Assembly (NCBI RefSeq): GCF_005116505.1
Contig: NZ_SWBR01000001.1
Span: 1,240,001 to 1,304,000, forward strand
Length of the DNA stretch: 64,000 nucleotides
Direction of reading: 5' to 3'
Source: Pedobacter polaris
GTDB taxonomy: Bacteria > Bacteroidota > Bacteroidia > Sphingobacteriales > Sphingobacteriaceae
Part shown: positions 1 to 64,000 of the stretch, one piece after another
Numbering within the stretch: position 1 is the first letter of the stretch
How the letters are laid out: each line of letters starts with the position of its first letter
Program-made: the position numbers and the translations under genes
The notes under the pieces: generated by a model
Told to the model about the DNA's origin: nothing
The model's database searches: none
What the model saw: the letters and a program-made list of their open reading frames with translations, nothing else

Positions 1-2768
1 GGTTCAGTTACCACTTTATCTAAGGCTATCTGGAACTTATCAGCTCTCGCTTCTTCAATGGTTTTGTATCTTTTATCAGAACGTTTGTTCAAGTGAGCTT
101 CTCTAGCCTTATCATATTCGGCTCTTATGCCTGCCACATACTCATCTTTTGTTTCTGGATTCATCAAAGTACTACAAACTGTAACACTTCGTGATGCATC
201 TAAAACGTGAATTGCAGGACCAGAATAGTTTGGAGCAACTTTTACAGCAGCATGAATCCTTGAGGTAGTAGCTCCACCAATAATTAATGGAATGGTAAAT
301 CCTTCGCGCTCCATCTCCTTCGCAAAGTGAACCATTTCATCTAACGATGGGGTAATTAAACCACTTAAGCCAATAATATCGGCATTAATTTCTTTTGCTT
401 TTTTAATGATATCTTGTGCAGGAACCATTACGCCCATGTCTACAATTTCGAAGTTATTACAGGCTAAAACTACTCCGACAATATTTTTTCCAATATCATG
501 AACATCACCTTTTACAGTAGCCATTAATACTTTTCCGGCAGATGAATTCTGATCTTGATCTGGGTTATCTAATTTCTCTTGCTCAATGAAAGGTAGGAGG
601 TAGGCAACTGCTTTTTTCATTACCCTTGCTGATTTTACAACCTGTGGTAAGAACATTTTGCCGGCACCAAATAAATCGCCTACGATATTCATTCCGTCCA
701 TTAAAGGGCCTTCAATTACTTGAATTGGCCTTGTGTATTGTTGGCGAGCCTCTTCCACATCATCATCTAAATATTCTACAATCCCTTTTACTAAGGAATG
801 GGATAACCTTTCTTCAACAGTTCCTTTGCGCCACTCTTCATCTCTTACTATTTCTTTGCCTTTACTTTTAATGGTATCCGCATATTCAACTAATCGTTCT
901 GTTGCATCATCTCTACGATTTAACAATACATCTTCCACCCGCTCTAATAACTCAGGTGGAATTTCTTGGTAAACTTCTAACATTCCTGCATTCACAATGC
1001 CCATATCTAAGCCAGCTTGAATGGCATGATATAAAAACGCAGAGTGCATTGCCTCACGAACGGTATTATTGCCTCTAAATGAAAAGGAAATGTTCGAAAC
1101 ACCACCACTTACTTTTGCATAAGGCAAATTTTGCTTAATCCATCTGGTGGCGTTGATAAAGTCTACAGCGTAGTTATTATGTTCTTCTAATCCGGTTGCA
1201 ACAGTTAATATATTTGGGTCGAAGATAATGTCTTGAGGAGGAAAGCCGATTTCATTTACTAAAATGTCATAACTTCTTTTACAGATTTCAGTTCTACGTT
1301 CAAAATTATCTGCCTGTCCCCGTTCGTCGAAAGCCATTACAACAATTGCAGCTCCATATTGCATAATTTTGCGAGCACTTTCTCTAAATTTTTCTTCGCC
1401 TTCTTTTAAGGAAATCGAATTTACAATTCCTTTTCCCTGCAAACATTTAAGTCCATTTTCAATCACTGACCATTTAGATGAATCCACCATAATTGGCAAT
1501 TTGGAAATATCAGGTTCGGATGCAATTAGATTTAAGAATTTGGTCATAGCGGCTTCCGAATCTAGCATACCTTCATCCATATTCACGTCTATGATTTGTG
1601 CGCCACCTTCAACCTGTTGTAGGGCAACTGCAAGAGCAGCTTCATAATCGCCACCAAGAATTAACTTTGAAAATTTTGGGGATCCTGTAATGTTTGTTCT
1701 TTCACCTATGTTTACGAAAATGCTTTCTGGTGTAATGGTAACTGGCTCTAATCCACTTAAGCGCATATATGGCTCAATTGTAGGGATTTTTCTAGGGGCT
1801 GCATTTCTTGCTTTTTCGACAATGCAGCCGATATGTTCAGGTGTTGTGCCGCAGCAACCACCAACTATATTTACAAAACCAGAGGCTATAAAGTCATCCA
1901 CTAAATGAGCAGTTTCATGTGGCATTTCATCATAAGCACCGAATTCATTTGGCAGACCAGCATTTGGATAAGCAGAAACGTAACAGCCAGCTTTTGCAGC
2001 CAGCTCTTCAATATGAGGGCGCATTTCCTTAGCCCCTAAAGCACAGTTAAAACCAATGCTTAAAGGATTGGCATGCATCACTGAATTGAGGAAGGCTTCG
2101 GCTGTTTGACCAGATAAAGTTCTTCCAGAAGCATCAGTAATTGTACCAGAAATCATAATTTCTAATTTTCTGCCAATTACTTCTTCGTATTTTTTAATGG
2201 CAACAATAGCCACTTTTGCATTTAGGGTATCGAAAATGGTTTCAATTAATAGCACATCTGAACCACCATCTACCAAACCTCTAACTTGCTCGTAATAAGC
2301 TGCTTCTAGTTCGTCAAAATAAACTGCCCTATAACCAGGGTCATTTACATTGGGCGACATAGATAGTGTTCTGTTCGTAGGGCCAACTGCACCGGCTACA
2401 AAACATTTCCTGTCGGGGTTTGCAGCCATAAACTCTATCGTTGCTTCCTTTGCAACTCTTGCGCCCTCAAAACTTAATTCGTATGAAAGGTCTTCCATTT
2501 GGTAATCAGCCATAGAAATTCGCTGTGTACTAAATGTATTGGTTTCTATAATATCAGCCCCCGCTTTTAAATATTCTAAGTGAATAGCTTTGATGATATC
2601 AGGACGAGTTATATTTAGTAAATCATTATTGCCTTTTACATCACAAGGATGATTCTTAAAACGCTCCCCTCTAAAATCTTCTTCGGTTAAAGTATAGCGT
2701 TGAATCATAGTGCCCATTGCACCATCGATGATTAAAATACGTTTTTTTAGTTCTTCTCGAATGCTCAT
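1..2768 (-). CDS. metH: Methionine synthase, cobalamin-dependent (C-terminus beyond window)
   Basis: Transfers methyl from 5-methyltetrahydrofolate via cobalamin to homocysteine in the cytoplasm. The ATG is at 2768 and the frame stays open to the left edge, so about 922 residues of a roughly 1,200-residue protein are visible. Domains in order: homocysteine-binding barrel (opening [10 protein letters not shown], zinc Cys pair in the segment [10 protein letters not shown]), pterin-binding domain (INIGERTN-type segment [11 protein letters not shown]), cobalamin cap, and Rossmann B12 domain with the DxHxxG motif in [10 protein letters not shown]. The SAM-binding reactivation domain would lie off the window; the visible end is the linker into it. 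Transcription is probably controlled by the SAM-I riboswitch upstream. Identification is very secure. Confidence 0.97.
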
Positions 2769-2928
2769 AATTTGTAGTAGCAAGTCGCTAGTATCAAGTA
2801 TCAAGACTTCTTAATAAATGCACTAACTTCATACTTGAGACAAATATATACCCAGCACTTCGGCTCTCGATATTTGAGACACTATATGATAATAAAAAGC
2901 TTATCCTAAAGTATGGATTGGTCCTTAA
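2769..2928 (-). other. metH leader between riboswitch aptamer and start codon
   Basis: About 160 nt without a gene. On the minus strand the aptamer is followed by a weak hairpin (ATCC/GGAT arms around 2902-2918) and a short U-run near 2895-2899, then low-complexity sequence with near-repeats of 'tatcaag' and 'tttgagac'. The expression platform must lie here, but no convincing terminator/antiterminator pair is visible, so the control mechanism is unresolved. Confidence 0.4.
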
Positions 2929-3028
2929 CTTATCTTCTCTCGCCACTGCTGAGATTAGAAATTAGCACCTTGTTGGCACAGGTTGCTAAGACTTCGTTGG
3001 GTCTAGTCCCTCCGTCTTTCTTAATAAG
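2929..3028 (-). promoter_or_regulatory. SAM-I (S-box) riboswitch controlling metH
   Basis: On the minus strand, P1 arm CTTATT (3028-3023) pairs with GATAAG (2934-2929). Between them lie the S-box core segments: GACGGAGGGACTAGACCC, then CGAAGTCTTAGCAACC, then AAGGTGCTAATTTC and a final CAGTGGCGAGAGAAGATAAG-like strand. These match the conserved GAGGGA, GCAACC and AAGGTGC-AATTCC blocks of SAM-I. It sits 160 nt upstream of metH, a classic S-box target, and would shut the gene down when SAM is abundant. Confidence 0.93.
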
Positions 3029-3033
3029 CAATG

Positions 3034-3065
3034 CAAAGGTGCAACATCCGCTTATCATTTCCAAA
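3034..3065 (-). promoter_or_regulatory. Promoter of the metH riboswitch transcript
   Basis: Read on the minus strand: TTTG (3065-3062), 20-nt spacer, CACCTTTG (3041-3034), one mismatch from the Bacteroidota -7 consensus TAnnTTTG. The start site would fall at about 3028-3030, exactly where the riboswitch P1 stem begins. Seen in sequence; activity is inferred. Confidence 0.6.
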
Positions 3066-3096
3066 AAAATGAGTTGTAATGCCAAATAAAATTACA

Positions 3097-3122
3097 AAGG
3101 CTAAGCAAATGTGCCCAGCCTT
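3097..3122 (-). terminator. Stem-loop after GDP-fucose synthase gene
   Basis: Inverted repeat AAGGCT (3097-3102) and AGCCTT (3117-3122), 33 nt past the stop of the minus-strand gene above it, followed on that strand by T-rich GTAATTTTATTTGG. It would separate the dxs-fcl transcript from metH. The T-run is interrupted, so it is a moderate terminator candidate. Confidence 0.45.
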
Positions 3123-3154
3123 CGATATAATATTCTGATTTTATATAATAAGTG

Positions 3155-4081
3155 CTAAATTTTATTGAGATAATCTTGATATGTCAATTTCAAGCCTTGT
3201 TCTAGCTCAATTTGATGTTTCCACCCTAGAGAATGAAGTTTAGAAACATCCATTAACTTGCGTGGTGTGCCATCAGGCTTAGATTGATCAAAAACTAAGG
3301 CACCCTCAAAGCCGACTGTTTCTTTAATTAACAGTGCCAAATCCTTTATAGTAAGGTCTTCTCCTGTACCAATATTTATTAAATTAGGCTCATTATAGTT
3401 TTGCATTAAAAAATAACAGGCATCTGCTAAGTCATCGGCAAATAGAAATTCTCTCATAGGAGAGCCAGAACCCCAAACTACTACTTCTTTTGTATTAGAT
3501 TTTTTAGCTTCATCAAATTTTCTGATTAGTGCAGGTAATACATGAGAATTTTGAGGGTGATAATTGTCATTATACCCATAAAGGTTTGTAGGCATTACAG
3601 AAATGAAATTGCATCCGTATTGAGCTCTATAGGCATCACACATTTTTATTCCTGCAATTTTTGCTATGGCATATGGCTCATTGGTTTCTTCAAGCAAACC
3701 AGTTAGTAGGTAATCTTCTCTTAGAGGCTGTGGTGCAAGCTTAGGGTATATACAACTAGAACCTAAAAACATCAGTTTTTTAACCTCATTTACATAAGAT
3801 TGATGAATTACGTTATTCTGTATAGCTAGATTTTCGTAAAGAAAATCTGCACGATATGTATTGTTGGCAATAATACCACCAACCTTAGCTGCTGCTAGAA
3901 ATACATATTCGGGCTTTTCGTGCTCAAAAAAATCCTTAACAGCTTGTTGATCCCTTAAATCTAATTCTTCAGATGTTCTAGTAATTATGTTTGTAAAACC
4001 TTCTTCTATGAGTTTACGGTAAATGGCAGATCCAACCATGCCTCTATGGCCTGCGATGTATATTTTTGAATTCTTTTCCAA
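3155..4081 (-). CDS. fcl: GDP-L-fucose synthase (GDP-4-keto-6-deoxymannose epimerase/reductase)
   Basis: Makes GDP-L-fucose from GDP-4-keto-6-deoxymannose with NADPH, supplying fucose for surface polysaccharide. At 308 residues it has normal length. It is an extended short-chain dehydrogenase: the NADP-binding GxxGxxG is GHRGMVG (residues 11-17), GSSCIYP (107-113) carries the catalytic Ser and Cys, and the active-site YxxxK is YAIAK (137-141). It lies 18 nt downstream of dxs on the same strand, so co-transcription is likely although the pathways are unrelated. The GDP-mannose 4,6-dehydratase partner is not in the window. The symbol fcl/wcaG follows family resemblance. Confidence 0.93.
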
Positions 4082-4099
4082 TGATTTACAGAAATAAGA

Positions 4100-6028
4100 T
4101 TAAGAAGCCATTGTTTTTGTAGTTCTACCCACAGCTATTTTTTTTACAGCATTAATGATAGCATTTTTATCGTACCCACATATTGCCCAAAGCTCAGGCT
4201 GTTCCCCATGTTCGATAAATTCATCAGGAATACCTAGTCTTACCACATTTGCTTTATAATTATGGTCGGCCATGAATTCTAAAATAGCGCTTCCCATTCC
4301 CCCTTGCAAGCAGCCATCTTCTATAGTGATGATATTTGTATAGCGTTTAAAAACATCGTGAAGCATTGCGGCATCTAAAGGTTTAACAAATCTTAAATCA
4401 AAATGCGCAGGATGGATACCTTCACTATTTAATTCTTGGCAAGCTTCAACTGCAAAATTTCCAACATGTCCTATTGATAGAATTGCAACATCTTCACCAT
4501 CACAAATTTTTCTTCCTTTGCCAATTTCCAATGCTTTAAATGGTCTTTTCCAGTCGGGCATTACACCACTGCCACGAGGGTAACGAATAGTGAATGGTCC
4601 AATATTATCTTGCTGTGCGGTAAACATTAAATTACGTAGTTCTTCTTCATTCATTGGAGAAGCTACCACCATATTCGGAATGCAACGCATATAAGCTAAA
4701 TCATAAGCGCCATGATGAGTTGCGCCATCGGCACCAGCTAAACCTGCTCTATCTAAGCAAAAAACAACGTTTAAATTTTGGATTGCCACATCGTGAATTA
4801 CTTGATCAAATGCTCTTTGCATAAAACTAGAATAGATATTACAAAAAGGTACTAAGCCTTGCGTTGCTAATCCTGCAGAAAAAGTTACTGCATGCTGCTC
4901 AGCAATACCTACATCAAATGCTCTATCTGGCATTGCTTTCATCATGATATTTAATGATGAGCCAGAAGGCATTGCAGGTGTGATACCTACTATTTTTGCA
5001 TTTGCTTGTGCCAATTCAACCATAGTATGCCCAAAAACATCCTGATATTTTGGAGGTTGAGGTTTATCTGGAATAGATTTTTTAATTTCTCCGGTAATTT
5101 TATCGAACAAGCCAGGTGCATGCCATTTAGTTTGATCCTTTTCTGCTAAGGCAAACCCTTTACCTTTTACGGTTACACAGTGTAAAAGTTTTGGGCCAGG
5201 AATAGCTGATAAATCTTTAATTACTGCAGCTAAACGCTTAACATCATGGCCATCTACCGGACCAAAATACCTAAAATTTAAAGCTTCAAATAAATTGCTC
5301 TGCTTAAGAAGCGTGCCCTTTATGCTTTTTTCAATCTTTTTAACATATTTATGCGCATTCGGACCAAGTGCTGAAAGTTTGCTTAATACTTGCGAAACAT
5401 CTTCTCGGAAGCGATTGTAAGATTTTGAAGTTGTAATGCTTGTTAAATATTCTTTAAGCGCACCAACATTTGGATCAATAGACATACAATTGTCATTCAA
5501 AATCACTAAGAGATTTGAATTTTCAATGCCTGCATGGTTCAATCCTTCAAAAGCTAAACCTGCGGTCATAGCTCCATCTCCAATAACTGCTACATGTTGT
5601 CTGTCTTTCTCGCCTTTATATTGAGAAGCAACAGCCATGCCTAAAGCAGCTGAAATAGAAGTTGATGAATGACCTACACCAAAAGTATCATATTCACTTT
5701 CGCTTATCTTAGGGAAACCACTTATTCCATTAATAATTCTATTGGTGTGAAATTGGCTTCTTCTTCCCGTTAGGATTTTGTGCCCGTAAGCTTGGTGGCC
5801 TACGTCCCAAACTAGCTTGTCATAAGGTGTATTTAGTGCATAGTGTAAAGCAACAGTTAATTCTACAACGCCTAAACTTGCACCAAAATGCCCTCCATTC
5901 ACACTTACAACATCAATAATATATTGACGTAATTCTTGGCATATTTGCTCTAAATCTTGTTCACTATACTGCTTTAAATCAACAGGATAATTGATAGTAG
6001 ATAATAAAGGCCCAGTCTTAACTTCCAT
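4100..6028 (-). CDS. dxs: 1-deoxy-D-xylulose-5-phosphate synthase
   Basis: First step of the MEP isoprenoid pathway: condenses pyruvate and glyceraldehyde 3-phosphate using thiamine diphosphate. At 642 residues it is full length. Visible features: His47 in NGGHFGASLG, His120 in GVGHSSTS, the ThDP motif GDGAMTAG (150-157) ending with NDN (178-180), and the pyrimidine-domain glutamate in GIAEQHAVTFSAG. The transketolase C-terminal domain ends the protein. The gene is divergent from glyA across 232 nt and leads the dxs-fcl pair. Identification is secure. Confidence 0.97.
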   Translation of the reverse strand: MEVKTGPLLSTINYPVDLKQYSEQDLEQICQELRQYIIDVVSVNGGHFGASLGVVELTVALHYALNTPYDKLVWDVGHQAYGHKILTGRRSQFHTNRIINGISGFPKISESEYDTFGVGHSSTSISAALGMAVASQYKGEKDRQHVAVIGDGAMTAGLAFEGLNHAGIENSNLLVILNDNCMSIDPNVGALKEYLTSITTSKSYNRFREDVSQVLSKLSALGPNAHKYVKKIEKSIKGTLLKQSNLFEALNFRYFGPVDGHDVKRLAAVIKDLSAIPGPKLLHCVTVKGKGFALAEKDQTKWHAPGLFDKITGEIKKSIPDKPQPPKYQDVFGHTMVELAQANAKIVGITPAMPSGSSLNIMMKAMPDRAFDVGIAEQHAVTFSAGLATQGLVPFCNIYSSFMQRAFDQVIHDVAIQNLNVVFCLDRAGLAGADGATHHGAYDLAYMRCIPNMVVASPMNEEELRNLMFTAQQDNIGPFTIRYPRGSGVMPDWKRPFKALEIGKGRKICDGEDVAILSIGHVGNFAVEACQELNSEGIHPAHFDLRFVKPLDAAMLHDVFKRYTNIITIEDGCLQGGMGSAILEFMADHNYKANVVRLGIPDEFIEHGEQPELWAICGYDKNAIINAVKKIAVGRTTKTMAS

Positions 6029-6211
6029 GCATTATTTTAAAAATACAAAGTACGGTATTTTGTTTAATACTTTTATTAAGAATCGTTTCAAATTTGCGTC
6101 ATGATAAAGAGTTTTATAACCACAACTTAAAAGCTATTCTACTGCAATTGACTTAAAAATACAAGTTTATCTTAGTGTATTGCATTAATATAGACTATTA
6201 CTTATAAAGCC

Positions 6212-6241
6212 TTGAATTAAAGGATAAAATCATTATTTTTA
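6212..6241 (+). promoter_or_regulatory. Probable glyA promoter
   Basis: TTG (6212-6214), 19-nt spacer, TATTTTTA (6234-6241), close to the Bacteroidota -33/-7 pattern. The start site would be near 6247, leaving a leader of about 14 nt before the ATG at 6261. No ribosome-binding purine tract is seen, as is usual in this phylum. Confidence 0.45.
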
Positions 6242-6260
6242 CCAAAAATACTATTCCATA

Positions 6261-7532
6261 ATGAAACGAGATACTATAATTTTTGACTTAATCAACAAAG
6301 AATTAGACAGACAAGAGCACGGCCTTGAACTTATTGCATCAGAAAATTTTGTGAGCAAACAAGTAATGGAAGCTGCAGGTTCAGTTTTAACCAATAAATA
6401 TGCCGAAGGCTTGCCGGGTAAGCGCTATTATGGTGGTTGCCAAGTAGTTGATGAAATTGAAAATTTAGCTATTGAAAGAGCAAAAAAATTATTTGGTGCT
6501 GCCTGGGTAAATGTACAGCCACATTCTGGTGCACAGGCAAATGCGTCAGTAATGTTAGCTGTAATACAACCGGGAGATAAAATTTTAGGTTTTGATCTAT
6601 CACACGGTGGACACTTAACACATGGTTCTCCAGTTAATTTTTCAGGTAAGTTATACCAGCCTCATTTCTACGGTGTTAAAAAAGAAGACGGATTAATTGA
6701 CTACGCAAAATTGGAAGAAGTTGCTTTAGCCGAAAAACCAAAATTGATTATTTGTGGTGCATCAGCTTATTCTAGAGAATGGGATTATGCTTTTATTCGT
6801 AAGGTAGCCGATAAAATTGGAGCTTTAGTATTAGCAGATATTTCTCATCCAGCAGGTTTTATCGCAAAAGGATTATTAGCTAACCCACTTCCACATTGCC
6901 ACATTGTAACCACAACCACACATAAAACTTTACGTGGACCTCGTGGTGGAATGATCATGATGGGTAAAGATTTTGAAAATCCATGGGGATTAAAAACTCC
7001 TAAAGGTGAAGTAAGAATGATGTCGGCCCTATTGGACATGGCTGTATTTCCAGGTACTCAAGGTGGTCCATTAGAGCATATCATTGCGGCTAAGGCGATT
7101 GCATTTGGAGAAGCTTTAACAGACGACTATTTAACTTATATTAAACAAGTTGGTACAAATGCGCAAGCAATGGCTAAAGCTTTTGTAGCTAAAGGATATG
7201 GTATTATCTCTGGTGGTACAGATAATCATTTAATGCTTATCGACCTTCGTAATAAAAATATAACTGGGAAAGTTGCAGAAGGTGCATTAGAAAAAGCAGA
7301 AATTACCGTGAACAAAAATATGGTTCCGTTTGATGATAAATCTCCATTTGTAACTTCAGGAATGCGTGTTGGTACTGCAGCTATAACTTCAAGAGGTTTT
7401 AAAGAAACTGAAATGCAAGAAATTGTGGATCTGATAGATGAAGTATTAACTAACCCAGAAGATGAAAATAATTTGCAAACTGTTAAATTAAAAGTTCAAA
7501 AGTTAGTGAGCCGTTTTCCACTTTATAAATAA
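6261..7532 (+). CDS. glyA: Serine hydroxymethyltransferase
   Basis: PLP enzyme interconverting serine and glycine and charging tetrahydrofolate with a one-carbon unit. It has 423 residues, normal for bacterial GlyA. The PLP lysine is Lys222 in [14 protein letters not shown], with Asp193 and His196 in the DISHPAG segment (more often DxAHxAG elsewhere). Substrate residues in LIASENF (residues 24-30) and KRYYGGC (54-60) are intact. The next gene starts 17 nt later on the same strand, so read-through into the kinase is plausible. Identification is secure. Confidence 0.97.
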
Positions 7533-7549
7533 GATTGTAGCCTCTCTAA

Positions 7550-10321
7550 ATGTTTATAAACCCTATTCTATCACCTGAATTTGAAGAACAACGCCTACAA
7601 GCCTTGTATTCTTATGATATTTTAGGAGAGGGATTAGAACATGAATTAGATAACTTGGTAAAATTGGCAGCACAGATTGCTAAAGTACCAATGGCTTATG
7701 TTTCATTTGTAGACAAAGATGAAATTGTTCTAAAATCTTCTTTGGGCATTAATCCTGAATATAAAAACGTATCAAGAAAGCTAACAATTTGTCAATACAC
7801 AATGATGTATGACAATATTTATATTGTTCCAGATGTTGAATTAGAACCAAATTTGATCAATAATGCCGCGCTTTCTTTGGGTAAAGGCATTAGGTTTTAT
7901 GTAAGCGCACCTTTAGTGGATGCAGATGGTTTTGCTTTAGGTTGTTTGGTTTTATTGGATGTAGTTCCGAGAAATTTAGATGAGTATCAAATCGAAGCTT
8001 TACAAACCTTGGCCGTTCAAGTTATTGCACAGTTAGCATTGAAAAGGAAAAATTCTCAATTGCTATTACAAACTAAACGCTTTGATGAATTTTTAGATAT
8101 TTTTACAGTTTCGCCAGAAATCCATTGCATTTTAGATAGGAGTGGGGGCATATTATTTATTAACAATGCCGTTACAACTATGCTAGAATATAGTGTAGAG
8201 GAGGTGGTTGGGAAAAGTATATGGAACTATTGCTACCAAGATGATATTGACAGAACAGTTTTTGGTATAGAGCAGGGGCTTAAAAATAAAAATAAGCAGT
8301 TCAGCATCGATTTTAGATTAGTTAGCAAAACAGGGCTAGTAAAATGGGTTGGCTGGGGAATGGTTTCTAAAGAAGACCGATGGTATTGTTATGGCAGAGA
8401 CATTACTGAAAGAAAAAAGGTTGAAAATGAATTGACGAAATTGTCTTTTGTTGCGAGTAAAGTTAATAATGGTGTTGTTATTAATGATGATCAGAATAAC
8501 GTAACATGGGTTAATGAGGCCTTTGAAAAGATAACAGGTTTTAACCTAGAAGATTTAAAGGGTAAGCCTTTGGGCGATTTAATTAGTGGTCCTGAAACAG
8601 ATTGGGCTAAAATTGAAAATGCAAGAAAACTTACTCAACAAAAACAATCTTTCACAGTTGATATTTTAGCTTATAGAAAAGATAAACAACCAATTTGGCT
8701 TTCAATTTACAATACTGTTGTATTAGACAATGATGGTAAGGTAGAAACAGAGGTTGAGATTATTATAGATATTACAGAAAAGAAAAAGGTTGAAGAAGAA
8801 CTGCAGATCTTATCATTAGTTGCAAGTAAAACAGATACAGGCGTAGCCATTACAAATGACAAGGGAGAAATTACCTGGGTTAATGCAGCTCTTGAAGAGT
8901 TAGTGGGTTATACTTTAGATGAACTTTATGGCAATATGTTGGGTGATATGTTGTCTAGCAAAGAAACCGATCAAGAACTGATTAAGGAATCTAGAAAGAA
9001 AGCTATAAATAAACAGGCATATACCATAGAAGTTTTAGCACATAAGAAAAATGGAACCCCAATTTGGCTGTCTGTTGCAAATACTCCAATTCTTGATGTA
9101 AATGGAAAATTAGAACGCCAAGTTGAGCTTATTTATGACATTACGCAACGCAAACAGGTAGAGCGTGAAATGATTGAAGCCCGTGAACAGGCTTTGCAGC
9201 TGAGCGAGGCAAAAGAGATGTTCTTATCTGTAATGAGCCATGAAATTCGTACTCCTTTAAATGCAGTAATAGGTATGACTCATTTGTTGTTAGAGAATGA
9301 ACCAAAAGCATCGCAGATTGATGATTTAAATATTCTTAAATTTTCTGGAGAAAACTTATTAAATATCATCAATGATATTTTGGATTTTACTAAAATCGAA
9401 ACAGGCAATCTTCAATTAGAAGCGGTTCCGTTTGATTTACACACTTTATCTGTTGACATAATTAATTCCCTTCAAGTTAATGCTAGCAAAAAGGGAAACC
9501 AATTAAAATTAATTTACGATAATAAGATACCAGCGAAATTATTAGGCGATAAAACAAGATTGTACCAAATTCTAATAAACCTACTGGGTAATGCAATTAA
9601 ATTTACAGATAATGGTAAAGTAGATTTAATTGTAAAACTGAAGAAAGATGATGAAGACGAATCTTTGATTTATTTTGAGATTAGAGATAACGGAATTGGT
9701 ATTCCAGAAGATAAGCAATCTTACATTTTCGAAACATTTACACAAGCTAGAACTGATATTTCTAGAAAGTATGGCGGTACAGGATTAGGTTTGGCCATTA
9801 CAAAAAAATTGCTTAAGCTGTATCAATCTGAAATTAAGGTAGAAAGTACTGAAGGAAAAGGAACTATATTTTCATTTGCTATTAATTTCAATAGACTTTC
9901 TAATTCCTCTTTAGTTCCGACAAAAGATCCATTGCCAAGTTTGTTTACAGGTAAGAGGGTTTTAGTGGTTGATGATAATGAGGTAAACATTCTAATTGCG
10001 AAGAGATTTTTAAGCAAATGGGGATTGGTATTAGATTTTGCATCTAATGGAGAAGAGGCTATCAATAAAGTTGTAAACAATATTTACGACTTGGTATTTA
10101 TGGATATTCGGATGCCGGGAATTGATGGCTTTGATGCAACTAAAATTATCCGTGAGCTTGATGGCGATTATTATAAGGAGCTACCTATAATTGCCCTAAC
10201 TGCTTCAACGTTACACAATGAGAATATGAAATTTAAGGAATCTGGTATGAATGGACACATCCTAAAGCCATTTAATCCAGAGGAAATTAAAGGTATCTTA
10301 GCAACTTACCTTAAAAAGTAA
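7550..10321 (+). CDS. Hybrid sensor histidine kinase, GAF-PAS3-HisKA-HATPase-REC
   Basis: A 923-residue cytoplasmic signalling protein with no signal peptide or membrane segment. Order: GAF-like domain (about 1-165), three PAS domains (about 180-300, 305-425, 430-550; each linker ends in a DITERKK-type PAC tail), HisKA with phospho-His564 in MSHEIRTPLN, HATPase with DNGIGIPEDK and GGTGLGLAI boxes, and a C-terminal receiver with Asp852 in FMDIRMPGIDG. PAS2 and PAS3 are close copies, suggesting internal duplication. No HPt domain or output gene is adjacent, so the phosphotransfer partner is unknown. The signal may be intracellular; this is inferred from topology only. Confidence 0.92.
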   Translation: MFINPILSPEFEEQRLQALYSYDILGEGLEHELDNLVKLAAQIAKVPMAYVSFVDKDEIVLKSSLGINPEYKNVSRKLTICQYTMMYDNIYIVPDVELEPNLINNAALSLGKGIRFYVSAPLVDADGFALGCLVLLDVVPRNLDEYQIEALQTLAVQVIAQLALKRKNSQLLLQTKRFDEFLDIFTVSPEIHCILDRSGGILFINNAVTTMLEYSVEEVVGKSIWNYCYQDDIDRTVFGIEQGLKNKNKQFSIDFRLVSKTGLVKWVGWGMVSKEDRWYCYGRDITERKKVENELTKLSFVASKVNNGVVINDDQNNVTWVNEAFEKITGFNLEDLKGKPLGDLISGPETDWAKIENARKLTQQKQSFTVDILAYRKDKQPIWLSIYNTVVLDNDGKVETEVEIIIDITEKKKVEEELQILSLVASKTDTGVAITNDKGEITWVNAALEELVGYTLDELYGNMLGDMLSSKETDQELIKESRKKAINKQAYTIEVLAHKKNGTPIWLSVANTPILDVNGKLERQVELIYDITQRKQVEREMIEAREQALQLSEAKEMFLSVMSHEIRTPLNAVIGMTHLLLENEPKASQIDDLNILKFSGENLLNIINDILDFTKIETGNLQLEAVPFDLHTLSVDIINSLQVNASKKGNQLKLIYDNKIPAKLLGDKTRLYQILINLLGNAIKFTDNGKVDLIVKLKKDDEDESLIYFEIRDNGIGIPEDKQSYIFETFTQARTDISRKYGGTGLGLAITKKLLKLYQSEIKVESTEGKGTIFSFAINFNRLSNSSLVPTKDPLPSLFTGKRVLVVDDNEVNILIAKRFLSKWGLVLDFASNGEEAINKVVNNIYDLVFMDIRMPGIDGFDATKIIRELDGDYYKELPIIALTASTLHNENMKFKESGMNGHILKPFNPEEIKGILATYLKK

Positions 10322-10354
10322 AGGGCCGATACTTCAGAAGAAATATCGACCCTT
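10321..10354. terminator. Stem-loop between convergent genes
   Basis: Inverted repeat AAGGGCCGATA / TATCGACCCTT with one mismatch and a 12-nt loop, starting in the stop codon of the kinase gene. No T-run follows directly on either strand, so it could be a weak terminator or an mRNA 3'-end stabiliser. Confidence 0.4.
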
Positions 10355-10427
10355 ACCATCTAAATTAACGCTCTCGATATAATAAACGCAAGCGAATACC
10401 TTTTGTTTTAAAAAAGTTTATAATTTT

Positions 10428-11816
10428 TTAATTATTTTCATAACAACCTAATTCAGAAGGAAATAATCTTGAATTGTTTTTCAAATCTTTATTTAAAAAA
10501 TCGCCAAAATAGGCATCTGAGCTTAAATTTTGCCCTTTATTATTTACTATACTGTTCTTTTCCAACTTAAAAATATATTTCTCAGAACTAATAAAATGTG
10601 GATCTGTATTTAAAATATTTCCATTGTTGTTGTAACTGTAATTTGTTGTTTTGAATAGATTGTTCTTTAGAGTTGAAGTAAGTGATGTTGAAGCTGATTT
10701 TTTATCAATTAAAAATTCATCCAGTAATTTACCATAAACTATATTGTTAATAAGCACTAAATTTAAATTACTAGATTGTGTGTCACTAATATAGTCTGAT
10801 AAGTAAACAGATGCAGTTTTACGAGCAAATTTATTATCATTGTAACCTGCAAAAGTATTCTGTTTTAAATTGTAAGTCCCTCCACCTGCACCGTACAGTA
10901 AATACTGTCCACAGTTAAAAAACAAATTGTTAAATGCAATTAATTCAGTTTCATAACCTAAAAAGCCAACAACCTCCATATTTTTAATTACGCTATTCGT
11001 TAAAAGTAATTTTGGCTTAGTTGTAGTAGATCTTCCATCTAATGTAATACCAGCGGTTGCATTCTTTATTATGGCATAATTAATTGTAGAATTTTTACTT
11101 TCTGGGTAAAGGTGAATCCCATTCCATTGGCCAGTTTCATTTTGATATAGTTTTTCTAGCCTATCGCTTGCAAATAAAACACTATCCGTTTTACTGCCAT
11201 TAACTTTTAATGTTCCTTTAACACTTAACGTACTATTGCCATGAAATAAAATTTTACTACCTGGGTTTATTATCAAAGTTGCATTTTCTGCAACTGTTAA
11301 AGAATTATAAATAATGTAAGGCAACTTGCTATTCCAAATAGTATTTTCAGTAATAGTTGTATTGGTTACAAAATTTGCATTCTGTCCATAAGCTACTAAA
11401 GGAATGCTTTGTTTCTTTCCGTTAAAGTAAAATAAGATAGAATCTTGTACAATAAACGGTAAACTTTCTGTAGTTGGATTGATGTTAACTTTTACAAAAA
11501 CATTAATAGAATCGTTGCCATTTATTTTAATATCATTCGTTTCAGCTACAGGCTGACCATTTATATTTAAACTAAACGCTGAAGAGTTTCCCCCACTTAA
11601 TTTAATATTATTAAGGTTAATGGCTTGCCCATTTGGATTAGAAATTTTTAATCTTCGACTGCTAGAGCCAATTGAGGTAAATACGGTGTCAAATAAAACA
11701 CTATCTGTAGAAAAATCAAGTTTAGCATCCAATTCTAAAGTAAGGTCTTCATCCTTATTGCAAGCTGCAAAGAAGAGGATAAATAGTAAACCTAAAATTG
11801 ATAATTTTGAACTCAT
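10428..11816 (-). CDS. Lipoprotein with parallel beta-helix-like repeats
   Basis: Predicted lipoprotein of 462 residues: the signal peptide ends in FFAAC with Cys19, followed by an acidic DEDL-type stretch. Residues 30-145 look like a beta-sandwich domain. From about 150 the sequence becomes a run of short hydrophobic/Asn-rich turns (NSTINYAIIKNATAGITLDG-like, then NSVIKNMEVVG) typical of right-handed beta-helix proteins. No catalytic residues can be named. The start lies 3 nt after the comF stop, so it is very probably translated from the comF mRNA. It may be a surface-exposed binding protein; function is unknown. Confidence 0.75.
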   Translation of the reverse strand: MSSKLSILGLLFILFFAACNKDEDLTLELDAKLDFSTDSVLFDTVFTSIGSSSRRLKISNPNGQAINLNNIKLSGGNSSAFSLNINGQPVAETNDIKINGNDSINVFVKVNINPTTESLPFIVQDSILFYFNGKKQSIPLVAYGQNANFVTNTTITENTIWNSKLPYIIYNSLTVAENATLIINPGSKILFHGNSTLSVKGTLKVNGSKTDSVLFASDRLEKLYQNETGQWNGIHLYPESKNSTINYAIIKNATAGITLDGRSTTTKPKLLLTNSVIKNMEVVGFLGYETELIAFNNLFFNCGQYLLYGAGGGTYNLKQNTFAGYNDNKFARKTASVYLSDYISDTQSSNLNLVLINNIVYGKLLDEFLIDKKSASTSLTSTLKNNLFKTTNYSYNNNGNILNTDPHFISSEKYIFKLEKNSIVNNKGQNLSSDAYFGDFLNKDLKNNSRLFPSELGCYENN

Positions 11817-11819
11817 ATT

Positions 11820-12518
11820 TTATTCTGCAAAAGCTATAGCAGCTATACTCAATTTTTTAATACCCGAATTTAATAACGTATTCCCACATGCTTCTAGTGT
11901 TGCTCCAGTTGTAATCACATCATCAACTAAAAGAATGTGTAAATTTTCTAACTCTTCCTTATCTCTAACATTAAATACAGATTGCATATTTTCATATCTA
12001 TTGTATCTGGATTTTTTGGTCTGACTATCGGTAGATTTATTGCGGAGTAACTGATCAATTCTCATTGGGATTTGTAATGCTTCCGCTATTCCTTTTGCAA
12101 TATATTCACTTTGGTTATAACCCCTTAGCCTTTCCTTCTTAGGGTGTAGTGGGACAGGAATAACCAAGTCAATACCATCATAATGATTGCTTAATTTCAA
12201 TTTTTCGCCAAGTAAAAAGCCGAGTTTAACACCAACTTGCGTTTGTGATTTATATTTTAAACTATGCATTAGATTTTGAACTTTAGTTCCTTTTCTAAAA
12301 TATAACATCGCCATAGCAGCGTTACAATTTAGTCTACCCCAAAGCTGTTTTGCTACCGGATTGTCTGGATATAAATGGTAATCTGTATAAGGTAAATCAT
12401 ATAAACATTTAATGCAAATCTCTTTTTCACCGTAATAAAGACTTGTACCACAAGCATTACATAACTCTGGAAAGAGCAGATTGATTACATCAGTAGCTAA
12501 ACGTTTTACGGCTATCAT
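11820..12518 (-). CDS. comF: ComF family phosphoribosyltransferase-like protein
   Basis: A 232-residue protein of the ComF/GntX family, associated with DNA uptake in naturally transformable bacteria and conserved in many others. An N-terminal zinc ribbon is formed by Cys20-x2-Cys23 and Cys35-x2-Cys38. The C-terminal half is a type I phosphoribosyltransferase fold with the PRPP loop DDVITTGAT (198-206) and the motif PVPLHPKKERLRGYNQ. It is directly followed by the beta-helix lipoprotein gene (3-nt gap). Whether it serves competence here is not shown by the sequence. The family call is secure. Confidence 0.9.
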   Translation of the reverse strand: MIAVKRLATDVINLLFPELCNACGTSLYYGEKEICIKCLYDLPYTDYHLYPDNPVAKQLWGRLNCNAAMAMLYFRKGTKVQNLMHSLKYKSQTQVGVKLGFLLGEKLKLSNHYDGIDLVIPVPLHPKKERLRGYNQSEYIAKGIAEALQIPMRIDQLLRNKSTDSQTKKSRYNRYENMQSVFNVRDKEELENLHILLVDDVITTGATLEACGNTLLNSGIKKLSIAAIAFAE

Positions 12519-12615
12519 AATTCAATTTAGTAAATTTCTACTAAAAAGAAAACTTATTGAAAATGTAAGAGAGAAATAGTTAATAGTAAGACTAGCGGAA
12601 GAGGCCAGTTAAAAA

Positions 12616-13668
12616 TTATTCGGCTGTTTCTTTAACAGCTAATTGCCCACAAGCGGCATCAATATCTTTACCTCTACTACGTCTAATGTTTGTATTTACA
12701 CCATGATTACGCAAATAAGTAGCAAAAGCATCAATTTTATCGCCCTCCGCATTAATGAAATCAGCGAACTGGATTGGGTTGTATTCAATTAAATTTACTT
12801 TGCAAGGAACGTGTTTACAGAATTTAACGAGCTCCATTGCATCTTGAATTTCATCATTAAAGTTGTTAAATACAATATACTCGTAGGTAACGGGGTTTTT
12901 AGTTTTTTGGAAATAATATTTTAACGCTTCTGCTAATGCTTTTAATGAATTGTGCTCAGTAATTGGCATAATTTCATTACGTTTTATATCGTTGGCCGCA
13001 TGCAATGAGAGTGCTAGGTTAAATTTAGCGCCATCATCACCAAGTTTTTTAATCATTTTAGCAATGCCCGCAGTAGAAACAGTTATTCTTTTATAAGACA
13101 TATTTAAACCATCAGGAGCTGTAATTCGCTCAATGGATTTTAGCACATTCGCATAGTTTAACAAAGGCTCTCCCATGCCCATGTAAACAATGTTTGTTAA
13201 TGGAATATTGTAGTTTTTCTTGGCCTGTTGGTCAATTAAAACAACTTGATCATAAATTTCATCGGCATTTAAATTACGTTTGCGGTCCATATATCCTGTA
13301 GCGCAAAACTTACAAGTTAAGCTACAGCCAACTTGAGAACTCACGCAGGCGGTCATTCTTTCCTCAGTAGGAATTAATACTCCTTCTACAATGTTGCCAT
13401 CATATAAACGAAAGGCATTTTTAATGGTATGGTCGTTACTAAATTGAGCACTATTTATTTCTACAATGTTAATCGCGTAACTGTCATCTAGTTTTTTACG
13501 AAGGTCTTTTGATAGATTGCTCATCTCTTCAAAGCTACGAGCAGATTTTTCCCAAAGCCATTGATAAACTTGTTTTGCTCTATATGCTGGCTCCTTCATT
13601 TCTGTGAAATGTTGTTGCAGCTGAGGCAAATCTAATGAACGGATATCTATTTTTTTAGTGCTAATCAT
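12616..13668 (-). CDS. rlmN: Dual-specificity rRNA/tRNA adenine-C2 methyltransferase RlmN
   Basis: Radical-SAM enzyme methylating C2 of A2503 in 23S rRNA and A37 in some tRNAs. It has 350 residues. The [4Fe-4S] motif is Cys115-x3-Cys119-x2-Cys122 in GCSLTCKFCATG, the GEP motif appears in MGMGEPLLNY, and the catalytic C-terminal Cys lies in DAACGQLA near residue 340. A second redox Cys is Cys108. The ATG at 13668 is supported by the fully conserved N-terminal domain. Comparable in every respect to characterised RlmN. Confidence 0.96.
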   Translation of the reverse strand: MISTKKIDIRSLDLPQLQQHFTEMKEPAYRAKQVYQWLWEKSARSFEEMSNLSKDLRKKLDDSYAINIVEINSAQFSNDHTIKNAFRLYDGNIVEGVLIPTEERMTACVSSQVGCSLTCKFCATGYMDRKRNLNADEIYDQVVLIDQQAKKNYNIPLTNIVYMGMGEPLLNYANVLKSIERITAPDGLNMSYKRITVSTAGIAKMIKKLGDDGAKFNLALSLHAANDIKRNEIMPITEHNSLKALAEALKYYFQKTKNPVTYEYIVFNNFNDEIQDAMELVKFCKHVPCKVNLIEYNPIQFADFINAEGDKIDAFATYLRNHGVNTNIRRSRGKDIDAACGQLAVKETAE

Positions 13669-13793
13669 GTTAATGCAAAGGTAATTAATTTTGTGTTATG
13701 GATTACAGGTTGAATGTTCTGAGTGATGTATTAAATGCAAAATGACTTTACATCCAGACAGTTAACTCGGAACTTTCAACTTTTAATACAATT

Positions 13794-14783
13794 TTATTTC
13801 CTTTTCGGACTACGAGTTTTTGCAGCTGGTGCACCTTGTTTTCCATTTGATGGGCGAGTTGGCCTTTTACTAGGGCCATTAGATTTAAACCAATCGCTAG
13901 TAGTGGCATTGCTACTTCTTGGAGCACCGCCAGTTGATCTATTATCTGCATTTGCTTTGCTTCCTGTTGGCCTACCTTTAGATTTAGCAAAACGTTGTGC
14001 TGGCTTTTCTTCTTTTTCTTCAGCTGATTTCTTATTAACCCTTTTGGGAACAACAGGTTTTTCTGAGCTAGATTTAGCAACCATTTTAAAAATCTCAGCC
14101 TGTTCTTGCTCGGTTAGCTCTCTCCAATCGCCAACAGGCAAACCTTTTAAAGTAATGTTCATGATACGAGTTCTTTCTAACTTTGTTACTTCAAAGCCAA
14201 AATGCTCACACATTCTACGTATTTGACGATTTAACCCTTGTATTAGCGTAATCTTAAAAACAAAAGGACTTTCTTTAGTTACTTTACATTTTTTAGTCAT
14301 TACCCCTAATACCGGAACACCCTTACTCATCCCTTCAATAAATTGATCGGTTATAGGTTTGTTAACTGTAACGATGTATTCTTTTTCGTGATTATTGCCA
14401 GCACGAAGAATTTTGTTCACTAAGTCGCCATTATTGGTTAAGAAAATTAAACCAGATGAATCTTTATCCAATCTTCCAATAGGAAAAACACGTTCACTAT
14501 GATTTACATGATCAACAATGTTGCCTTTTACATTAGCTTCTGTAGTACTGGTAATGCCAACAGGTTTGTTATAAGCTAAAAGGATAGAATTTTCTGCTTG
14601 TTTGGGTTCAATGGTATTCCCATTTACACTTACTAAATCTCCAAAAAATACCTTATCGCCAACTTTGGCCTTACGCCCATTGATAAAAACCTGGCCTAGC
14701 TCAATAAATCTATCTGCAGCTCTTCTTGAGCATAAACCGCTTTCACTAATGTATTTGTTTAACCTTGTTGTTGGATCAGTCAT
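13794..14783 (-). CDS. rluF: 23S rRNA pseudouridine synthase, RluF type, with basic tail
   Basis: Converts a uridine of 23S rRNA (U2604 in the E. coli enzyme) to pseudouridine. An S4 RNA-binding domain occupies residues 5-60 ([19 protein letters not shown]), followed by the RsuA-type catalytic domain with Asp106 in [10 protein letters not shown] and the segment [14 protein letters not shown]. Similarity to E. coli RluF extends over the whole core. After about residue 235 a roughly 95-residue tail rich in Lys, Ser, Pro, Arg and Asn appears disordered and may add RNA affinity. The start is the ATG at 14783. Confidence 0.9.
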
Positions 14784-14855
14784 TGGGTAGAATTAATAAT
14801 TAATGCTACAAAGTTAACATTTTAACACATCTATACATTACAACAATGTAGAAAC

Positions 14856-14888
14856 ATAGGCCCATCGTTATAAATCCGATGTGCCTAT
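14856..14888 (-). terminator. Stem-loop downstream of the DinB-like gene
   Basis: ATAGGC (14856-14861) pairs with GCCTAT (14883-14888), with inner CATCG/CGATG arms and one mismatch, 12 nt past the stop of the DinB-like gene. On the minus strand it is followed by GTTTCTAC, a poor U-tract, so termination efficiency is uncertain. Confidence 0.45.
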
Positions 14889-14899
14889 ATGAAAATGGT

Positions 14900-15397
14900 T
14901 TAAAAACTCTGGTCATCTGCAGTTGGTCCGTAACTAGATGGTACCGGAATACCTAAAAGACGGAAATACACACCCAATTGTGCTCTATGGTGTGTAGTTT
15001 GACTAAATGCAATGCGAATGATTCCATATTTATCCATATCACTCAAAATTTGTTCACCATTACGCAAAACCCATCTTTTAATTAATTCTTCTTCTTTTGC
15101 TTTTGTCAGTTCTGCTTTTGCTCCTTCATAACTTTTTTCAAATATTGCTAGTAACTCTTCATTATTGTTTACTACAATAGGTTCGTAAGGGGCAGTGGCA
15201 AAATCTAATTCATCAGTTGTTAAACCTAAGCTTATCCAACTGGGTAACTCTGCAATATGAGTTGACAATGGCATCATTTTCATGCTTTTTTCATGAGGTG
15301 CCCATTCAGCTTTATCAAATGGAACCAATGCTAAAAATTTACGAGTAGTTTGCGCTTCGCTTTCTAATTCTCTTAATAATAATTCAATAATATTCAT
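14900..15397 (-). CDS. DinB/YfiT-like four-helix-bundle protein
   Basis: A 165-residue cytoplasmic protein of the DinB-like superfamily (not DNA polymerase IV). These helical bundles usually bind a divalent metal through three histidines; here His47 (PLSTHIAELPSW) and His132/133 (QTTHHRAQLG) are visible, but the position four before His133 is Gln, so the metal site may be atypical. Some relatives are thiol-dependent transferases or damage-inducible proteins of unknown role. It lies downstream of a WYL regulator on the same strand, with an operator-like inverted repeat in its own upstream region. Confidence 0.8.
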   Translation of the reverse strand: MNIIELLLRELESEAQTTRKFLALVPFDKAEWAPHEKSMKMMPLSTHIAELPSWISLGLTTDELDFATAPYEPIVVNNNEELLAIFEKSYEGAKAELTKAKEEELIKRWVLRNGEQILSDMDKYGIIRIAFSQTTHHRAQLGVYFRLLGIPVPSSYGPTADDQSF

Positions 15398-15434
15398 AAT
15401 TTCTCTGTTTTATAAAACAAAGAAAAGAGGGGCA

Positions 15435-15454
15435 ACTGACAACCCTATGGCAGT
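15435..15454 (-). promoter_or_regulatory. Operator-like inverted repeat upstream of the DinB-like gene
   Basis: ACTGAC, 8 nt, GGCAGT forms an imperfect palindrome (five of six positions symmetrical), 38 nt upstream of the start codon, about where the -33 element should lie. A -7-like CAAAGAAA (plus-strand reading, 15418-15425) is nearer the gene. It is a candidate site for the adjacent WYL regulator; the assignment is inferred from position. Confidence 0.4.
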
Positions 15455-15543
15455 GTAAAATAAATTTTAAAATTATTTAAAACGTAATTTAGAGATCAGA
15501 TAAATAATTAGAAATTCTTATTGGCTATCTGGTTAATTGGGGA

Positions 15544-16233
15544 TTAATAGTTGACCGGAAGCAGTTTCATATAGTCGTTTAATGACATATGTTCAAGTTT
15601 TCTAAATGGAACATCAGTACATTTTACTTCTAAGATATTATTGACTTTAAAGTCTCGATATTCATTTCTTAAATGGCACCAGGCAATTAAATGCCAGCTA
15701 AAAGCGTAAAAAACTAATCCAATAGGTTCTACTTCACGTTTGCTTATTTCTCCCTTATTATTTTTGTAGTCTATTTCTATAACGCATTTGGCTGATATTG
15801 CATTTTGTAAGACAGAAAGATATTCAAAGTTGTTAGCTAAGCGATTGGGCAGCTGTAGTTTGATGTTTTCATTTAAGCTTTCTAACTTTTCTTTTTGTGC
15901 AGTGCGAAGTACAGTTTTTACTTTATTTAACGCTGTGGTGTAATGATTTAGAATAGACCTATCAGCAAAACCTTCTAAAAAACGTTCCATTAAAAGTAAT
16001 GCATTAGCTTCATCAGAATTGAAAGAAACAGGGGGTAAAAAATAACCTTGAACAATATAGTACCCTTTATGCTGTTCGAAACTTAAAGGAATGCCTTGTT
16101 CCCCTAATGCTTTCATGTCTCTGTAAACCGTTCTTACACTAATACCATATTGATTAGCAATTTTTTCTGCAGTTACATATTTTCTAGATTGTAGAAGGAT
16201 TAAAATCCCAAAAAGTCTATCGATGCGATTCAT
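15544..16233 (-). CDS. YafY-like transcriptional regulator (HTH_11 plus WYL)
   Basis: A 229-residue DNA-binding protein. Residues 1-60 form a winged helix of the HTH_11/DeoR type (RLFGILILLQ then VTAEKIANQYGISVRTVYRD). Residues 140-215 form a WYL domain, with LIAWCHLRNEYRDFKV matching its ligand-sensing core. WYL regulators often respond to nucleic acid or small ligands and commonly control an adjacent gene. The neighbour downstream is the DinB-like gene. Upstream, 70 nt separate it from a divergent hybrid kinase, so regulation of that gene is also possible. Confidence 0.88.
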   Translation of the reverse strand: MNRIDRLFGILILLQSRKYVTAEKIANQYGISVRTVYRDMKALGEQGIPLSFEQHKGYYIVQGYFLPPVSFNSDEANALLLMERFLEGFADRSILNHYTTALNKVKTVLRTAQKEKLESLNENIKLQLPNRLANNFEYLSVLQNAISAKCVIEIDYKNNKGEISKREVEPIGLVFYAFSWHLIAWCHLRNEYRDFKVNNILEVKCTDVPFRKLEHMSLNDYMKLLPVNY

Positions 16234-16303
16234 TATTAATTAAAGATATGTTATTTCTGAAAACTATTTCGTTATAAAATAACTTATAAATAAGATTAGA
16301 TTA

Positions 16304-18760
16304 ATGGCTGTTCCAAAAAGATTTATTGAAGCAACAAAAGGTAAAGTGATTATAGGCTTCTTATTTGCCTGTTTTGCGCTATTACTAGCTTGGGGAATTA
16401 GTAAATTTGTGTTCGGGGAAATGTTGCACACAGTTGAGAAACTTTCTGCTCCAAACAATAGACTAAGAATTGTTAATGAACTCTCACATCAAACAGCAAG
16501 GTTAGATCAACTACAAAAAGACCAAGCATTTAATAGGTCTGCAAATCAAAATAATTTTATTTTAGAAACTAGGCGATTAAGAAAAAAGTTAGACACGCTT
16601 TCCCGCTTATTCGAAAATGATGAAGCACAACTAAATCGAATTAAATCCATAAAGAAATTATTATCTGATAGAGATAAACAGTTTTTGATGTACCTAGAAG
16701 TTCGAGAGACTTTAGTAAATACCAAGTCTTTTTCTAATGAAGTACAGAAATTAAACGAATTAGTTTCACAAAGATCTAGAGAAGCTGATAGGGCCATTTT
16801 AACTACAGAAACAGCTACTTCTACAACAACGTTAGCACAGGAGGATGGAGGCAAATCTAAGGGATTTTTAAATAGATTGTTTGGTAAGAAAAAGGCTGAA
16901 GTTTACAAAATCATCAATGAAGAATTTAAAGTAAAGAGAGATACGCTAAATGCTGTTGTAGAAGATAGCATTATGAAGGGTATCGAATCATCTTTATTGA
17001 GCATAGAAAAAGAACAACGCTATAAAAGCAACCGATTTTTAAAAAAGGAAGCAGACCTGGCCAATGCTAGCAATTTGATAACAAGGCAAATGTTAAAAGT
17101 TTTACGTGAAGTAGAGGCAGAAACCGTTACACAAATTGATGTAAAAAACGTGCAGGCAAAAGAAGTTGTAAGTGATGGAGTAAAACAAATTACAGTAATT
17201 ATTATTGTGTTCTTTTTGATTACACTTGTTTTAGGGTACCTCATATTAACTGATATTGCAAAAAGCAATAGATACCGACTTGCTTTAGAAGAAGCCAAGG
17301 AAGAAGCCGAATATCATGGCTCGGCAAAACAACGATTTTTATCAAATATGAGCCATGAAATTAGAACACCACTTCAATCAATTTTGGGTTATTCGGAGTT
17401 AATATTAAGGCAAGAAAATCCTAGAAAAAAAGATGTTAGTGCCATTTATAATTCTTCAACACATTTGCTTCAAATCGTAAATGAAGTTTTAGATTATAAT
17501 AGAATTATTTCTGGCAAGTTTAGTTTCAACAACCAAGATTTTAACATGTTGAAATTATTGGATGAAGTGATTGCTGGCATGCTTCCCTTAGCGGAGAAAA
17601 AGAATATTCAGTTCATTTCTAATCTAGATTTAAATGAGGTATTTGTAAATGGAGATCCCTTTAGATTAAAACAGATTTTATTTAATGTTTTAGGAAATGC
17701 GGTTAAGTTTACGATAAAAGGTAAAGTTGTATTTAATGTTTCTTGTAAAAAACAAGGTGAAGAAATGCACTTTAACTTTATAATTGAAGATACAGGAATT
17801 GGATTTGATGAGGCTGATGTTAAGATAATTTTTAATGAGTTTGAACAGATTGAGGAACCCGAGAAGCATGTAATTAATAAGGAAGGCACGGGATTAGGCT
17901 TAGCTATTGTTAAAGAGTTGGTAGAAAGTCAGGCCGGAAGAATTTATGTGAAAAGTAAAATAGATGTTGGTACAACCTTTAATATCTTTTTAAAATATCA
18001 AACAGCATCCCTACAAAATGAAGCGCCATTACTTTTAGATGATTCTACCAATACAGATTTGCCGAAAGTTTGGGTTATAGACGATGATTTGTTGATTTTA
18101 GAACTGTGTGGATTAATATTTAGCCAGCAAAAAACACCTTACCAAAGTTTTAGCTCTGCACAGCAAGTGTTAGAAGCGCCAATAGATGAAGAGGTGAAAT
18201 TTGTTTTAATAGATATACGTTTGCCCGAAATGTCTGGATTGGAATTGTTCACTTTGCTTAAAGTTAAAATGCCAACTGATGTTAAATTTTATGCAATTAC
18301 AGCTCAAGTATTACCTAATGAAAAAGGGAGTATCTTAGATGTTGGGTTTGAAGGAATTATAATGAAACCTTTTAAATCGGCTGATTTACTCTCCATATTT
18401 AACAATACATTCATTTCTGGAACAATTTCTTACGATTTAACCTCACTAGAACGTATGACAATGGGCGATAAACAAATGATGAAGAAAATCTTATTTCAAT
18501 TTGAAAATGACTGTTTTAATGATATTGCGGACTTAGAAACAAGTATTATTGTGCAGGAAATAAGCAAAATTAGATTAATTGTGCATCGTTTAGCTGGTAG
18601 AATAGCCCAAATTGGTGCTAATGAACTAGGAACTGAATTTAGATTAATAGAGCAAGAGATTGCTGATCAAACTTCAATTACCGAACAGGTAAAAGTGCAA
18701 CTTAATAGTTTGATTGTTAAGTTAAAGGATTTGATAAAACAGATTGGAATGGAAGATTAA
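16304..18760 (+). CDS. Membrane-bound hybrid histidine kinase with REC and HPt domains
   Basis: An 818-residue protein with a membrane segment at about 14-36, a long helical, mostly polar sensor region (about 40-290, coiled-coil-like, no recognised ligand-binding fold), and a second membrane segment at about 296-317. Then HisKA with phospho-His351 (MSHEIRTPLQS), HATPase (EDTGIGFDEAD, GTGLGLAI), receiver with Asp637 (LIDIRLPEMSG) and a C-terminal HPt with His761 in VHRLAGR. All modules of a phosphorelay except the final regulator are therefore in one chain. Its last 4 nt overlap the convergent response-regulator gene. Confidence 0.92.
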   Translation: MAVPKRFIEATKGKVIIGFLFACFALLLAWGISKFVFGEMLHTVEKLSAPNNRLRIVNELSHQTARLDQLQKDQAFNRSANQNNFILETRRLRKKLDTLSRLFENDEAQLNRIKSIKKLLSDRDKQFLMYLEVRETLVNTKSFSNEVQKLNELVSQRSREADRAILTTETATSTTTLAQEDGGKSKGFLNRLFGKKKAEVYKIINEEFKVKRDTLNAVVEDSIMKGIESSLLSIEKEQRYKSNRFLKKEADLANASNLITRQMLKVLREVEAETVTQIDVKNVQAKEVVSDGVKQITVIIIVFFLITLVLGYLILTDIAKSNRYRLALEEAKEEAEYHGSAKQRFLSNMSHEIRTPLQSILGYSELILRQENPRKKDVSAIYNSSTHLLQIVNEVLDYNRIISGKFSFNNQDFNMLKLLDEVIAGMLPLAEKKNIQFISNLDLNEVFVNGDPFRLKQILFNVLGNAVKFTIKGKVVFNVSCKKQGEEMHFNFIIEDTGIGFDEADVKIIFNEFEQIEEPEKHVINKEGTGLGLAIVKELVESQAGRIYVKSKIDVGTTFNIFLKYQTASLQNEAPLLLDDSTNTDLPKVWVIDDDLLILELCGLIFSQQKTPYQSFSSAQQVLEAPIDEEVKFVLIDIRLPEMSGLELFTLLKVKMPTDVKFYAITAQVLPNEKGSILDVGFEGIIMKPFKSADLLSIFNNTFISGTISYDLTSLERMTMGDKQMMKKILFQFENDCFNDIADLETSIIVQEISKIRLIVHRLAGRIAQIGANELGTEFRLIEQEIADQTSITEQVKVQLNSLIVKLKDLIKQIGMED

Positions 18761-20073
18761 TCAATGCCATATCTTTCCATTTTGCTATACAAAGTCTTTC
18801 TATCAATGTTTAAAAGTTTGGCGGCCTTAGATTTGTTGTGCCTTACTTTATTTAACGTTTCAACAATTAGGTTTTTTTCATTTACCTCATTTATCGCTTT
18901 TAAGTCAGAAGAGCTTGAAATTGGAATTTGATCAACAGCTATTGTCATTTCCTCAGGTAAACCACTAAGGGTAGCTAAATTACTTGGGCTTAATAAAACC
19001 ATTCTTTTGATTACGTTTCTTAGTTCTCTCAAATTTCCTGGCCAATCATATTTTAATAATAATGCCTTTGCATCTGGCTCAATTTCCTTTACATTCCTAT
19101 TTAATTCTTTGTTGGCTAATTCTACAAAATGATAAATGAAAAGTTCCAAATCTTTTCCTCTTTCACGCAAAGGCGGAATGATAATTTTAAACTCATTTAA
19201 ACGATGGTAAAGATCTTCCCTAAATTCACCGGTTTTCATGCCATTATTAAGGTCTTCATTTGTAGCAACTATAATTCTTACATCAACATTTGTTTGCTTA
19301 TTGCTACCTAAAGGTTGAATGATACGCTCTTGCAAAGCCCTAAGTAACTTTATTTGAACCTCGTAACTTAAGTTTCCTATTTCATCTAAAAAGAGCGTTC
19401 CACCATTAGCTATTTCAAACTGGCCTTTTTTATCATTTACTGCCCCAGTAAAAGCCCCTTTCACGTGTCCAAAAAGTTCACTTGCAGCTAAATCTTTAGA
19501 TAAAGCACCACAATCAATTGCAATAAATGGTTTGTTTTTTCTCTTGCTTTGTAGGTGTAGGGTTCTTGCCGCGAATTCTTTTCCCGTTCCACTTTCACCC
19601 TGTATAATCACAGACATATCTGTTTGAGCAACTAAGTCTATGTGCTCGTATAATCGATCTGCTACAGCACTTTTGCCTTTAATAAAATCCTTGCCTTCGT
19701 TATTTTTGGTCTTCTTCTTTTCTAATAAACCCTTAATTACCATTAGTAACTCATCTGGATTTATTGGTTTGGTAATGTAATCGAAAGCACCAAGTTGAAT
19801 AGATTTTACAGCTGTTCTTACATCATTAAAGCTAGTCATGATAATAATGGGAACTGTTAGGCCTCTGTCTCTTACATGTTTTAATAAATCTAATCCAGTT
19901 CCATCAGGTAATCTATAATCTATCAATAACAGTTCAAACTCTTGTTTATCCACTAATTTAAAAGCCTGATTTAAATCAACTGCAATTTCTAGGGCATAGT
20001 TGTTCTTACCTAAAAACCCTTCAATGATTTGAGCAAAAGTAGTATCATCTTCAACAATTAGTATCTGCGACAT
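18757..20073 (-). CDS. Sigma54-dependent response regulator, NtrC family
   Basis: A 438-residue activator of RpoN promoters. Receiver domain 1-120 with Asp52 (LLIDYRLPDGTG) and Lys102, AAA+ domain with Walker A GESGTGKE (159-166) and the sigma54-contacting GAFTGA loop (206-211), then a Fis-type helix-turn-helix at the C-terminus (NKSKAAKLLNIDRKTLYSKM). It converges on the hybrid kinase gene with overlapping stop codons; this closeness suggests, but does not prove, that they form a pair. A terminator stands just upstream of its start, so it is transcribed separately from the small secreted protein gene. Confidence 0.94.
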   Translation of the reverse strand: MSQILIVEDDTTFAQIIEGFLGKNNYALEIAVDLNQAFKLVDKQEFELLLIDYRLPDGTGLDLLKHVRDRGLTVPIIIMTSFNDVRTAVKSIQLGAFDYITKPINPDELLMVIKGLLEKKKTKNNEGKDFIKGKSAVADRLYEHIDLVAQTDMSVIIQGESGTGKEFAARTLHLQSKRKNKPFIAIDCGALSKDLAASELFGHVKGAFTGAVNDKKGQFEIANGGTLFLDEIGNLSYEVQIKLLRALQERIIQPLGSNKQTNVDVRIIVATNEDLNNGMKTGEFREDLYHRLNEFKIIIPPLRERGKDLELFIYHFVELANKELNRNVKEIEPDAKALLLKYDWPGNLRELRNVIKRMVLLSPSNLATLSGLPEEMTIAVDQIPISSSSDLKAINEVNEKNLIVETLNKVRHNKSKAAKLLNIDRKTLYSKMERYGID

Positions 20074-20084
20074 AGAGCAAAAAT

Positions 20085-20115
20085 AACAAAAGCCAGATAA
20101 AATCCGGCCTTTGTT
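20085..20115 (-). terminator. Intrinsic terminator after the 102-aa secreted protein gene
   Basis: Arms of 13 nt (AACAAAGGCCGGA / TCTGGCTTTTGTT on the minus strand, two wobble positions) around a 5-nt loop, followed by ATTTTTGC. The plus-strand side also has a T-rich stretch (GTTGTTTTTATTA), so it may work both ways. It lies 12 nt upstream of the response-regulator start. Confidence 0.7.
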
Positions 20116-20146
20116 GTTTTTATTACGATATATAGATATTTGGGAA

Positions 20147-20455
20147 TTACTCTACTGGTTTACCGTCTTTGTCAAATTTTAATGAACCTACTTTTTCTTC
20201 TTTTTTAACATCAACTTGGAAATATAATTTGTCTCCGTCCTTAACACTAAATGCAGCAGTTGGTGTCCAAGTTGCATATGGTTCTGTTTTAAGAATGTCG
20301 GCAATTGGTTTTGGAAGTTCTTCTAATTTAATTGGTGTTTTTACAACGCTATCTTGTACTGAAACTAATTCGATTTTGTTTTTGATTTCTCCTGCTTGTA
20401 CTGTTGTAAATCCCGCGAAAGCTAAAATTGCAGCTGATAAAATTAATTTTTTCAT
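20147..20455 (-). CDS. Small secreted protein, PepSY-like fold possible
   Basis: A 102-residue protein with a clear signal peptide (MKKLILSAAILAFAGFTTVQA, cut after about residue 21). The mature part of about 80 residues alternates charged and hydrophobic residues, with DGDKLYFQVDVKKEEKVGSL followed by KFDKDGKPVE. That pattern recalls periplasmic PepSY-like domains, but the match is weak. It stands alone between a terminator and a 214-nt divergent intergenic region. Function is unknown. Confidence 0.7.
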   Translation of the reverse strand: MKKLILSAAILAFAGFTTVQAGEIKNKIELVSVQDSVVKTPIKLEELPKPIADILKTEPYATWTPTAAFSVKDGDKLYFQVDVKKEEKVGSLKFDKDGKPVE

Positions 20456-20636
20456 AATTAAAAGTTTTAAAATATTATTTAGTGAAACTATACAAGGCTA
20501 TAGTACAGAATGATGCCAAAAGGACTGTGATCTTTTAAATAGCTGGTTTTTAGGTCTTTGTTTAATTTGTTCATTTTAAAAATTGTGGAGAAGTGCAACA
20601 CATTGTAGCGAACATCAACAATGTTTAATTATAATC

Positions 20637-20666
20637 TTTGGTTTTACACTTATTCCGCTTAATTTG
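20637..20666 (+). promoter_or_regulatory. Probable amidohydrolase promoter, possibly giving a leaderless mRNA
   Basis: TTTG (20637-20640), 18-nt spacer, TTAATTTG (20659-20666), one mismatch from TAnnTTTG. The ATG at 20670 is so close that the transcript would begin at or near the start codon. The rest of the 20456-20669 intergenic region holds nothing else recognisable. Confidence 0.4.
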
Positions 20667-20669
20667 TAA

Positions 20670-21839
20670 ATGCAAAATTTCATATCTGCCAAGTGGATAT
20701 TTCCAGTAGATGCTAAACCTATAGAAGGTGGAGTTTTGGAGATTGACGCTGATGGTGTCATTCTTCAGGTTTTAACAGCAGAAGAAGCTAAAGCTAAAGC
20801 AATCAATAATATCCAACATTTCGAAGGGTGGTTAATTCCGGGTTTTGTAAATACCCATTGCCATTTAGAGTTATCGCATATGCGAGGAATAATAAATGAA
20901 GGAACAGGTTTGCCAAGCTTTATCAAACAAATTTTAGCACATAGGCAACAACCTGAAGAAGATATTCTTTTGGCTATGCAAAAAGCTGATCAAGAAATGT
21001 ATGAAAATGGAATTGTAGCCGTTGGCGACATCTCAAATCAGTTAATTTCAAAATCAATTAAGCTTAAGAGTAAAGTTTACTATCATACTTTTGTAGAAGT
21101 TTTTGGGTTTAACAGACCATCTTTGCCAATTATTGAAGCTGGGGTTCAATTAAAAGATGATTTTGCTCCCCTTAAAGCATCAGTAGTACCTCATTCGCCC
21201 TATTCAGTTTCTTCCGAATTGTTTAATGAAATAAATAAGGTTACTCAAAGCGATGATATTTTAACAATCCACAACCAAGAAACCAAAGGAGAAAATGAGC
21301 TTTTTGAATCAGGTGTCGGAGCATTTGCAGATTTTTTTGCAGAATTAGGGATTGCGCAGAGCGATGCTCATAACCAAGGAAGAAATTCATTAAACTACCA
21401 TTTGCCTCAACTACCTAAATATACTAACACTCTTTTAGTGCATAACACTTTTACTGACAAGGCAGATGTGGATTTCTCTAAAGAACAGCATCAAAAATTG
21501 TATTGGTGTTTATGCCCAAATGCAAATTTATATATAGAAAATAACTTGCCAGATGTAGACTTATTGAAGAATGAAGATCTAAAAATTACACTTGGAACCG
21601 ATAGTTTGGCAAGTAATCATCAATTAAATATCTTGGCAGAAATGCAAACTTTGCAAGACTACAAAAAAGTTTCTTTTGAAGAGATGTTAAAATGGGCTAC
21701 TCTAAATGGAGCTGAATTTTTAGCAATTGAATTGCAATATGGAAGTTTAACTGTTGGTAAAAAGCCTGGCATATTAAACATAAGCAATGTTGTAGATGGA
21801 ACGGTAACAGAGAAAACAACCATAAAACGTTTATTTTAG
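20670..21839 (+). CDS. Amidohydrolase superfamily deaminase/hydrolase
   Basis: A 389-residue cytoplasmic metal-dependent hydrolase. Metal ligands: His63 and His65 in NTHCHLELSH, later histidines in VVPHSPYSVS and TIHNQET, and the catalytic Asp in LGTDSLASNHQLN (about 310). The overall pattern resembles the SAH/MTA/aminofutalosine-deaminase and chlorohydrolase branch, so it probably deaminates a purine-like substrate, but the exact substrate cannot be read off. The next gene starts 4 nt after its stop, indicating one operon with the flavin oxidoreductase. Confidence 0.85.
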   Translation: MQNFISAKWIFPVDAKPIEGGVLEIDADGVILQVLTAEEAKAKAINNIQHFEGWLIPGFVNTHCHLELSHMRGIINEGTGLPSFIKQILAHRQQPEEDILLAMQKADQEMYENGIVAVGDISNQLISKSIKLKSKVYYHTFVEVFGFNRPSLPIIEAGVQLKDDFAPLKASVVPHSPYSVSSELFNEINKVTQSDDILTIHNQETKGENELFESGVGAFADFFAELGIAQSDAHNQGRNSLNYHLPQLPKYTNTLLVHNTFTDKADVDFSKEQHQKLYWCLCPNANLYIENNLPDVDLLKNEDLKITLGTDSLASNHQLNILAEMQTLQDYKKVSFEEMLKWATLNGAEFLAIELQYGSLTVGKKPGILNISNVVDGTVTEKTTIKRLF

Positions 21840-21843
21840 CGAA

Positions 21844-22797
21844 ATGATCAATCGTATTATACAACTTTTCAATATCAAATATCCAATTATTCAAGCAGGA
21901 ATGGTTTGGTGTAGTGGTTGGAAATTAGCTTCAGCTGTTTCTAATGCTGGGGGCCTAGGTATAATAGGTGCGGGTTCAATGTATCCAGAGATTTTGAGAA
22001 CACATATTCAGAAATGCAAACAAGCAACTTCGAATCCGTTTGCAGTAAACGTTCCATTGCTTTATCCTAACGTGAAAGAAATCATGGATATCCTTGTTGA
22101 AGAAGATGTAAAAATTGTATTTACATCCGCTGGTAATCCTGTCACATGGACAAGTTTCTTGAAGGAAAAGGGGATTATAGTAGTGCACGTTATTGCCAAT
22201 ACCAAATTTGCCTTAAAAGCACAAGAATGTGGCGTTGATGCCGTAGTTGCTGAAGGTTTTGAGGCAGGTGGTCATAATGGTAGAGAAGAAACAACCACTT
22301 TATGTTTAATTCCGATGATCAAAGCTGCGGTTAAAATTCCTGTAATTGCTGCAGGTGGAATTGCAAGTGGAAAAGCCATGTTGGCTACCTTTGCTTTGGG
22401 TGCAGATGCAATTCAAATCGGTTCTGCTTTTGCAGTAGCTGAAGAATCATCGGCCCATTTAAATTTTAAAGAAAAAATAATTTCCTCTGCAGAAGGAGAT
22501 ACCAAATTACGAATGAAAAAATTAGTGCCAGTCCGTTTATTAAAAAATGAATTTGCTGATAAAGTAGCTCAAGCAGAGGCAGACGGTGCTAATATGGCCC
22601 AATTGGCCGAACTTTTAGGTAGGGCAAGAGCAAAATTAGGTATGTTTGAAGGAAATATGGAGCAAGGTGAACTAGAAATTGGTCAAGTATCAGCGATGCT
22701 TGATGAAATTAAACCTGCTGCAGAAATTTTAAATGAAATTTGGGATGAGTTTTTAACAGAAAAAGAGAACTTGAATAGAATTAATTTTACCACATAA
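21844..22797 (+). CDS. Nitronate monooxygenase-family flavin oxidoreductase
   Basis: A 317-residue TIM-barrel FMN protein of the NMO / 2-nitropropane dioxygenase family. Visible: the start of the barrel IKYPIIQAGMVW, the catalytic His in EGFEAGGHNGREE, FMN-phosphate loops AAGGIASGKA and GADAIQIGSAF. FabK-type enoyl-ACP reductases share this fold, so a fatty-acid role cannot be excluded, but FabK would usually lie in a fab cluster. Starts 4 nt after the amidohydrolase and is followed 6 nt later by a membrane protein, so the three are probably co-transcribed. Confidence 0.87.
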   Translation: MINRIIQLFNIKYPIIQAGMVWCSGWKLASAVSNAGGLGIIGAGSMYPEILRTHIQKCKQATSNPFAVNVPLLYPNVKEIMDILVEEDVKIVFTSAGNPVTWTSFLKEKGIIVVHVIANTKFALKAQECGVDAVVAEGFEAGGHNGREETTTLCLIPMIKAAVKIPVIAAGGIASGKAMLATFALGADAIQIGSAFAVAEESSAHLNFKEKIISSAEGDTKLRMKKLVPVRLLKNEFADKVAQAEADGANMAQLAELLGRARAKLGMFEGNMEQGELEIGQVSAMLDEIKPAAEILNEIWDEFLTEKENLNRINFTT

Positions 22798-22803
22798 ACT
22801 ATA

Positions 22804-23181
22804 ATGAATACTAAAATATTAATGACTTCAAGTACCATAGTCATGGCAACAATTGGTTTGGTTTGTTCATTTATGCCAGACGAAGTTTTAACATATTTTG
22901 GTATTAAAGAATTCATTGTTCTTCCCTTAATTATCCAAGTTTTGGGTTCAACTTATTTGGGTTTCGCCATTTTAAATTGGATGGCAAAATCAAATTTGAT
23001 AGGTGGTATTTATAGCAAGCCTGTTGTAATAGGAAATTTTATGCACTATGCGGTAAGTAGCCTTGCATTGGTCAAATTTTTTATGGCCCACACCGACTTA
23101 AAATTGATTTTAATTCCACTGGGTATCTATGTGATATTTGCATTGCTATTTGGAAAAGTAATGTTTAGTAGCCCAGTTTAA
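22804..23181 (+). CDS. Small four-helix integral membrane protein
   Basis: A 125-residue protein with four predicted membrane helices (about 4-24, 35-58, 72-92, 98-118) and very short loops. No known catalytic motif. It sits 6 nt after the flavin oxidoreductase gene and is followed by a tiny membrane ORF, so it probably belongs to the same transcript. I do not recognise a functional family. Confidence 0.75.
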   Translation: MNTKILMTSSTIVMATIGLVCSFMPDEVLTYFGIKEFIVLPLIIQVLGSTYLGFAILNWMAKSNLIGGIYSKPVVIGNFMHYAVSSLALVKFFMAHTDLKLILIPLGIYVIFALLFGKVMFSSPV

Positions 23182-23205
23182 TCGATTACAGCTTAGAATA
23201 ATATA

Positions 23206-23340
23206 ATGATTTTTAAAAGAGTATTGGCGGTTATAACGATTATTTTAGTAATCATTGCAATTGTATTGATAAAAAAAAGAGCCAAACAAATGCCTAAGAA
23301 TAAACCCCAACAAGAACTAAATAAGAATGAAACATATTAA
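23206..23340 (+). CDS. 44-aa single-pass membrane peptide
   Basis: ATG at 23206 to TAA at 23340. The N-terminal half is one hydrophobic helix (residues 6-22, VLAVITIILVIIAIVLI), followed by a basic, Gln/Asn-rich cytoplasmic tail (KKRAKQMPKNK). It begins 25 nt after the preceding membrane protein gene and overlaps the start of acyP by 14 nt in another frame, a classic translational-coupling arrangement. Too short for statistical support alone; the strong helix-plus-basic-tail pattern and packing argue that it is real. Confidence 0.5.
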   Translation: MIFKRVLAVITIILVIIAIVLIKKRAKQMPKNKPQQELNKNETY

Positions 23341-23611
23341 TATAAAAGTAACCGGTAAGGTTCAGGGCGTTTTTTTTAGGGCGAGCACCAAAGCAGTAGC
23401 CGACCAAATGGGTGTTAAAGGCTTGGTTAAAAATGAAAAGGATGGCTCTGTTTACATAGAAGCAGAGGCTGATGCTACTACTTTAGAAATGTTTGTTGAT
23501 TGGTGTGATGAAGGTCCAGAAAAAGCTAAAGTAGAAAATGTAGTTGTAGAAGATGGAGAAATTAAAAATTATCGCAACTTTGAGGTTGTAAAAAAGAATT
23601 TATTGTGGTAA
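23327..23611 (+). CDS. acyP: Acylphosphatase
   Basis: A 94-residue cytoplasmic enzyme hydrolysing acyl phosphates. The signature GKVQGVFFRAST includes catalytic Arg18, and Asn36 lies in GLVKNEKDGSV; both catalytic residues are present. The start ATG overlaps the upstream 44-aa reading frame. The downstream 112 nt hold a simple-sequence repeat. Confidence 0.92.
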   Translation: MKHINIKVTGKVQGVFFRASTKAVADQMGVKGLVKNEKDGSVYIEAEADATTLEMFVDWCDEGPEKAKVENVVVEDGEIKNYRNFEVVKKNLLW

Positions 23612-23690
23612 AGCTGATTTACGATTTTAAATTTACGAATTACGATTTGCCGAAAAAATAATAAATTTTAGATTGAAGTTTCAATTAGAA

Positions 23691-23718
23691 ATCTAAAATC
23701 TAAAATCTAAAATCTAAA
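23691..23718. repeat. Tandem 7-mer repeat, four units of ATCTAAA
   Basis: Four perfect copies of ATCTAAA end the 112-nt gap between acyP and the flippase gene. An inverted partner (TTTTAGATT, near 23667-23675) lies 15 nt upstream, and a near-duplicate 'acgattt..aaatttacgaattacgattt' precedes it at 23621-23649. The array stops about 5 nt before the TTG start, so copy-number change could alter the spacing of any promoter or leader. Confidence 0.8.
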
Positions 23719-23723
23719 ATAAT

Positions 23724-25214
23724 TTGTCTGTATATAAAAAATTTGCTGGTCAAACAATGATTTATGGTATAAGTACCATATTTTCCAGACTATTTAATTT
23801 TATCCTAACTCCAATTTACACTAGTGTTTATGCACAAGGTGTATATGGTATTTTCACTAAAATGTTCAGTTATGCTTCCATTATTAATGCAATTTTGGCA
23901 TTTGGTATGGAAACCACCTTTTTCCGTTACTTGAATAAACATGAGGATAAAAAGCAAGAGGTTTATAACAATAGCTTTTTAGTTATTGCTTTTATTTCCA
24001 TTCTTTTTTTGGTTACCGGATTAATTTTTACAGACTATATAACAAGGTTTACCTCAAGTAGCGATGGTCACGCAAGCTATGACGAACAAAGAAAATACGT
24101 TCAATATTTAATATGGATATTATTTACAGATGCTATTTGTGTAATCCCTTTCGCTAAATTAAGGGCAGATGGTAGGCCAATTAAATATAGTGTGGTCAAG
24201 TTTTTTAATATTGGTGTTTTTGTAGTGTTAAACCTGGTGTTTATTTATGTTATTCCAGCGGTAATAAAACACGATTTAGCAGGAGCAGAATGGTTATCAT
24301 CTTGGTTTAAACCGGATTGGATTGGTTATGTTTTTGTTGCCAATTTAGTTGCTAGCATATCAACGTTCCTATTATTGCTTCCAGAATTTGGAGCTCTTCA
24401 ATTGAAATTTGATAAACAACTTTTCTATAAAATGTTTGCTTATAGTTGGCCAGTTTTGGTGGCTAATCTATCGTTTATCATTAATGAAAACCTAGATAAA
24501 ATATTGTTAGGAAAGTATCTTCCAGCAAATATTGCAGATTATGAAACAGGTATTTATGGCGCAGTTTGTAAACTGGCTATTTTCATCAGTATTTTTAATA
24601 CGGCTTTTAGACTTGGAGCTGAACCCTTCTTTTTTAGTCACTCTAAAGATGAAAATGCTAAAACAACTTATGCTAATATTCTTAATTATTTTGTGTTGGC
24701 ACTCGCAATTTTATTTGTCGGCTTAATAGCAAATATTGATTTAATCAAACATTTTATTGATAAGCGCTATTGGATTGGTTTACCAGCCGTTCCTTTCTTG
24801 CTTTTTGGTTACGTCTGTTTGGGCATCTATATGAACTTATCAGTTTGGTATCGTCTTTCAGATCAAACACGTTATGGTCTATACATTTCTTTGGTTGGGG
24901 CAGTCTTTACTATTGTGATGAACATCATACTCATTCCAAAGTACAGCTATATGGCTTCTGCATGGGTAAGCATGTTAGCTTATTTTATCATTATGGTAAT
25001 CTCTTACGTTTTAGGCCAAAAATATTATCCAATCCCTTATAATTTAAAAAAGATTTCAATCTATTTAATCATTTCAACTGCTATTGTTTTTATTTCATTT
25101 TTTATATTTAATCGAAATATATATATAGGCAATGCGTTATTAATTGCATTTATTGCTGGAGTTGCCTACTTTGAAAAAAATGATTTAATGAAGATATTAA
25201 AGCGTACAACTTAA
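23724..25214 (+). CDS. Polysaccharide flippase (Wzx/MATE-type, MviN-like)
   Basis: A 496-residue inner-membrane protein with about 14 hydrophobic helices, of the polysaccharide biosynthesis / MOP exporter superfamily. It starts with FAGQTMIYGISTIFSRLFNFILTPIY, the usual first helix of these proteins, and has the ENLDKILLGKYL segment seen in O-unit flippases. It probably moves a lipid-linked glycan across the membrane. The start is a TTG at 23724; the ATG 33 nt inside would cut into helix 1, so TTG is preferred. It is followed 33 nt later by dut. No glycosyltransferases are adjacent. Confidence 0.85.
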   Translation: MSVYKKFAGQTMIYGISTIFSRLFNFILTPIYTSVYAQGVYGIFTKMFSYASIINAILAFGMETTFFRYLNKHEDKKQEVYNNSFLVIAFISILFLVTGLIFTDYITRFTSSSDGHASYDEQRKYVQYLIWILFTDAICVIPFAKLRADGRPIKYSVVKFFNIGVFVVLNLVFIYVIPAVIKHDLAGAEWLSSWFKPDWIGYVFVANLVASISTFLLLLPEFGALQLKFDKQLFYKMFAYSWPVLVANLSFIINENLDKILLGKYLPANIADYETGIYGAVCKLAIFISIFNTAFRLGAEPFFFSHSKDENAKTTYANILNYFVLALAILFVGLIANIDLIKHFIDKRYWIGLPAVPFLLFGYVCLGIYMNLSVWYRLSDQTRYGLYISLVGAVFTIVMNIILIPKYSYMASAWVSMLAYFIIMVISYVLGQKYYPIPYNLKKISIYLIISTAIVFISFFIFNRNIYIGNALLIAFIAGVAYFEKNDLMKILKRTT

Positions 25215-25247
25215 CTTTTCAATTCTATTATCTCAAATCTAAATAAA

Positions 25248-25679
25248 GTGAACATCAAAATCATTAACCATTCAAATCATCCACTACCAGCATATGAAAC
25301 CGCTCATGCTGCAGGAATGGATTTAAGAGCATTTACGCCAGAACAGATTACAATTAAACCTTTGCAACGACTTTTAATTCCAACGGGTTTGCATATAGAA
25401 CTGCCAATTGGATATGAAGCGCAAATTAGGCCCCGAAGTGGACTGGCTTATAAACATGGAATTGGGATTGTAAATTCACCCGGAACAATTGATGCAGATT
25501 ACCGTGGGGAAATTAAAGTTTTATTAGTTAATTTATCAGACATTGATTTTGTAATTAATGATGGTGATAGAATTGCACAAATGGTAATTGCTAAACACGA
25601 AACAATAAGCTGGGAAAGTGTAGTAGAATTGAATGATACAGCTCGTGGTGCCGGAGGCTATGGGCATACCGGGAAATAG
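25248..25679 (+). CDS. dut: dUTP diphosphatase
   Basis: Hydrolyses dUTP to dUMP and pyrophosphate, keeping uracil out of DNA. It has 143 residues and all five trimeric dUTPase motifs: AAGMDLRA (I), [11 protein letters not shown] (II), [11 protein letters not shown] (III with catalytic Asp), DRIAQMVI (IV), [10 protein letters not shown] (V, with His where Ser is commoner). The start is GTG. It is followed 24 nt later by the TPR gene. Confidence 0.96.
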
Positions 25680-25703
25680 TTTTAAGTAGGTTAAAACAAC
25701 AAA

Positions 25704-27401
25704 ATGAAGGTCACATTGGTATTTCTTTTTTTATGCTTTGTAGGCATTACATTGTTTGCGCAAGAACCCCCTGTGGTAGAAGGCAAAGAAGGGAATGTTG
25801 TGAAAGAGCTTTTTTTTGCTGGATTGAAAGAAAAAATGGCTGAAAACTATGCCAATGCCAACACCAATTTTACAAAAATTGTAAATATAGACCCAAAAAA
25901 TGATGCCGCATATTTTGAGATAGCGACCTTAAATTTCCGTCAAAATAAATTATTGGATGCTGAAGTAGCCATAAAAAAAGCAATAGCTTTAAAAGCAAAT
26001 AACGTTTGGTATTTAAGGTTACAGGGAGAAATTTATAAGCGCAACGGCAATATGGAAGCTTTAGTTGGAGTTTTTAACCAACTCATTGTTTTGTCTCCTG
26101 AGAATGAAGATTTTTATTATGATAGGGCAAATGCTTTTTTCATTGCAGGAAAAATACCAGAAGCTAAGAATGCTTATGATGAAATTGAACAAAGATTCGG
26201 GAGCTCAAAAGAGCTAACATTAGCTAAGCAACGGGTTGTCCTCCAAAGTGCTACAACGCCTACTGATGAATCGATTAATAAATTAATAGCAGAAAACCCA
26301 GCTGATGTTAAAAATTATCTTTATTTAAGTGGGGTTTTGCTAGAGAAAAATAAAAAAGAAGAAGCTTTAGCTCTACTCCAGAAAGCGAAAGTTTTAGAGC
26401 CAAATAATTTTGAGATTGATTTGGCCATGGCAGATATTTATCAATCTCAAAAAAAGAATGAATTGGCCATTCTACCTTTAAAATCTGCTTTTGCCCAAAC
26501 AGCAATGCCTATTGCTAGTAAGGTTAAAATTGTGAGTTTAATGTTGCCAAGGTTTAACAATCAGTTAGTGGTAAAAGACGCAACAGATTTAACCCAAATA
26601 GCTTTAAAAGCTCATCCAAATGATCCAAAACTTTTATTGTTATATGGAGATGTACTTTACCAGCAGGGAAAATTAAATGATGCCAAGGAACAGTATCAGG
26701 CAGTTCTTAAAGTAGCTGAACAGAATTATTTAGCTTGGGAGAAAATTTTAGGCATACAAACTTTAATGGGCCAATATACTGATGCCATTAAAACTGGAGA
26801 AGAGGCATTATCTATTTATCCAAATCAAGCAATATTGTATTATTATAGAGCGTTTGCTCTCCATAGAAATGGCCAAAATGCAGAGGCAGGAATAGAAATT
26901 AAATCAGCTTTGCAGTTAGATGGAGATGATCAAAATTTAAAAGCAATGATTTTCGCATTACAGGCAGAAGTTTTAATAGATCAAGAGAAATTAAAAGAAG
27001 CAGATGCAGCATTTGATAAAGCCATTGCATTAGCTCCGGATAATTATTTAACCTTAAGCAATTATGCTTATTATCTAGCATTAAGAAATCAGAATTTAAG
27101 TAAGGCGGAAACACTTGCAGCGAAAGCAGCTGCGGCACTTCCTAAAAACGCATCTGTTTTAGACACCTATGCAATGGTGTTGTTTAAATTAGGTAAATAT
27201 GATTTAGCATTAAGTTGGATAGAGAGAGCTTTGCAAAACAATGAAGCATCAAACCCTGTTTACTTAGAGCACTATGGTGATATTCTTTTCTTAAAAGGAG
27301 AAAAGGAAAATGCCCTATTGCAATGGCAAAAAGCCAAACAAGCAGGAAATAGTTCCGAAAAATTAACTAAGAAAATCAATGAAAAGAAATATATTAAATA
27401 G
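25704..27401 (+). CDS. Secreted/periplasmic TPR-repeat protein
   Basis: A 565-residue protein with a signal peptide (MKVTLVFLFLCFVGITLFAQ). From about residue 35 to the end it is a series of tetratricopeptide repeats, for example NDAAYFEIATLNFRQNKLLD and LAPDNYLTLSNYAYYLALRN. It should be an all-helical scaffold for protein assembly. The downstream DUF4292 lipoprotein gene overlaps its end by 23 nt and the EnvC-like gene follows, a combination that suggests a shared role in envelope maintenance. No enzyme motif is present. Confidence 0.88.
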   Translation: MKVTLVFLFLCFVGITLFAQEPPVVEGKEGNVVKELFFAGLKEKMAENYANANTNFTKIVNIDPKNDAAYFEIATLNFRQNKLLDAEVAIKKAIALKANNVWYLRLQGEIYKRNGNMEALVGVFNQLIVLSPENEDFYYDRANAFFIAGKIPEAKNAYDEIEQRFGSSKELTLAKQRVVLQSATTPTDESINKLIAENPADVKNYLYLSGVLLEKNKKEEALALLQKAKVLEPNNFEIDLAMADIYQSQKKNELAILPLKSAFAQTAMPIASKVKIVSLMLPRFNNQLVVKDATDLTQIALKAHPNDPKLLLLYGDVLYQQGKLNDAKEQYQAVLKVAEQNYLAWEKILGIQTLMGQYTDAIKTGEEALSIYPNQAILYYYRAFALHRNGQNAEAGIEIKSALQLDGDDQNLKAMIFALQAEVLIDQEKLKEADAAFDKAIALAPDNYLTLSNYAYYLALRNQNLSKAETLAAKAAAALPKNASVLDTYAMVLFKLGKYDLALSWIERALQNNEASNPVYLEHYGDILFLKGEKENALLQWQKAKQAGNSSEKLTKKINEKKYIK

Positions 27402-28173
27402 CCTTATTTTAGCAGTATTTGCTACGTTTGCTGTTGGCTGTAGACCAAAAAAAGTAATTATTGCAACCCCATCGGCAAGTGCTGAAAAAGTAGAGGTAAG
27501 TGCAGATAAGAAACCAGAAAATTTAACGTTATTAAAAAGTAAAGATTTGCCATTTAATACGTTGTCTTTGAAGGGAAAAGCTAGCTTAGATGTGAATGGA
27601 GATGTAAATAATGTTACTATGAACATCAGAATTCAAAAAGATAAAAAAATATGGGTTAGCGTTACAGGATTAGCAGGAATAGAGGGAGTACGTGCAGTAA
27701 TTACTCCAGATAGTTTGCTATTGCGAAATAACCTGCAAAAAACATTTACAAAAAAACCTTTTAATTATATTTATGGGTTTACCAATAAACAAGTCAACTT
27801 TGGAATGTTGCAAGCAGTACTTTCAGGTAATACGATTAATGATTTTATGGTAGAAAAGTCTGATTTGGTACAAGAAAATGGAGTATGGGTTTTGAGTGGA
27901 AATGCTCAAGATTTAGCATATAGAATTCTGTTTAATACCTTATTAAAGCCTACAGAAGTAAATTTGAATGATGCAAAAAATGCCCAAGCTTTTAAAGTTG
28001 CTTATGGAGATTATACCCCAATAAACAGTTCATTGTTTCCTTCAAGTTTGAAAATTAATTCGATGGCAGGTGCTAAAAAAATTAATATATCAATAGAATT
28101 TATTAAAATAGAAAGCAATGTTGCGGTCGAATTTCCATTCTCAGTTCCTAAAAACTTTGAGCTAGTTAACTAA
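27379..28173 (+). CDS. DUF4292 family lipoprotein
   Basis: A 264-residue predicted lipoprotein: signal sequence MKRNILNSLILAVFATFAVG then Cys21. The body is a LolA/LolB-like or DUF4292-type beta-rich fold (NTLSLKGKASLDVNGDVNNV opening, repeated beta-strands, PFSVPKNFELV end). It overlaps the TPR gene by 23 nt, implying translational coupling. Proteins of this type occur next to TPR and M23 genes in Bacteroidota; an outer-membrane or peptidoglycan-associated role is inferred. Confidence 0.82.
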   Translation: MKRNILNSLILAVFATFAVGCRPKKVIIATPSASAEKVEVSADKKPENLTLLKSKDLPFNTLSLKGKASLDVNGDVNNVTMNIRIQKDKKIWVSVTGLAGIEGVRAVITPDSLLLRNNLQKTFTKKPFNYIYGFTNKQVNFGMLQAVLSGNTINDFMVEKSDLVQENGVWVLSGNAQDLAYRILFNTLLKPTEVNLNDAKNAQAFKVAYGDYTPINSSLFPSSLKINSMAGAKKINISIEFIKIESNVAVEFPFSVPKNFELVN

Positions 28174-28187
28174 TTTTTATATTTTTG
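28156..28187 (+). promoter_or_regulatory. Promoter of the EnvC-like gene
   Basis: TTTG (28156-28159), 20-nt spacer, TATTTTTG (28180-28187): a full match to the Bacteroidota consensus, lying across the end of the DUF4292 gene. The transcript should begin near the ATG at 28194, giving almost no leader. It also argues against the TTG at 28185 as start, because that codon is inside the -7 box. Confidence 0.6.
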
Positions 28188-28193
28188 GTGCAA

Positions 28194-29477
28194 ATGAAGT
28201 TAAACAAACTATTTCTTTCTCTGCTTTTTATAGCACTGAGTACAACCGCTTTTGCACAACAAACCAGTAATGAGCTTAAAGCGCTTAAGCAAAAAAAAGA
28301 AGCTATTGAGAGACAAATTGAGTTAGCGCAAAGAAACCTCAACAAAACTACCAGTGGTAAAAAATTAACGTTAAGCCAAATCAATACCATCAAGGCTCAG
28401 GTACGCTTAATGCAGGAAAAGATCTCTACAATCAACTCAGAAATGAGAAGTTTAGACAATCAGATTACTGAAAATACTGGTAAAGTACACAATTTGCAAA
28501 CTCGTTTAAGCGATTTGAAAAAAGAGTATGCAGGGATGATTAGATTTGCTCAGCGCAACAGAAACTCTTACGATAAGATGATGTTCATTTTTGCAGCTAA
28601 AGATTTTAATCAAGGTTATAAAAGGATTAAATACTTACAACAATTTGGGCAATACCGTAAAAAACAAGCTGCTTATATTCAGGGTACAGAAAAAGATTTA
28701 AACAATCAGATCTCTGTTTTAGATAGAGATTTGAAAAATAAACTTAGTCTACTTAAACAACAAGAAAGTGAAAAGAGTAGGTTAGATAGAAAAAAGAGTG
28801 AACAAGCTGCCGTTTTAAATAATTTAAGCAAAGACGAAAGAAAATATAGACAAGACATTCAAAAAAATAGACAGCAGCAAGCAGCAATTGACCGTCAGAT
28901 GAAAGCTGAGATCAATCGAATAATTGAAGCTGAAAGAAGAAAAGAAGAAGCTAGAATTAAAGAAGCAGAGAGATTAGCAGCCGCAAAAGCTAAAGCAGAA
29001 GGGAAGGTAGCGCCTGTTGTGAGTGCTAAACCTAGAACAACGAGTCAGATTTTAAGAAATAGCCCAGAAGATGCTAAACTTTCGGATGCTTTTGAGAATA
29101 ATAAAGGGAATTTACCTTGGCCTGTTGCTTCTGGAGTTATAACAACACACTTTGGTCCTTATACAGTTGGAACAGCTAGAGGTCAAAATGATGGGGTAGT
29201 TTATCAAACAAGTGAAAATGCAAGTGTAAGGGCCGTTTTTAATGGTAAAGTAAGTAAAATCAGAAATATTTTAGGGAAATATATTGTTATTATTAGGCAT
29301 GGTGAATACTTTACAATCTATCAGAACCTAAAAAACGTAAGTGTGTCTGAGGGAACAAGTGTAACTACCAAACAAGCTATAGGTACTGCTGCAAATAATG
29401 ATGGTACGCCAGAGGTTGGTTTTCAAATTAATCGTGGTGGTATTCCACTTCCTCCAGAAAGTTGGGTAGCAAGATAA
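28194..29477 (+). CDS. EnvC-like murein hydrolase activator with degenerate M23 domain
   Basis: From the ATG at 28194 the protein has 427 residues: signal peptide ending TTAFAQ, long coiled coil (about 25-245, Lys/Gln/Arg-rich), then a LytM/M23-like domain (about 315-427). The zinc ligands of active LytM enzymes are missing: the HxGxD position reads NDGVVYQ, the YxHL segment is YQNL, and the HxH near the end is EVGFQI. It should therefore regulate amidases, as E. coli EnvC does, rather than cut peptidoglycan itself. It has its own promoter. The next gene is a TatA/B-like protein. Confidence 0.88.
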   Translation: MKLNKLFLSLLFIALSTTAFAQQTSNELKALKQKKEAIERQIELAQRNLNKTTSGKKLTLSQINTIKAQVRLMQEKISTINSEMRSLDNQITENTGKVHNLQTRLSDLKKEYAGMIRFAQRNRNSYDKMMFIFAAKDFNQGYKRIKYLQQFGQYRKKQAAYIQGTEKDLNNQISVLDRDLKNKLSLLKQQESEKSRLDRKKSEQAAVLNNLSKDERKYRQDIQKNRQQQAAIDRQMKAEINRIIEAERRKEEARIKEAERLAAAKAKAEGKVAPVVSAKPRTTSQILRNSPEDAKLSDAFENNKGNLPWPVASGVITTHFGPYTVGTARGQNDGVVYQTSENASVRAVFNGKVSKIRNILGKYIVIIRHGEYFTIYQNLKNVSVSEGTSVTTKQAIGTAANNDGTPEVGFQINRGGIPLPPESWVAR

Positions 29478-29499
29478 ACTATTCGATGTTTTATTTGTC

Positions 29500-29507
29500 T
29501 ATATTTG
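29500..29507 (+). promoter_or_regulatory. -7 box before the first Tat gene
   Basis: TATATTTG is a perfect TAnnTTTG match 18 nt before the ATG at 29526. No good -33 TTTG is at the right spacing, so the site is only moderately supported. Confidence 0.35.
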
Positions 29508-29525
29508 TATTAAAATCGATTAGAA

Positions 29526-29888
29526 ATGTATCAGAGCACAATTTTAGAGTTCTTAAATATGGGCGGCGGAGAGATGATGCTCATTATGGTAGCCGTACTT
29601 TTGTTATTTGGAGGTAAAAAATTGCCTGAATTGGCAAGAGGTTTAGGGAAAGGGATTAGGGAATTTAAAGATGCTTCGGAAGGCGTAAAGAGAGAAATCC
29701 ATAGGAACATAAATTCCGTAACTAGTGATGTAGAGGAAGAGAAAAAGGAAGAAGAAAATCATGCATTTCATCACCACCCAGTAGAAGATGAGATTCTTAA
29801 TGAAAGTTCTTCATTAGCCGAAGAAAATAAACCTACTGAAGGAGAAAAAATAAAAATTGAGAATAAGAGTAACGAAACTCATTCTTAA
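29526..29888 (+). CDS. TatA/TatB-like twin-arginine translocase subunit
   Basis: A 120-residue protein. One N-terminal helix (about 16-28, [20 protein letters not shown]), the FGGKKLPELARGLGKGIREFK amphipathic helix typical of TatA/B, then a charged, Glu/Lys-rich tail with a His run. The long acidic tail is more TatB-like in size, but the FGxKKLPEL motif is TatA-like. It is followed 39 nt later by a second, shorter TatA. tatC is not in the window. Confidence 0.85.
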   Translation: MYQSTILEFLNMGGGEMMLIMVAVLLLFGGKKLPELARGLGKGIREFKDASEGVKREIHRNINSVTSDVEEEKKEEENHAFHHHPVEDEILNESSSLAEENKPTEGEKIKIENKSNETHS

Positions 29889-29927
29889 CTTATTCAAACT
29901 GATTTAAAAAATTAAATATAAAATATC

Positions 29928-30128
29928 ATGACACAACCAACCATATTAATCGGAATGGGCCCTATGGAAATTACGCTAATTGTATTAGCATTGTTATTAT
30001 TATTTGGAGGTAAGAAAATTCCAGAATTAATGCGTGGATTAGGAAAAGGAATGAAGGAATTTAAAGATGGGAAAGATGGAGTTGATAGTGATAATACAAC
30101 TAACAATCCAAATCAGACTAAACCATAA
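29928..30128 (+). CDS. tatA: Twin-arginine translocase subunit TatA
   Basis: A 66-residue protein with one helix ([16 protein letters not shown]), the motif [21 protein letters not shown] and a short Asp/Asn-rich tail. With TatC (elsewhere) it forms the pore for folded, cofactor-bearing proteins. The repeated core of the two Tat genes suggests tandem duplication. The gatA TTG follows 31 nt later. Confidence 0.92.
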
Positions 30129-30159
30129 GTTCTACCATTTCTTGATTTAAATTTAAACT

Positions 30160-31584
30160 TTGAAGAAATATACCTCTTTAACAGAGATACAAGGGAAACT
30201 TGCGCAAAAGCAGCTTACCTTATCACAGTTAACGGCTCATTATTTTGAGCAGATAGAAAAAAATCAACACCTCAATGCTTTTAATGAGGTGTTTTTTGAT
30301 TCAGCAACAAAACAAGCAAACCTTGTTCAACAAAAAATAGAAAATGGTACCGCTGGTAAACTAGCCGGTATGGTTATTGGTATCAAGGACAATATTTGTT
30401 ATTTAGACCATAAGGTTTCTGCTTCTTCTAAAATGTTGGATGGATTTGTTTCTCCATATTCATCAACTGTAGTGCAACGCTTATTAAGTGAAGACGCAAT
30501 TATTATTGGCAGACTAAATTGCGATGAATTTGCTATGGGTGGCTCCAATGAAACTTCTTATTTCGGGCCAGTAAAAAATGCCATTGATGAAGAAAGAGTT
30601 GCTGGAGGGTCATCTGGAGGTTCAGCAGTTGCTGTGCAAGCAGATATGTGTTTAGCGGCCTTAGGCACAGATACAGGAGGTTCAGTCCGTCAACCAGCTG
30701 CTTTTTGTGGTAATATTGGTTTTAAACCTACTTATGGTCGTATTTCTAGATACGGCATTATTGCTTATGCTTCCTCTTTCGATCAGGTTGGTACGATAAC
30801 ATCTTCGGTTAGCGATGCTGCTTTGTTATTAGAAATTTTAGCAGGAGTAGATGAGGCCGATAGTACTGTGTCTTCTTTGCCCGTGCCAAGATATGCGCAA
30901 AATTTAACTCAAAGTGGCAAGAAGAAAATTGCTGTTTTAAAAGAGACCATTGAAAACGATGCCTTAGATCCAGAGATAAAAACTGCAATATTAAATTCAA
31001 TTGAAACCTTAAAATCTCAAGGCCATGAAATTGAATATATGTCTTTTGATTTACTTGATTATATGGTTCCGGCTTATTATGTTTTAACTACTGCAGAAGC
31101 ATCATCAAATCTTTCTCGTTATGATGGGGTTCATTATGGTTATAGAAATACACAAGCAGAAAGCTTAAATAACTTATATAAAACTTCTAGAGCCGAAGGT
31201 TTTGGAGAGGAGGTTAAACGTAGAATTTTGTTGGGTACTTTTGTTTTAAGTGCCGGTTATTATGATGCTTATTACCAGAAAGCTCAGCAGGTAAGAAGGC
31301 TAATTAGAGATAGGGTAGAGGCTTTATTAGCTGATTACGATTTTCTATTGAGTCCTGTAACACCAACACCAGCTTTTAAAATTGGCGAAAACATGCAAGA
31401 TCCTCTGGTAATGTATATGGCAGATATTTATACAGTTTTGGCTTCTTTAGCAGGTATTCCGGCAGTTGCATTACCACTTGGCAATAATAAAGACGGTTTA
31501 CCGTTAAGTGTACAGTTAATGACCAAACACTTTAACGAGCAAGAATTATTTAATTTATCATATCGTTTCTTAAACGAAGCCTAA
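30160..31584 (+). CDS. gatA: Aspartyl/glutamyl-tRNA amidotransferase subunit A
   Basis: Amidase subunit of GatCAB, releasing ammonia from glutamine to convert Glu-tRNA(Gln) or Asp-tRNA(Asn). It has 474 residues. The Ser-cisSer-Lys triad is Lys76 (IGIKDN), Ser151 (AGGSSGGS) and Ser175 (TDTGGSVRQP), with the spacing of characterised GatA. The start is TTG at 30160; the ORF has no ATG before the conserved region. gatB and gatC are not adjacent, as often in this phylum. Confidence 0.95.
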   Translation: MKKYTSLTEIQGKLAQKQLTLSQLTAHYFEQIEKNQHLNAFNEVFFDSATKQANLVQQKIENGTAGKLAGMVIGIKDNICYLDHKVSASSKMLDGFVSPYSSTVVQRLLSEDAIIIGRLNCDEFAMGGSNETSYFGPVKNAIDEERVAGGSSGGSAVAVQADMCLAALGTDTGGSVRQPAAFCGNIGFKPTYGRISRYGIIAYASSFDQVGTITSSVSDAALLLEILAGVDEADSTVSSLPVPRYAQNLTQSGKKKIAVLKETIENDALDPEIKTAILNSIETLKSQGHEIEYMSFDLLDYMVPAYYVLTTAEASSNLSRYDGVHYGYRNTQAESLNNLYKTSRAEGFGEEVKRRILLGTFVLSAGYYDAYYQKAQQVRRLIRDRVEALLADYDFLLSPVTPTPAFKIGENMQDPLVMYMADIYTVLASLAGIPAVALPLGNNKDGLPLSVQLMTKHFNEQELFNLSYRFLNEA

Positions 31585-31653
31585 TTGAACCACCATTAGA
31601 CAGCCCATTGCTCTACAAGGAAGAAAGCTGTTTAGTATAAGTGGATAGATAAA

Positions 31654-33069
31654 ATGCCTATGAGAAGAATAATACTAACTACCATAAGTTTTCTTACTTT
31701 CTTAACGGCCGCTGGTCAAGTAACCCTAAATACAGCAAAAGCCGATTCGGTTTTAAAAAGAATAGCAGCTAACTCAATACCAGACTCTGTTCATGCTCCA
31801 GTTGTAGATAAACTTTTATTCTACAATCAAAATATAACATTCAAATTTCGTTTAGATTCTATTCAAAAAACAGTTCCGTTAAGCTATAATGAGTATGTTC
31901 AGAACTTTATTGATGTTTTAGGTAAACAGAAAGATAGAATGGGAAAGATGTTGGGTTTATCAAACTACTATTTTCCGATTTTCGAAAAAGCATTAAAAGC
32001 TTACAATATTCCCGAAGAAATTAAGTATTTGCCTATTATAGAATCATCAATGAATCCGCATGCCATATCTAAAGTGGGTGCAACAGGCATGTGGCAATTT
32101 ATGTTTAGTACAGCAAGAGCTTACGGATTAAACATGGACAATTTTGTTGATGAACGTAAAGACCCCATTCAGGCTAGTTATGCTGCAGCGGCATATTTTA
32201 GAGATGCCTACGAAGAACTTGGCGATTGGCTTTTGGCTATTGCTGCCTACAATTGTGGAAAAGGAAATGTAACTCGTGCCATAGGAAAAGCTGGTTCTAG
32301 AGACTTCTGGGTAATTCGTCAATATTTGCCAAAAGAAACTCGTGATTATGTGCCTGCATTTATTGCTGCGGTTTATTTAATGAATTATGCTGATAACCAT
32401 GGGATTGCTACCCAAAATGCTTCAATTGATTTTAAGACAGATACTATTCAGGTAAATCATTTTGTTGCATTAGCCGATTTAGCAAGGGCAATTAATCATG
32501 AAGAATCTACATTGTCAATTTTAAACCCATCTTATAAGAAGAAGATTGTAAATGGCACAGAACTTTTACCTAAAAGAATAATTTTACCGAAAGTAGAACA
32601 AGGCAGTTATGCTAAACTCTACGATGTGCTTAATAACGATATCGAAGTTGAAAGAGATATTATTTTAGCATCAACAGATGATGTTAGAGATTTACGTAAA
32701 CTTAAATTAACCAATAAAAAGATAATAGCTAAATCTAATACAAATACTTATAAAGTTAAACCTGGTCAGAATTTGGGCATTATTGCCGACTTATACAATG
32801 TAGAAGTTCAAGATCTAAAAGTATGGAATAACTTAAAAAGCAATACCGTTGTTCCAGGGCAATCGCTAAAAATATATGGTGACAAATCTGCTCCAATTGT
32901 TAAAAAAGTGCTGAAGCCTGATTTTATTACTTATAGAGTTAAAGTAGGAGATACATTGTCGGGCATAGCTGAAAAGTTTGATGGGGCAACTGTAGCCAGT
33001 ATTAAGAAAACTAACGGTTTAAAGAAAGCTACTTTACAACCAGGTATGGTTTTGAAGATTAAGAGTTAA
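31654..33069 (+). CDS. LysM-containing lytic transglycosylase, MltD-like
   Basis: Cleaves peptidoglycan glycan strands with formation of 1,6-anhydro ends. It has 471 residues: a signal peptide (to about residue 21), an SLT domain with catalytic Glu130 (LPIIESSMNPHAISKVG, then ATGMWQF) and AAYNCGKGNV, and two C-terminal LysM domains (about 368-412 and 427-470) that bind glycan. Either ATG at 31654 or 31660 could start it; the first is used. It is the last gene of this plus-strand run, closed by the bidirectional terminator beyond. Confidence 0.92.
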   Translation: MPMRRIILTTISFLTFLTAAGQVTLNTAKADSVLKRIAANSIPDSVHAPVVDKLLFYNQNITFKFRLDSIQKTVPLSYNEYVQNFIDVLGKQKDRMGKMLGLSNYYFPIFEKALKAYNIPEEIKYLPIIESSMNPHAISKVGATGMWQFMFSTARAYGLNMDNFVDERKDPIQASYAAAAYFRDAYEELGDWLLAIAAYNCGKGNVTRAIGKAGSRDFWVIRQYLPKETRDYVPAFIAAVYLMNYADNHGIATQNASIDFKTDTIQVNHFVALADLARAINHEESTLSILNPSYKKKIVNGTELLPKRIILPKVEQGSYAKLYDVLNNDIEVERDIILASTDDVRDLRKLKLTNKKIIAKSNTNTYKVKPGQNLGIIADLYNVEVQDLKVWNNLKSNTVVPGQSLKIYGDKSAPIVKKVLKPDFITYRVKVGDTLSGIAEKFDGATVASIKKTNGLKKATLQPGMVLKIKS

Positions 33070-33210
33070 TTTTTTTAAACACATAGATAAACATAGGATT
33101 AAGTCTGCAATTTGAATATTGGATAGCTTTAAAAGACCTAAAATAGCTAAAACCTTAATTTTGTTGTTCTAAGCATTGTGAAATCTCTTTATATTTTTCT
33201 CTCTTACCTT

Positions 33211-33243
33211 ATCTCCGAGATTCCTCCAAAGTCGGAATGACAA
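33211..33243. repeat. Degenerate dispersed repeat of the GTCATTCCGAC type
   Basis: On the minus strand the sequence begins GTCATTCCGACTTTGGAGGA and continues ATCTCGGAG. It resembles short intergenic repeats beginning GTCATTCCGA and ending GGAATCTC that I recall from Bacteroidota genomes. Only one copy is in the window, so its repeat status is by recollection. The rest of 33070-33296 contains nothing recognisable. Confidence 0.35.
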
Positions 33244-33296
33244 TTCTAGGTGTTTTGTGTGCCACAGAACCATGGAATACTATATCTTGTTGCCAT

Positions 33297-33334
33297 AAAA
33301 AAGGCTTGAAATGTTTAGTTTCCAAGCCTTTTTA
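33297..33334. terminator. Bidirectional intrinsic terminator
   Basis: AAAAAGGCTTG and CAAGCCTTTTT form an 11-bp perfect stem with a 13-nt loop, flanked by A-run and T-run, so it acts on both strands. It ends the plus-strand envelope run and the minus-strand susC-susD-EEP operon, whose last stop is 20 nt away. Confidence 0.85.
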
Positions 33335-33353
33335 AATAATATTATCTTCTGTA

Positions 33354-34190
33354 TTACAAACTAACGGTTGCCATTACAGGAAAATGATCTGAAGGGAACT
33401 TACCAAAATAGGTATCTGTTAATATTCCCCATTTACTAGCTTTAAATTGTTTTGACATAAAAATATGATCAATAACACCCATTCCACGAGGAGTTCTAAA
33501 ACCGTTGCTAGATGAATTGTTTTCATAAGGATATTTTACACCTTTATAAACGTCATTAAGTATTCCAGAATTTGCGATAGTTAGATACCATTCGCTTTCT
33601 CTACTTCCATTAAGATCGCCGGTTAATAATACAGGTTCGTTAGCAGCTATTTCCTTTATTTTTTGCACCATTAATTTGCCACTTTCTTTACGGGCAATTA
33701 CGCCTTGATGATCAAAATGCACATTAAAGGTGTAGAATTTTTTCTTGGTTTTGATGTCTTCTAAATAAACCCAGGTACAAATGCGATTGCAACAAGTGGC
33801 GTCCCAGCCTTTGCCTGGAGTATTAGGAGTTTCTGATAACCAAAAGTCGCCACTTTTTATTAATTTAAATCTATCTTTTTTGTAATATATAGCGGAATGC
33901 TCGCCAGCTTCTTTGCCATCATCACGACCAAGGCCATATCTTGAGTATTCTGGCAAAGCCTTGCTCATGTCATCCAATTGATTTTTTAATCCCTCCTGAA
34001 CTCCGAATACATCAAAGTCATGGAAGCGAATAAGATTAGAAACTATTGGTGCACGATCAATCCAAAGATTTCCCGAATCTCTAGGATTATCATACCTAAT
34101 ATTAAAAGTGGCAACATTAAATGATTGTGCTTTTAGGCTAATGGATGTTGTGATAAACAACGAAATAATAAATAAGAATTTTAGTTTCAT
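33354..34190 (-). CDS. Secreted endonuclease/exonuclease/phosphatase (EEP) family protein
   Basis: A 278-residue phosphodiesterase/phosphatase of the DNase I-like fold. Signal peptide to about residue 21 (ISLKAQ), then the family's motifs: Asn30 in VATFNIRYD, Glu66 in GVQEG, a His in NVHFDHQG, GDLNGSRESEW and the terminal SDHFPV. All metal and catalytic residues appear present. It could cleave nucleic acid, a phospholipid headgroup or inositol phosphate; the sequence does not decide. Third gene of the susC-susD operon, 29 nt after susD, so it probably processes the imported substrate. Confidence 0.87.
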   Translation of the reverse strand: MKLKFLFIISLFITTSISLKAQSFNVATFNIRYDNPRDSGNLWIDRAPIVSNLIRFHDFDVFGVQEGLKNQLDDMSKALPEYSRYGLGRDDGKEAGEHSAIYYKKDRFKLIKSGDFWLSETPNTPGKGWDATCCNRICTWVYLEDIKTKKKFYTFNVHFDHQGVIARKESGKLMVQKIKEIAANEPVLLTGDLNGSRESEWYLTIANSGILNDVYKGVKYPYENNSSSNGFRTPRGMGVIDHIFMSKQFKASKWGILTDTYFGKFPSDHFPVMATVSL

Positions 34191-34219
34191 CTATCTTTAT
34201 ATTTTATTTTTATGAATAA

Positions 34220-35995
34220 TTAAAACCAACCTGGATTTTGGCCAAGAGCTGGATTTCTAAGCACGTCTGCTTGAGGAATTGGGTAATAATATTGCTTGTC
34301 ACTCCACTTTCTAGAGATTTCGTTCATCCAAATCAGCTGACCAGAAGTGCCATTTTTTAATCTCTGAGAATTTACTTTTCCACTAATTGTATTAGAAACA
34401 TCTACATAGGTAACGCCCGCCACAGCTGGTGTGGGTCTTGTACCTTGATAGAATGCAACATCTAAAATGCCATCCTCGTTTAAATCCATAGGAGTGTTAA
34501 GTGCAGGCACATAGAAGCCATTCCATTCTTTTTCCATTAATTCACCTCTTTTCCATCTTAGTATATCGCTAAAACGGTGCCCTTCTAAACTCAATTCAAT
34601 ACCTCTTTCTCTTCTAATTTCTAATATACTGGCATCAGTAATATTTGGAAAATAGTTGGTAACTAAATAAGGGTCAATCGCAGTTGGTTTTGCAGTTAAT
34701 CCGCCAGTAATGCCTGCTCTAGCGCGTAATCTGCCTACTGTTATAGCCCAGTCTTGGTCTGTTAAGGTGCCTAATTCTGCTTTAGCTTCTGCGTAAATTA
34801 AAAGTATTTCTGCAAACCTCATTAAAGAAATAGAATTAATATTTAGTGCGCCAGCATCATAATACATATCATCTAATGTCCATTTTATAGGCTGATACCC
34901 AGTAAATGTATAAGAAAATACAGGAGGTGCAGGAACTTGTACGCCACCACTTATCCTTTTATAGTCACCAGAACGAATGGTTTGTTTTAGCCTTAAATCT
35001 CTGTTTTTAACTTCGTCCTTAAATAACATTGTGGTATAGTTAGGATTGTTGGTGTAAGGTGTCCCATCTATATTTAAATAAGTATTGATAAAGGTTCTTG
35101 TAAAACTAGCCTTAGCACCATAAGTTCCACTTGTCCACCACCAGTTTGCCTCGTTTAATACATTCAAAGTCAAATCGCATATTGATGATAACATTACTTC
35201 ACTACTAACAGGGGCTGGGCTAATAAAGACTTGACGGTAAGAGATACTAGTCCCTCCAGTTGTGTTAATAGAATAAGTGTTTTTATCCATTATTAGCTTA
35301 GCAGCACTTGCTGCATTGGTTAACCATTCTGTTGCTGTGCTTTGTAAATTTAGCTCTGTGTGGTATTTTCTAAAAGTACCTTCAAAAAGACAAATTCTAG
35401 ATTTTAAGCCTAAGGCTATATCTTTTGTAATAGTGCTTCTAGTTGGATCATTAGCACTCCTGATGTTTTCTGCGGCATAATTAATGTCAGCCAGTACAGA
35501 ATCCATAACTAAAGTTCTTTTATCTCTTCCGTTGTAAAGAGTAGGATCTGTTACTTCTAATGGTTTATTTATCCATGGCACGTCACCAAATCTTTTTACT
35601 TTTTCAAAGTAAAAATAGGCTCTAAAAAATCTGGCAAGACCTAAATAGTTTTTTCTTGCCTCTGCTGATATTTTTGGATCATTATTATTTACAATGAAAT
35701 AATTAATGTTTCTTAAATCAGACCAACTCCAGCCAGAGCTTAGGTTAGGTGCATAAACACCTTCTTGTATAAAGCTGGGCACCTCTTTAACAGCTAGGTA
35801 ATCAGACATTGCGTCTAAGCTGGTAGAGTTGCCTGGCAATATGCTGTAAAATGAGTTGGCGTACAACTGTAATCCATTTTCGCTACCAAAAATAGCTGAT
35901 TTAGATGCTGTAGATTCAGGTTCTTGATCTAGTTTTTTACAAGCGGTTACTGCGCTAACGATAACTAAAAGCAACCATAACTTATTTATTTTCAT
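34220..35995 (-). CDS. SusD/RagB family nutrient-binding lipoprotein
   Basis: A 591-residue outer-membrane lipoprotein (signal peptide ending SAVTAC, Cys19). It has the helical SusD-like N-terminal domain and the C-terminal SusD_RagB region, including SISLMRFAEILLIYAEAKAE and ERGIELSLEGHRFSDILRWK, both hallmarks. It caps the SusC transporter and captures the substrate at the surface. Located 24 nt downstream of susC on the same strand. The substrate is unknown. Confidence 0.95.
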   Translation of the reverse strand: MKINKLWLLLVIVSAVTACKKLDQEPESTASKSAIFGSENGLQLYANSFYSILPGNSTSLDAMSDYLAVKEVPSFIQEGVYAPNLSSGWSWSDLRNINYFIVNNNDPKISAEARKNYLGLARFFRAYFYFEKVKRFGDVPWINKPLEVTDPTLYNGRDKRTLVMDSVLADINYAAENIRSANDPTRSTITKDIALGLKSRICLFEGTFRKYHTELNLQSTATEWLTNAASAAKLIMDKNTYSINTTGGTSISYRQVFISPAPVSSEVMLSSICDLTLNVLNEANWWWTSGTYGAKASFTRTFINTYLNIDGTPYTNNPNYTTMLFKDEVKNRDLRLKQTIRSGDYKRISGGVQVPAPPVFSYTFTGYQPIKWTLDDMYYDAGALNINSISLMRFAEILLIYAEAKAELGTLTDQDWAITVGRLRARAGITGGLTAKPTAIDPYLVTNYFPNITDASILEIRRERGIELSLEGHRFSDILRWKRGELMEKEWNGFYVPALNTPMDLNEDGILDVAFYQGTRPTPAVAGVTYVDVSNTISGKVNSQRLKNGTSGQLIWMNEISRKWSDKQYYYPIPQADVLRNPALGQNPGWF

Positions 35996-36019
35996 GATGA
36001 TATTTTTTAATGCTTATGA

Positions 36020-39000
36020 TTAAAAGGTTAAGTTTAAACCAATAGAATAGCTTTTTAATAACGGATAATTATATCCATCTCCATTTGTGGCACCTGAGTT
36101 AAAACCCTGATCTGCAGGTACGGTGTTCTCCACGTCAAGTGTTTTGGTTATTTTGTAAAGTGGAGAGTAGGTAAATAAATTTTCTCCAGAAAAGTAAATC
36201 TTTGCACTGCTAGCTTTGATTTTTGATACCCATTTTGCAGGTAAAGTATAACCTACTTGGATATTCTTCATTCTGATGTAAGCCACATTTTGCAAATATT
36301 TTGTTTGTGCCACACCTAGAGTTCTATTGGTATTTGATGAAGCGGCACGAGACATTGTTCTAGGGAAATAGGCATTGGTGTTTTCTGGAGTCCACATGTT
36401 ACCTAAGTGGAAAGTAGGTATATTGTTGTATGGACGGTTATATTGTCCCCAGAAAAATTCTGTTTCTGTACTCGGGTACCAATCTTGTTTAGCTACGCCC
36501 TGAAAAAAGGTAGAGAAGAAAAAGTTATTCCAGTCTGCACCAACATTAATCCCATAAGTATATCTAGGGGCTGCATTACCTATAATTTTTCTGTCCCCAG
36601 AATCATTTACAGTATTTTTACCTACGTTGATAAAACCATCGTTGTTTAAATCTTGCAATTTGATATCTCCAGGATACCAAACATTTGTTGGCGATGCCCT
36701 CATTTGCGGACTTTGTTTGGCGTGAGAATCTATATCAGCTTGGTCAATAAAGAAACCTTCTGTAGTGTATCCCCAAATTTCACCAATGGTTTGTCCAACA
36801 TAATAATCGGAAAGTAACTTATCAGGATTGTTGTACTTCGTTATTTTTGATGTATTATCGGCAACTGTTAGCCTAACGTTGTAATTAATTGGCTTTTGGG
36901 TATTTATTTTATCTCTCCAAGTTACGCTAAGTTCCCAGCCTTTAGTGCGTAAATCTGCATAGTTACCTTTTGGTACAGTTGCCCCAAATACAGCTGGTGC
37001 AGTTAAACCTACGGTAAACATATCTGTAGTATTACGAATGTAGGCATCTCCTGTAATCGTTAAACGGTTAGCTAACACCGAAAGATCTAAACCAATGTTG
37101 CTTGTAGTTGATGTTTCCCAAGTTAAACCATCTGGTAAAACACCTGGTTGTCCAGTACGTTGAGGTTTTACTCCACCCAAAATGATACTAGATTGAGAGA
37201 TAGAAAAATTTTCTTGAAATAAATAAGATGAGATATTACCATTTCCAAGTGAGCCGTATGAACCTCTTATTTTTAAATCAGATATAAATTTTGGTGAAAC
37301 TTTCCAAAACGGTTCTGCTGCAATTCTCCATCCGGCAGAGACTGATGGGAAAAAGCCAAACCTTTGGTCTGATGGGAATTTTGATGAACCATCATATCTT
37401 GCATTTACTTCTAATAAATACCTATCTTTAAAAGCATAGTTTAATCTAGAAAACCCTCCAAAAACATTCCATTTCTCATAACCTCCGCCAGTTGTAATTG
37501 CCTGGCCTAGTGCTAAGTTTAAATCTGTTGCGTCTTCGAAAATGATACCATTTCTTTGAGCCGCTAGACGTTTATAAGTAGATTCTTCATAATTATAACC
37601 TGCCATTATTTTAAAATAATGTGCACCTGAAAATGTGTCTTCATAAGCTGCATAAAGGTTATTGGCAAAGTATTGGGTTTCTCTTCTGTCAAACAATAGG
37701 TCGTTAGTAGTCGTCCCTAAATAAGAAATAACTCCTGGTTTGTTACTATAAGGCAACTGTACTCTTTTTTGTTCAGTGTCATTATTGGTTATGCGAAAGG
37801 TAAAATCACCATTAACACTAAGCTTGTTCTTTAAGAAACTAGAAGATAATGAGGTTGTATTTCTAAAAACCTGTCTTTTAGTATCAGAACCACTTTTTCC
37901 ATAAAAATAATCACCTGGGCCATAAGCTGCAGACATTGATAAAGAGCCATCTGGATTAAACATTACAGATGTGGGGTGTGCCTCATCGGCAATATTTCTC
38001 CAAACACCACCACCTTCACCAACACTTAAAGGATTATGGTAGTTCATCACAGAGAAATCAGCATTGTTATCTAGTTTTAACCACGGAAGCAATTGGATAG
38101 CACCTCTAGCCCTAAAGTTTTTCATGCTGTAATCATCAGAGTTATACCTAAATAAACCAGCTTGCTTTTGATACCTGCCAGAAACTAAGTAAGAAATTTT
38201 TTCTCCACTCCCCGTTAAAGATAGATTGTGCTCATATGCGCCAGTATTTTCTTTGTATAGCTGATCATAAAAGTTGGTGCTACCGTAATAAACGTACTCT
38301 CCTGTAGTTGGATCTACCTCAACCTGATTGTATGGCTGACCAGATTCCGCTCTTCTTTTAAACTCGGTCAAGTATGCTTGAGAGAATTTTTGAGACTTGT
38401 TTGCGTTTTGTGGAAAGGCCCCATCTCCATTTACAAATGCTTCCGCAAACATTTTGGCCCAAGTATAACCATCCGTTACAAAATCTGGCACTTGCAATGG
38501 GCTTTTAGTTGCGTAATTTGTAGAATAATTGATAGTATTTTTGCCACCAGCTGGTTTTTTTGTAGTAATTAATATTACGCCGAAAACAGCTCTTGCGCCA
38601 TAAATTGAAGATGCAGCTGCATCTTTTAACATGGTTACTGTTTCTAAATCATTTGGATTAAGTAAGCTCGGATCTCCTTCTACACCATCAATAAGAACTA
38701 AGGCATTACCACCTTGGCCAATAGAAGTTGTGCCCCTAATGTTATAGCTTGGTGATTGTGTTGGTCTTCCATCCATCATCTTTAAATTAAGATTTGGTAA
38801 TGCACCTTGTAAACCTTGGGTTAAGTTGGTAATCGGTCTATTTTCTAAAGCTTTTGAAGTTATTTGATCTACAGCACCAGTTAAATTCTCTTTTTTCTGT
38901 GTGCCATAACCAACCACTACAACTTCACTAAGTGATTTTTGATCTGGAACCATTTTAATGGTTTGATTAGTGGTTTCGCCAGATTTAACAATTACGTTAT

Positions 39001-39310
39001 CAATTACTTGCAATTGATAAGATAGAAAAGAAATATTTAATGTATATGTTCCAGGCTGTACGCTAAATGAAAAACTGCCATCTGCGTTACTTTGTAAGAT
39101 TTGATTAGTTTGTACAATTTTAATGGTAGCACCAGGAAAAGGTAGGCCATTTTCATCCATTACTTTCCCAGTAATTTTCCCAGGGTCAGCTATGTTAAAG
39201 TTAACATGACTCGTCGCATGAACTTGTTGGGTAAAGATGAATAAGATTTGAGCGCAAAGAATTAGTGTAGTAAAAAAAGCTTTACGTAATTCTAGTAAAT
39301 TTATTTTCAT
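36020..39310 (-). CDS. SusC/RagA family TonB-linked outer-membrane transporter
   Basis: A 1,096-residue protein: signal peptide (to about residue 32), a CarboxypepD_reg-like domain (about 45-125, GKVMDENGLPFPGATIKI), TonB-box-like LSEVVVVGYGTQKKENLTGA, plug domain with RGTTSIGQGGNALVLIDGVEG, and a 22-strand barrel ending in aromatic NLTF. There is no extra STN domain at the N-terminus, so it is unlikely to signal to an anti-sigma factor. First gene of the operon with susD and the EEP enzyme. The leader is faced by a candidate antisense RNA. Confidence 0.96.
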   Translation of the reverse strand: MKINLLELRKAFFTTLILCAQILFIFTQQVHATSHVNFNIADPGKITGKVMDENGLPFPGATIKIVQTNQILQSNADGSFSFSVQPGTYTLNISFLSYQLQVIDNVIVKSGETTNQTIKMVPDQKSLSEVVVVGYGTQKKENLTGAVDQITSKALENRPITNLTQGLQGALPNLNLKMMDGRPTQSPSYNIRGTTSIGQGGNALVLIDGVEGDPSLLNPNDLETVTMLKDAAASSIYGARAVFGVILITTKKPAGGKNTINYSTNYATKSPLQVPDFVTDGYTWAKMFAEAFVNGDGAFPQNANKSQKFSQAYLTEFKRRAESGQPYNQVEVDPTTGEYVYYGSTNFYDQLYKENTGAYEHNLSLTGSGEKISYLVSGRYQKQAGLFRYNSDDYSMKNFRARGAIQLLPWLKLDNNADFSVMNYHNPLSVGEGGGVWRNIADEAHPTSVMFNPDGSLSMSAAYGPGDYFYGKSGSDTKRQVFRNTTSLSSSFLKNKLSVNGDFTFRITNNDTEQKRVQLPYSNKPGVISYLGTTTNDLLFDRRETQYFANNLYAAYEDTFSGAHYFKIMAGYNYEESTYKRLAAQRNGIIFEDATDLNLALGQAITTGGGYEKWNVFGGFSRLNYAFKDRYLLEVNARYDGSSKFPSDQRFGFFPSVSAGWRIAAEPFWKVSPKFISDLKIRGSYGSLGNGNISSYLFQENFSISQSSIILGGVKPQRTGQPGVLPDGLTWETSTTSNIGLDLSVLANRLTITGDAYIRNTTDMFTVGLTAPAVFGATVPKGNYADLRTKGWELSVTWRDKINTQKPINYNVRLTVADNTSKITKYNNPDKLLSDYYVGQTIGEIWGYTTEGFFIDQADIDSHAKQSPQMRASPTNVWYPGDIKLQDLNNDGFINVGKNTVNDSGDRKIIGNAAPRYTYGINVGADWNNFFFSTFFQGVAKQDWYPSTETEFFWGQYNRPYNNIPTFHLGNMWTPENTNAYFPRTMSRAASSNTNRTLGVAQTKYLQNVAYIRMKNIQVGYTLPAKWVSKIKASSAKIYFSGENLFTYSPLYKITKTLDVENTVPADQGFNSGATNGDGYNYPLLKSYSIGLNLTF

Positions 39311-39322
39311 ATTTTTGAATAC

Positions 39323-39424
39323 TTAGTGATTAATAATTATCGTTGCTGAGTTCAGCAGTATGGGCCTCAATCCAATTTACTGCAGAGGAAATCGATTCTG
39401 CTTCAGAATCGGTTTCTTTTTTTT
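39323..39424 (+). ncRNA. Candidate cis-antisense small RNA opposite the susC leader
   Basis: A -7 box TATTTTTG (39310-39317) on the plus strand would start a transcript near 39323. It runs about 100 nt through a small stem (TGCTG/CAGCA at 39344-39357) and ends in a strong terminator (39388-39424). It lies entirely opposite the untranslated leader of susC, starting 12 nt from its start codon. No -33 TTTG at the best spacing is seen. Position and size resemble the cis-encoded RNAs that repress susC operons in Bacteroides. No plus-strand gene lies upstream that would otherwise need this terminator. Confidence 0.5.
39388..39424 (+). terminator. Strong plus-strand intrinsic terminator
   Basis: Arms GAAATCGATTCTG (39388-39400) and CAGAATCGGTTTC (39404-39416) pair over 13 bp with one wobble and a 3-nt loop, followed by eight T. 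Only the plus strand has the T-run, so the direction is clear. Confidence 0.88.
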
Positions 39425-39482
39425 ATTAATTTTTAACCATGACTTGTTTGAGCTGTTGGGATATGTATGTTTTTGAACAGCG

Positions 39483-39510
39483 CAAAAGTATTTGCACAAT
39501 GTGAAGCCAA
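39483..39510 (-). promoter_or_regulatory. Probable susC operon promoter
   Basis: On the minus strand TACTTTTG (39490-39483) matches TAnnTTTG exactly. A weak -33 TTGG lies at 39510-39507 with a 16-nt spacer. The start site would be near 39475, giving a leader of about 165 nt that contains the whole antisense-RNA region. Confidence 0.4.
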
Positions 39511-39703
39511 TATTAATTTGATAAAAAGAATAGGTTTTAATTTTAAACTTTTGTTAAGAAACTGGGCGTGTATTTTTTTCACCAAGTAACATCTAAACTG
39601 CAAAACAAAAACTGTAGTAGGCTAGCCCATATTAATATAACTTTAAACATGTAAAGCATGTAACAACGAATAAAAAACACTTATATAACGAATAAAATAA
39701 TTG

Positions 39704-39711
39704 TAACTTTG
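39704..39711 (+). promoter_or_regulatory. -7 box of the malic enzyme gene
   Basis: TAACTTTG matches TAnnTTTG exactly and places the start site near 39717, 16 nt before the ATG at 39733. A TTG that could open the frame 24 nt earlier (39709) is inside this box, so it is unlikely to be transcribed. Between 39512 and 39703 no gene or other signal is seen. Confidence 0.45.
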
Positions 39712-39732
39712 GCCGTTACAAAAAAGTATTTT

Positions 39733-42048
39733 ATGAGTAAAACCAATAGAAAACAAGACGCTTTAGATTACCACTCACAAGGGCGGCCAGGGAAAATTCA
39801 GGTTGTACCTACAAAACCATATTCTTCGCAAAGGGATTTAACTTTGGCTTATTCACCAGGTGTGGCAGAGCCTTGTTTAAAAATTGCTGAAAACGTAGAG
39901 GATGTATATAAGTATACAGCTAAAGGCAATTTAGTAGCTGTTATTAGTAACGGTACTGCTGTTTTAGGTTTAGGAGATATTGGTCCTGAAGCTGGCAAGC
40001 CCGTAATGGAAGGTAAAGGTTTATTGTTTAAAATCTTCGCTGATATTGATGTTTTTGACTTAGAATTAGATACAAAAAATGTTGATGATTTTGTAAAAAT
40101 CGTTAAAGCTTTAGAACCAACTTTTGGTGGTGTAAATTTAGAAGATATTAAAGCACCAGAGTGTTTTGAAATTGAGCGCCGTTTAAAAGAGGAAATGAAT
40201 ATTCCTGTAATGCATGACGACCAGCATGGAACTGCAATTATTTCGGCAGCTGCTTTGTTAAACGCTTGTGATTTACAAAAGAAAAAAATAGACAAAGTTA
40301 AAATTGTAGTAAATGGCGCAGGTGCCGCTGCAATTTCTTGTTCTCGTCTGTATGTTTCTTTAGGAGCAAAAAAAGAGAATATAGTAATGTGTGATAGGAC
40401 TGGTGTTATTCGTGCTGATAGAGCAGTTTTAGACGATATTAAAAAAGAATTTGCGACCAACAGAAATCTAAACACATTAGAAGAAGCAATGAAAGATTCG
40501 GATGTATTTATCGGTCTTTCATCTGCAGATTGCGTAACAGCTAATATGTTAAAATCGATGGCTAAAAACCCTATCGTTTTTGCAATGGCTAATCCAAATC
40601 CAGAGATTGCTTATGATTTAGCTATTAGTTCTCGAAAAGATTTAATCATGGCCACTGGCCGTTCAGATTATCCAAATCAGGTTAATAACGTACTAGGTTT
40701 CCCATATATTTTTAGGGGTGCTTTAGATGTTAGAGCAACAAGCATAAACGAAGCGATGAAAATTGCTGCAGTTCGTGCCATTGCTGAATTGGCTAGGAAA
40801 TCTGTTCCTGAGGCCGTGAATATGGCTTATAATGAACGCAATATCAAATTTGGTAAAGAATACATTATTCCAAAACCAATGGATTTTCGCCTGATGACCA
40901 ATGTTTCTATGGCTGTAGCTAAAGCGGCAATTGAAAGTGGTGTTGCTCGTAAAGCAATTACAGATTGGGATGCCTATGCAGAAGAATTGAAACGTCGCCT
41001 AGGTATGGACGATTCAATTATGCGTGCCATTACTAATAAAGCTAAATCGGCTCCTAAACGTGTTGTTTTTGCAGAAGCAGACAATTACAAAATTTTAAAA
41101 GCAGCTCAAATTGTTAAGGATGATAATATTGCCATCCCTATTTTATTAGGGAATAAAGAAATTATCCAACAAATTATTGATGAGAATGGATTAGAACTTG
41201 AAGGTGTTGAAATTATTGAGCCAGCATTAGAGCCAGCAAGAATGAAAAAATACGCCGAGTCGCTTTACAATAAAAGACAACGGAGAGGTGTAACATTATT
41301 TGAGGCTAGTAAGCTATTGCGTGATAGGAACTATTTTGGCGCATCTATGGTTGAGTTTGGTGAAGCAGACGCCATGATTTCTGGCCTAACTAAAAACTAT
41401 GTTTCAACTATAAAACCAGCATTGCAAGTAATTGGTACCGAAGCAGGCGTTAATCGTGTTGCAGGAATGTACATGATGATGACTCAAAAAGGCCCGGTAT
41501 TTTTTGGGGATACTACTGTAAATGTTGATCCCACTGCAGAAGAATTAGTTGATTTAACTTTGTTGTTAGAGAAATCTGTAAGGAAATTTAACATACAACC
41601 ACGCATTGCTTTATTATCTTATTCTAACTTTGGCTCAAACGAAGGTATTGTGCCAGAAAAAGTAAGAAAAGCAGTTAAAATATTGCATGACAAATATCCG
41701 CAAATTGTTGTTGATGGAGACATGCAAGGTAACTTTGCTATGAATAATTCTTTATTGAAAGAGAACTTTCCCTTTAGTAGCTTAGTAGCTGCACCTGCAA
41801 ATACTTTAGTTTTTCCCAATTTAGAATCTGGTAATATTGCGTATAAATTATTACAAGAACTAGGTGGCGCAGAAGCAGTTGGCCCAATTTTATTAGGATT
41901 GAAAAAACCTGTTCATATTGTTCAATTAGGTAGTTCGGTAAGAGAAATTGTGAATATGGTTACTATTGCAGTATTAGATGTGCAAGGAAAAGAAGAAGCT
42001 GCTAATCCAAAGAGAAGAGGAATTTTAAATAAATTAGCTAAAAAATAA
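39733..42048 (+). CDS. maeB: NADP-dependent malic enzyme with phosphotransacetylase-like domain
   Basis: Converts malate to pyruvate and CO2 with NADP. From the ATG at 39733 it has 771 residues: malic enzyme domain (to about 430; AYSPGVAEPCL, VMHDDQHGTAII with metal-binding Asp residues, Rossmann NGAGAAAISC) and a C-terminal phosphate acetyl/butyryltransferase domain (about 435-760) that in MaeB is regulatory. The upstream TTG is rejected because it lies in the promoter. ruvA follows 6 nt later, so they may share a transcript. Confidence 0.94.
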   Translation: MSKTNRKQDALDYHSQGRPGKIQVVPTKPYSSQRDLTLAYSPGVAEPCLKIAENVEDVYKYTAKGNLVAVISNGTAVLGLGDIGPEAGKPVMEGKGLLFKIFADIDVFDLELDTKNVDDFVKIVKALEPTFGGVNLEDIKAPECFEIERRLKEEMNIPVMHDDQHGTAIISAAALLNACDLQKKKIDKVKIVVNGAGAAAISCSRLYVSLGAKKENIVMCDRTGVIRADRAVLDDIKKEFATNRNLNTLEEAMKDSDVFIGLSSADCVTANMLKSMAKNPIVFAMANPNPEIAYDLAISSRKDLIMATGRSDYPNQVNNVLGFPYIFRGALDVRATSINEAMKIAAVRAIAELARKSVPEAVNMAYNERNIKFGKEYIIPKPMDFRLMTNVSMAVAKAAIESGVARKAITDWDAYAEELKRRLGMDDSIMRAITNKAKSAPKRVVFAEADNYKILKAAQIVKDDNIAIPILLGNKEIIQQIIDENGLELEGVEIIEPALEPARMKKYAESLYNKRQRRGVTLFEASKLLRDRNYFGASMVEFGEADAMISGLTKNYVSTIKPALQVIGTEAGVNRVAGMYMMMTQKGPVFFGDTTVNVDPTAEELVDLTLLLEKSVRKFNIQPRIALLSYSNFGSNEGIVPEKVRKAVKILHDKYPQIVVDGDMQGNFAMNNSLLKENFPFSSLVAAPANTLVFPNLESGNIAYKLLQELGGAEAVGPILLGLKKPVHIVQLGSSVREIVNMVTIAVLDVQGKEEAANPKRRGILNKLAKK

Positions 42049-42054
42049 GCGATA

Positions 42055-42639
42055 ATGTTTGCATATATTGATGGGAAATTAACCTTTAAGTGTCCAACTT
42101 ATGTGGTAGTAGAAGCTGGAGGTGTGGGATATCACATCAATATATCGCTAAACACTTATTCTGCTATAGGTAATGCAGAACGATGTAAAATTTATACTTG
42201 GCTTCATGTTAAAGAAGATGCCCATACCTTATATGGTTTCGCAGATGAAGGGGAAAGAAGATTATTTCTACATTTAATCTCAGTCTCTGGCATTGGTCCA
42301 ACTACCTGCAGAATGATGTTGTCTTCTATTACACCTGTAGAAATACAAAATGCAATTATTAATGCAGATGTGGTATTGATACAACAAATTAAGGGTATTG
42401 GGGTAAAATCTGCCCAAAGGATTGTATTAGAGTTACAGGATAAACTCAAGAAAGAAGGGCCAGATTCATTAATTTCTATGCCTCTACATAATACAACGAG
42501 AGATGAAGCATTATCTGCCTTGATTATGTTGGGCTTTGGCAAGCAAGTTGCAGAAAAGGCAATAGATAATGCAGTTAAAAAGGCTGATCAAGACTTAACT
42601 GTAGAACAAATGATCAAAATAGCTTTGAAGAACTTATAA
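42055..42639 (+). CDS. ruvA: Holliday junction branch-migration protein RuvA
   Basis: Binds four-way DNA junctions and loads RuvB. It has 194 residues: OB fold (about 1-62, FAYIDGKLTFK), two helix-hairpin-helix motifs (ISVSGIGPTTCRMML and IKGIGVKSAQRIVLEL) and the RuvB-contacting C-terminal domain (DEALSALIMLGF). All are intact. It lies between maeB (6 nt) and sprA (12 nt), a ruvA-sprA order that recurs in Bacteroidota. Confidence 0.96.
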   Translation: MFAYIDGKLTFKCPTYVVVEAGGVGYHINISLNTYSAIGNAERCKIYTWLHVKEDAHTLYGFADEGERRLFLHLISVSGIGPTTCRMMLSSITPVEIQNAIINADVVLIQQIKGIGVKSAQRIVLELQDKLKKEGPDSLISMPLHNTTRDEALSALIMLGFGKQVAEKAIDNAVKKADQDLTVEQMIKIALKNL

Positions 42640-42651
42640 TTTGACCAGCGA

Positions 42652-45600
42652 TTGAGAAAAAAACTTGCACTAATTGTACTTTTACTCTTTATTTTTGCAT
42701 GTGGCAACATCTTTTCTCAAGTTGTACCGGCAAAAACAGGAGCGGATTCGCTCAAAAATTCTTTCAATATTCGCGAAAAGCTAGGGCTAGGTTTAAGAAC
42801 AAATACAAATCCATTTTTAGGACTTCCAGAGAATATAAAAAGGATTGTAGAGTATGATGCGCAGAATAAACGCTATGTGATTACTGAACGTATCGGCGAT
42901 AGACTTTTCTCTGCTCCACAATACTTAACAATAGAGCAATACCTTAGGCTAGTTAATAGCGAAGTCAAACGCGAAAATTGGCGGATCTTATCAAATGCAG
43001 AGATTAATCAAGTAAGGCAAACAGGAATTATTCCAGCTGTTAAAATTAATAGTAAGATTTTTGAGAAGATTTTTGGTGGTACAACAATAGACATTCAACC
43101 TAGAGGTGATGCAGAACTTACATTTTTAGGCCGTATCAATAAAAACGAAAATCCATTATTTAATGAACGACAACGCGTACAAAGTAATTTTGATTTCAAC
43201 CAGCGAATCCAAATGGATGTAACCGGTAATATTGGTACAAAGCTGAAAATTAAAATGAACTACAATACCGAAGCTCAGTTTGATTTCGAAAACCAAATTA
43301 AATTAGATTATACTGGCGGTAAGGATGATATCATTAAGAAAATTGAAGCTGGTAATGTAAGTCTGCCATTAAATAGTACGTTAATTAATGGAACACAGTC
43401 TTTATTTGGTGTGAAAACTCAATTACAGTTTGGTAAATTAGATGTTTCAGCAGTATTTAGTCAACAGAAATCACAATCTAAAGAGCTTCAAATTAATAAT
43501 GGAGCTCAACAAAATGAATACCGTTTAAGTGGGAGTGAATATGAAGCTAACAAACACTATTTTTTAGCAAAATATTTTAGGGATAATTACAACAGAGCAC
43601 TTGCAAATCCACCAACAGTTCTCTCAGGTGTTCTAGTTACAAAAATCGAGGTTTGGATTACAAATAAAACAGGTAATACTCAAGATTCGAGAGATGTTTT
43701 GGCTTTTTTAGACTTAGGTGAAAACCAGCCTTATAATACAGGCCAAATTATTGGTGGTGCTTCAGTATTGCCTTCAGGATTTACAAATCCAACATTTCCT
43801 ACTCCTTCCAATAATCTATTAGCCAATTTACCCCAAGATGCTAGACAAACCAATAGCAACAGTGTAATATCTTACTTTGCTGCAAATGGTGGTACAGATA
43901 ATTTCGCTAAACTAACTTACGGTAGAAAATTAACAGAAAGAGAATACAATTTTCAACCTCAACTTGGGTATATATCATTAAACAATGCCTTAAATGCTGA
44001 TGAAGTTTTAGCAGTTTCTTATCGTTATACTTATAATGGGGTTGAGTACCAGGTAGGGGAGTTTTCTACAGATGTATCTTTTGATCAAGCTGTGCCAAAG
44101 GTATTGTATTCAAAACTTTTAAAAAATGAAACCATCAAAACAAATCTTCCAACTTGGGATTTGATGATGAAAAATATCTACTCAATAGGCGGTTACCAGA
44201 TCAGCAACCAAAACTTTAAATTAGATATCTTTAGAATCGATGATAAAACAGGAATAGAAATGCCTTTAATTAGGGAAGGCACTAGAACCTCACTTAAACA
44301 ATTCATTTCATTAACTAATCTAGATCAGTTAAACCAACAAAAAGAAAAGAAACCAGATGGTGTATTTGATTTTGAAGCAGAAAATAAACCATTTGTTGCA
44401 AATCAACAACCACAAAATCAAAGTGCTTATTCAAGTACCTCTAGTTTAACAGGTGCAAATGTAAGCGCCTTAATAAACAATACAAATAATGGATATGTAA
44501 CAATAGATCCATTAAATGGGAGGATTATTTTTCCATTAATAGAACCATTTGGTAAAGATTTAGCAAATAAGTTTAACCTTCCTGCAGAACAATTTTTAGC
44601 CGATAAATACAGTTACCCGCAACTTTATGATTCAACCAAAGTAGTAGCACAACAACTATTTAATAATAAAGATCTTTATGTAATTAAAGGTGCATATCAA
44701 TCAGAAATTGCATCAGAGTTTTCTTTAAATTCAATTAATGTAACCGAAGGTTCTGTAAAAGTTTTTGCTGGTACAATTCCATTGCAAGAAGGTGCAGATT
44801 ACACAGTCGATTACCAAGGTGGTCGTGTAAAAATTGTAAATACAGCAGTGCTTATTTCTGGTCAGCCGATAAGAATTACAACAGAGAATAATGAGCTTTT
44901 CGGTTTACAGCAACGGTCATTATTTGGAGCAAGGTTCGATTATAGAGTTAATCCAAAACTTACTTTGGGTGGTACATTTATGAATTTATCAGAAAAACCA
45001 CTTACACAAAAAGTAAATTATCGGGAGGAACCCATATCAAATACTATTTTTGGGTTCGATGCAAATTATAGTTCTCCTTCAAGATTTTTAACAAAACTGG
45101 TCGATAAAATCCCATTCATATCTACAAAAGCACCATCAAGTATTAGCTTTTCTGCAGAATATGCAAAACTGATCCCAGGGCATCCGAGCGCAATTAATTC
45201 TGGCGGAGATAAAGGGGGATCAAGTTACCTTGATGATTTTGAAGCTTCACGCTCTATAGTAGATCTAAAAAGTTCTGTGCCATGGCAAATCTCCAATACA
45301 CCACAATTTTTCTCAGAGTCACAATTGGTTGATAATCTTTCTTACGGTTTCAATAGGGCTAAATTAGCTTTTTATAACATTGACCCTATATTTTATAATA
45401 AAACCTCTACAGATTTACCCTCTAGTTTAAGGAACAACAGAAACGAATTGTCTAATCACTATGTGAGAGAGATTATTGAACAAGAAGTTTTTCCATTTAA
45501 AGAAATTAGTACAGGCCAACAAATTAATTTACCAACTTTAGATTTAGCTTTTTATCCAATGTTGCGTGGCCCATATAATTATGCAACAACTGGGTTTGCT

Positions 45601-48600
45601 AATAATGGATTTTTGAATAATCCTAGATCCCGCTGGGGTGGTATTTCTAGAAGAGTGGATATCAATGACTTTGAAGCAAATAATATCGAATATATTGAAC
45701 TTTGGGTGATGGATCCATTTATGTATAAACCCGCATCTCAAGGTGGAGATTTATATTTTAATATCGGAAACATCTCCGAAGATATTCTTAAGGATGGTAG
45801 AAAAGGATTGGAAAATAGTCTTCCTGCTAATGGAGACCCTTCTAAATATGATGAAACAAACTGGGGAAGAGTTGCGAAATTGCAACCAGTGATACAAGCA
45901 TTTGATAATGACCCATCAGCTAGAAAAGCACAGGATGTTGGTTTGGATGGTTTGTCTAATGTAAGTGAAAAGGCAAAATTTGCAGCTTTAATTAGTCAAA
46001 TAACAACACAATTGAACCCAGATGCTGCACTAACATTTAATAATGATCCATCGTCTGATGACTATTCTTACTTCAGGGGTGGTAATTTAGATAATGCAAA
46101 TGCTGGTATATTAAAACGTTATCAAAATTTTAACGGTCCAGAAGGAAATTCTAAAACATCGCAGCAATCTCTTGATGAATTAGGTTTAGAAAACTCTGCA
46201 TCTACTTCTCTTCCTGATGGCGAAGACATCAACAGAGATAACAACATGACACAGTCTGATGAATATTTTCAATACAAAATATCAATGAGACCTTCTGATT
46301 TAATTGTGGGGCAAAACTTTGTGACGGATAAGGTTGTTTCTTCGGTTAAATTGGCAAATGGGCAAGCGCAAAACGCAACTTGGTATCAAATTCGTATTCC
46401 ATTAGCTCAGTATCAACAAAAAGTAGGTGGTATTCAAGACTTTAAATCTATCAGATTTATAAGAATGTTTATGACAAACTTTGCAGATACAGCAATACTA
46501 AGATTTGCAAAAATACAATTGGTAAAAGGAGATTGGCGCCAATATAATGCTAAAAATGAGGCTATCAATGTAATTGCTGATCAATCTTTATTACCAGCAA
46601 CCCCAGATAATTCTACAATTGAGGTAGCAACAGTAAATATTGAAGAAAATGGTAAACGTAGTCCAATACCTTATGTTGTTCCTCCAGGTATTGAGCGTGA
46701 AAGAGATTTTAGCAACTATCGTGGAGATACACGTCAAAACGAACAGTCATTATCAGTTATTATTAAAAACTTAAGAGATGGATATGGTAGAGCAGCATTT
46801 AAAACTGCCATCAACGACTTTAGATCTTATAAAAGATTAGAGATGTATATTCACTTGGAGACTGTGGCCAATGCTGATTTAAATGACAATGATTTAAATG
46901 CATTTTTGAGAATTGGAACAGACAACCAAGATAATTATTACGAATATAACCAGCCTTTAAAAGTTACCAGACCAGGTACAAGTGATCCATATGCAATTTG
47001 GCCAGATCAAAATAAAATGGATATTAACTTGGAGCTTTTTCAAAAAGCAAAAACAGCAAGAAACCAAGCTCGTACAAGTGGTGGATTACCTTGGCCAATA
47101 AATATTCCTTTTAATTATAGTGATGGTAGAAATACAATTGTTGTAAAAGGGCAGCCGGATATGAGTAAGGTTAGGGTATATATGTTGGGCATAAAAAATC
47201 CATTGCGTAACCCTGTCTTACCAGTTGGAGATGAAGGATTAGATAAAAGTGCACAAGTATGGTTTAATGAGCTTAGGTTAACGGAGTTTGATGAACGTGG
47301 AGGATGGGCAGCAACAGCAAGGATGAATGCAAAGCTAGCTGATTTTGCAGATTTGAATATTTCTGGAAGTAAATCAACTATCGGTTTCGGCTCTTTGGAA
47401 AAGAAAGTGAGTGAGCGTAACCGGTCTGATAATGAGTTTTTTGATATTTCATCAAGTATTGAATTGGGTAAGTTTTTACCTCAGAAAACTGGTATTAAAA
47501 TTCCAATGTATGTAAGTTATTCTAAACAAGTTTTAACACCACAATTTGATCCTCGTACACCAGATATAGAATTGAAAAATGCACTTGAAGGTGCTTCAAA
47601 ATCACAACAAGATTCTATTCTAAACTTTGCCCAAGATTACACCACAAGGAGCAGTATAAACTTTACGAATGTACGTAAGGAAAGAACCAATACAGAAAAG
47701 AAAGTACGTCTGTGGGATATAGAAAATTTTAATGTTTCTTATGCCCAGACTAAATTCTCTCATCGAGATTTTATAAATGAAACAAGTATTCAACATACTT
47801 ATAGAGCATCATTAGGTTATAATTATACCGGAACGCCAAAGAACTATATGCCGTTTGATAAAATTATAAAATCTAATACACTTAAATTATTAAAGGATTT
47901 TAACTTTACCCTGTTGCCTAACTCCATTAATTTTAGAATTGATGTTGATCGCTTCTATTCAGAGAATACACTAAGAAATAATGACCCAAATAACTATATT
48001 CCTATCAATACAACCTTTAACAAGAATTTTTTAGTTTCTAGAATTTACGGTATTGCCTGGGATTTAACAAATTCATTGAGTCTAGATTTTGATGCTACTA
48101 ATTATTCAATTATTGATGAACCAGATGGAAGAATTGAAGGATTAAAAAGAGATACCCTTTGGCAAAACCTAAAAACATTAGGTAGAACCACAGACTATAG
48201 CCACAACTTAAATATAAGATACAACTTGCCTATTAATAAGATCCCGGGCTTAGATTGGTTAACCGTGGCTACTATTTATGGTACCAATTTCAATTGGCAA
48301 ACAGAACCACTTTCTACATTAAGAGATCCTTCGATTAACTTAGGTAATACCATTCAAAATTCTAGAACTATACAGGTAAATCCAACCTTAACGCTGAGTA
48401 ATTTGTACAATAAATTTGGCTTTATAAGGAGAAGCGTGAATAAGGCAGATTCTGCTCAAAGTTTTTCTGATGTTCTTGTTGGTTTTTTAACAAGTGTTAG
48501 AAATATCAATGTAGCATTTACACAAACAAAGGGCACTTTTATGCCTGGATACCTGCCTAAAACAAGATATTTTGGGATAGATGATGTTACTGGTGCCCCT

Positions 48601-49818
48601 GGTTTAGGTTTCGTTTTTGGTAGTCAAAGAGATATTAGAGACATGGCCTTGCAAAATGGATGGTTAACAACTGATGAACTACAAACCCAATTGTATATCA
48701 ATACCCTTAGAGAAGACTTCCAGTTAACCGGAACGATTGAGCCAATAAGAGATTTGAAGGTGACCTTAAGTGCAACAAGAAATAAAACATTAAACTATTC
48801 TACAAATTTTAGGTACGATAATAGCATCAGTTCATTTAGAAATTTAAGTCCAACAACAACAGGAGATTATAGTATTTCTATTATTACATTGGGAACTGCA
48901 TTTAAAGATAAGAATGGAAGTACAATATCAACCTTGTTTAATACCTTTATGGCAAATAGACAGACAATTTCTGCTCGTTTAGGTGCTCAAAATCCAAACT
49001 CTTCGGGTATTACAAATGGTTTTGCAGACGGGTACGATAAGAGCTCGCAAAATGTTATCATTTCATCTTTTATTGCAGCTTATTCTGGCAAAAATGCCAG
49101 CACATCTAGTTTAAATAGTCTTCCAAAAATTCCGCTTCCTAATTGGAGAATAACTTACGGAGGATTGTCTAAAATTCCTTTTCTAGCAGACAGATTTTCT
49201 GAATTAAGCTTAAGACATGGATATCGTTCAGTTTATAGTGTAAATGGTTTTAACAGTTTGTTGAAATATCAGGAAGCCAATGGTTTTGTAAATAGTAGAG
49301 ATGTAAATCAAAATTTCCTTCCTTTTTACCAATTTGCACAAGTTAATATTTCAGAGCAATTCTCCCCTTTAATTGGTATCGATACTAGGTTAAAAAATAA
49401 TCTTACAGCGAATTTTGAAATTAATAAAACCAGAATTATGGCTTTAAGTTTATCTAATAGCCAATTAGCACAATTATCTGAAAATAACATGGTATTTGGA
49501 TTAGGTTATAGAACGGCAAAATTCAGGTTCCCATTCGGCTGGTTTAGCCAACTAAAAATGGATAACAATATGGATTTTAAACTCGATGTTGCCATAAGGG
49601 ACAACAAAACTGTGATTTATAGAGCAGATATTGCAGAGGCGGAAGTTTCATCTGGAGCTAAAAACATTACATTAAGACCAACTGTTGATTACATTTTAAA
49701 CCAACGTTTTAATGTAAAATTATTCTACGATTCTAATATTACTAAACCATACACCTCACAATCATTTAACACTTCATTTAGTAATTTCGGTTTCAGCTTA
49801 AGGATGACACTTAATTAG
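42652..49818 (+). CDS. sprA: Type IX secretion system outer-membrane translocon SprA
   Basis: A 2,388-residue outer-membrane protein forming the very large barrel of the T9SS translocon (Sov/SprA). Signal peptide MRKKLALIVLLLFIFACGNIFSQ; starts at a TTG, with no ATG before the conserved N-terminus. Multiple family segments are present, for example GNIGTKLKIKMNYNTEAQFD, SYLDDFEASRS and VWFNELRLTEFDERGGWA. Full length, no frameshift. Its presence implies that the cell secretes proteins with CTD signals by T9SS, although no such cargo is obvious in the window. Confidence 0.97.
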   Translation: MRKKLALIVLLLFIFACGNIFSQVVPAKTGADSLKNSFNIREKLGLGLRTNTNPFLGLPENIKRIVEYDAQNKRYVITERIGDRLFSAPQYLTIEQYLRLVNSEVKRENWRILSNAEINQVRQTGIIPAVKINSKIFEKIFGGTTIDIQPRGDAELTFLGRINKNENPLFNERQRVQSNFDFNQRIQMDVTGNIGTKLKIKMNYNTEAQFDFENQIKLDYTGGKDDIIKKIEAGNVSLPLNSTLINGTQSLFGVKTQLQFGKLDVSAVFSQQKSQSKELQINNGAQQNEYRLSGSEYEANKHYFLAKYFRDNYNRALANPPTVLSGVLVTKIEVWITNKTGNTQDSRDVLAFLDLGENQPYNTGQIIGGASVLPSGFTNPTFPTPSNNLLANLPQDARQTNSNSVISYFAANGGTDNFAKLTYGRKLTEREYNFQPQLGYISLNNALNADEVLAVSYRYTYNGVEYQVGEFSTDVSFDQAVPKVLYSKLLKNETIKTNLPTWDLMMKNIYSIGGYQISNQNFKLDIFRIDDKTGIEMPLIREGTRTSLKQFISLTNLDQLNQQKEKKPDGVFDFEAENKPFVANQQPQNQSAYSSTSSLTGANVSALINNTNNGYVTIDPLNGRIIFPLIEPFGKDLANKFNLPAEQFLADKYSYPQLYDSTKVVAQQLFNNKDLYVIKGAYQSEIASEFSLNSINVTEGSVKVFAGTIPLQEGADYTVDYQGGRVKIVNTAVLISGQPIRITTENNELFGLQQRSLFGARFDYRVNPKLTLGGTFMNLSEKPLTQKVNYREEPISNTIFGFDANYSSPSRFLTKLVDKIPFISTKAPSSISFSAEYAKLIPGHPSAINSGGDKGGSSYLDDFEASRSIVDLKSSVPWQISNTPQFFSESQLVDNLSYGFNRAKLAFYNIDPIFYNKTSTDLPSSLRNNRNELSNHYVREIIEQEVFPFKEISTGQQINLPTLDLAFYPMLRGPYNYATTGFANNGFLNNPRSRWGGISRRVDINDFEANNIEYIELWVMDPFMYKPASQGGDLYFNIGNISEDILKDGRKGLENSLPANGDPSKYDETNWGRVAKLQPVIQAFDNDPSARKAQDVGLDGLSNVSEKAKFAALISQITTQLNPDAALTFNNDPSSDDYSYFRGGNLDNANAGILKRYQNFNGPEGNSKTSQQSLDELGLENSASTSLPDGEDINRDNNMTQSDEYFQYKISMRPSDLIVGQNFVTDKVVSSVKLANGQAQNATWYQIRIPLAQYQQKVGGIQDFKSIRFIRMFMTNFADTAILRFAKIQLVKGDWRQYNAKNEAINVIADQSLLPATPDNSTIEVATVNIEENGKRSPIPYVVPPGIERERDFSNYRGDTRQNEQSLSVIIKNLRDGYGRAAFKTAINDFRSYKRLEMYIHLETVANADLNDNDLNAFLRIGTDNQDNYYEYNQPLKVTRPGTSDPYAIWPDQNKMDINLELFQKAKTARNQARTSGGLPWPINIPFNYSDGRNTIVVKGQPDMSKVRVYMLGIKNPLRNPVLPVGDEGLDKSAQVWFNELRLTEFDERGGWAATARMNAKLADFADLNISGSKSTIGFGSLEKKVSERNRSDNEFFDISSSIELGKFLPQKTGIKIPMYVSYSKQVLTPQFDPRTPDIELKNALEGASKSQQDSILNFAQDYTTRSSINFTNVRKERTNTEKKVRLWDIENFNVSYAQTKFSHRDFINETSIQHTYRASLGYNYTGTPKNYMPFDKIIKSNTLKLLKDFNFTLLPNSINFRIDVDRFYSENTLRNNDPNNYIPINTTFNKNFLVSRIYGIAWDLTNSLSLDFDATNYSIIDEPDGRIEGLKRDTLWQNLKTLGRTTDYSHNLNIRYNLPINKIPGLDWLTVATIYGTNFNWQTEPLSTLRDPSINLGNTIQNSRTIQVNPTLTLSNLYNKFGFIRRSVNKADSAQSFSDVLVGFLTSVRNINVAFTQTKGTFMPGYLPKTRYFGIDDVTGAPGLGFVFGSQRDIRDMALQNGWLTTDELQTQLYINTLREDFQLTGTIEPIRDLKVTLSATRNKTLNYSTNFRYDNSISSFRNLSPTTTGDYSISIITLGTAFKDKNGSTISTLFNTFMANRQTISARLGAQNPNSSGITNGFADGYDKSSQNVIISSFIAAYSGKNASTSSLNSLPKIPLPNWRITYGGLSKIPFLADRFSELSLRHGYRSVYSVNGFNSLLKYQEANGFVNSRDVNQNFLPFYQFAQVNISEQFSPLIGIDTRLKNNLTANFEINKTRIMALSLSNSQLAQLSENNMVFGLGYRTAKFRFPFGWFSQLKMDNNMDFKLDVAIRDNKTVIYRADIAEAEVSSGAKNITLRPTVDYILNQRFNVKLFYDSNITKPYTSQSFNTSFSNFGFSLRMTLN

Positions 49819-49821
49819 TAA

Positions 49822-49852
49822 TTGCGATAAAGCAGTTTAATAATTACCTTTA
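49822..49852 (+). promoter_or_regulatory. Probable gcvH promoter
   Basis: TTG (49822-49824), 20-nt spacer, TACCTTTA (49845-49852), near-consensus. It lies just after the sprA stop, so gcvH can be expressed independently of the long sprA mRNA. The leader would be about 48 nt. Confidence 0.45.
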
Positions 49853-49906
49853 TGGCAGGTAAATTTTATTCTTACAAACACAAAATATAAAACTAACATA
49901 GATACA

Positions 49907-50287
49907 ATGAATTTTCCATCAGAATTAAAGTACACTAAAGACCACGAATGGGTAAGAGTGGAAGGTAATGAAGCTTATATTGGTATTACAGATTTCGCTC
50001 AACGTGAGCTTGGCGATATCGTATACTTAGATATCAATACAGTTGGCGAAGAAGTAGAACAAGAAAAAGAGTTCGGAACTGTAGAGGCTGTTAAAACTGT
50101 ATCTGATTTGTTTATGCCAGTTACATCAACAGTAATAGAAGTTAATGCTGAATTAAATGATAACCCAGAGCTGGTAAACTCAGATCCTTACGGCAAGGGT
50201 TGGATGGTAAAAGTCTCACTAAGCGATGCTGCACAAGTTGATGCTTTGTTAAGTGCTGATGAATATAAAGCTTTAGTTGGAGCTTAA
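49907..50287 (+). CDS. gcvH: Glycine cleavage system H protein
   Basis: Lipoyl carrier of the glycine cleavage complex, shuttling the aminomethyl group between GcvP, GcvT and lipoamide dehydrogenase. It has 126 residues, with lipoyl Lys63 in [13 protein letters not shown] and the usual [12 protein letters not shown] opening. It provides one-carbon units to folate, complementing glyA. The other gcv genes are not here. Followed 2 nt later by the VanZ-like gene. Confidence 0.97.
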
Positions 50288-50289
50288 TA

Positions 50290-50697
50290 ATGAATAATTA
50301 CAAAGCACTAAAAACTCAGCGATGGTCTTTAGTTTGGGCAATCATTGTTTTAGTGCTTTGTAATATCAAATTGCCAGAAAGTAAAGGAGGTTCTGGCTTT
50401 TTCTTTGAGGGTTTCGATAAAATGGCACATTTAGGTTTTTTTTATGTGTTAACCATCCTCCTTTTTTATGGTAAAATTAAATACCAACATAATTTCAGTT
50501 TCCGTTCATTAACCATTTTTAAAATAATTCTTATTTCGGTAGTACTTGGCGGAGGTATAGAGCTGTTGCAATGGAAATTTTTCACTTACCGCTCTGCAGA
50601 ATGGTGGGATTTTGGTTGTGATATGCTAGGGTCATTTATGGGGGTGTTTAGCTATGCATTATTGCATTTATCAAATTACAATGAGCAAAAAAGTTAA
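50290..50697 (+). CDS. VanZ-like membrane protein
   Basis: A 135-residue inner-membrane protein with four helices and the VanZ-family signature DKMAHLGFFYVLTILL plus GGGIELLQWKFFTYRSAEWWDFGCDMLGS. VanZ homologues confer low-level teicoplanin resistance in enterococci, but most members have unknown roles. It begins 2 nt after gcvH and its end overlaps the start of the tiny lipoprotein gene by 17 nt. Confidence 0.87.
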   Translation: MNNYKALKTQRWSLVWAIIVLVLCNIKLPESKGGSGFFFEGFDKMAHLGFFYVLTILLFYGKIKYQHNFSFRSLTIFKIILISVVLGGGIELLQWKFFTYRSAEWWDFGCDMLGSFMGVFSYALLHLSNYNEQKS

Positions 50698-50803
50698 CCT
50701 AATTTTAATTGTAATATTTAGTTTAATATTAAATTCATGTGGGTTGTTTAAACCTTCATGTCATTGTCCGAAAATGCCTAAATCCCGCTACCAGCAATTT
50801 TAA
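50681..50803 (+). CDS. 40-aa lipoprotein with CxC motif
   Basis: ATG at 50681, TAA at 50803. It has an N-terminal hydrophobic signal with a lipobox LNSC (Cys20), then a mature peptide of about 21 residues, CGLFKPSCHCPKMPKSRYQQ, holding three cysteines and a Pro/Lys-rich end. It overlaps the VanZ-like gene by 17 nt in another frame. I recall similar short 'CGLF..C.CP' lipoproteins near gcvH in related genomes, but cannot verify this. The clean lipobox supports translation. Confidence 0.55.
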   Translation: MSKKVNLILIVIFSLILNSCGLFKPSCHCPKMPKSRYQQF

Positions 50804-50918
50804 TTCTATTTTTTGCACAATAATATTTTATTAAACGCTTAATTTCAACGTTGCTCTGTAACGATAAAGTTAGTTGTATTTAAAATGTTACCCACATTTT
50901 AGCACATCTTAACAAACT

Positions 50919-50953
50919 TTTGATGCTTACGCTAGTCTGATAGGGTAACTTTA
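50919..50953 (+). promoter_or_regulatory. Promoter of the outer-membrane receptor gene
   Basis: TTTG (50919-50922), 23-nt spacer, TAACTTTA (50946-50953). The spacing is at the long end of what is accepted. The ATG follows at 50974, leaving a 12-15 nt leader. The rest of 50804-50918 shows no other signal. Confidence 0.4.
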
Positions 50954-50973
50954 CAAAATTATAAAAATTACAA

Positions 50974-53754
50974 ATGAAGACTTTTTTACAAAAAACAATA
51001 CTTATTGCCTTATTATTTATAAGTTACTATTCCAATGCACAAACTGGTGGCTCTGCTACCGGAAAAGTGTTAAATAGCAAGGATAAATCACCTGTAGATT
51101 ATGCCTCAGTCGCTGTTAAAAGGTTAAGCGATTCTACAACAGTTGGTGGTACCAACACCGGTGCAAATGGAAGTTTCACCATTTCTGGACTAGCTCTTGG
51201 AAAATATAAATTATATGTAGTTTATATTGGTTTAAAAACAATCAATAAAGAATTCGAATTAACTGCCGCTAGCCCTACTATTAACTTTGGCGATTTGACC
51301 ATGGAAAATACGGGTGTGCAATTAAATACTGTTGTTGTACAAGGCGAAATACCTCCTGTTGTTGTAAAAAAAGATACTTTAGAATTCGATGCGAAAACAA
51401 TTAAGGTAAAAGAGAATTCTGTTGTAGAAGACTTATTGAAAAAACTACCGGGTGTTGAAGTTGCCAAAGATGGTACGGTAACAACACAAGGAGAAACCAT
51501 CAAAAGGGTAAGAGTAGATGGTAAAGATTTCATGGGAACAGATCCATTAATGGCTACTAAAAACTTACCTGCAGATATGGTTGATAAAATTCAGATTATA
51601 GATGATATGTCTGATCAATCTAAATTCTCTGGAGTAGATGATGGCAACCGCGAGAAGATTATCAACATTACCACCAAAAATGGTGTTAAGAATAAGGGAT
51701 TTGTTGGTAATAATACTGTAGGTTACGGAACTAATGATAGATATGACGTTAACCTAAGTGTTTCTAGATTTAATGAAAGTGAGCAAATATCTTTGTTAGG
51801 GCAATTTAACAATGTGAACAAACAAAGCTTTAGTGGCGGAATTGGTGGTGGTGGTGGAATGAGATTCGGTGGTTTTAATGGTGGTCCTCAAAAAGGTATT
51901 ACCACTACTAACATGGCCGGACTTAATTATGCTAATGTTTACAAAAACGGAACTACATTTAACGCTAGTTATAACTTTAACAAAACCTCTTTGTTTTTAG
52001 ATCAGAATAGCTTTACTAGAAATTTGTTAGGAGATATTATTACAACAAGTTCTTCGGACAATGTAAGTACAACCGAACGTTTAAATCATAGATTTAATGC
52101 GACCTTAGATACCAAAATTGATTCTTCGATTTCGGTAAGGTGGCAACCAAGTTTTACCTATTCAGAAAATGAAGGTAATAGTTCAAATAATTATACTAGA
52201 CAGGTTATTAATAATACAATTGGAAGTCAAACAAACCTAACAAATTCTATTACTCCTTCAATCAATAATAATTTATTATTCCGTAAGAAATTCCAACGTA
52301 GAGGTCGTACCTTATCTTTAAATATTAACACCAGTTTTAATGATAGTGATGGTAACAACTTTAATAAGTTCTCAGAAAGTACATCAGTTAATGGAGTTCC
52401 TTCCGCTGTGAATAGAGATCAATTAAATGATCAAGATTCAAGGTCAATATCCAATACAGCAAGATTAGTTTATACCGAGCCATTATCTAAAACGCTAAGT
52501 TTGGAATTGAATTATCAAAATGTTTATTCTTTTGATAATCAAGAGAGAGCAGTTTATGACTTTAACCCAATTACCCAACAATATGATTTAGTTAGTGCTA
52601 AATTCAGTAATAATTTTGAAAACACCTCATACACAAATGCTGTTGGTTTTAGTTTTAATAAAACGGAGAAAAAATACAATTGGCAGCTTGGCTTAGGTGT
52701 TCAAAACATTAGTCAAGAAAGATTTGATATTACTAATAATGACGCTTTCAATCGCAACTTTATTAATTTGACGCCATCTGCTCAGTTTAGATATAATTTT
52801 AGCAATAGCAAGCGTTTAAGAATTAATTATAACGGTCGTACTTCTCAACCTTCTATTAGTCAAATTGCACCAGTTTTGGATAATACGAATACAACCACGT
52901 TGCCAATTGGTAATCCAGATTTGAAGCCAGCATTTACTAATAGTTTAAGTATCTTTTACAATAATTTTGATTTTGCAAGTTACCGTTCATTGTTTATCGG
53001 AGCTTTTATCAATCAACAATTCAATGCATTCTCAACACAATCTGTTGTAATTCAAAATGATCCAAATAACCCAGAAAATAACGGTAAAATTCAACAGAAA
53101 AGTGTAAACGTTGATGGTAATTTTAGTGCGAATGTTTTTGGGTCAGTAAGCCAACCAATTATTAAAGGCAATAAATTGAATTTTCAAATTGATTTAAGAG
53201 GCGGTTATTCAAAAACAACAGGTTTTTCTGGAACTTTAGAAAACATTACCAATAGCTATTCAATCACTAATGGATATAAGCTAGTTTCTAACTTGGATAA
53301 ACTTGATTTAATTGCAGGTATTTCAGGTACAATGTATCGTGACCGATATTCGGCAAATCAAAATAATAATACTAAATATTATACTTTGTCGCCAAATATT
53401 GACATCAGTTATTTGCTTCCAGGTAATATCCGTATACAAACAGATTTAACATATAATAAGTTGACTGGACGTGGTGTTGGTTTTGATACTGACTATACAT
53501 TAATTAATGCTTACGTTAGTCGCCAATTCAATAGACTTACATTTAAAGCTTCTGTAAATGATTTATTAAATCAGAATACTGGTGTAGAACGTAATGGTGG
53601 TGCAAATACAATTCAAGATTTAAACTATAATGTATTGAAACGCTATTATATGTTCTCTCTTACCTACTCATTAAGTAAAATTGCAGGTGTAGGTATGGGC
53701 GGTGGTCAGCAAGGTGGCCAAAGGCAAGGTGGTATGAGAATGGGTGGAATGTAA
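50974..53754 (+). CDS. TonB-receptor-like outer-membrane beta-barrel protein with Gly/Met-rich tail
   Basis: A 926-residue protein: signal peptide (to about residue 22), CarboxypepD_reg-like domain (about 25-110), plug-like domain (about 130-235, LPGVEVAKDGTVTTQGETIK), then a barrel of the outer-membrane beta-barrel family. It lacks a clear TonB box. Two unusual segments occur: GGIGGGGGMRFGGFNGGPQ at about residues 289-307 and a C-terminal tail ending in repeated GGQ and GGM units. It stands upstream of feoAB but is separated from them by a terminator, so it is not clearly co-regulated. A metal role is speculative. Confidence 0.85.
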   Translation: MKTFLQKTILIALLFISYYSNAQTGGSATGKVLNSKDKSPVDYASVAVKRLSDSTTVGGTNTGANGSFTISGLALGKYKLYVVYIGLKTINKEFELTAASPTINFGDLTMENTGVQLNTVVVQGEIPPVVVKKDTLEFDAKTIKVKENSVVEDLLKKLPGVEVAKDGTVTTQGETIKRVRVDGKDFMGTDPLMATKNLPADMVDKIQIIDDMSDQSKFSGVDDGNREKIINITTKNGVKNKGFVGNNTVGYGTNDRYDVNLSVSRFNESEQISLLGQFNNVNKQSFSGGIGGGGGMRFGGFNGGPQKGITTTNMAGLNYANVYKNGTTFNASYNFNKTSLFLDQNSFTRNLLGDIITTSSSDNVSTTERLNHRFNATLDTKIDSSISVRWQPSFTYSENEGNSSNNYTRQVINNTIGSQTNLTNSITPSINNNLLFRKKFQRRGRTLSLNINTSFNDSDGNNFNKFSESTSVNGVPSAVNRDQLNDQDSRSISNTARLVYTEPLSKTLSLELNYQNVYSFDNQERAVYDFNPITQQYDLVSAKFSNNFENTSYTNAVGFSFNKTEKKYNWQLGLGVQNISQERFDITNNDAFNRNFINLTPSAQFRYNFSNSKRLRINYNGRTSQPSISQIAPVLDNTNTTTLPIGNPDLKPAFTNSLSIFYNNFDFASYRSLFIGAFINQQFNAFSTQSVVIQNDPNNPENNGKIQQKSVNVDGNFSANVFGSVSQPIIKGNKLNFQIDLRGGYSKTTGFSGTLENITNSYSITNGYKLVSNLDKLDLIAGISGTMYRDRYSANQNNNTKYYTLSPNIDISYLLPGNIRIQTDLTYNKLTGRGVGFDTDYTLINAYVSRQFNRLTFKASVNDLLNQNTGVERNGGANTIQDLNYNVLKRYYMFSLTYSLSKIAGVGMGGGQQGGQRQGGMRMGGM

Positions 53755-53773
53755 CCCTAATCGTTAAAATTAT

Positions 53774-53807
53774 AAAAAGTCGCTGCCACTTGGTTAGCGA
53801 CTTTTTT
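53774..53807 (+). terminator. Intrinsic terminator after the receptor gene
   Basis: AAAAAGTCGCT (53774-53784) pairs with AGCGACTTTTTT (53796-53807) around an 11-nt loop. The A/T flanks make it potentially bidirectional. It separates the receptor from feoA. Confidence 0.88.
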
Positions 53808-53868
53808 ATTACCCTTTCTTATTTGGATTTAATATAAATAAAGGCTAAATTGCGCTATATTTTCAAGT

Positions 53869-54084
53869 ATGAAACTTTCGCAGTTAAACCCAGGAGAACA
53901 AGGAACAATCGTTGCATTTACAGATTTAGAAATGTCTGTAAAATTAATGGAAATGGGCTGTCTTCCTGGTGAAGTTGTAGAAGTAGAGCGCTTTGCTCCA
54001 CTTGGCGATCCTATAGCCATCCGGGTTGCGGGATATCAACTTTGTTTACGTAAAAGCGAAGCATCTGTTATTATAATTCAGTAA
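53869..54084 (+). CDS. feoA: Ferrous iron transport protein A
   Basis: A 71-residue SH3-like cytoplasmic protein required for full FeoB activity. Shows the usual pattern LNPGEQGTIVAF, LMEMGCLPGEVVEVERFAPLGDPIAIRV. feoB begins 4 nt after its stop, so the two are translated from one mRNA. Confidence 0.92.
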   Translation: MKLSQLNPGEQGTIVAFTDLEMSVKLMEMGCLPGEVVEVERFAPLGDPIAIRVAGYQLCLRKSEASVIIIQ

Positions 54085-54088
54085 TAAA

Positions 54089-56206
54089 TTGGCCGATATT
54101 AAAGTTGCATTAGTTGGTAATCCAAATACCGGAAAATCTACCCTCTTTAATCTTTTAACTGGATTAAATCAAAAAATAGGAAATTTCCCTGGTATAACTG
54201 TAGATAAGAAAGTTGGTTTTTGTAAGCTTTCTACACATCAAACTGCAGAAATTATTGATCTTCCAGGAACTTATAGTTTGTATCCGAAAAGTAAGGATGA
54301 AAGCATCGTTTTTCAGGTATTAGCAGATAAAAATGATAGTAGTCATCCTGATGTTGTTGTTTTAGTTGCAGATGCCACCAATTTAAGACGTAATCTTTTG
54401 TTATGTTCTCAAGTTGCAGATTTAGGTTTGCCAATGCTTTTGGTGCTTAACATGACAGATATGGCCCGTAAAGAAGGCATCCATATCAACATAAATAAAC
54501 TTTCAGAAAGACTAGGCATTCAGGTGGTAGCCATGTCTGCCAGAAAAAATGATGGGCTAGATGTGCTCAAAAAAGCAATTTCCCATACTACGGCTATCAG
54601 TACTCAAATTACTGGAGTTGATGTGAAAGTTTTTGCCCCAGAAGCAATTGCAGAAGTTAAAGAAAAAATAAAAACCGATAATGATTATTATGCGTTGCAG
54701 GTTTTACATCAACATGAACACCTAGCTTTTTTTACTGAGGAAGAACAAAAAGAAATTGAAGCAATTGAAAAAACACATGTTTTTGAATCTTCAAAATTAC
54801 AAGGGGCAGAAACTATTGCTAGGTATAGGCATTTAAGTACTGTTTTAACAGACATTGTTTTTGATACAGGAGCAGAAAAGAAGTTTAAAGTAACGGATAG
54901 GTTAGATTCTATTTTAACCAATCGTTTTTGGGGCTTTTTAATTTTTATCTTGATCTTATTCTTCGTTTTTAATGCTATTTTCTCTTGGTCTGCATATCCA
55001 ATGGAATTGATAGAGAATGGATTTGTTTGGTTAACAGAATTTGGGCATGCACATTTACCTGCCGGAGTTTTAACAAACTTATTGTTAGACGGGGTGGTAG
55101 CAGGCTTGGGTGGCATTATCATTTTCATTCCTCAAATTGCTATTTTATTTGCCTTAATTTCCATTTTAGAAGATACCGGTTACATGGCTAGGGTTACTTT
55201 TATGATGGATAAAATCATGCGTAAATTTGGCTTAAGCGGTAAATCTGTTGTGCCAATGATTGGTGGAATTGCTTGTGCTGTTCCTTCTATTATGAGCGCT
55301 CGTAATATAGAGAGCTGGAAAGACAGAATTATCACCATTATGGTTACGCCTTTGGTAAGTTGCTCTGCGAGGTTACCTGTGTATACTTTATTAATTTCTT
55401 TGGTTGTACCTGATAAGATGATCTTTGGGATATTCAGTTTGCAAGGTTTAACATTAATGGCAATGTACGTTATTAGTATTTTGGCAGCAGTTCTAGTAGC
55501 ATTAGTAATGAAATTTATTATTAAAGCCAAAGAAAAATCATATTTCATAATGGAGTTGCCGGTGTATAGAATGCCAAGGTGGAAGAACGTTTTTTATACG
55601 ATGTATGAGAAATCTAAAACTTTTGTATTAGAAGCAGGTAAGGTAATTATTGCGATTTCAATTGTTTTATGGGTTTTGGCAACTTATGGGCCAGGTAAGA
55701 GATTTGATGCGATTGAGAAGAAGTATGCAGCTATTGAAAGCTCTTCAAAAGATAGTGTTCAGTTGGCTTCATTAGAAAGAGACAAGGCTGCAGAAAAGCT
55801 GGAAAATTCTTACGCAGGTATTTTAGGCCAGTCTATTGAACCTGCTATAAAACCGCTAGGTTTTGATTGGAAGATAGGGATTGCCCTAATTACTTCTTTT
55901 GCGGCTCGGGAAGCATTTGTAGGTACGATGTCTACCATTTATAGTGTAGATAATGGTGATGAACAGACAGCGACTATTCGTAATAAAATGAGAGATGCTA
56001 AAAATTCTGAGACAGGGCTTCCTGTATTTACTTTCGCAACTTCACTTTCGTTAATGCTATTTTATGCTTTTGCAATGCAATGTATGAGTACTGTTGCTGT
56101 TGTTTACCGTGAAACTAAGTCATGGAAATGGCCGATCATTCAATTAGTTTACATGACTGCTATGGCTTATGTAGCTAGTTTAATTGCTTATCAGTTCTTA
56201 AAATAA
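54089..56206 (+). CDS. feoB: Ferrous iron transporter B
   Basis: A 705-residue inner-membrane Fe(II) transporter with an N-terminal G-protein domain: G1 GNPNTGKST (residues 10-18), NFPGITVDKK (G2 region), DLPGTYSL (G3), LNMTD (G4). After a GDI-like helical domain, the gate/nucleoside-recognition membrane part follows, with GFIIFIPQI-like and SCSARLPVYTLLI segments. The start is a TTG at 54089 immediately after feoA. No feoC is visible. Full length. Confidence 0.96.
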   Translation: MADIKVALVGNPNTGKSTLFNLLTGLNQKIGNFPGITVDKKVGFCKLSTHQTAEIIDLPGTYSLYPKSKDESIVFQVLADKNDSSHPDVVVLVADATNLRRNLLLCSQVADLGLPMLLVLNMTDMARKEGIHININKLSERLGIQVVAMSARKNDGLDVLKKAISHTTAISTQITGVDVKVFAPEAIAEVKEKIKTDNDYYALQVLHQHEHLAFFTEEEQKEIEAIEKTHVFESSKLQGAETIARYRHLSTVLTDIVFDTGAEKKFKVTDRLDSILTNRFWGFLIFILILFFVFNAIFSWSAYPMELIENGFVWLTEFGHAHLPAGVLTNLLLDGVVAGLGGIIIFIPQIAILFALISILEDTGYMARVTFMMDKIMRKFGLSGKSVVPMIGGIACAVPSIMSARNIESWKDRIITIMVTPLVSCSARLPVYTLLISLVVPDKMIFGIFSLQGLTLMAMYVISILAAVLVALVMKFIIKAKEKSYFIMELPVYRMPRWKNVFYTMYEKSKTFVLEAGKVIIAISIVLWVLATYGPGKRFDAIEKKYAAIESSSKDSVQLASLERDKAAEKLENSYAGILGQSIEPAIKPLGFDWKIGIALITSFAAREAFVGTMSTIYSVDNGDEQTATIRNKMRDAKNSETGLPVFTFATSLSLMLFYAFAMQCMSTVAVVYRETKSWKWPIIQLVYMTAMAYVASLIAYQFLK

Positions 56207-56222
56207 TTAGTAGATTTGCTTT

Positions 56223-56834
56223 GTGGATAAAGTTGATGTTTTAGCACAATATATGCCTGCACCAGCAGCTCCAATCATTTCGAAATGGATTGATTATTTT
56301 CAATGTGAATTTAAGATTTCTAAAAATAGAACTACAAAACTTGGTGATTATCGACATCCTTTTAAAGATAAAGGGCATAAAATTTCTGTCAACAATGATC
56401 TAAATCAATACGCTTTTTTGGTTACTACTGTACATGAATTTGCACATTTGCTAACGTGGAATGACCATAAAAACAAAGCTAAACCTCATGGGATAGAATG
56501 GAAAAACAATTTTAAAAGAATGATGAATCCTTTCTTTGAAATACAAGTTTTTCCTCCAGATATCCATCAAACAATAATTAAATACCTAAATAATCCAGCA
56601 GCGTCTAGTTGTACAGACTTAACATTAGCAAGAGCATTAAAAAAGTACGATATAAATTTAGCAACCAATAGGATAGAAGAACTGCCATTAAACACAGTCT
56701 TTACCTTAAAGGATGGCAGAAAATTTAAAAAAGGAGAAAGAATTAGAAAACGTTATAGATGTGTTTGTCTAGATAACGGGAATATCTATCTATTTAATCC
56801 ACTTGCAGAGGTGTTGCTAGCAACAGGAACATAA
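56223..56834 (+). CDS. SprT-like zinc metallopeptidase domain protein
   Basis: A 203-residue cytoplasmic protein. The HExxH zinc motif is HEFAH (71-75, in VTTVHEFAHLLTW) with a likely third ligand His89 in KPHGIEWKN. This is the SprT/Spartan-type core; Spartan relatives cleave DNA-protein crosslinks, but many bacterial SprT proteins are uncharacterised. A C-terminal KKGERIRKRYRCVCLDNGNI segment resembles a zinc-ribbon remnant with only two Cys. Starts at GTG 16 nt after feoB; the end overlaps the convergent lipoprotein gene by 49 nt. Confidence 0.85.
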   Translation: MDKVDVLAQYMPAPAAPIISKWIDYFQCEFKISKNRTTKLGDYRHPFKDKGHKISVNNDLNQYAFLVTTVHEFAHLLTWNDHKNKAKPHGIEWKNNFKRMMNPFFEIQVFPPDIHQTIIKYLNNPAASSCTDLTLARALKKYDINLATNRIEELPLNTVFTLKDGRKFKKGERIRKRYRCVCLDNGNIYLFNPLAEVLLATGT

Positions 56835-57601
56835 ACAGCTTCTTTATCTTCAACAATCCATTTGATAGCTAATTTTTGATCTTTAAAATCTATAGGGTTG
56901 TTCAATAAGCTATCAATATACTGATCCTTATTTTTTACGAGAATGCTTGCTGTATAACTATTTTGGTTTTTACTTTTTAGAACAATATATCTACTATCGG
57001 GGTAGGTAGTTATATTCTCAAAAACCATTTCAAACTTATCCGAGCCATTTAAAACCTCATTTAAAGTTTTTACATTTTCTAGGAAAGTCTTATCTGCCTT
57101 ATTATTCAAACTTAGTGGTACGTCAATGTATGGTAGTGAGTTAATGGCATCGTTTGATGAGGCTGTCCTTCTTTCTATTTTAAAAACGGTATTACTACGT
57201 AGAAAAGTTCTGCTATTTTTAATAATTAATCCATCATCATTTGAAAGTTCATTCTTAACCTTTTCTAAAATCAAACTATCATTTCTAAAGTAATACTCTT
57301 TTAGGCTATTGCTAGCTGCCCCATTATAGGCATGTTCGGTTATTAAAACTGTTTTGCCATTTTCTATGTATTTCTCTACATAAAATGATAAGTCTCCAAT
57401 CATGTAAACTAAACTAGTACTTTTTGGTAATTTTAATAAGTTTTTATCTATTTGATCTGCATATTTTAAGATGGAAGCTGCAGTTAGATTAGTAGCGTAT
57501 TGATCTGTTAATTCTGCTTCAGGATGATCTGACTTGAATTTATTGCAGCCTAATAATGTACTAAAAGCACTGATTAAAACCAAAAAATATACACTTTTCA
57601 T
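56786..57601 (-). CDS. Hypothetical lipoprotein
   Basis: A 271-residue predicted lipoprotein (signal peptide ending STLLGC, Cys19). The mature part is acidic and beta-rich with no recognised motif. Segments such as GKTVLITEHAYNG and SLKEYYFRNDSLILEKVKNE suggest repeated antiparallel strands. It overlaps the SprT-like gene by 49 nt tail to tail. It lies downstream of the XRE gene on the same strand with a 55-nt gap on the far side, so its own promoter is probably there. Function is unknown. Confidence 0.72.
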   Translation of the reverse strand: MKSVYFLVLISAFSTLLGCNKFKSDHPEAELTDQYATNLTAASILKYADQIDKNLLKLPKSTSLVYMIGDLSFYVEKYIENGKTVLITEHAYNGAASNSLKEYYFRNDSLILEKVKNELSNDDGLIIKNSRTFLRSNTVFKIERRTASSNDAINSLPYIDVPLSLNNKADKTFLENVKTLNEVLNGSDKFEMVFENITTYPDSRYIVLKSKNQNSYTASILVKNKDQYIDSLLNNPIDFKDQKLAIKWIVEDKEAVYVPVASNTSASGLNR

Positions 57602-57656
57602 AACGCATCCATAAATTAGGTAACTTATGTATGCTTAGGCTATTATCGTGCCAAGG

Positions 57657-57926
57657 CTAAACTTTTGCTTTCGATTCTGCCATTAGAATGAATCTAGTTA
57701 CATCATTTTTAGAAATTATTTTTTGAGCTTCTACACACCTACCCATATATTCTAGATCCAATCCATATATGTTTGCTATTTCTTGGAGTCGCTTCACATC
57801 AACAGTAATTTTATCTGTTTCCCACTTGCAATAAGTACTGCGCTCAACATTAAGTATGTCTGCAATTTTTTGCTGTGTAGCCCCTTTTAAAGAACGTAGC
57901 TCTTTAAGTATAAATCCAATTTTCAT
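57657..57926 (-). CDS. XRE-family transcriptional regulator
   Basis: An 89-residue protein. Residues 5-60 form a Cro/CI-type helix-turn-helix (IGFILKELRSLKGATQQKIADILNVERSTYCKWETDKITVDVKRL), with a short helical extension at the C-terminus. It is divergent from the C39/VKOR fusion gene over 190 nt that contain operator-like repeats, making it the most likely local regulator of the peptide-export cluster. No ligand or sensor domain is present, so it may respond to an interacting protein or peptide. Confidence 0.9.
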   Translation of the reverse strand: MKIGFILKELRSLKGATQQKIADILNVERSTYCKWETDKITVDVKRLQEIANIYGLDLEYMGRCVEAQKIISKNDVTRFILMAESKAKV

Positions 57927-57992
57927 AAGTAGCGTAATTTTTAATTCGGGAGATTAATGCAAATTACAAATAAAAATATTTCATTTCCAACA

Positions 57993-58041
57993 TGTGATTA
58001 TAAATCACAAAATGTGAAAACAAATCACAAAAAAAATCACA
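57993..58041. promoter_or_regulatory. Two tandem TGTGA-N7-TCACA sites plus a half-site
   Basis: Site 1 is TGTGATTATAAATCACA (57993-58009), with perfect 7-nt arms. Site 2 is TGTGAAAACAAATCACA (58013-58029), centre to centre 20 bp. A further TCACA is at 58037-58041. Between them and the +strand gene lies a -7-like TAGGTTTA (58051-58058); on the other side a -7-like element for the XRE gene is at 57967-57974. The sites would overlap both -33 regions, fitting control by the neighbouring regulator. Confidence 0.55.
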
Positions 58042-58116
58042 CAAACATTTTAGGTTTATAAATGATGGTTTAGGATAATTTCTGCCATAAAAATTAACGT
58101 CGAAAAATATAATTAT

Positions 58117-59709
58117 ATGCTTAATCTTTTTAAAGCAAGGCAAAGTAACGCTGTTGCAATCGTACAACTATTATTAAAAGCCCTAAATATTAAAGTTAGT
58201 GATAGCACAATTAAAAACGCATTAGAAGATCATCCAGATTATCCGAGTTTGTTATCCATTAGTGATTGTTTAACAGAATGGTATGTTGCAAATGATGCTT
58301 ATCAAATTGACAAAGAAGATTATGACCCTTCTGATTTACAATTCCCCTTTATTGCTCATTTAAAAACAAATGGTGGTAATTATATATTAATAACTGCAAT
58401 CAAAGACCATCAAATTACCTATAGTAATGAAAAAGGAAAAAATGCTTTAATATCTGAAAACGATTTCTTAAAGGAGTGGTCTGGGGTAGCTTTACATGCT
58501 ACCAAAACTGATAAAAGTGGTGAAATCGGATATAATAACAATTACATTAAAGATATTTTTAGTAGGTTAAAATTACCTCTTTTAATCACCACCATTATTT
58601 TGGGGATATTATTAGCAATTGATTACCAAACAATCAATCCCAATTATGGGGTCTTATTATTTATAAAATTAACTGGGGTATTAACCAGTGTTCTTTTACT
58701 AATGCACAGCATTAATGCAAACAATCCATTAATACAAAACTTATGCAGTATGGGTAACAAAAATAACTGTAATGCTATTTTGAAATCAGAAGCTGCCAAG
58801 GTAACATCATGGTTAAGCTGGAGTGAGGTAGGTTATTTTTATTTTGTAGGCAGCTCTATATGTCTATTATTCTTACCTCTTTCTATATCAATTTTAGCAT
58901 GGCTAAATGTATTCGCTCTACCTTATACCATCTATTCTCTAAGTTACCAATACAGACATAAAAATTGGTGTGTATTGTGTTGCGCTGTTCAAGCAATTTT
59001 ATTGGGGGAATTTATACTCAATATTTTGTCAGATAACATTTTAAATTTTGAAATTTCAACTTATATTAAGATCATACCTTCTATTCTATTAGCATTCACA
59101 ATACCCATCTTAACTTGGGCAGTTATAAAACCTATGCTTTTAAAATCAGCACTAAGCAAACCTTTAAAACAACAACTTAAAAAGTTTAAGTACAATAGTG
59201 ATTTATTTAAACAAGTACTACAAAACCAAGCTAAATACAGTATTTCTAATGATTTGATGCCCATTACCTTAGGCAATCCTAATGCCGAGACGACCATCAC
59301 TATGGTCAGCAATCCATTTTGTGGTCCCTGTGCCAAGGCTCATCAAGTTCTTGATGGATGGCTAAGTTACAGGGATGATATTCAAGTAAAAATCATTTTT
59401 AGTACTGCAGACCACGATAACGATGAAAAAACAAAGGTTGCCAGACATATCAGTGCTTTAGGTCAGTTAAATGATGTGAAATTAGTAGAACAAGCACTTA
59501 ACGATTGGTATAATCAAAGCACTAAAAAATATGAAAATTGGGCACAGAAACATCCAATCAATTTTGATGGGGAATGGAATGAAGTAACAAAGAAACAAAA
59601 AGCTTGGTGTGATTTAACCGAAATCACTTTTACACCCACTATTTTGATAAATGGTTATAAACTTCCAGAACCTTATAGATTAGAAGACATTAAATATTTA
59701 TTAAATTAA
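58117..59709 (+). CDS. C39-like/VKOR/thioredoxin fusion protein
   Basis: A 530-residue membrane protein in three parts. Residues 1-140 resemble a C39 peptidase domain without the catalytic DCG motif; the expected His segment reads GGNYILI. Residues about 155-345 form a VKOR domain with five or so helices; loop Cys210 and Cys218 (LCSMGNKNNC) and the quinone-reducing CxxC Cys285-Cys288 (CVLC) are present. Residues about 375-530 form a thioredoxin-like domain with CGPC-type FCGPC, Cys402 and Cys405. It should form disulfides and pass electrons to quinone at the membrane. It lies upstream of the C39 exporter gene. Confidence 0.87.
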   Translation: MLNLFKARQSNAVAIVQLLLKALNIKVSDSTIKNALEDHPDYPSLLSISDCLTEWYVANDAYQIDKEDYDPSDLQFPFIAHLKTNGGNYILITAIKDHQITYSNEKGKNALISENDFLKEWSGVALHATKTDKSGEIGYNNNYIKDIFSRLKLPLLITTIILGILLAIDYQTINPNYGVLLFIKLTGVLTSVLLLMHSINANNPLIQNLCSMGNKNNCNAILKSEAAKVTSWLSWSEVGYFYFVGSSICLLFLPLSISILAWLNVFALPYTIYSLSYQYRHKNWCVLCCAVQAILLGEFILNILSDNILNFEISTYIKIIPSILLAFTIPILTWAVIKPMLLKSALSKPLKQQLKKFKYNSDLFKQVLQNQAKYSISNDLMPITLGNPNAETTITMVSNPFCGPCAKAHQVLDGWLSYRDDIQVKIIFSTADHDNDEKTKVARHISALGQLNDVKLVEQALNDWYNQSTKKYENWAQKHPINFDGEWNEVTKKQKAWCDLTEITFTPTILINGYKLPEPYRLEDIKYLLN

Positions 59710-59719
59710 TAGTAAAATC

Positions 59720-59731
59720 TTTTGTACAAAA
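59720..59731. promoter_or_regulatory. 12-bp perfect palindrome TTTTGTACAAAA
   Basis: A perfect palindrome in the gap after the fusion gene, 8 nt before a possible 23-aa reading frame. It also contains a TTTG that could act as -33. Its role is unknown; a regulator site is possible. Confidence 0.3.
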
Positions 59732-59738
59732 AGGCAGC

Positions 59739-59810
59739 ATGATTTGGAATGAAACTACCCCAACAGCTAGTATCGACGTACATCGCTACTGCTTAAGTAA
59801 ACCTGCGTGA
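59739..59810 (+). CDS. Possible 23-aa peptide ORF in the exporter gap
   Basis: ATG at 59739, TGA at 59810; product MIWNETTPTASIDVHRYCLS plus KPA. There is no signal or double-glycine leader and no clear promoter. It may be a leader peptide, a non-coding coincidence, or a remnant. The remaining gap to 59938 shows no other candidate gene. Confidence 0.15.
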   Translation: MIWNETTPTASIDVHRYCLSKPA

Positions 59811-59938
59811 AGGATTACTAAAACTTAAACATTCAAATTATGAACAGCTCTTAATACAAGAATAAAATACTGTATTTTACAGTCAAAATAGCCATTTAAA
59901 AATTGCTCTAATAATTTAGCTTAATGAGCTAAAACATA

Positions 59939-62155
59939 ATGACATACAAATTTTTTATAATACCTTTGAAAAAAAACTTCCCCTTTTACAAGCAACCAGA
60001 CCAAATGGACTGTGGGCCAACCTGTCTTCGCATGGTTGCCAAACATTATGGCAAAAACTTTAGTATACAACAGTTAAGGGAAATCTCGGGAATTAACAGA
60101 GAAGGGGTTTCACTTTTGGGCATTAGCGAGGCTGCAGAAAAAATTGGATTTAGAACTACAGGTAGTAGACTAAGTCTTGCTCAAGTAAATGAAATTGAAT
60201 TACCTAGCATTTTACATTGGGATCAAAACCATTTTGTAGTCTTATACAAAATAAAGAATGGGATTTACCATGTTGCAGATCCAGCGAAGGGCTTAATCAA
60301 GTATAAAACGGAAGAATTTGTCACGCACTGGTTAAGCACATACAATAATAGCCATAGACAAGGCATTGCCTTGGTATTATCTCCTACTCCTGAATTATAT
60401 ATACAAGAGGGGGATAAAACAGAAGGCATTAATTTTGCTTATTTACTACGCTATCTTTATCGTTATAAACAATTGGTATCACAGTTATTTGTCGGATTAG
60501 GCGTAGGCAGCTTATTACAATTAATTGTTCCTTTCCTTACACAATCAATTGTAGATATAGGTATTAATACCAGAAATCTTAATTTCATCTATATCATCCT
60601 GATTGCACAGACGATGTTGTTTGTAGGCAGAATGAGTGTAGAGTTTATCCGTTCATGGATTTTGTTACATATCAGTACAAGGATTAACATTTCAATCCTT
60701 ACTGATTTTTTGATCAAGTTGATGAAATTGCCCATGAGCTTTTTCGATGCAAAGATGACAGGGGATATCATGCAAAGGATGAACGATCAAAAACGGATTG
60801 AGAGCTTCTTGACCGGTAGCACACTGAACATCATTTTTTCCATGTTTAATCTAATTATCTTTACAGGTGTATTAGCTTATTACAACATCAATATTTTTTT
60901 TATCTTTTTGCTGAGTAGCGTAATTTATTCCCTATGGGTAATTGCATTCTTAAAAAAGAGACGCGATCTGGATTTTAAGCGTTTCGATATTTCCTCCAAA
61001 AACCAAAGTAGCATTGTACAACTGATTGGTGGTATGCAGGAGATCAAACTTAATAATTGCGAGCAACAAAAACGTTGGGAATGGGAAAGATTACAGGCAG
61101 GGCTTTTTAAATACAGTATAAAGAGTTTATCACTAGGGCAAATTCAACAGGCTGGTACTTTTTTTATTAATGAGGGCAAGAATATTATCATTACCTTTTT
61201 AGTAGCCAAATCTGTTATAGATGGGCAATTAACCCTTGGCGGTATGATGGCCATACAATATATTGTAGGTCAGGTTAACAGTCCAATTGAACAGTTATTA
61301 GGCTTTATTCAACAGCTTCAGGATGCAAAGATCAGCTTGGAGAGGTTAAATGAAATACATCAAATGGATGATGAGGAACCAGTAGACAAAACTTTTTTAA
61401 AGGAGTTGCCCACCAATAAGAGCATTAGCATTCATAACCTAAGTTTTACCTACCCAGGGGCAGGCAACGAACCTGTTTTAAGAGGCATTAACTTAGATAT
61501 TCCCGAAGGGAAAACCACTGCCATTGTGGGTATGAGTGGTAGTGGCAAGACTACCATTCTAAAGCTATTGTTGCGCTTTTATAACCCGCAAAAGGGCGAA
61601 TTAAAAGTAGGTGCCACACATTTAGATCAAATTGGTTACCGTTATTGGCGAGGCAAATGCGGCACTGTAATGCAAGATGGTTTTATCTTTTCTGATACCA
61701 TTGCTAAAAACATTGCGGTGGTTGACGAATATCCAGATATAGAAAAATTGAGACATGCGGTTAAAATGGCTAACATTGATGATTTAATTGATGGGTTACC
61801 ACTCGGATTAAATACCAAAATTGGAGCAGAAGGAAACGGAATTAGCCAAGGACAAAAACAAAGGATTTTAATTGCTAGGGCTGTCTACAAAAATCCGGAG
61901 TACATCTTTTTTGATGAGGCCACTAACTCGCTTGATGCCAACAATGAAAGTATTATTATGCAAAACCTAGAAAAATTCTTTAGGGGTAAAACTGTCGTAG
62001 TAGTTGCTCATAGGCTGAGTACAGTGAGAAATGCTGATAATATTGTAGTGTTAGATAAAGGGGTAATCATAGAACAAGGCACCCATACTCAACTTACACA
62101 CAATAAGGGAGAATATTATCAGCTGGTAAAAAACCAGTTAGAATTGGGCGAATAA
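59939..62155 (+). CDS. Peptidase C39-containing ABC exporter (PCAT)
   Basis: A 738-residue transporter that cuts a double-glycine leader and exports the peptide. The N-terminal C39 protease has Gln19, Cys25 (QPDQMDCGPTC), His98 (WDQNHFVVLYKI) and Asp114 (VADPAKG), a complete catalytic set. It is followed by a six-helix membrane domain (about 165-440) and an ABC ATPase with Walker A GMSGSGKT (531-538), an ISQGQKQR signature and Walker B YIFFDEATN. Its likely substrate is the 68-aa peptide downstream, and its adaptor the HlyD protein further on. Confidence 0.95.
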   Translation: MTYKFFIIPLKKNFPFYKQPDQMDCGPTCLRMVAKHYGKNFSIQQLREISGINREGVSLLGISEAAEKIGFRTTGSRLSLAQVNEIELPSILHWDQNHFVVLYKIKNGIYHVADPAKGLIKYKTEEFVTHWLSTYNNSHRQGIALVLSPTPELYIQEGDKTEGINFAYLLRYLYRYKQLVSQLFVGLGVGSLLQLIVPFLTQSIVDIGINTRNLNFIYIILIAQTMLFVGRMSVEFIRSWILLHISTRINISILTDFLIKLMKLPMSFFDAKMTGDIMQRMNDQKRIESFLTGSTLNIIFSMFNLIIFTGVLAYYNINIFFIFLLSSVIYSLWVIAFLKKRRDLDFKRFDISSKNQSSIVQLIGGMQEIKLNNCEQQKRWEWERLQAGLFKYSIKSLSLGQIQQAGTFFINEGKNIIITFLVAKSVIDGQLTLGGMMAIQYIVGQVNSPIEQLLGFIQQLQDAKISLERLNEIHQMDDEEPVDKTFLKELPTNKSISIHNLSFTYPGAGNEPVLRGINLDIPEGKTTAIVGMSGSGKTTILKLLLRFYNPQKGELKVGATHLDQIGYRYWRGKCGTVMQDGFIFSDTIAKNIAVVDEYPDIEKLRHAVKMANIDDLIDGLPLGLNTKIGAEGNGISQGQKQRILIARAVYKNPEYIFFDEATNSLDANNESIIMQNLEKFFRGKTVVVVAHRLSTVRNADNIVVLDKGVIIEQGTHTQLTHNKGEYYQLVKNQLELGE

Positions 62156-62224
62156 ATAAAATTAAAAACAATAAATTGAATGTTAACCTAAATTAAAAAA
62201 TCGCAAATATAAAATTTTAAAACA

Positions 62225-62278
62225 GTTCAGCCACCCAAGGGGGTAGCTGAACTAGGTAAAACCTACAAGCCCGTAGGT
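62225..62278 (+). other. Tandem hairpins in the leader of the precursor-peptide gene
   Basis: Hairpin 1: GTTCAGC (62225-62231) with GCTGAAC (62246-62252), plus inner ACCC/GGGT (one mismatch), 28 nt in all. Hairpin 2: ACCTAC (62261-62266) with GTAGGT (62273-62278). An alternative pairing, TAGGT (62253-62257) with ACCTA (62261-62265), excludes hairpin 2. No T-run follows, so it is not a plain terminator. The GC content stands out from the AT-rich surroundings. Confidence 0.5.
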
Positions 62279-62365
62279 ATGCTCACCAAAGTGGCAAACA
62301 GAAATTAATCAATTGCAAAACTAACTTTTTTAACTGTTTTTGAATGTAAAAAACAGTAATTACAA

Positions 62366-62572
62366 ATGAATAAACATAATATTTTAAGTAAAAATGAAAT
62401 GAAAAATGTATTTGGTGGTGGTTGTCCAGCATGGTATCAATCTCAATGCTTGCAACAAGCAGCTAGTGAACCATCATCTGGTGATCCGATAGAAGATGAT
62501 ATCATATTTAATTTGATATTAGAAACCTGTTTGCGAGAGTGGGATTCTAATCCTGATAATAACCCCTCATAA
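62366..62572 (+). CDS. Double-glycine leader precursor peptide, cysteine-containing
   Basis: A 68-residue peptide. Leader MNKHNILSKNEMKNVFGG fits LSxxEMxxVxGG, the consensus cut by C39 proteases after Gly18. The 50-residue core has Cys20, Cys28 and Cys55, two Trp (23 and 59), and is strongly acidic (nine Asp/Glu, one Arg, no Lys). No maturation enzyme for lanthionine or radical-SAM chemistry is adjacent; the VKOR/thioredoxin fusion could form a disulfide. The ATG at 62366 leaves exactly the leader expected. It may be a bacteriocin-like or signalling peptide. Confidence 0.8.
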   Translation: MNKHNILSKNEMKNVFGGGCPAWYQSQCLQQAASEPSSGDPIEDDIIFNLILETCLREWDSNPDNNPS

Positions 62573-62633
62573 TTAAAATGACAGATCAGTTTTTTCAATT
62601 GGTCTGTCTTAATTCCTTACAAAAGAATATTTT

Positions 62634-63248
62634 ATGAAATTAAAAATTGTAATAACCATTATCTTTTATCTTGTTTTGAGTTTCACAAATTCCTTTGCCC
62701 AGTCTAATCTTTCAAAGATTAGCGGATCTTTAGAAACCTCTCCCTATTCATATGCATATTTGTTCTTGAGCGAAAGGAACTTAACTATTAAAAAGCCTAT
62801 TATTAATGGAAAGTTCAATTTTCTAGTAAATAAAGAGAAAGAATTCGAAATGGCCATTCTTTATTTCGGGCTAGATTCTAATAGAACTTATTCAGATATA
62901 GTAGAGAATCGAAATAAAGGAATATTTGAATCGAAAATAATTGCTTTGGATGATTCAATATCGATTTATGTAAAGGATAATGTGAAAGATTCTCAAGTTT
63001 TGGGTGGAATTCATACCAAAGCACTATATGCAATGGATGATGCCACTAAAACAGGGAATTATAAAAATTTCTTCGAAGAATATAGTAAATCACCTTTAGC
63101 ATTAATGTTATTAAGTGTAATTATTAGAGTAGATAAAAGAACTTATAGAAGTTCTGTTGATTATAAGAAAATTTATAACAACTTACCTATAAACCTTCAG
63201 AATTCAAAAAAAGGGCAAGAAGTAAAGGCCTTAATAGAGAAAAATTAG
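62634..63248 (+). CDS. Secreted DUF4369-like protein without thioredoxin domain
   Basis: A 204-residue protein with a signal peptide (to about residue 22, TNSFAQ). The body matches the DUF4369-like N-terminal part of Bacteroidota TlpA-type thiol-disulfide proteins: a beta-sandwich (ISGSLETSPYSYAYLFL), then a helical region ending SPLALMLLSVIIRVDK and NSKKGQEVKALIEKN. Relatives usually go on to a thioredoxin domain with CxxC; here a stop falls exactly at that junction. It may hold or chaperone the exported peptide; this is inferred from location between the precursor and the HlyD gene. Confidence 0.72.
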   Translation: MKLKIVITIIFYLVLSFTNSFAQSNLSKISGSLETSPYSYAYLFLSERNLTIKKPIINGKFNFLVNKEKEFEMAILYFGLDSNRTYSDIVENRNKGIFESKIIALDDSISIYVKDNVKDSQVLGGIHTKALYAMDDATKTGNYKNFFEEYSKSPLALMLLSVIIRVDKRTYRSSVDYKKIYNNLPINLQNSKKGQEVKALIEKN

Positions 63249-63275
63249 AGCTTATATCAAACAAAATAATTAATT

Positions 63276-64000
63276 ATGCCAATAGAACAACAAGTAGATT
63301 ATCAAAACAGTGAAGAGGTTCAAGAGATCATTACAGCAGTTCCTTCTTGGATACTAAGAAGAGGTATTACCTTGATTTTTTTGGTTTTGGTTTTGATAAT
63401 TTTACTTTCGGCTTTTATTAGGTATCCAGATGTGGTTAAAACCTCATTAAAAGTAAACTCTCTTAATTCGCCAAAACCTGTTATAGCGCACCAACAAGGT
63501 AAATTAGTTAAAATTCTTATAAAAGAAAACCAAATTGTTGCCGAAAAACAACCTTTGGCATTTATAGAAAGTACAGCTAGTCATATAGATGTAATCAAGT
63601 TCGCAAATAACCTCAAATTACTTCAACAAAAGTTAAATACTACACAAGTAAGTAGTTCTGATTTTGAAACAACAGGATTAAATTTAGGTGAACTACAGAG
63701 CAGTTATCAAAATTTTTATCAAGAATATTTGGCTTTTATAAATACTCAAAAAGGAGGGTTTTACCTTGCACAGCGTAACTATTTAGAGAAGGACTTGACT
63801 GAGATTAAGAAACTACAAAATCAGATTAACACACAAAAAAAGATACAGGAAAAAGAATATGCAAATGCTGAGGAAGAATTTCAAGCTTATCTAAAGTTAA
63901 AAAGTAAAAATGTAATTTCAAACAGCGAATTCAAACAGCAAGAAAATAAGTATTTGGCAAGCAAATATCCATTGCAACAATCAGCTACGGCATTGCTTAA
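63276..64000 (+). CDS. HlyD-family membrane-fusion protein (C-terminus beyond window)
   Basis: The ATG at 63276 opens a frame that continues to the right edge (about 241 residues visible). A short cytoplasmic N-terminus precedes a membrane helix (about 28-50, GITLIFLVLVLIILLSAFI), then a lipoyl-like half (VIAHQQGKLVKILIKENQIV) and a coiled-coil hairpin, the standard HlyD layout. It should link the C39 ABC exporter to an outer-membrane channel. It starts 27 nt after the DUF4369-like gene, so it is probably in the same operon. Confidence 0.9.
   Translation, partial: MPIEQQVDYQNSEEVQEIITAVPSWILRRGITLIFLVLVLIILLSAFIRYPDVVKTSLKVNSLNSPKPVIAHQQGKLVKILIKENQIVAEKQPLAFIESTASHIDVIKFANNLKLLQQKLNTTQVSSSDFETTGLNLGELQSSYQNFYQEYLAFINTQKGGFYLAQRNYLEKDLTEIKKLQNQINTQKKIQEKEYANAEEEFQAYLKLKSKNVISNSEFKQQENKYLASKYPLQQSATALL

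Follow-up and report, generated by a model that had tools for sequence, protein, structure and literature searches.

The 64,000-nucleotide stretch of Pedobacter polaris DNA analyzed here (the window) carries at its right end a run of five genes on the forward strand. The first (58117–59709) encodes a 530-amino-acid (aa) fusion of C39-like, VKOR, and thioredoxin domains, each matched above the Pfam cutoff (PF03412, PF07884, and PF13462). It is followed by a C39-peptidase ABC exporter of 738 aa (59939–62155; PF03412, PF00664, and PF00005); a 68-aa precursor recognized by its double-glycine leader motif (62366–62572; leader at 62366–62419, core at 62420–62569 with three cysteines); a 204-aa protein (62634–63248) identified through its phmmer family as a short form of a TlpA-like partner, without the thioredoxin domain; and an HlyD-type adaptor of 429 aa (63276–64000; TIGR01843, E = 1e-10 for the in-window part). 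The adaptor gene runs past the window edge: its full open reading frame (ORF), contained in locus L003, is completed at window position 64565, where the operon terminates, with convergent housekeeping genes next to it. The original prediction had anticipated that the system extends beyond the window. It had also described six collinear parts, which holds for the five genes above but not for the proposed regulator, a helix-turn-helix gene (57657–57926; PF01381) that is divergent, on the reverse strand, and therefore not collinear with the operon. Relatives of this gene lie divergently 0.1–0.2 kb upstream of the fusion gene in 4 of 81 other loci (L037, L046, L051, and L052; E ≤ 1e-12), and two additional matches among the 81 are weak or distant. 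It is a plausible member of the system in a few relatives and, judging from sequence, a possible regulator of the present locus.

Neither a lanthionine or radical-SAM enzyme nor any other modifying enzyme was detected in the operon with Pfam and NCBIfam, and none was seen among the genes read by eye rightward of it up to L003:20000. The original prediction had proposed this extension of the contig and had named such an enzyme as grounds for abandoning it; on this point it stands. A lanthipeptide reading was dropped, as no enzyme was seen and leader models match only below threshold: several precursors of the family weakly match NF047798 (leader) and NF047792 (CCPGW), NCBIfam models that describe the peptide only, below their curated cutoffs. 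A further double-glycine ORF, with four cysteines, lies at window coordinates 68881–69117, and contig C9 of the same genome carries a second locus of like kind. The leader pattern occurs at a fifth place in the genome, C1:337908.

The fusion, named “vitamin K epoxide reductase family protein” in RefSeq, begins with a degenerate C39-like domain (aa 6–134; 58132–58518), recognized by fold match and hhalign, which we propose as a docking domain for the leader. An extra transmembrane helix of the AF2 model, helix A (aa 139–167; 58531–58617), precedes the VKOR core (aa 171–313; 58627–59055; Cys210, Cys218, Cys285, and Cys288), and human and Synechococcus VKOR structures (Z = 13.2–13.3) align only from residue 171–174, after this helix. 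Assignment to the VKOR family is based on a PF07884 score of 32 bits against a cutoff of 27.5 and on the presence of the loop cysteine pair and the CxxC. The C-terminal thioredoxin/DsbA-like domain (aa 369–530; 59221–59706; PF13462), with its CGPC at 59320–59331, matches ScsC and DsbA structures (Z up to 17.3), and structure comparison retrieves the isomerases DsbC and DsbG as well as DsbA. All of these parts are encoded on the forward strand, and the six redox cysteines are present in 122 of 122 aligned fusion rows, a count that includes row L200, drawn from the contig already represented by L081. The description “VKOR-thioredoxin fusion” in the original prediction was correct for both domains, but it overlooked the N-terminal C39-like domain (PF03412, E = 3.5e-13), as well as the apparently inverted membrane orientation discussed below. 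Domain databases list the C39-like/VKOR/thioredoxin architecture. No DsbB was found in the P. polaris genome; its only two VKOR matches are both fusions, and one DSBA-family protein is encoded outside the locus.

The C39-like domain folds like the C39 domains of PCAT1 and LahT (Z = 16.1–16.7; leader complex 6mpz, Z = 16.1) and aligns with the C39 domains of the exporters (hhalign probability of 95%, E = 2.9e-8). The position of the peptidase Cys is occupied by Asn in 86 of the 122 rows and by Cys in one; the catalytic His is kept in 4 and the Asp in 55. The domain is thus homologous to C39 but has lost the Cys and His that define a C39 peptidase. Both fold and sequence relate it to the C39 domains that PCAT exporters carry and to the C39-like domain found in HlyB, and its loss of peptidase residues resembles that of C39-like domains; those domains are joined to an ABC transporter, whereas this one is joined to a redox enzyme. 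The window exporter combines an intact C39 Cys/His/Asp set with ABC transporter domains, as expected of a C39-peptidase ABC exporter, and its Cys25, His98, and Asp114 are invariant across 12 aligned exporters.

We found homologs of the fusion in 41 of 395 Bacteroidota genomes, and as a rule their neighbors include a C39-ABC exporter, HlyD, a TlpA-like protein, and double-glycine precursors; the fusion is therefore widespread and not, as had been suggested, a peculiarity of this locus. Exporters at least 75% identical to that of the window have a fusion within 15 kb in 16 of 16 cases (counted over 141 listed exporter rows, with partial and unlisted rows left out), so the co-location is not due to chance. 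Strong co-occurrence in relatives, whose lack was to count against the original prediction, was thus found. ABC and HlyD genes are both present in 59 of 82 fusion loci, and in Emticicia L182 a TolC gene adjoins them. No exporter was found in the fetched DNA of 19 of the 82 loci, 11 of these with ample flanks, and the regular expression yielded no precursor in 12. As controls, 60 of 88 fusion-less exporters (no listed fusion match within 15 kb) were fetched, most similar first, some of them near contig ends. Among the 11 that are at least 60% identical (L115–L124 and L127), three have GG ORFs on the exporter strand, Cys-free in L117 and L119 and with 6 and 8 Cys in L123. The latter was dropped as a clean fusion-less counterexample: at its head lies a fragment matching the fusion N terminus, the only such match outside C39-type proteins in the 60 controls. 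LytTR-type regulators lie near some fusion loci. Parabacteroides “plasmids” considered as evidence of mobility were set aside, one of them carrying lysS, gmk, and other housekeeping genes.

The 204-aa protein has an apparent signal peptide and by itself matches no Pfam or NCBIfam family, grouping by phmmer with the TlpA-like proteins. Thioredoxin families are matched by 18 of 25 sampled members of that family and DUF4369 by 4 of 25; with the thioredoxin domain missing here, its earlier description as DUF4369-like and truncated was a fair one. A gene of this type adjoins the three-Cys precursor in all three genomes having that precursor. The TlpA-like protein, here in its short form, may be a cognate partner, perhaps with a role in immunity.

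Cores adjoining fusions mostly have six cysteines, some having four, eight, or ten, and the number is even in 177 of 186 cores and odd in 9. In loci picked by the fusion alone, 100 of 104 cores are even, and so are 20 of the 22 sequences that represent their clusters (p = 1.2e-4); two of 106 ORFs were left out of this set (a false match without Cys in L039 and one ending in GA, with two Cys, in L081). A repeat in other families gave 77 of 82 (p = 1.2e-17), out of 92 ORFs from which nine ending in GS or GA, all even, and the one of L200 were left out. Among Cys-containing control ORFs from fusion-less exporter loci, a set that covers both strands and includes some regular-expression false positives, 10 of 19 are even (Fisher p = 2e-6 for fusion loci versus controls). 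That the number is almost always even is strong evidence that the cysteines pair. The window peptide, with its 18-aa leader and three core cysteines, is an exception to this rule; at least one Cys must be free or paired between molecules. Homologs with the same three Cys were found in 2 of 144 other genomes of the genus searched, and the idea of a broken precursor was dropped given this conservation in three genomes. The acidic core and truncated partner, in which the original prediction had placed part of the novelty, are confined to one small subfamily. Knottin spacing, absent from the window core, occurs in 11 of the 104 and 3 of the 82 family cores (two slightly different patterns); for one knottin-like core (AF2 pLDDT of 81), Foldseek matches are mostly knottins, all with E > 0.1 and the best only 0.14. 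L225 carries a tandem array of 14 precursors.

The fusion has six membrane helices, one more than an ordinary VKOR, and its C39-like domain, VKOR cysteines, and thioredoxin domain lie on one side. This side carries on average 14.35 K+R per sequence, versus 0.86 on the opposite side, with the same bias in 84 of 84 sequences (0.155 versus 0.028 per residue); 37 further rows gave 15.22 versus 0.59, again without exception. The positive-inside rule thus assigns the redox side to the cytoplasm in every one of the 121 fusion sequences. Synechococcus VKOR, in which a VKOR core is joined to a thioredoxin-fold domain, represents the VKOR-DsbA fusions (4nv5; Z = 13.2), with which the present protein shares both the four-redox-Cys core and that domain. 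The present protein differs from them in its N-terminal C39-like domain and added helix and in its loop charges: the canonical periplasmic pattern, with positive loops away from the redox cysteines, is reversed in all 121 rows. Five ordinary VKOR-type proteins also show a bias opposite to that of the fusion, although this control is thin, the loop Cys pair being present in only one of them (L186), where the difference is small on aligned loops (K+R of 2 versus 3) and larger by hydropathy. Based on the positive-inside rule, the structural model, and homology, we predict for the fusion an orientation opposite to that of ordinary VKOR, with its redox domains in the cytoplasm. Searches for a bigger topology control returned DsbA parts (plasmids, with VKOR-DsbA) and few VKOR rows (PDB). 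Lys and Arg residues close to the CxxC could serve catalysis instead of marking topology.

Taken together, the inventory of parts, their co-occurrence, cysteine parity, the conserved redox cysteines, the loss of peptidase residues, and the loop charge bias lend sequence-level support to a pathway dedicated to disulfide formation in exported double-glycine peptides, built around a leader-docked, quinone-coupled, cytoplasm-facing oxidase, which we regard as somewhat probable. The precursor leader would dock on the degenerate C39-like domain, and the thioredoxin domain would oxidize the core cysteines, the electrons probably passing via the VKOR cysteine pairs to the membrane quinone. Since the fusion appears to be inverted relative to ordinary VKOR, docking and oxidation would take place on the cytoplasmic face, and the bonds may form before export. 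The folded precursor would then pass to the C39-ABC exporter and be cut after GG, and its core would leave the cell via HlyD and a TolC-type channel without entering the periplasm. A bacteriocin-like peptide is the most likely product. The central claim of the original prediction, a dedicated oxidizing fusion with disulfide formation as the maturation step, gains support from the even core cysteines, the co-occurrence, and the lack of another enzyme in the operon and to its right. The cytoplasm is a reducing compartment, which speaks against oxidation there. The three cysteines of the window core, which cannot all be paired in a single molecule, weigh against our reading as well as the original one, and the fusion loci lacking an exporter or a precursor and the DSBA-family protein encoded outside the locus also count against ours.

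The same system could work with a VKOR core oriented as usual; both the C39-like and the thioredoxin domain would then be periplasmic, and oxidation would occur during or after export. Wherever the topology of VKOR and DsbA-type enzymes is known, they work outside the cytoplasm or in the lumen, and the fold matches of the fusion are to ScsC, DsbA, and VKOR. Yet this arrangement would require the folded N-terminal domain, about 130 aa long, to be translocated without a visible signal peptide, it contradicts the positive-inside rule in every sequence, and the ABC-HlyD route offers no obvious periplasmic stop; we regard it as unlikely. Still less probable, and in our view very unlikely, is that the fusion acts as a reductase or an isomerase, either keeping precursors reduced and export competent or shuffling wrong disulfides. 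A CGPC motif is typical of reducing thioredoxins, TlpA-like partners are usually reductases, and the DsbC/DsbG matches would fit, but quinone-linked VKOR in bacteria normally runs toward oxidation, and even Cys numbers are what an oxidized product would be expected to give.

The peptides might instead be metal-binding or signaling molecules, since Cys-rich peptides can bind metal and the LytTR-type regulators would suit signaling. A quinone-linked oxidase would, however, be counterproductive for thiolate metal ligands, and the highly diverse cores and tandem arrays resemble conflict peptides, which makes this reading quite improbable. A closer precedent is offered by the bacteroidetocins, proposed class IIf bacteriocins whose regions encode two helper proteins, a thiol oxidoreductase and a five-helix protein of unknown function, alongside the C39-ABC exporter and the GG peptide; deleting either helper attenuates toxin activity (PMC6671954). 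Shared features are the Bacteroidota host, double-glycine leader, C39-ABC exporter, dedicated thiol oxidoreductase and multi-helix membrane protein (both required for full activity in the bacteroidetocins), and core cysteines, and no DsbB was found here. The present locus could be an ordinary bacteroidetocin-type cluster in which the separate membrane protein and oxidoreductase are simply fused. Bacteroidetocin leaders have 15 or 16 aa and cores usually four Cys, as in bacteroidetocins A and B, with one peptide listed with an uneven number (PMC6671954), whereas the window leader has 18 aa and its core three Cys, family cores mostly have six, and HlyD and TlpA-like genes are additional; we consider this explanation rather unlikely.

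A dedicated oxidase is thus already known from the bacteroidetocins. The triple fusion, its predicted inverted orientation, and the even-Cys rule were not found in the open-license literature searched. The nearest parallel to the predicted orientation is CyDisCo, an inverted DsbB/VKOR in the Escherichia coli cytoplasm (mentioned in PMC4727284), which likewise has a quinone-type oxidase facing the cytoplasm but is engineered, acts on general substrates, and lacks leader docking. We consider it about an even question whether a natural cytoplasm-facing, leader-docked VKOR-thioredoxin ties disulfide-rich peptides, including knottin-like ones, before export, in a large and largely unnoticed paired-Cys family. 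If so, it would be a natural counterpart of engineered inverted VKOR systems, would couple leader recognition to disulfide formation, and would contradict the textbook view that bacteria form such bonds outside the cytoplasm. The fusion would also be a simple genomic flag by which many disulfide-rich bacterial peptides could be found, and a natural module for producing them in laboratory strains. Bacteroides are said to lack general disulfide machinery (PMC6671954), and the pathway proposed here would make it testable how a phylum thought to be without such machinery produces disulfide-bonded bacteriocins.

The window (contig C1, positions 1240001 to 1304000) belongs to a genome of 4.57 Mb. 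Its operon runs on the plus strand from the 530-aa fusion (58117 to 59709), whose best named matches come from Pedobacter, through the C39-peptidase ABC exporter (59939 to 62155), the double-glycine (GG) precursor (62366 to 62572), and a protein of 204 aa that appears to carry a signal peptide (62634 to 63248) to HlyD, which begins at 63276 and ends beyond the window edge, at 64565. Convergent housekeeping genes follow, and neither a lanthionine nor a radical-SAM enzyme was seen at the locus. The helix-turn-helix gene, originally described as a regulator collinear with these genes, is encoded on the opposite strand; at 4 of 81 other loci, relatives of it lie upstream of the fusion in divergent orientation, 0.1 to 0.2 kb away, and other fusion loci have LytTR-type regulators upstream. 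The same genome carries a second locus of this kind, with two 6-Cys precursors, on contig C9. A strict leader DNA pattern occurs at five places in the genome, including the window precursor, a 4-Cys ORF downstream of it, and the two C9 precursors. That 4-Cys ORF, an orphan GG precursor, adjoins a helix-turn-helix gene 4.3 kb beyond HlyD, at 68881 to 69117 in window numbering (12881 to 13117 of L003, the C1 DNA reaching past the edge). One DSBA-family protein is encoded in the genome, where searches gave no match to DsbB and none to VKOR besides the two fusions.

The fusion had been described as a two-domain VKOR-thioredoxin protein; both domains are there, and Pfam adds a third, with Peptidase_C39 (aa 10 to 132), VKOR (180 to 302), and Thioredoxin_4 (382 to 529) all above cut-off. 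The first domain is related to the C39 domains of the exporters (hhalign probability, 95%; E, 2.9e-8) and also to PCAT1. Among 122 aligned rows, the peptidase Cys position holds Asn in 86 and Cys in 1, and the peptidase His and Asp are retained in 4 and 55 rows, respectively. Because these peptidase residues are lost, we read the N-terminal domain as C39-like and probably leader-binding. The redox cysteines 210, 218, 285, 288, 402, and 405 are present in all 122 rows. In structure comparison, an AF2 model of the fusion (pLDDT, 83.4; pTM, 0.63) matched three groups: C39 structures (Z, 16.1 for the leader complex 6mpz), human and Synechococcus VKOR from residue 171 to 174 on (Z, 13.2 to 13.3), and ScsC/DsbA (Z of at most 17.3).

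Six membrane helices emerge both from hydropathy averaged over 84 fusions and from the AF2 model, exceeding by one the number in VKOR with its thioredoxin anchor. Since the extra helix precedes the VKOR core, the C39-like domain, the VKOR cysteines, and the thioredoxin would all lie on one side. That side carries 14.35 Lys and Arg per sequence versus 0.86 on the opposite side (84 rows); 37 further rows gave 15.22 versus 0.59, and the redox/C39-like side is the richer one in 121 of 121 fusions, per residue too. Five ordinary VKOR-type proteins of Bacteroidota, taken as a control, show the reversed bias in aligned loops (1, 1, 2, 2, and 3 on the redox side; 8, 13, 3, 11, and 12 opposite), with zero Lys and Arg in the 3-4 loop before CxxC, a control that is thin because four of the five are without the loop Cys pair and the sole complete VKOR-DsbA, at the fetched locus L186, counts only 2 versus 3. 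Positively charged loops face the cytoplasm, and by this positive-inside rule the redox sites of the fusion would be cytoplasmic and its VKOR-thioredoxin part apparently inverted. Such an orientation would let the C39-like domain meet leaders in the cytoplasm, and it agrees with an ABC-HlyD route without a periplasmic stop. Engineered inverted VKOR or DsbB is usable in the E. coli cytoplasm, according to excerpts of PMC4727284.

Relatives of the fusion occur in 56 of 201 genomes of a family sample (E ≤ 1e-10), in 41 of 395 genomes and 12 of 170 genera of a phylum sample (E ≤ 1e-30), and in 8 of 72,556 plasmid records, including Emticicia, Spirosoma, Hymenobacter, and Parabacteroides distasonis. 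The Emticicia plasmid pEMTOL01 (L182), typed as conjugative, has a complete cluster, TolC included, that adjoins a gene annotated kwaA. The P. distasonis record (L181, NZ_OY725771.1), in which the fusion is split into two ORFs, is labelled a plasmid; it bears housekeeping genes, lysS and gmk among them, and thus may be a chromosomal piece. A census of 82 fusion loci (80 named and two own), with GG precursors sought by regular expression, found the exporter in 63, exporter plus HlyD in 59, a GG precursor in 70, and a precursor whose Cys number is even and no lower than 4 in 67; where flanks were ample, the exporter was present at 53 of 64 loci. We also binned 141 family-sample exporters by identity to that of the window. 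A fusion lay within 15 kb of 16 of 16 exporters at least 75% identical, 29 of 40 at 60 to 75%, 7 of 42 at 50 to 60%, and 1 of 43 below 50%; therefore, the fusion and one exporter clade travel together. Among 49 loci with an ORF of at least 150 aa between fusion and exporter, a set including the window's 204-aa protein although it lies behind the exporter, 38 have a member of a TlpA-like family (51 ORFs); of 25 sampled members, 18 matched thioredoxin families and 4 matched DUF4369.

If the fusion served to pair cysteines, core peptides should carry them in even numbers. At loci picked by fusion rather than by peptide, 100 of 104 cores do, six being the commonest number; the four exceptions have 3 Cys (the window's own core), 1 (a truncated core), 5, and 9. 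Single-linkage clustering at 40% identity left 19 clusters all even, 2 odd, and 1 mixed, and representatives were even in 20 of 22 (p, 1.2e-4). A second set of 40 loci, drawn largely from other families and classes, gave 77 even cores of 82 (p, 1.2e-17), a count leaving out nine ORFs ending in GS or GA, which are even too. Sixty fusion-less exporter loci yielded 13 GG-like ORFs on the exporter strand, with 0 (five ORFs), 2, 4, 5 (four ORFs), 6, and 8 Cys, and odd numbers occur in 9 of 19 Cys-containing control ORFs (either strand) versus 9 of 186 beside fusions (Fisher p, 2e-6). Three of 11 fusion-less exporters at least 60% identical to the window's have same-strand GG ORFs: those at L117 and L119 are without Cys, and those at L123 have 6 and 8; L123 is probably a decayed fusion locus, since a 112-aa frame at its head matches the fusion N-terminal domain. 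Even numbers across such diverse cores, as predicted for paired cysteines, are the main support for disulfides. The original prediction is supported both in assigning the peptide exporter an oxidising fusion of its own and in taking disulfides for the likely maturation.

The window's own core has the pattern GCPAW...C...C, whose third Cys may be free or may link two molecules. Homologues were found in 2 of 144 other genus genomes (E < 1e-8; a third match had E 0.09), both with the same three Cys and each adjoining a relative of the 204-aa protein. The 17 kb around them held no match to fusion, exporter, or HlyD; both genomes, one a 400-contig draft, have the fusion elsewhere. As the pair occurs without these genes nearby, we regard precursor and 204-aa gene as a cassette, possibly served in trans. 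Of 145 genus genomes, 16 have relatives of the 204-aa protein; of 12 loci viewed (own included), 5 place it or such a relative next to a GG precursor having 2 or 3 Cys, and no such precursor was found at the remaining 7. Five other fusion loci of alignment A3 have a short form of this kind, each time ahead of a full-length TlpA-like protein; in the window and in several of the 12 loci it stands alone. A role in immunity is our guess.

Some cores offer a further lead. The knottin spacing C-x5-7-C-x4-7-CC-x3-5-C-x4-13-C is present in 11 of 104 (L078, L101, L103, L109, and L113), and 3 of the 82 further cores fit a looser pattern. Pfam cystine-knot families gave sub-threshold matches only, and a model of one such core (pLDDT, 81) matched mostly cystine-knot peptides (best E, 0.14). 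Two loci carry arrays of different GG precursors on the fusion strand, 14 at L225 and 9 at L196. At eight Pedobacter-group loci (L056, L058, L060, L063, L065, L072, L087, and L104), divergent single-Cys GG ORFs on the minus strand, five of them of P-x-C-V-E-[DN]-K type, lie about 0.5 to 0.7 kb upstream of the fusion and apparently represent another peptide system beside it. Rows of consecutive Cys-free GG peptides with Gly/Asn-rich ends, located at 5.9 to 10.5 kb of L192, L213, L214, L215, and L217 and on the strand opposite the fusion, adjoin fusion loci. L180 has an annotated LanC-family gene and glycosyltransferase-type genes between precursor and exporter, and genes judged by eye to resemble these occur at L048, L080, and L123, hinting at extra modifications. 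At L189 (3651 to 5605, the same site as L228), a divergent fusion stands right behind two genes read as ATP-grasp-ligase-like, of graspetide type; the fusion may therefore serve other peptide classes too.

Bacteroidetocins have already established the idea of a dedicated oxidase. Per excerpts of their authors' account, Bacteroides is without general disulfide machinery, and full toxin activity needs two proteins encoded beside the GG peptide, a thiol oxidoreductase and one with five helices (PMC6671954); it is tempting to take the five-helix protein for a VKOR. As far as those excerpts define bacteroidetocins, the window system resembles them in working but falls outside the definition, with 3 Cys and fused proteins, and adds HlyD and a TlpA-like gene. 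A term search of a VKOR phylogeny (PMC4555120) turned up none of "Bacteroid," "C39," and "fusion," and we found no account of a C39-like/VKOR/thioredoxin triple fusion in open-licence literature. "Undescribed," as originally proposed, fits the architecture and mechanism rather than this one locus, since the system is widespread. The surprise lies in a degenerate leader-binding domain combined with an apparently inverted VKOR-thioredoxin, a prediction for which the comparative support is strong.
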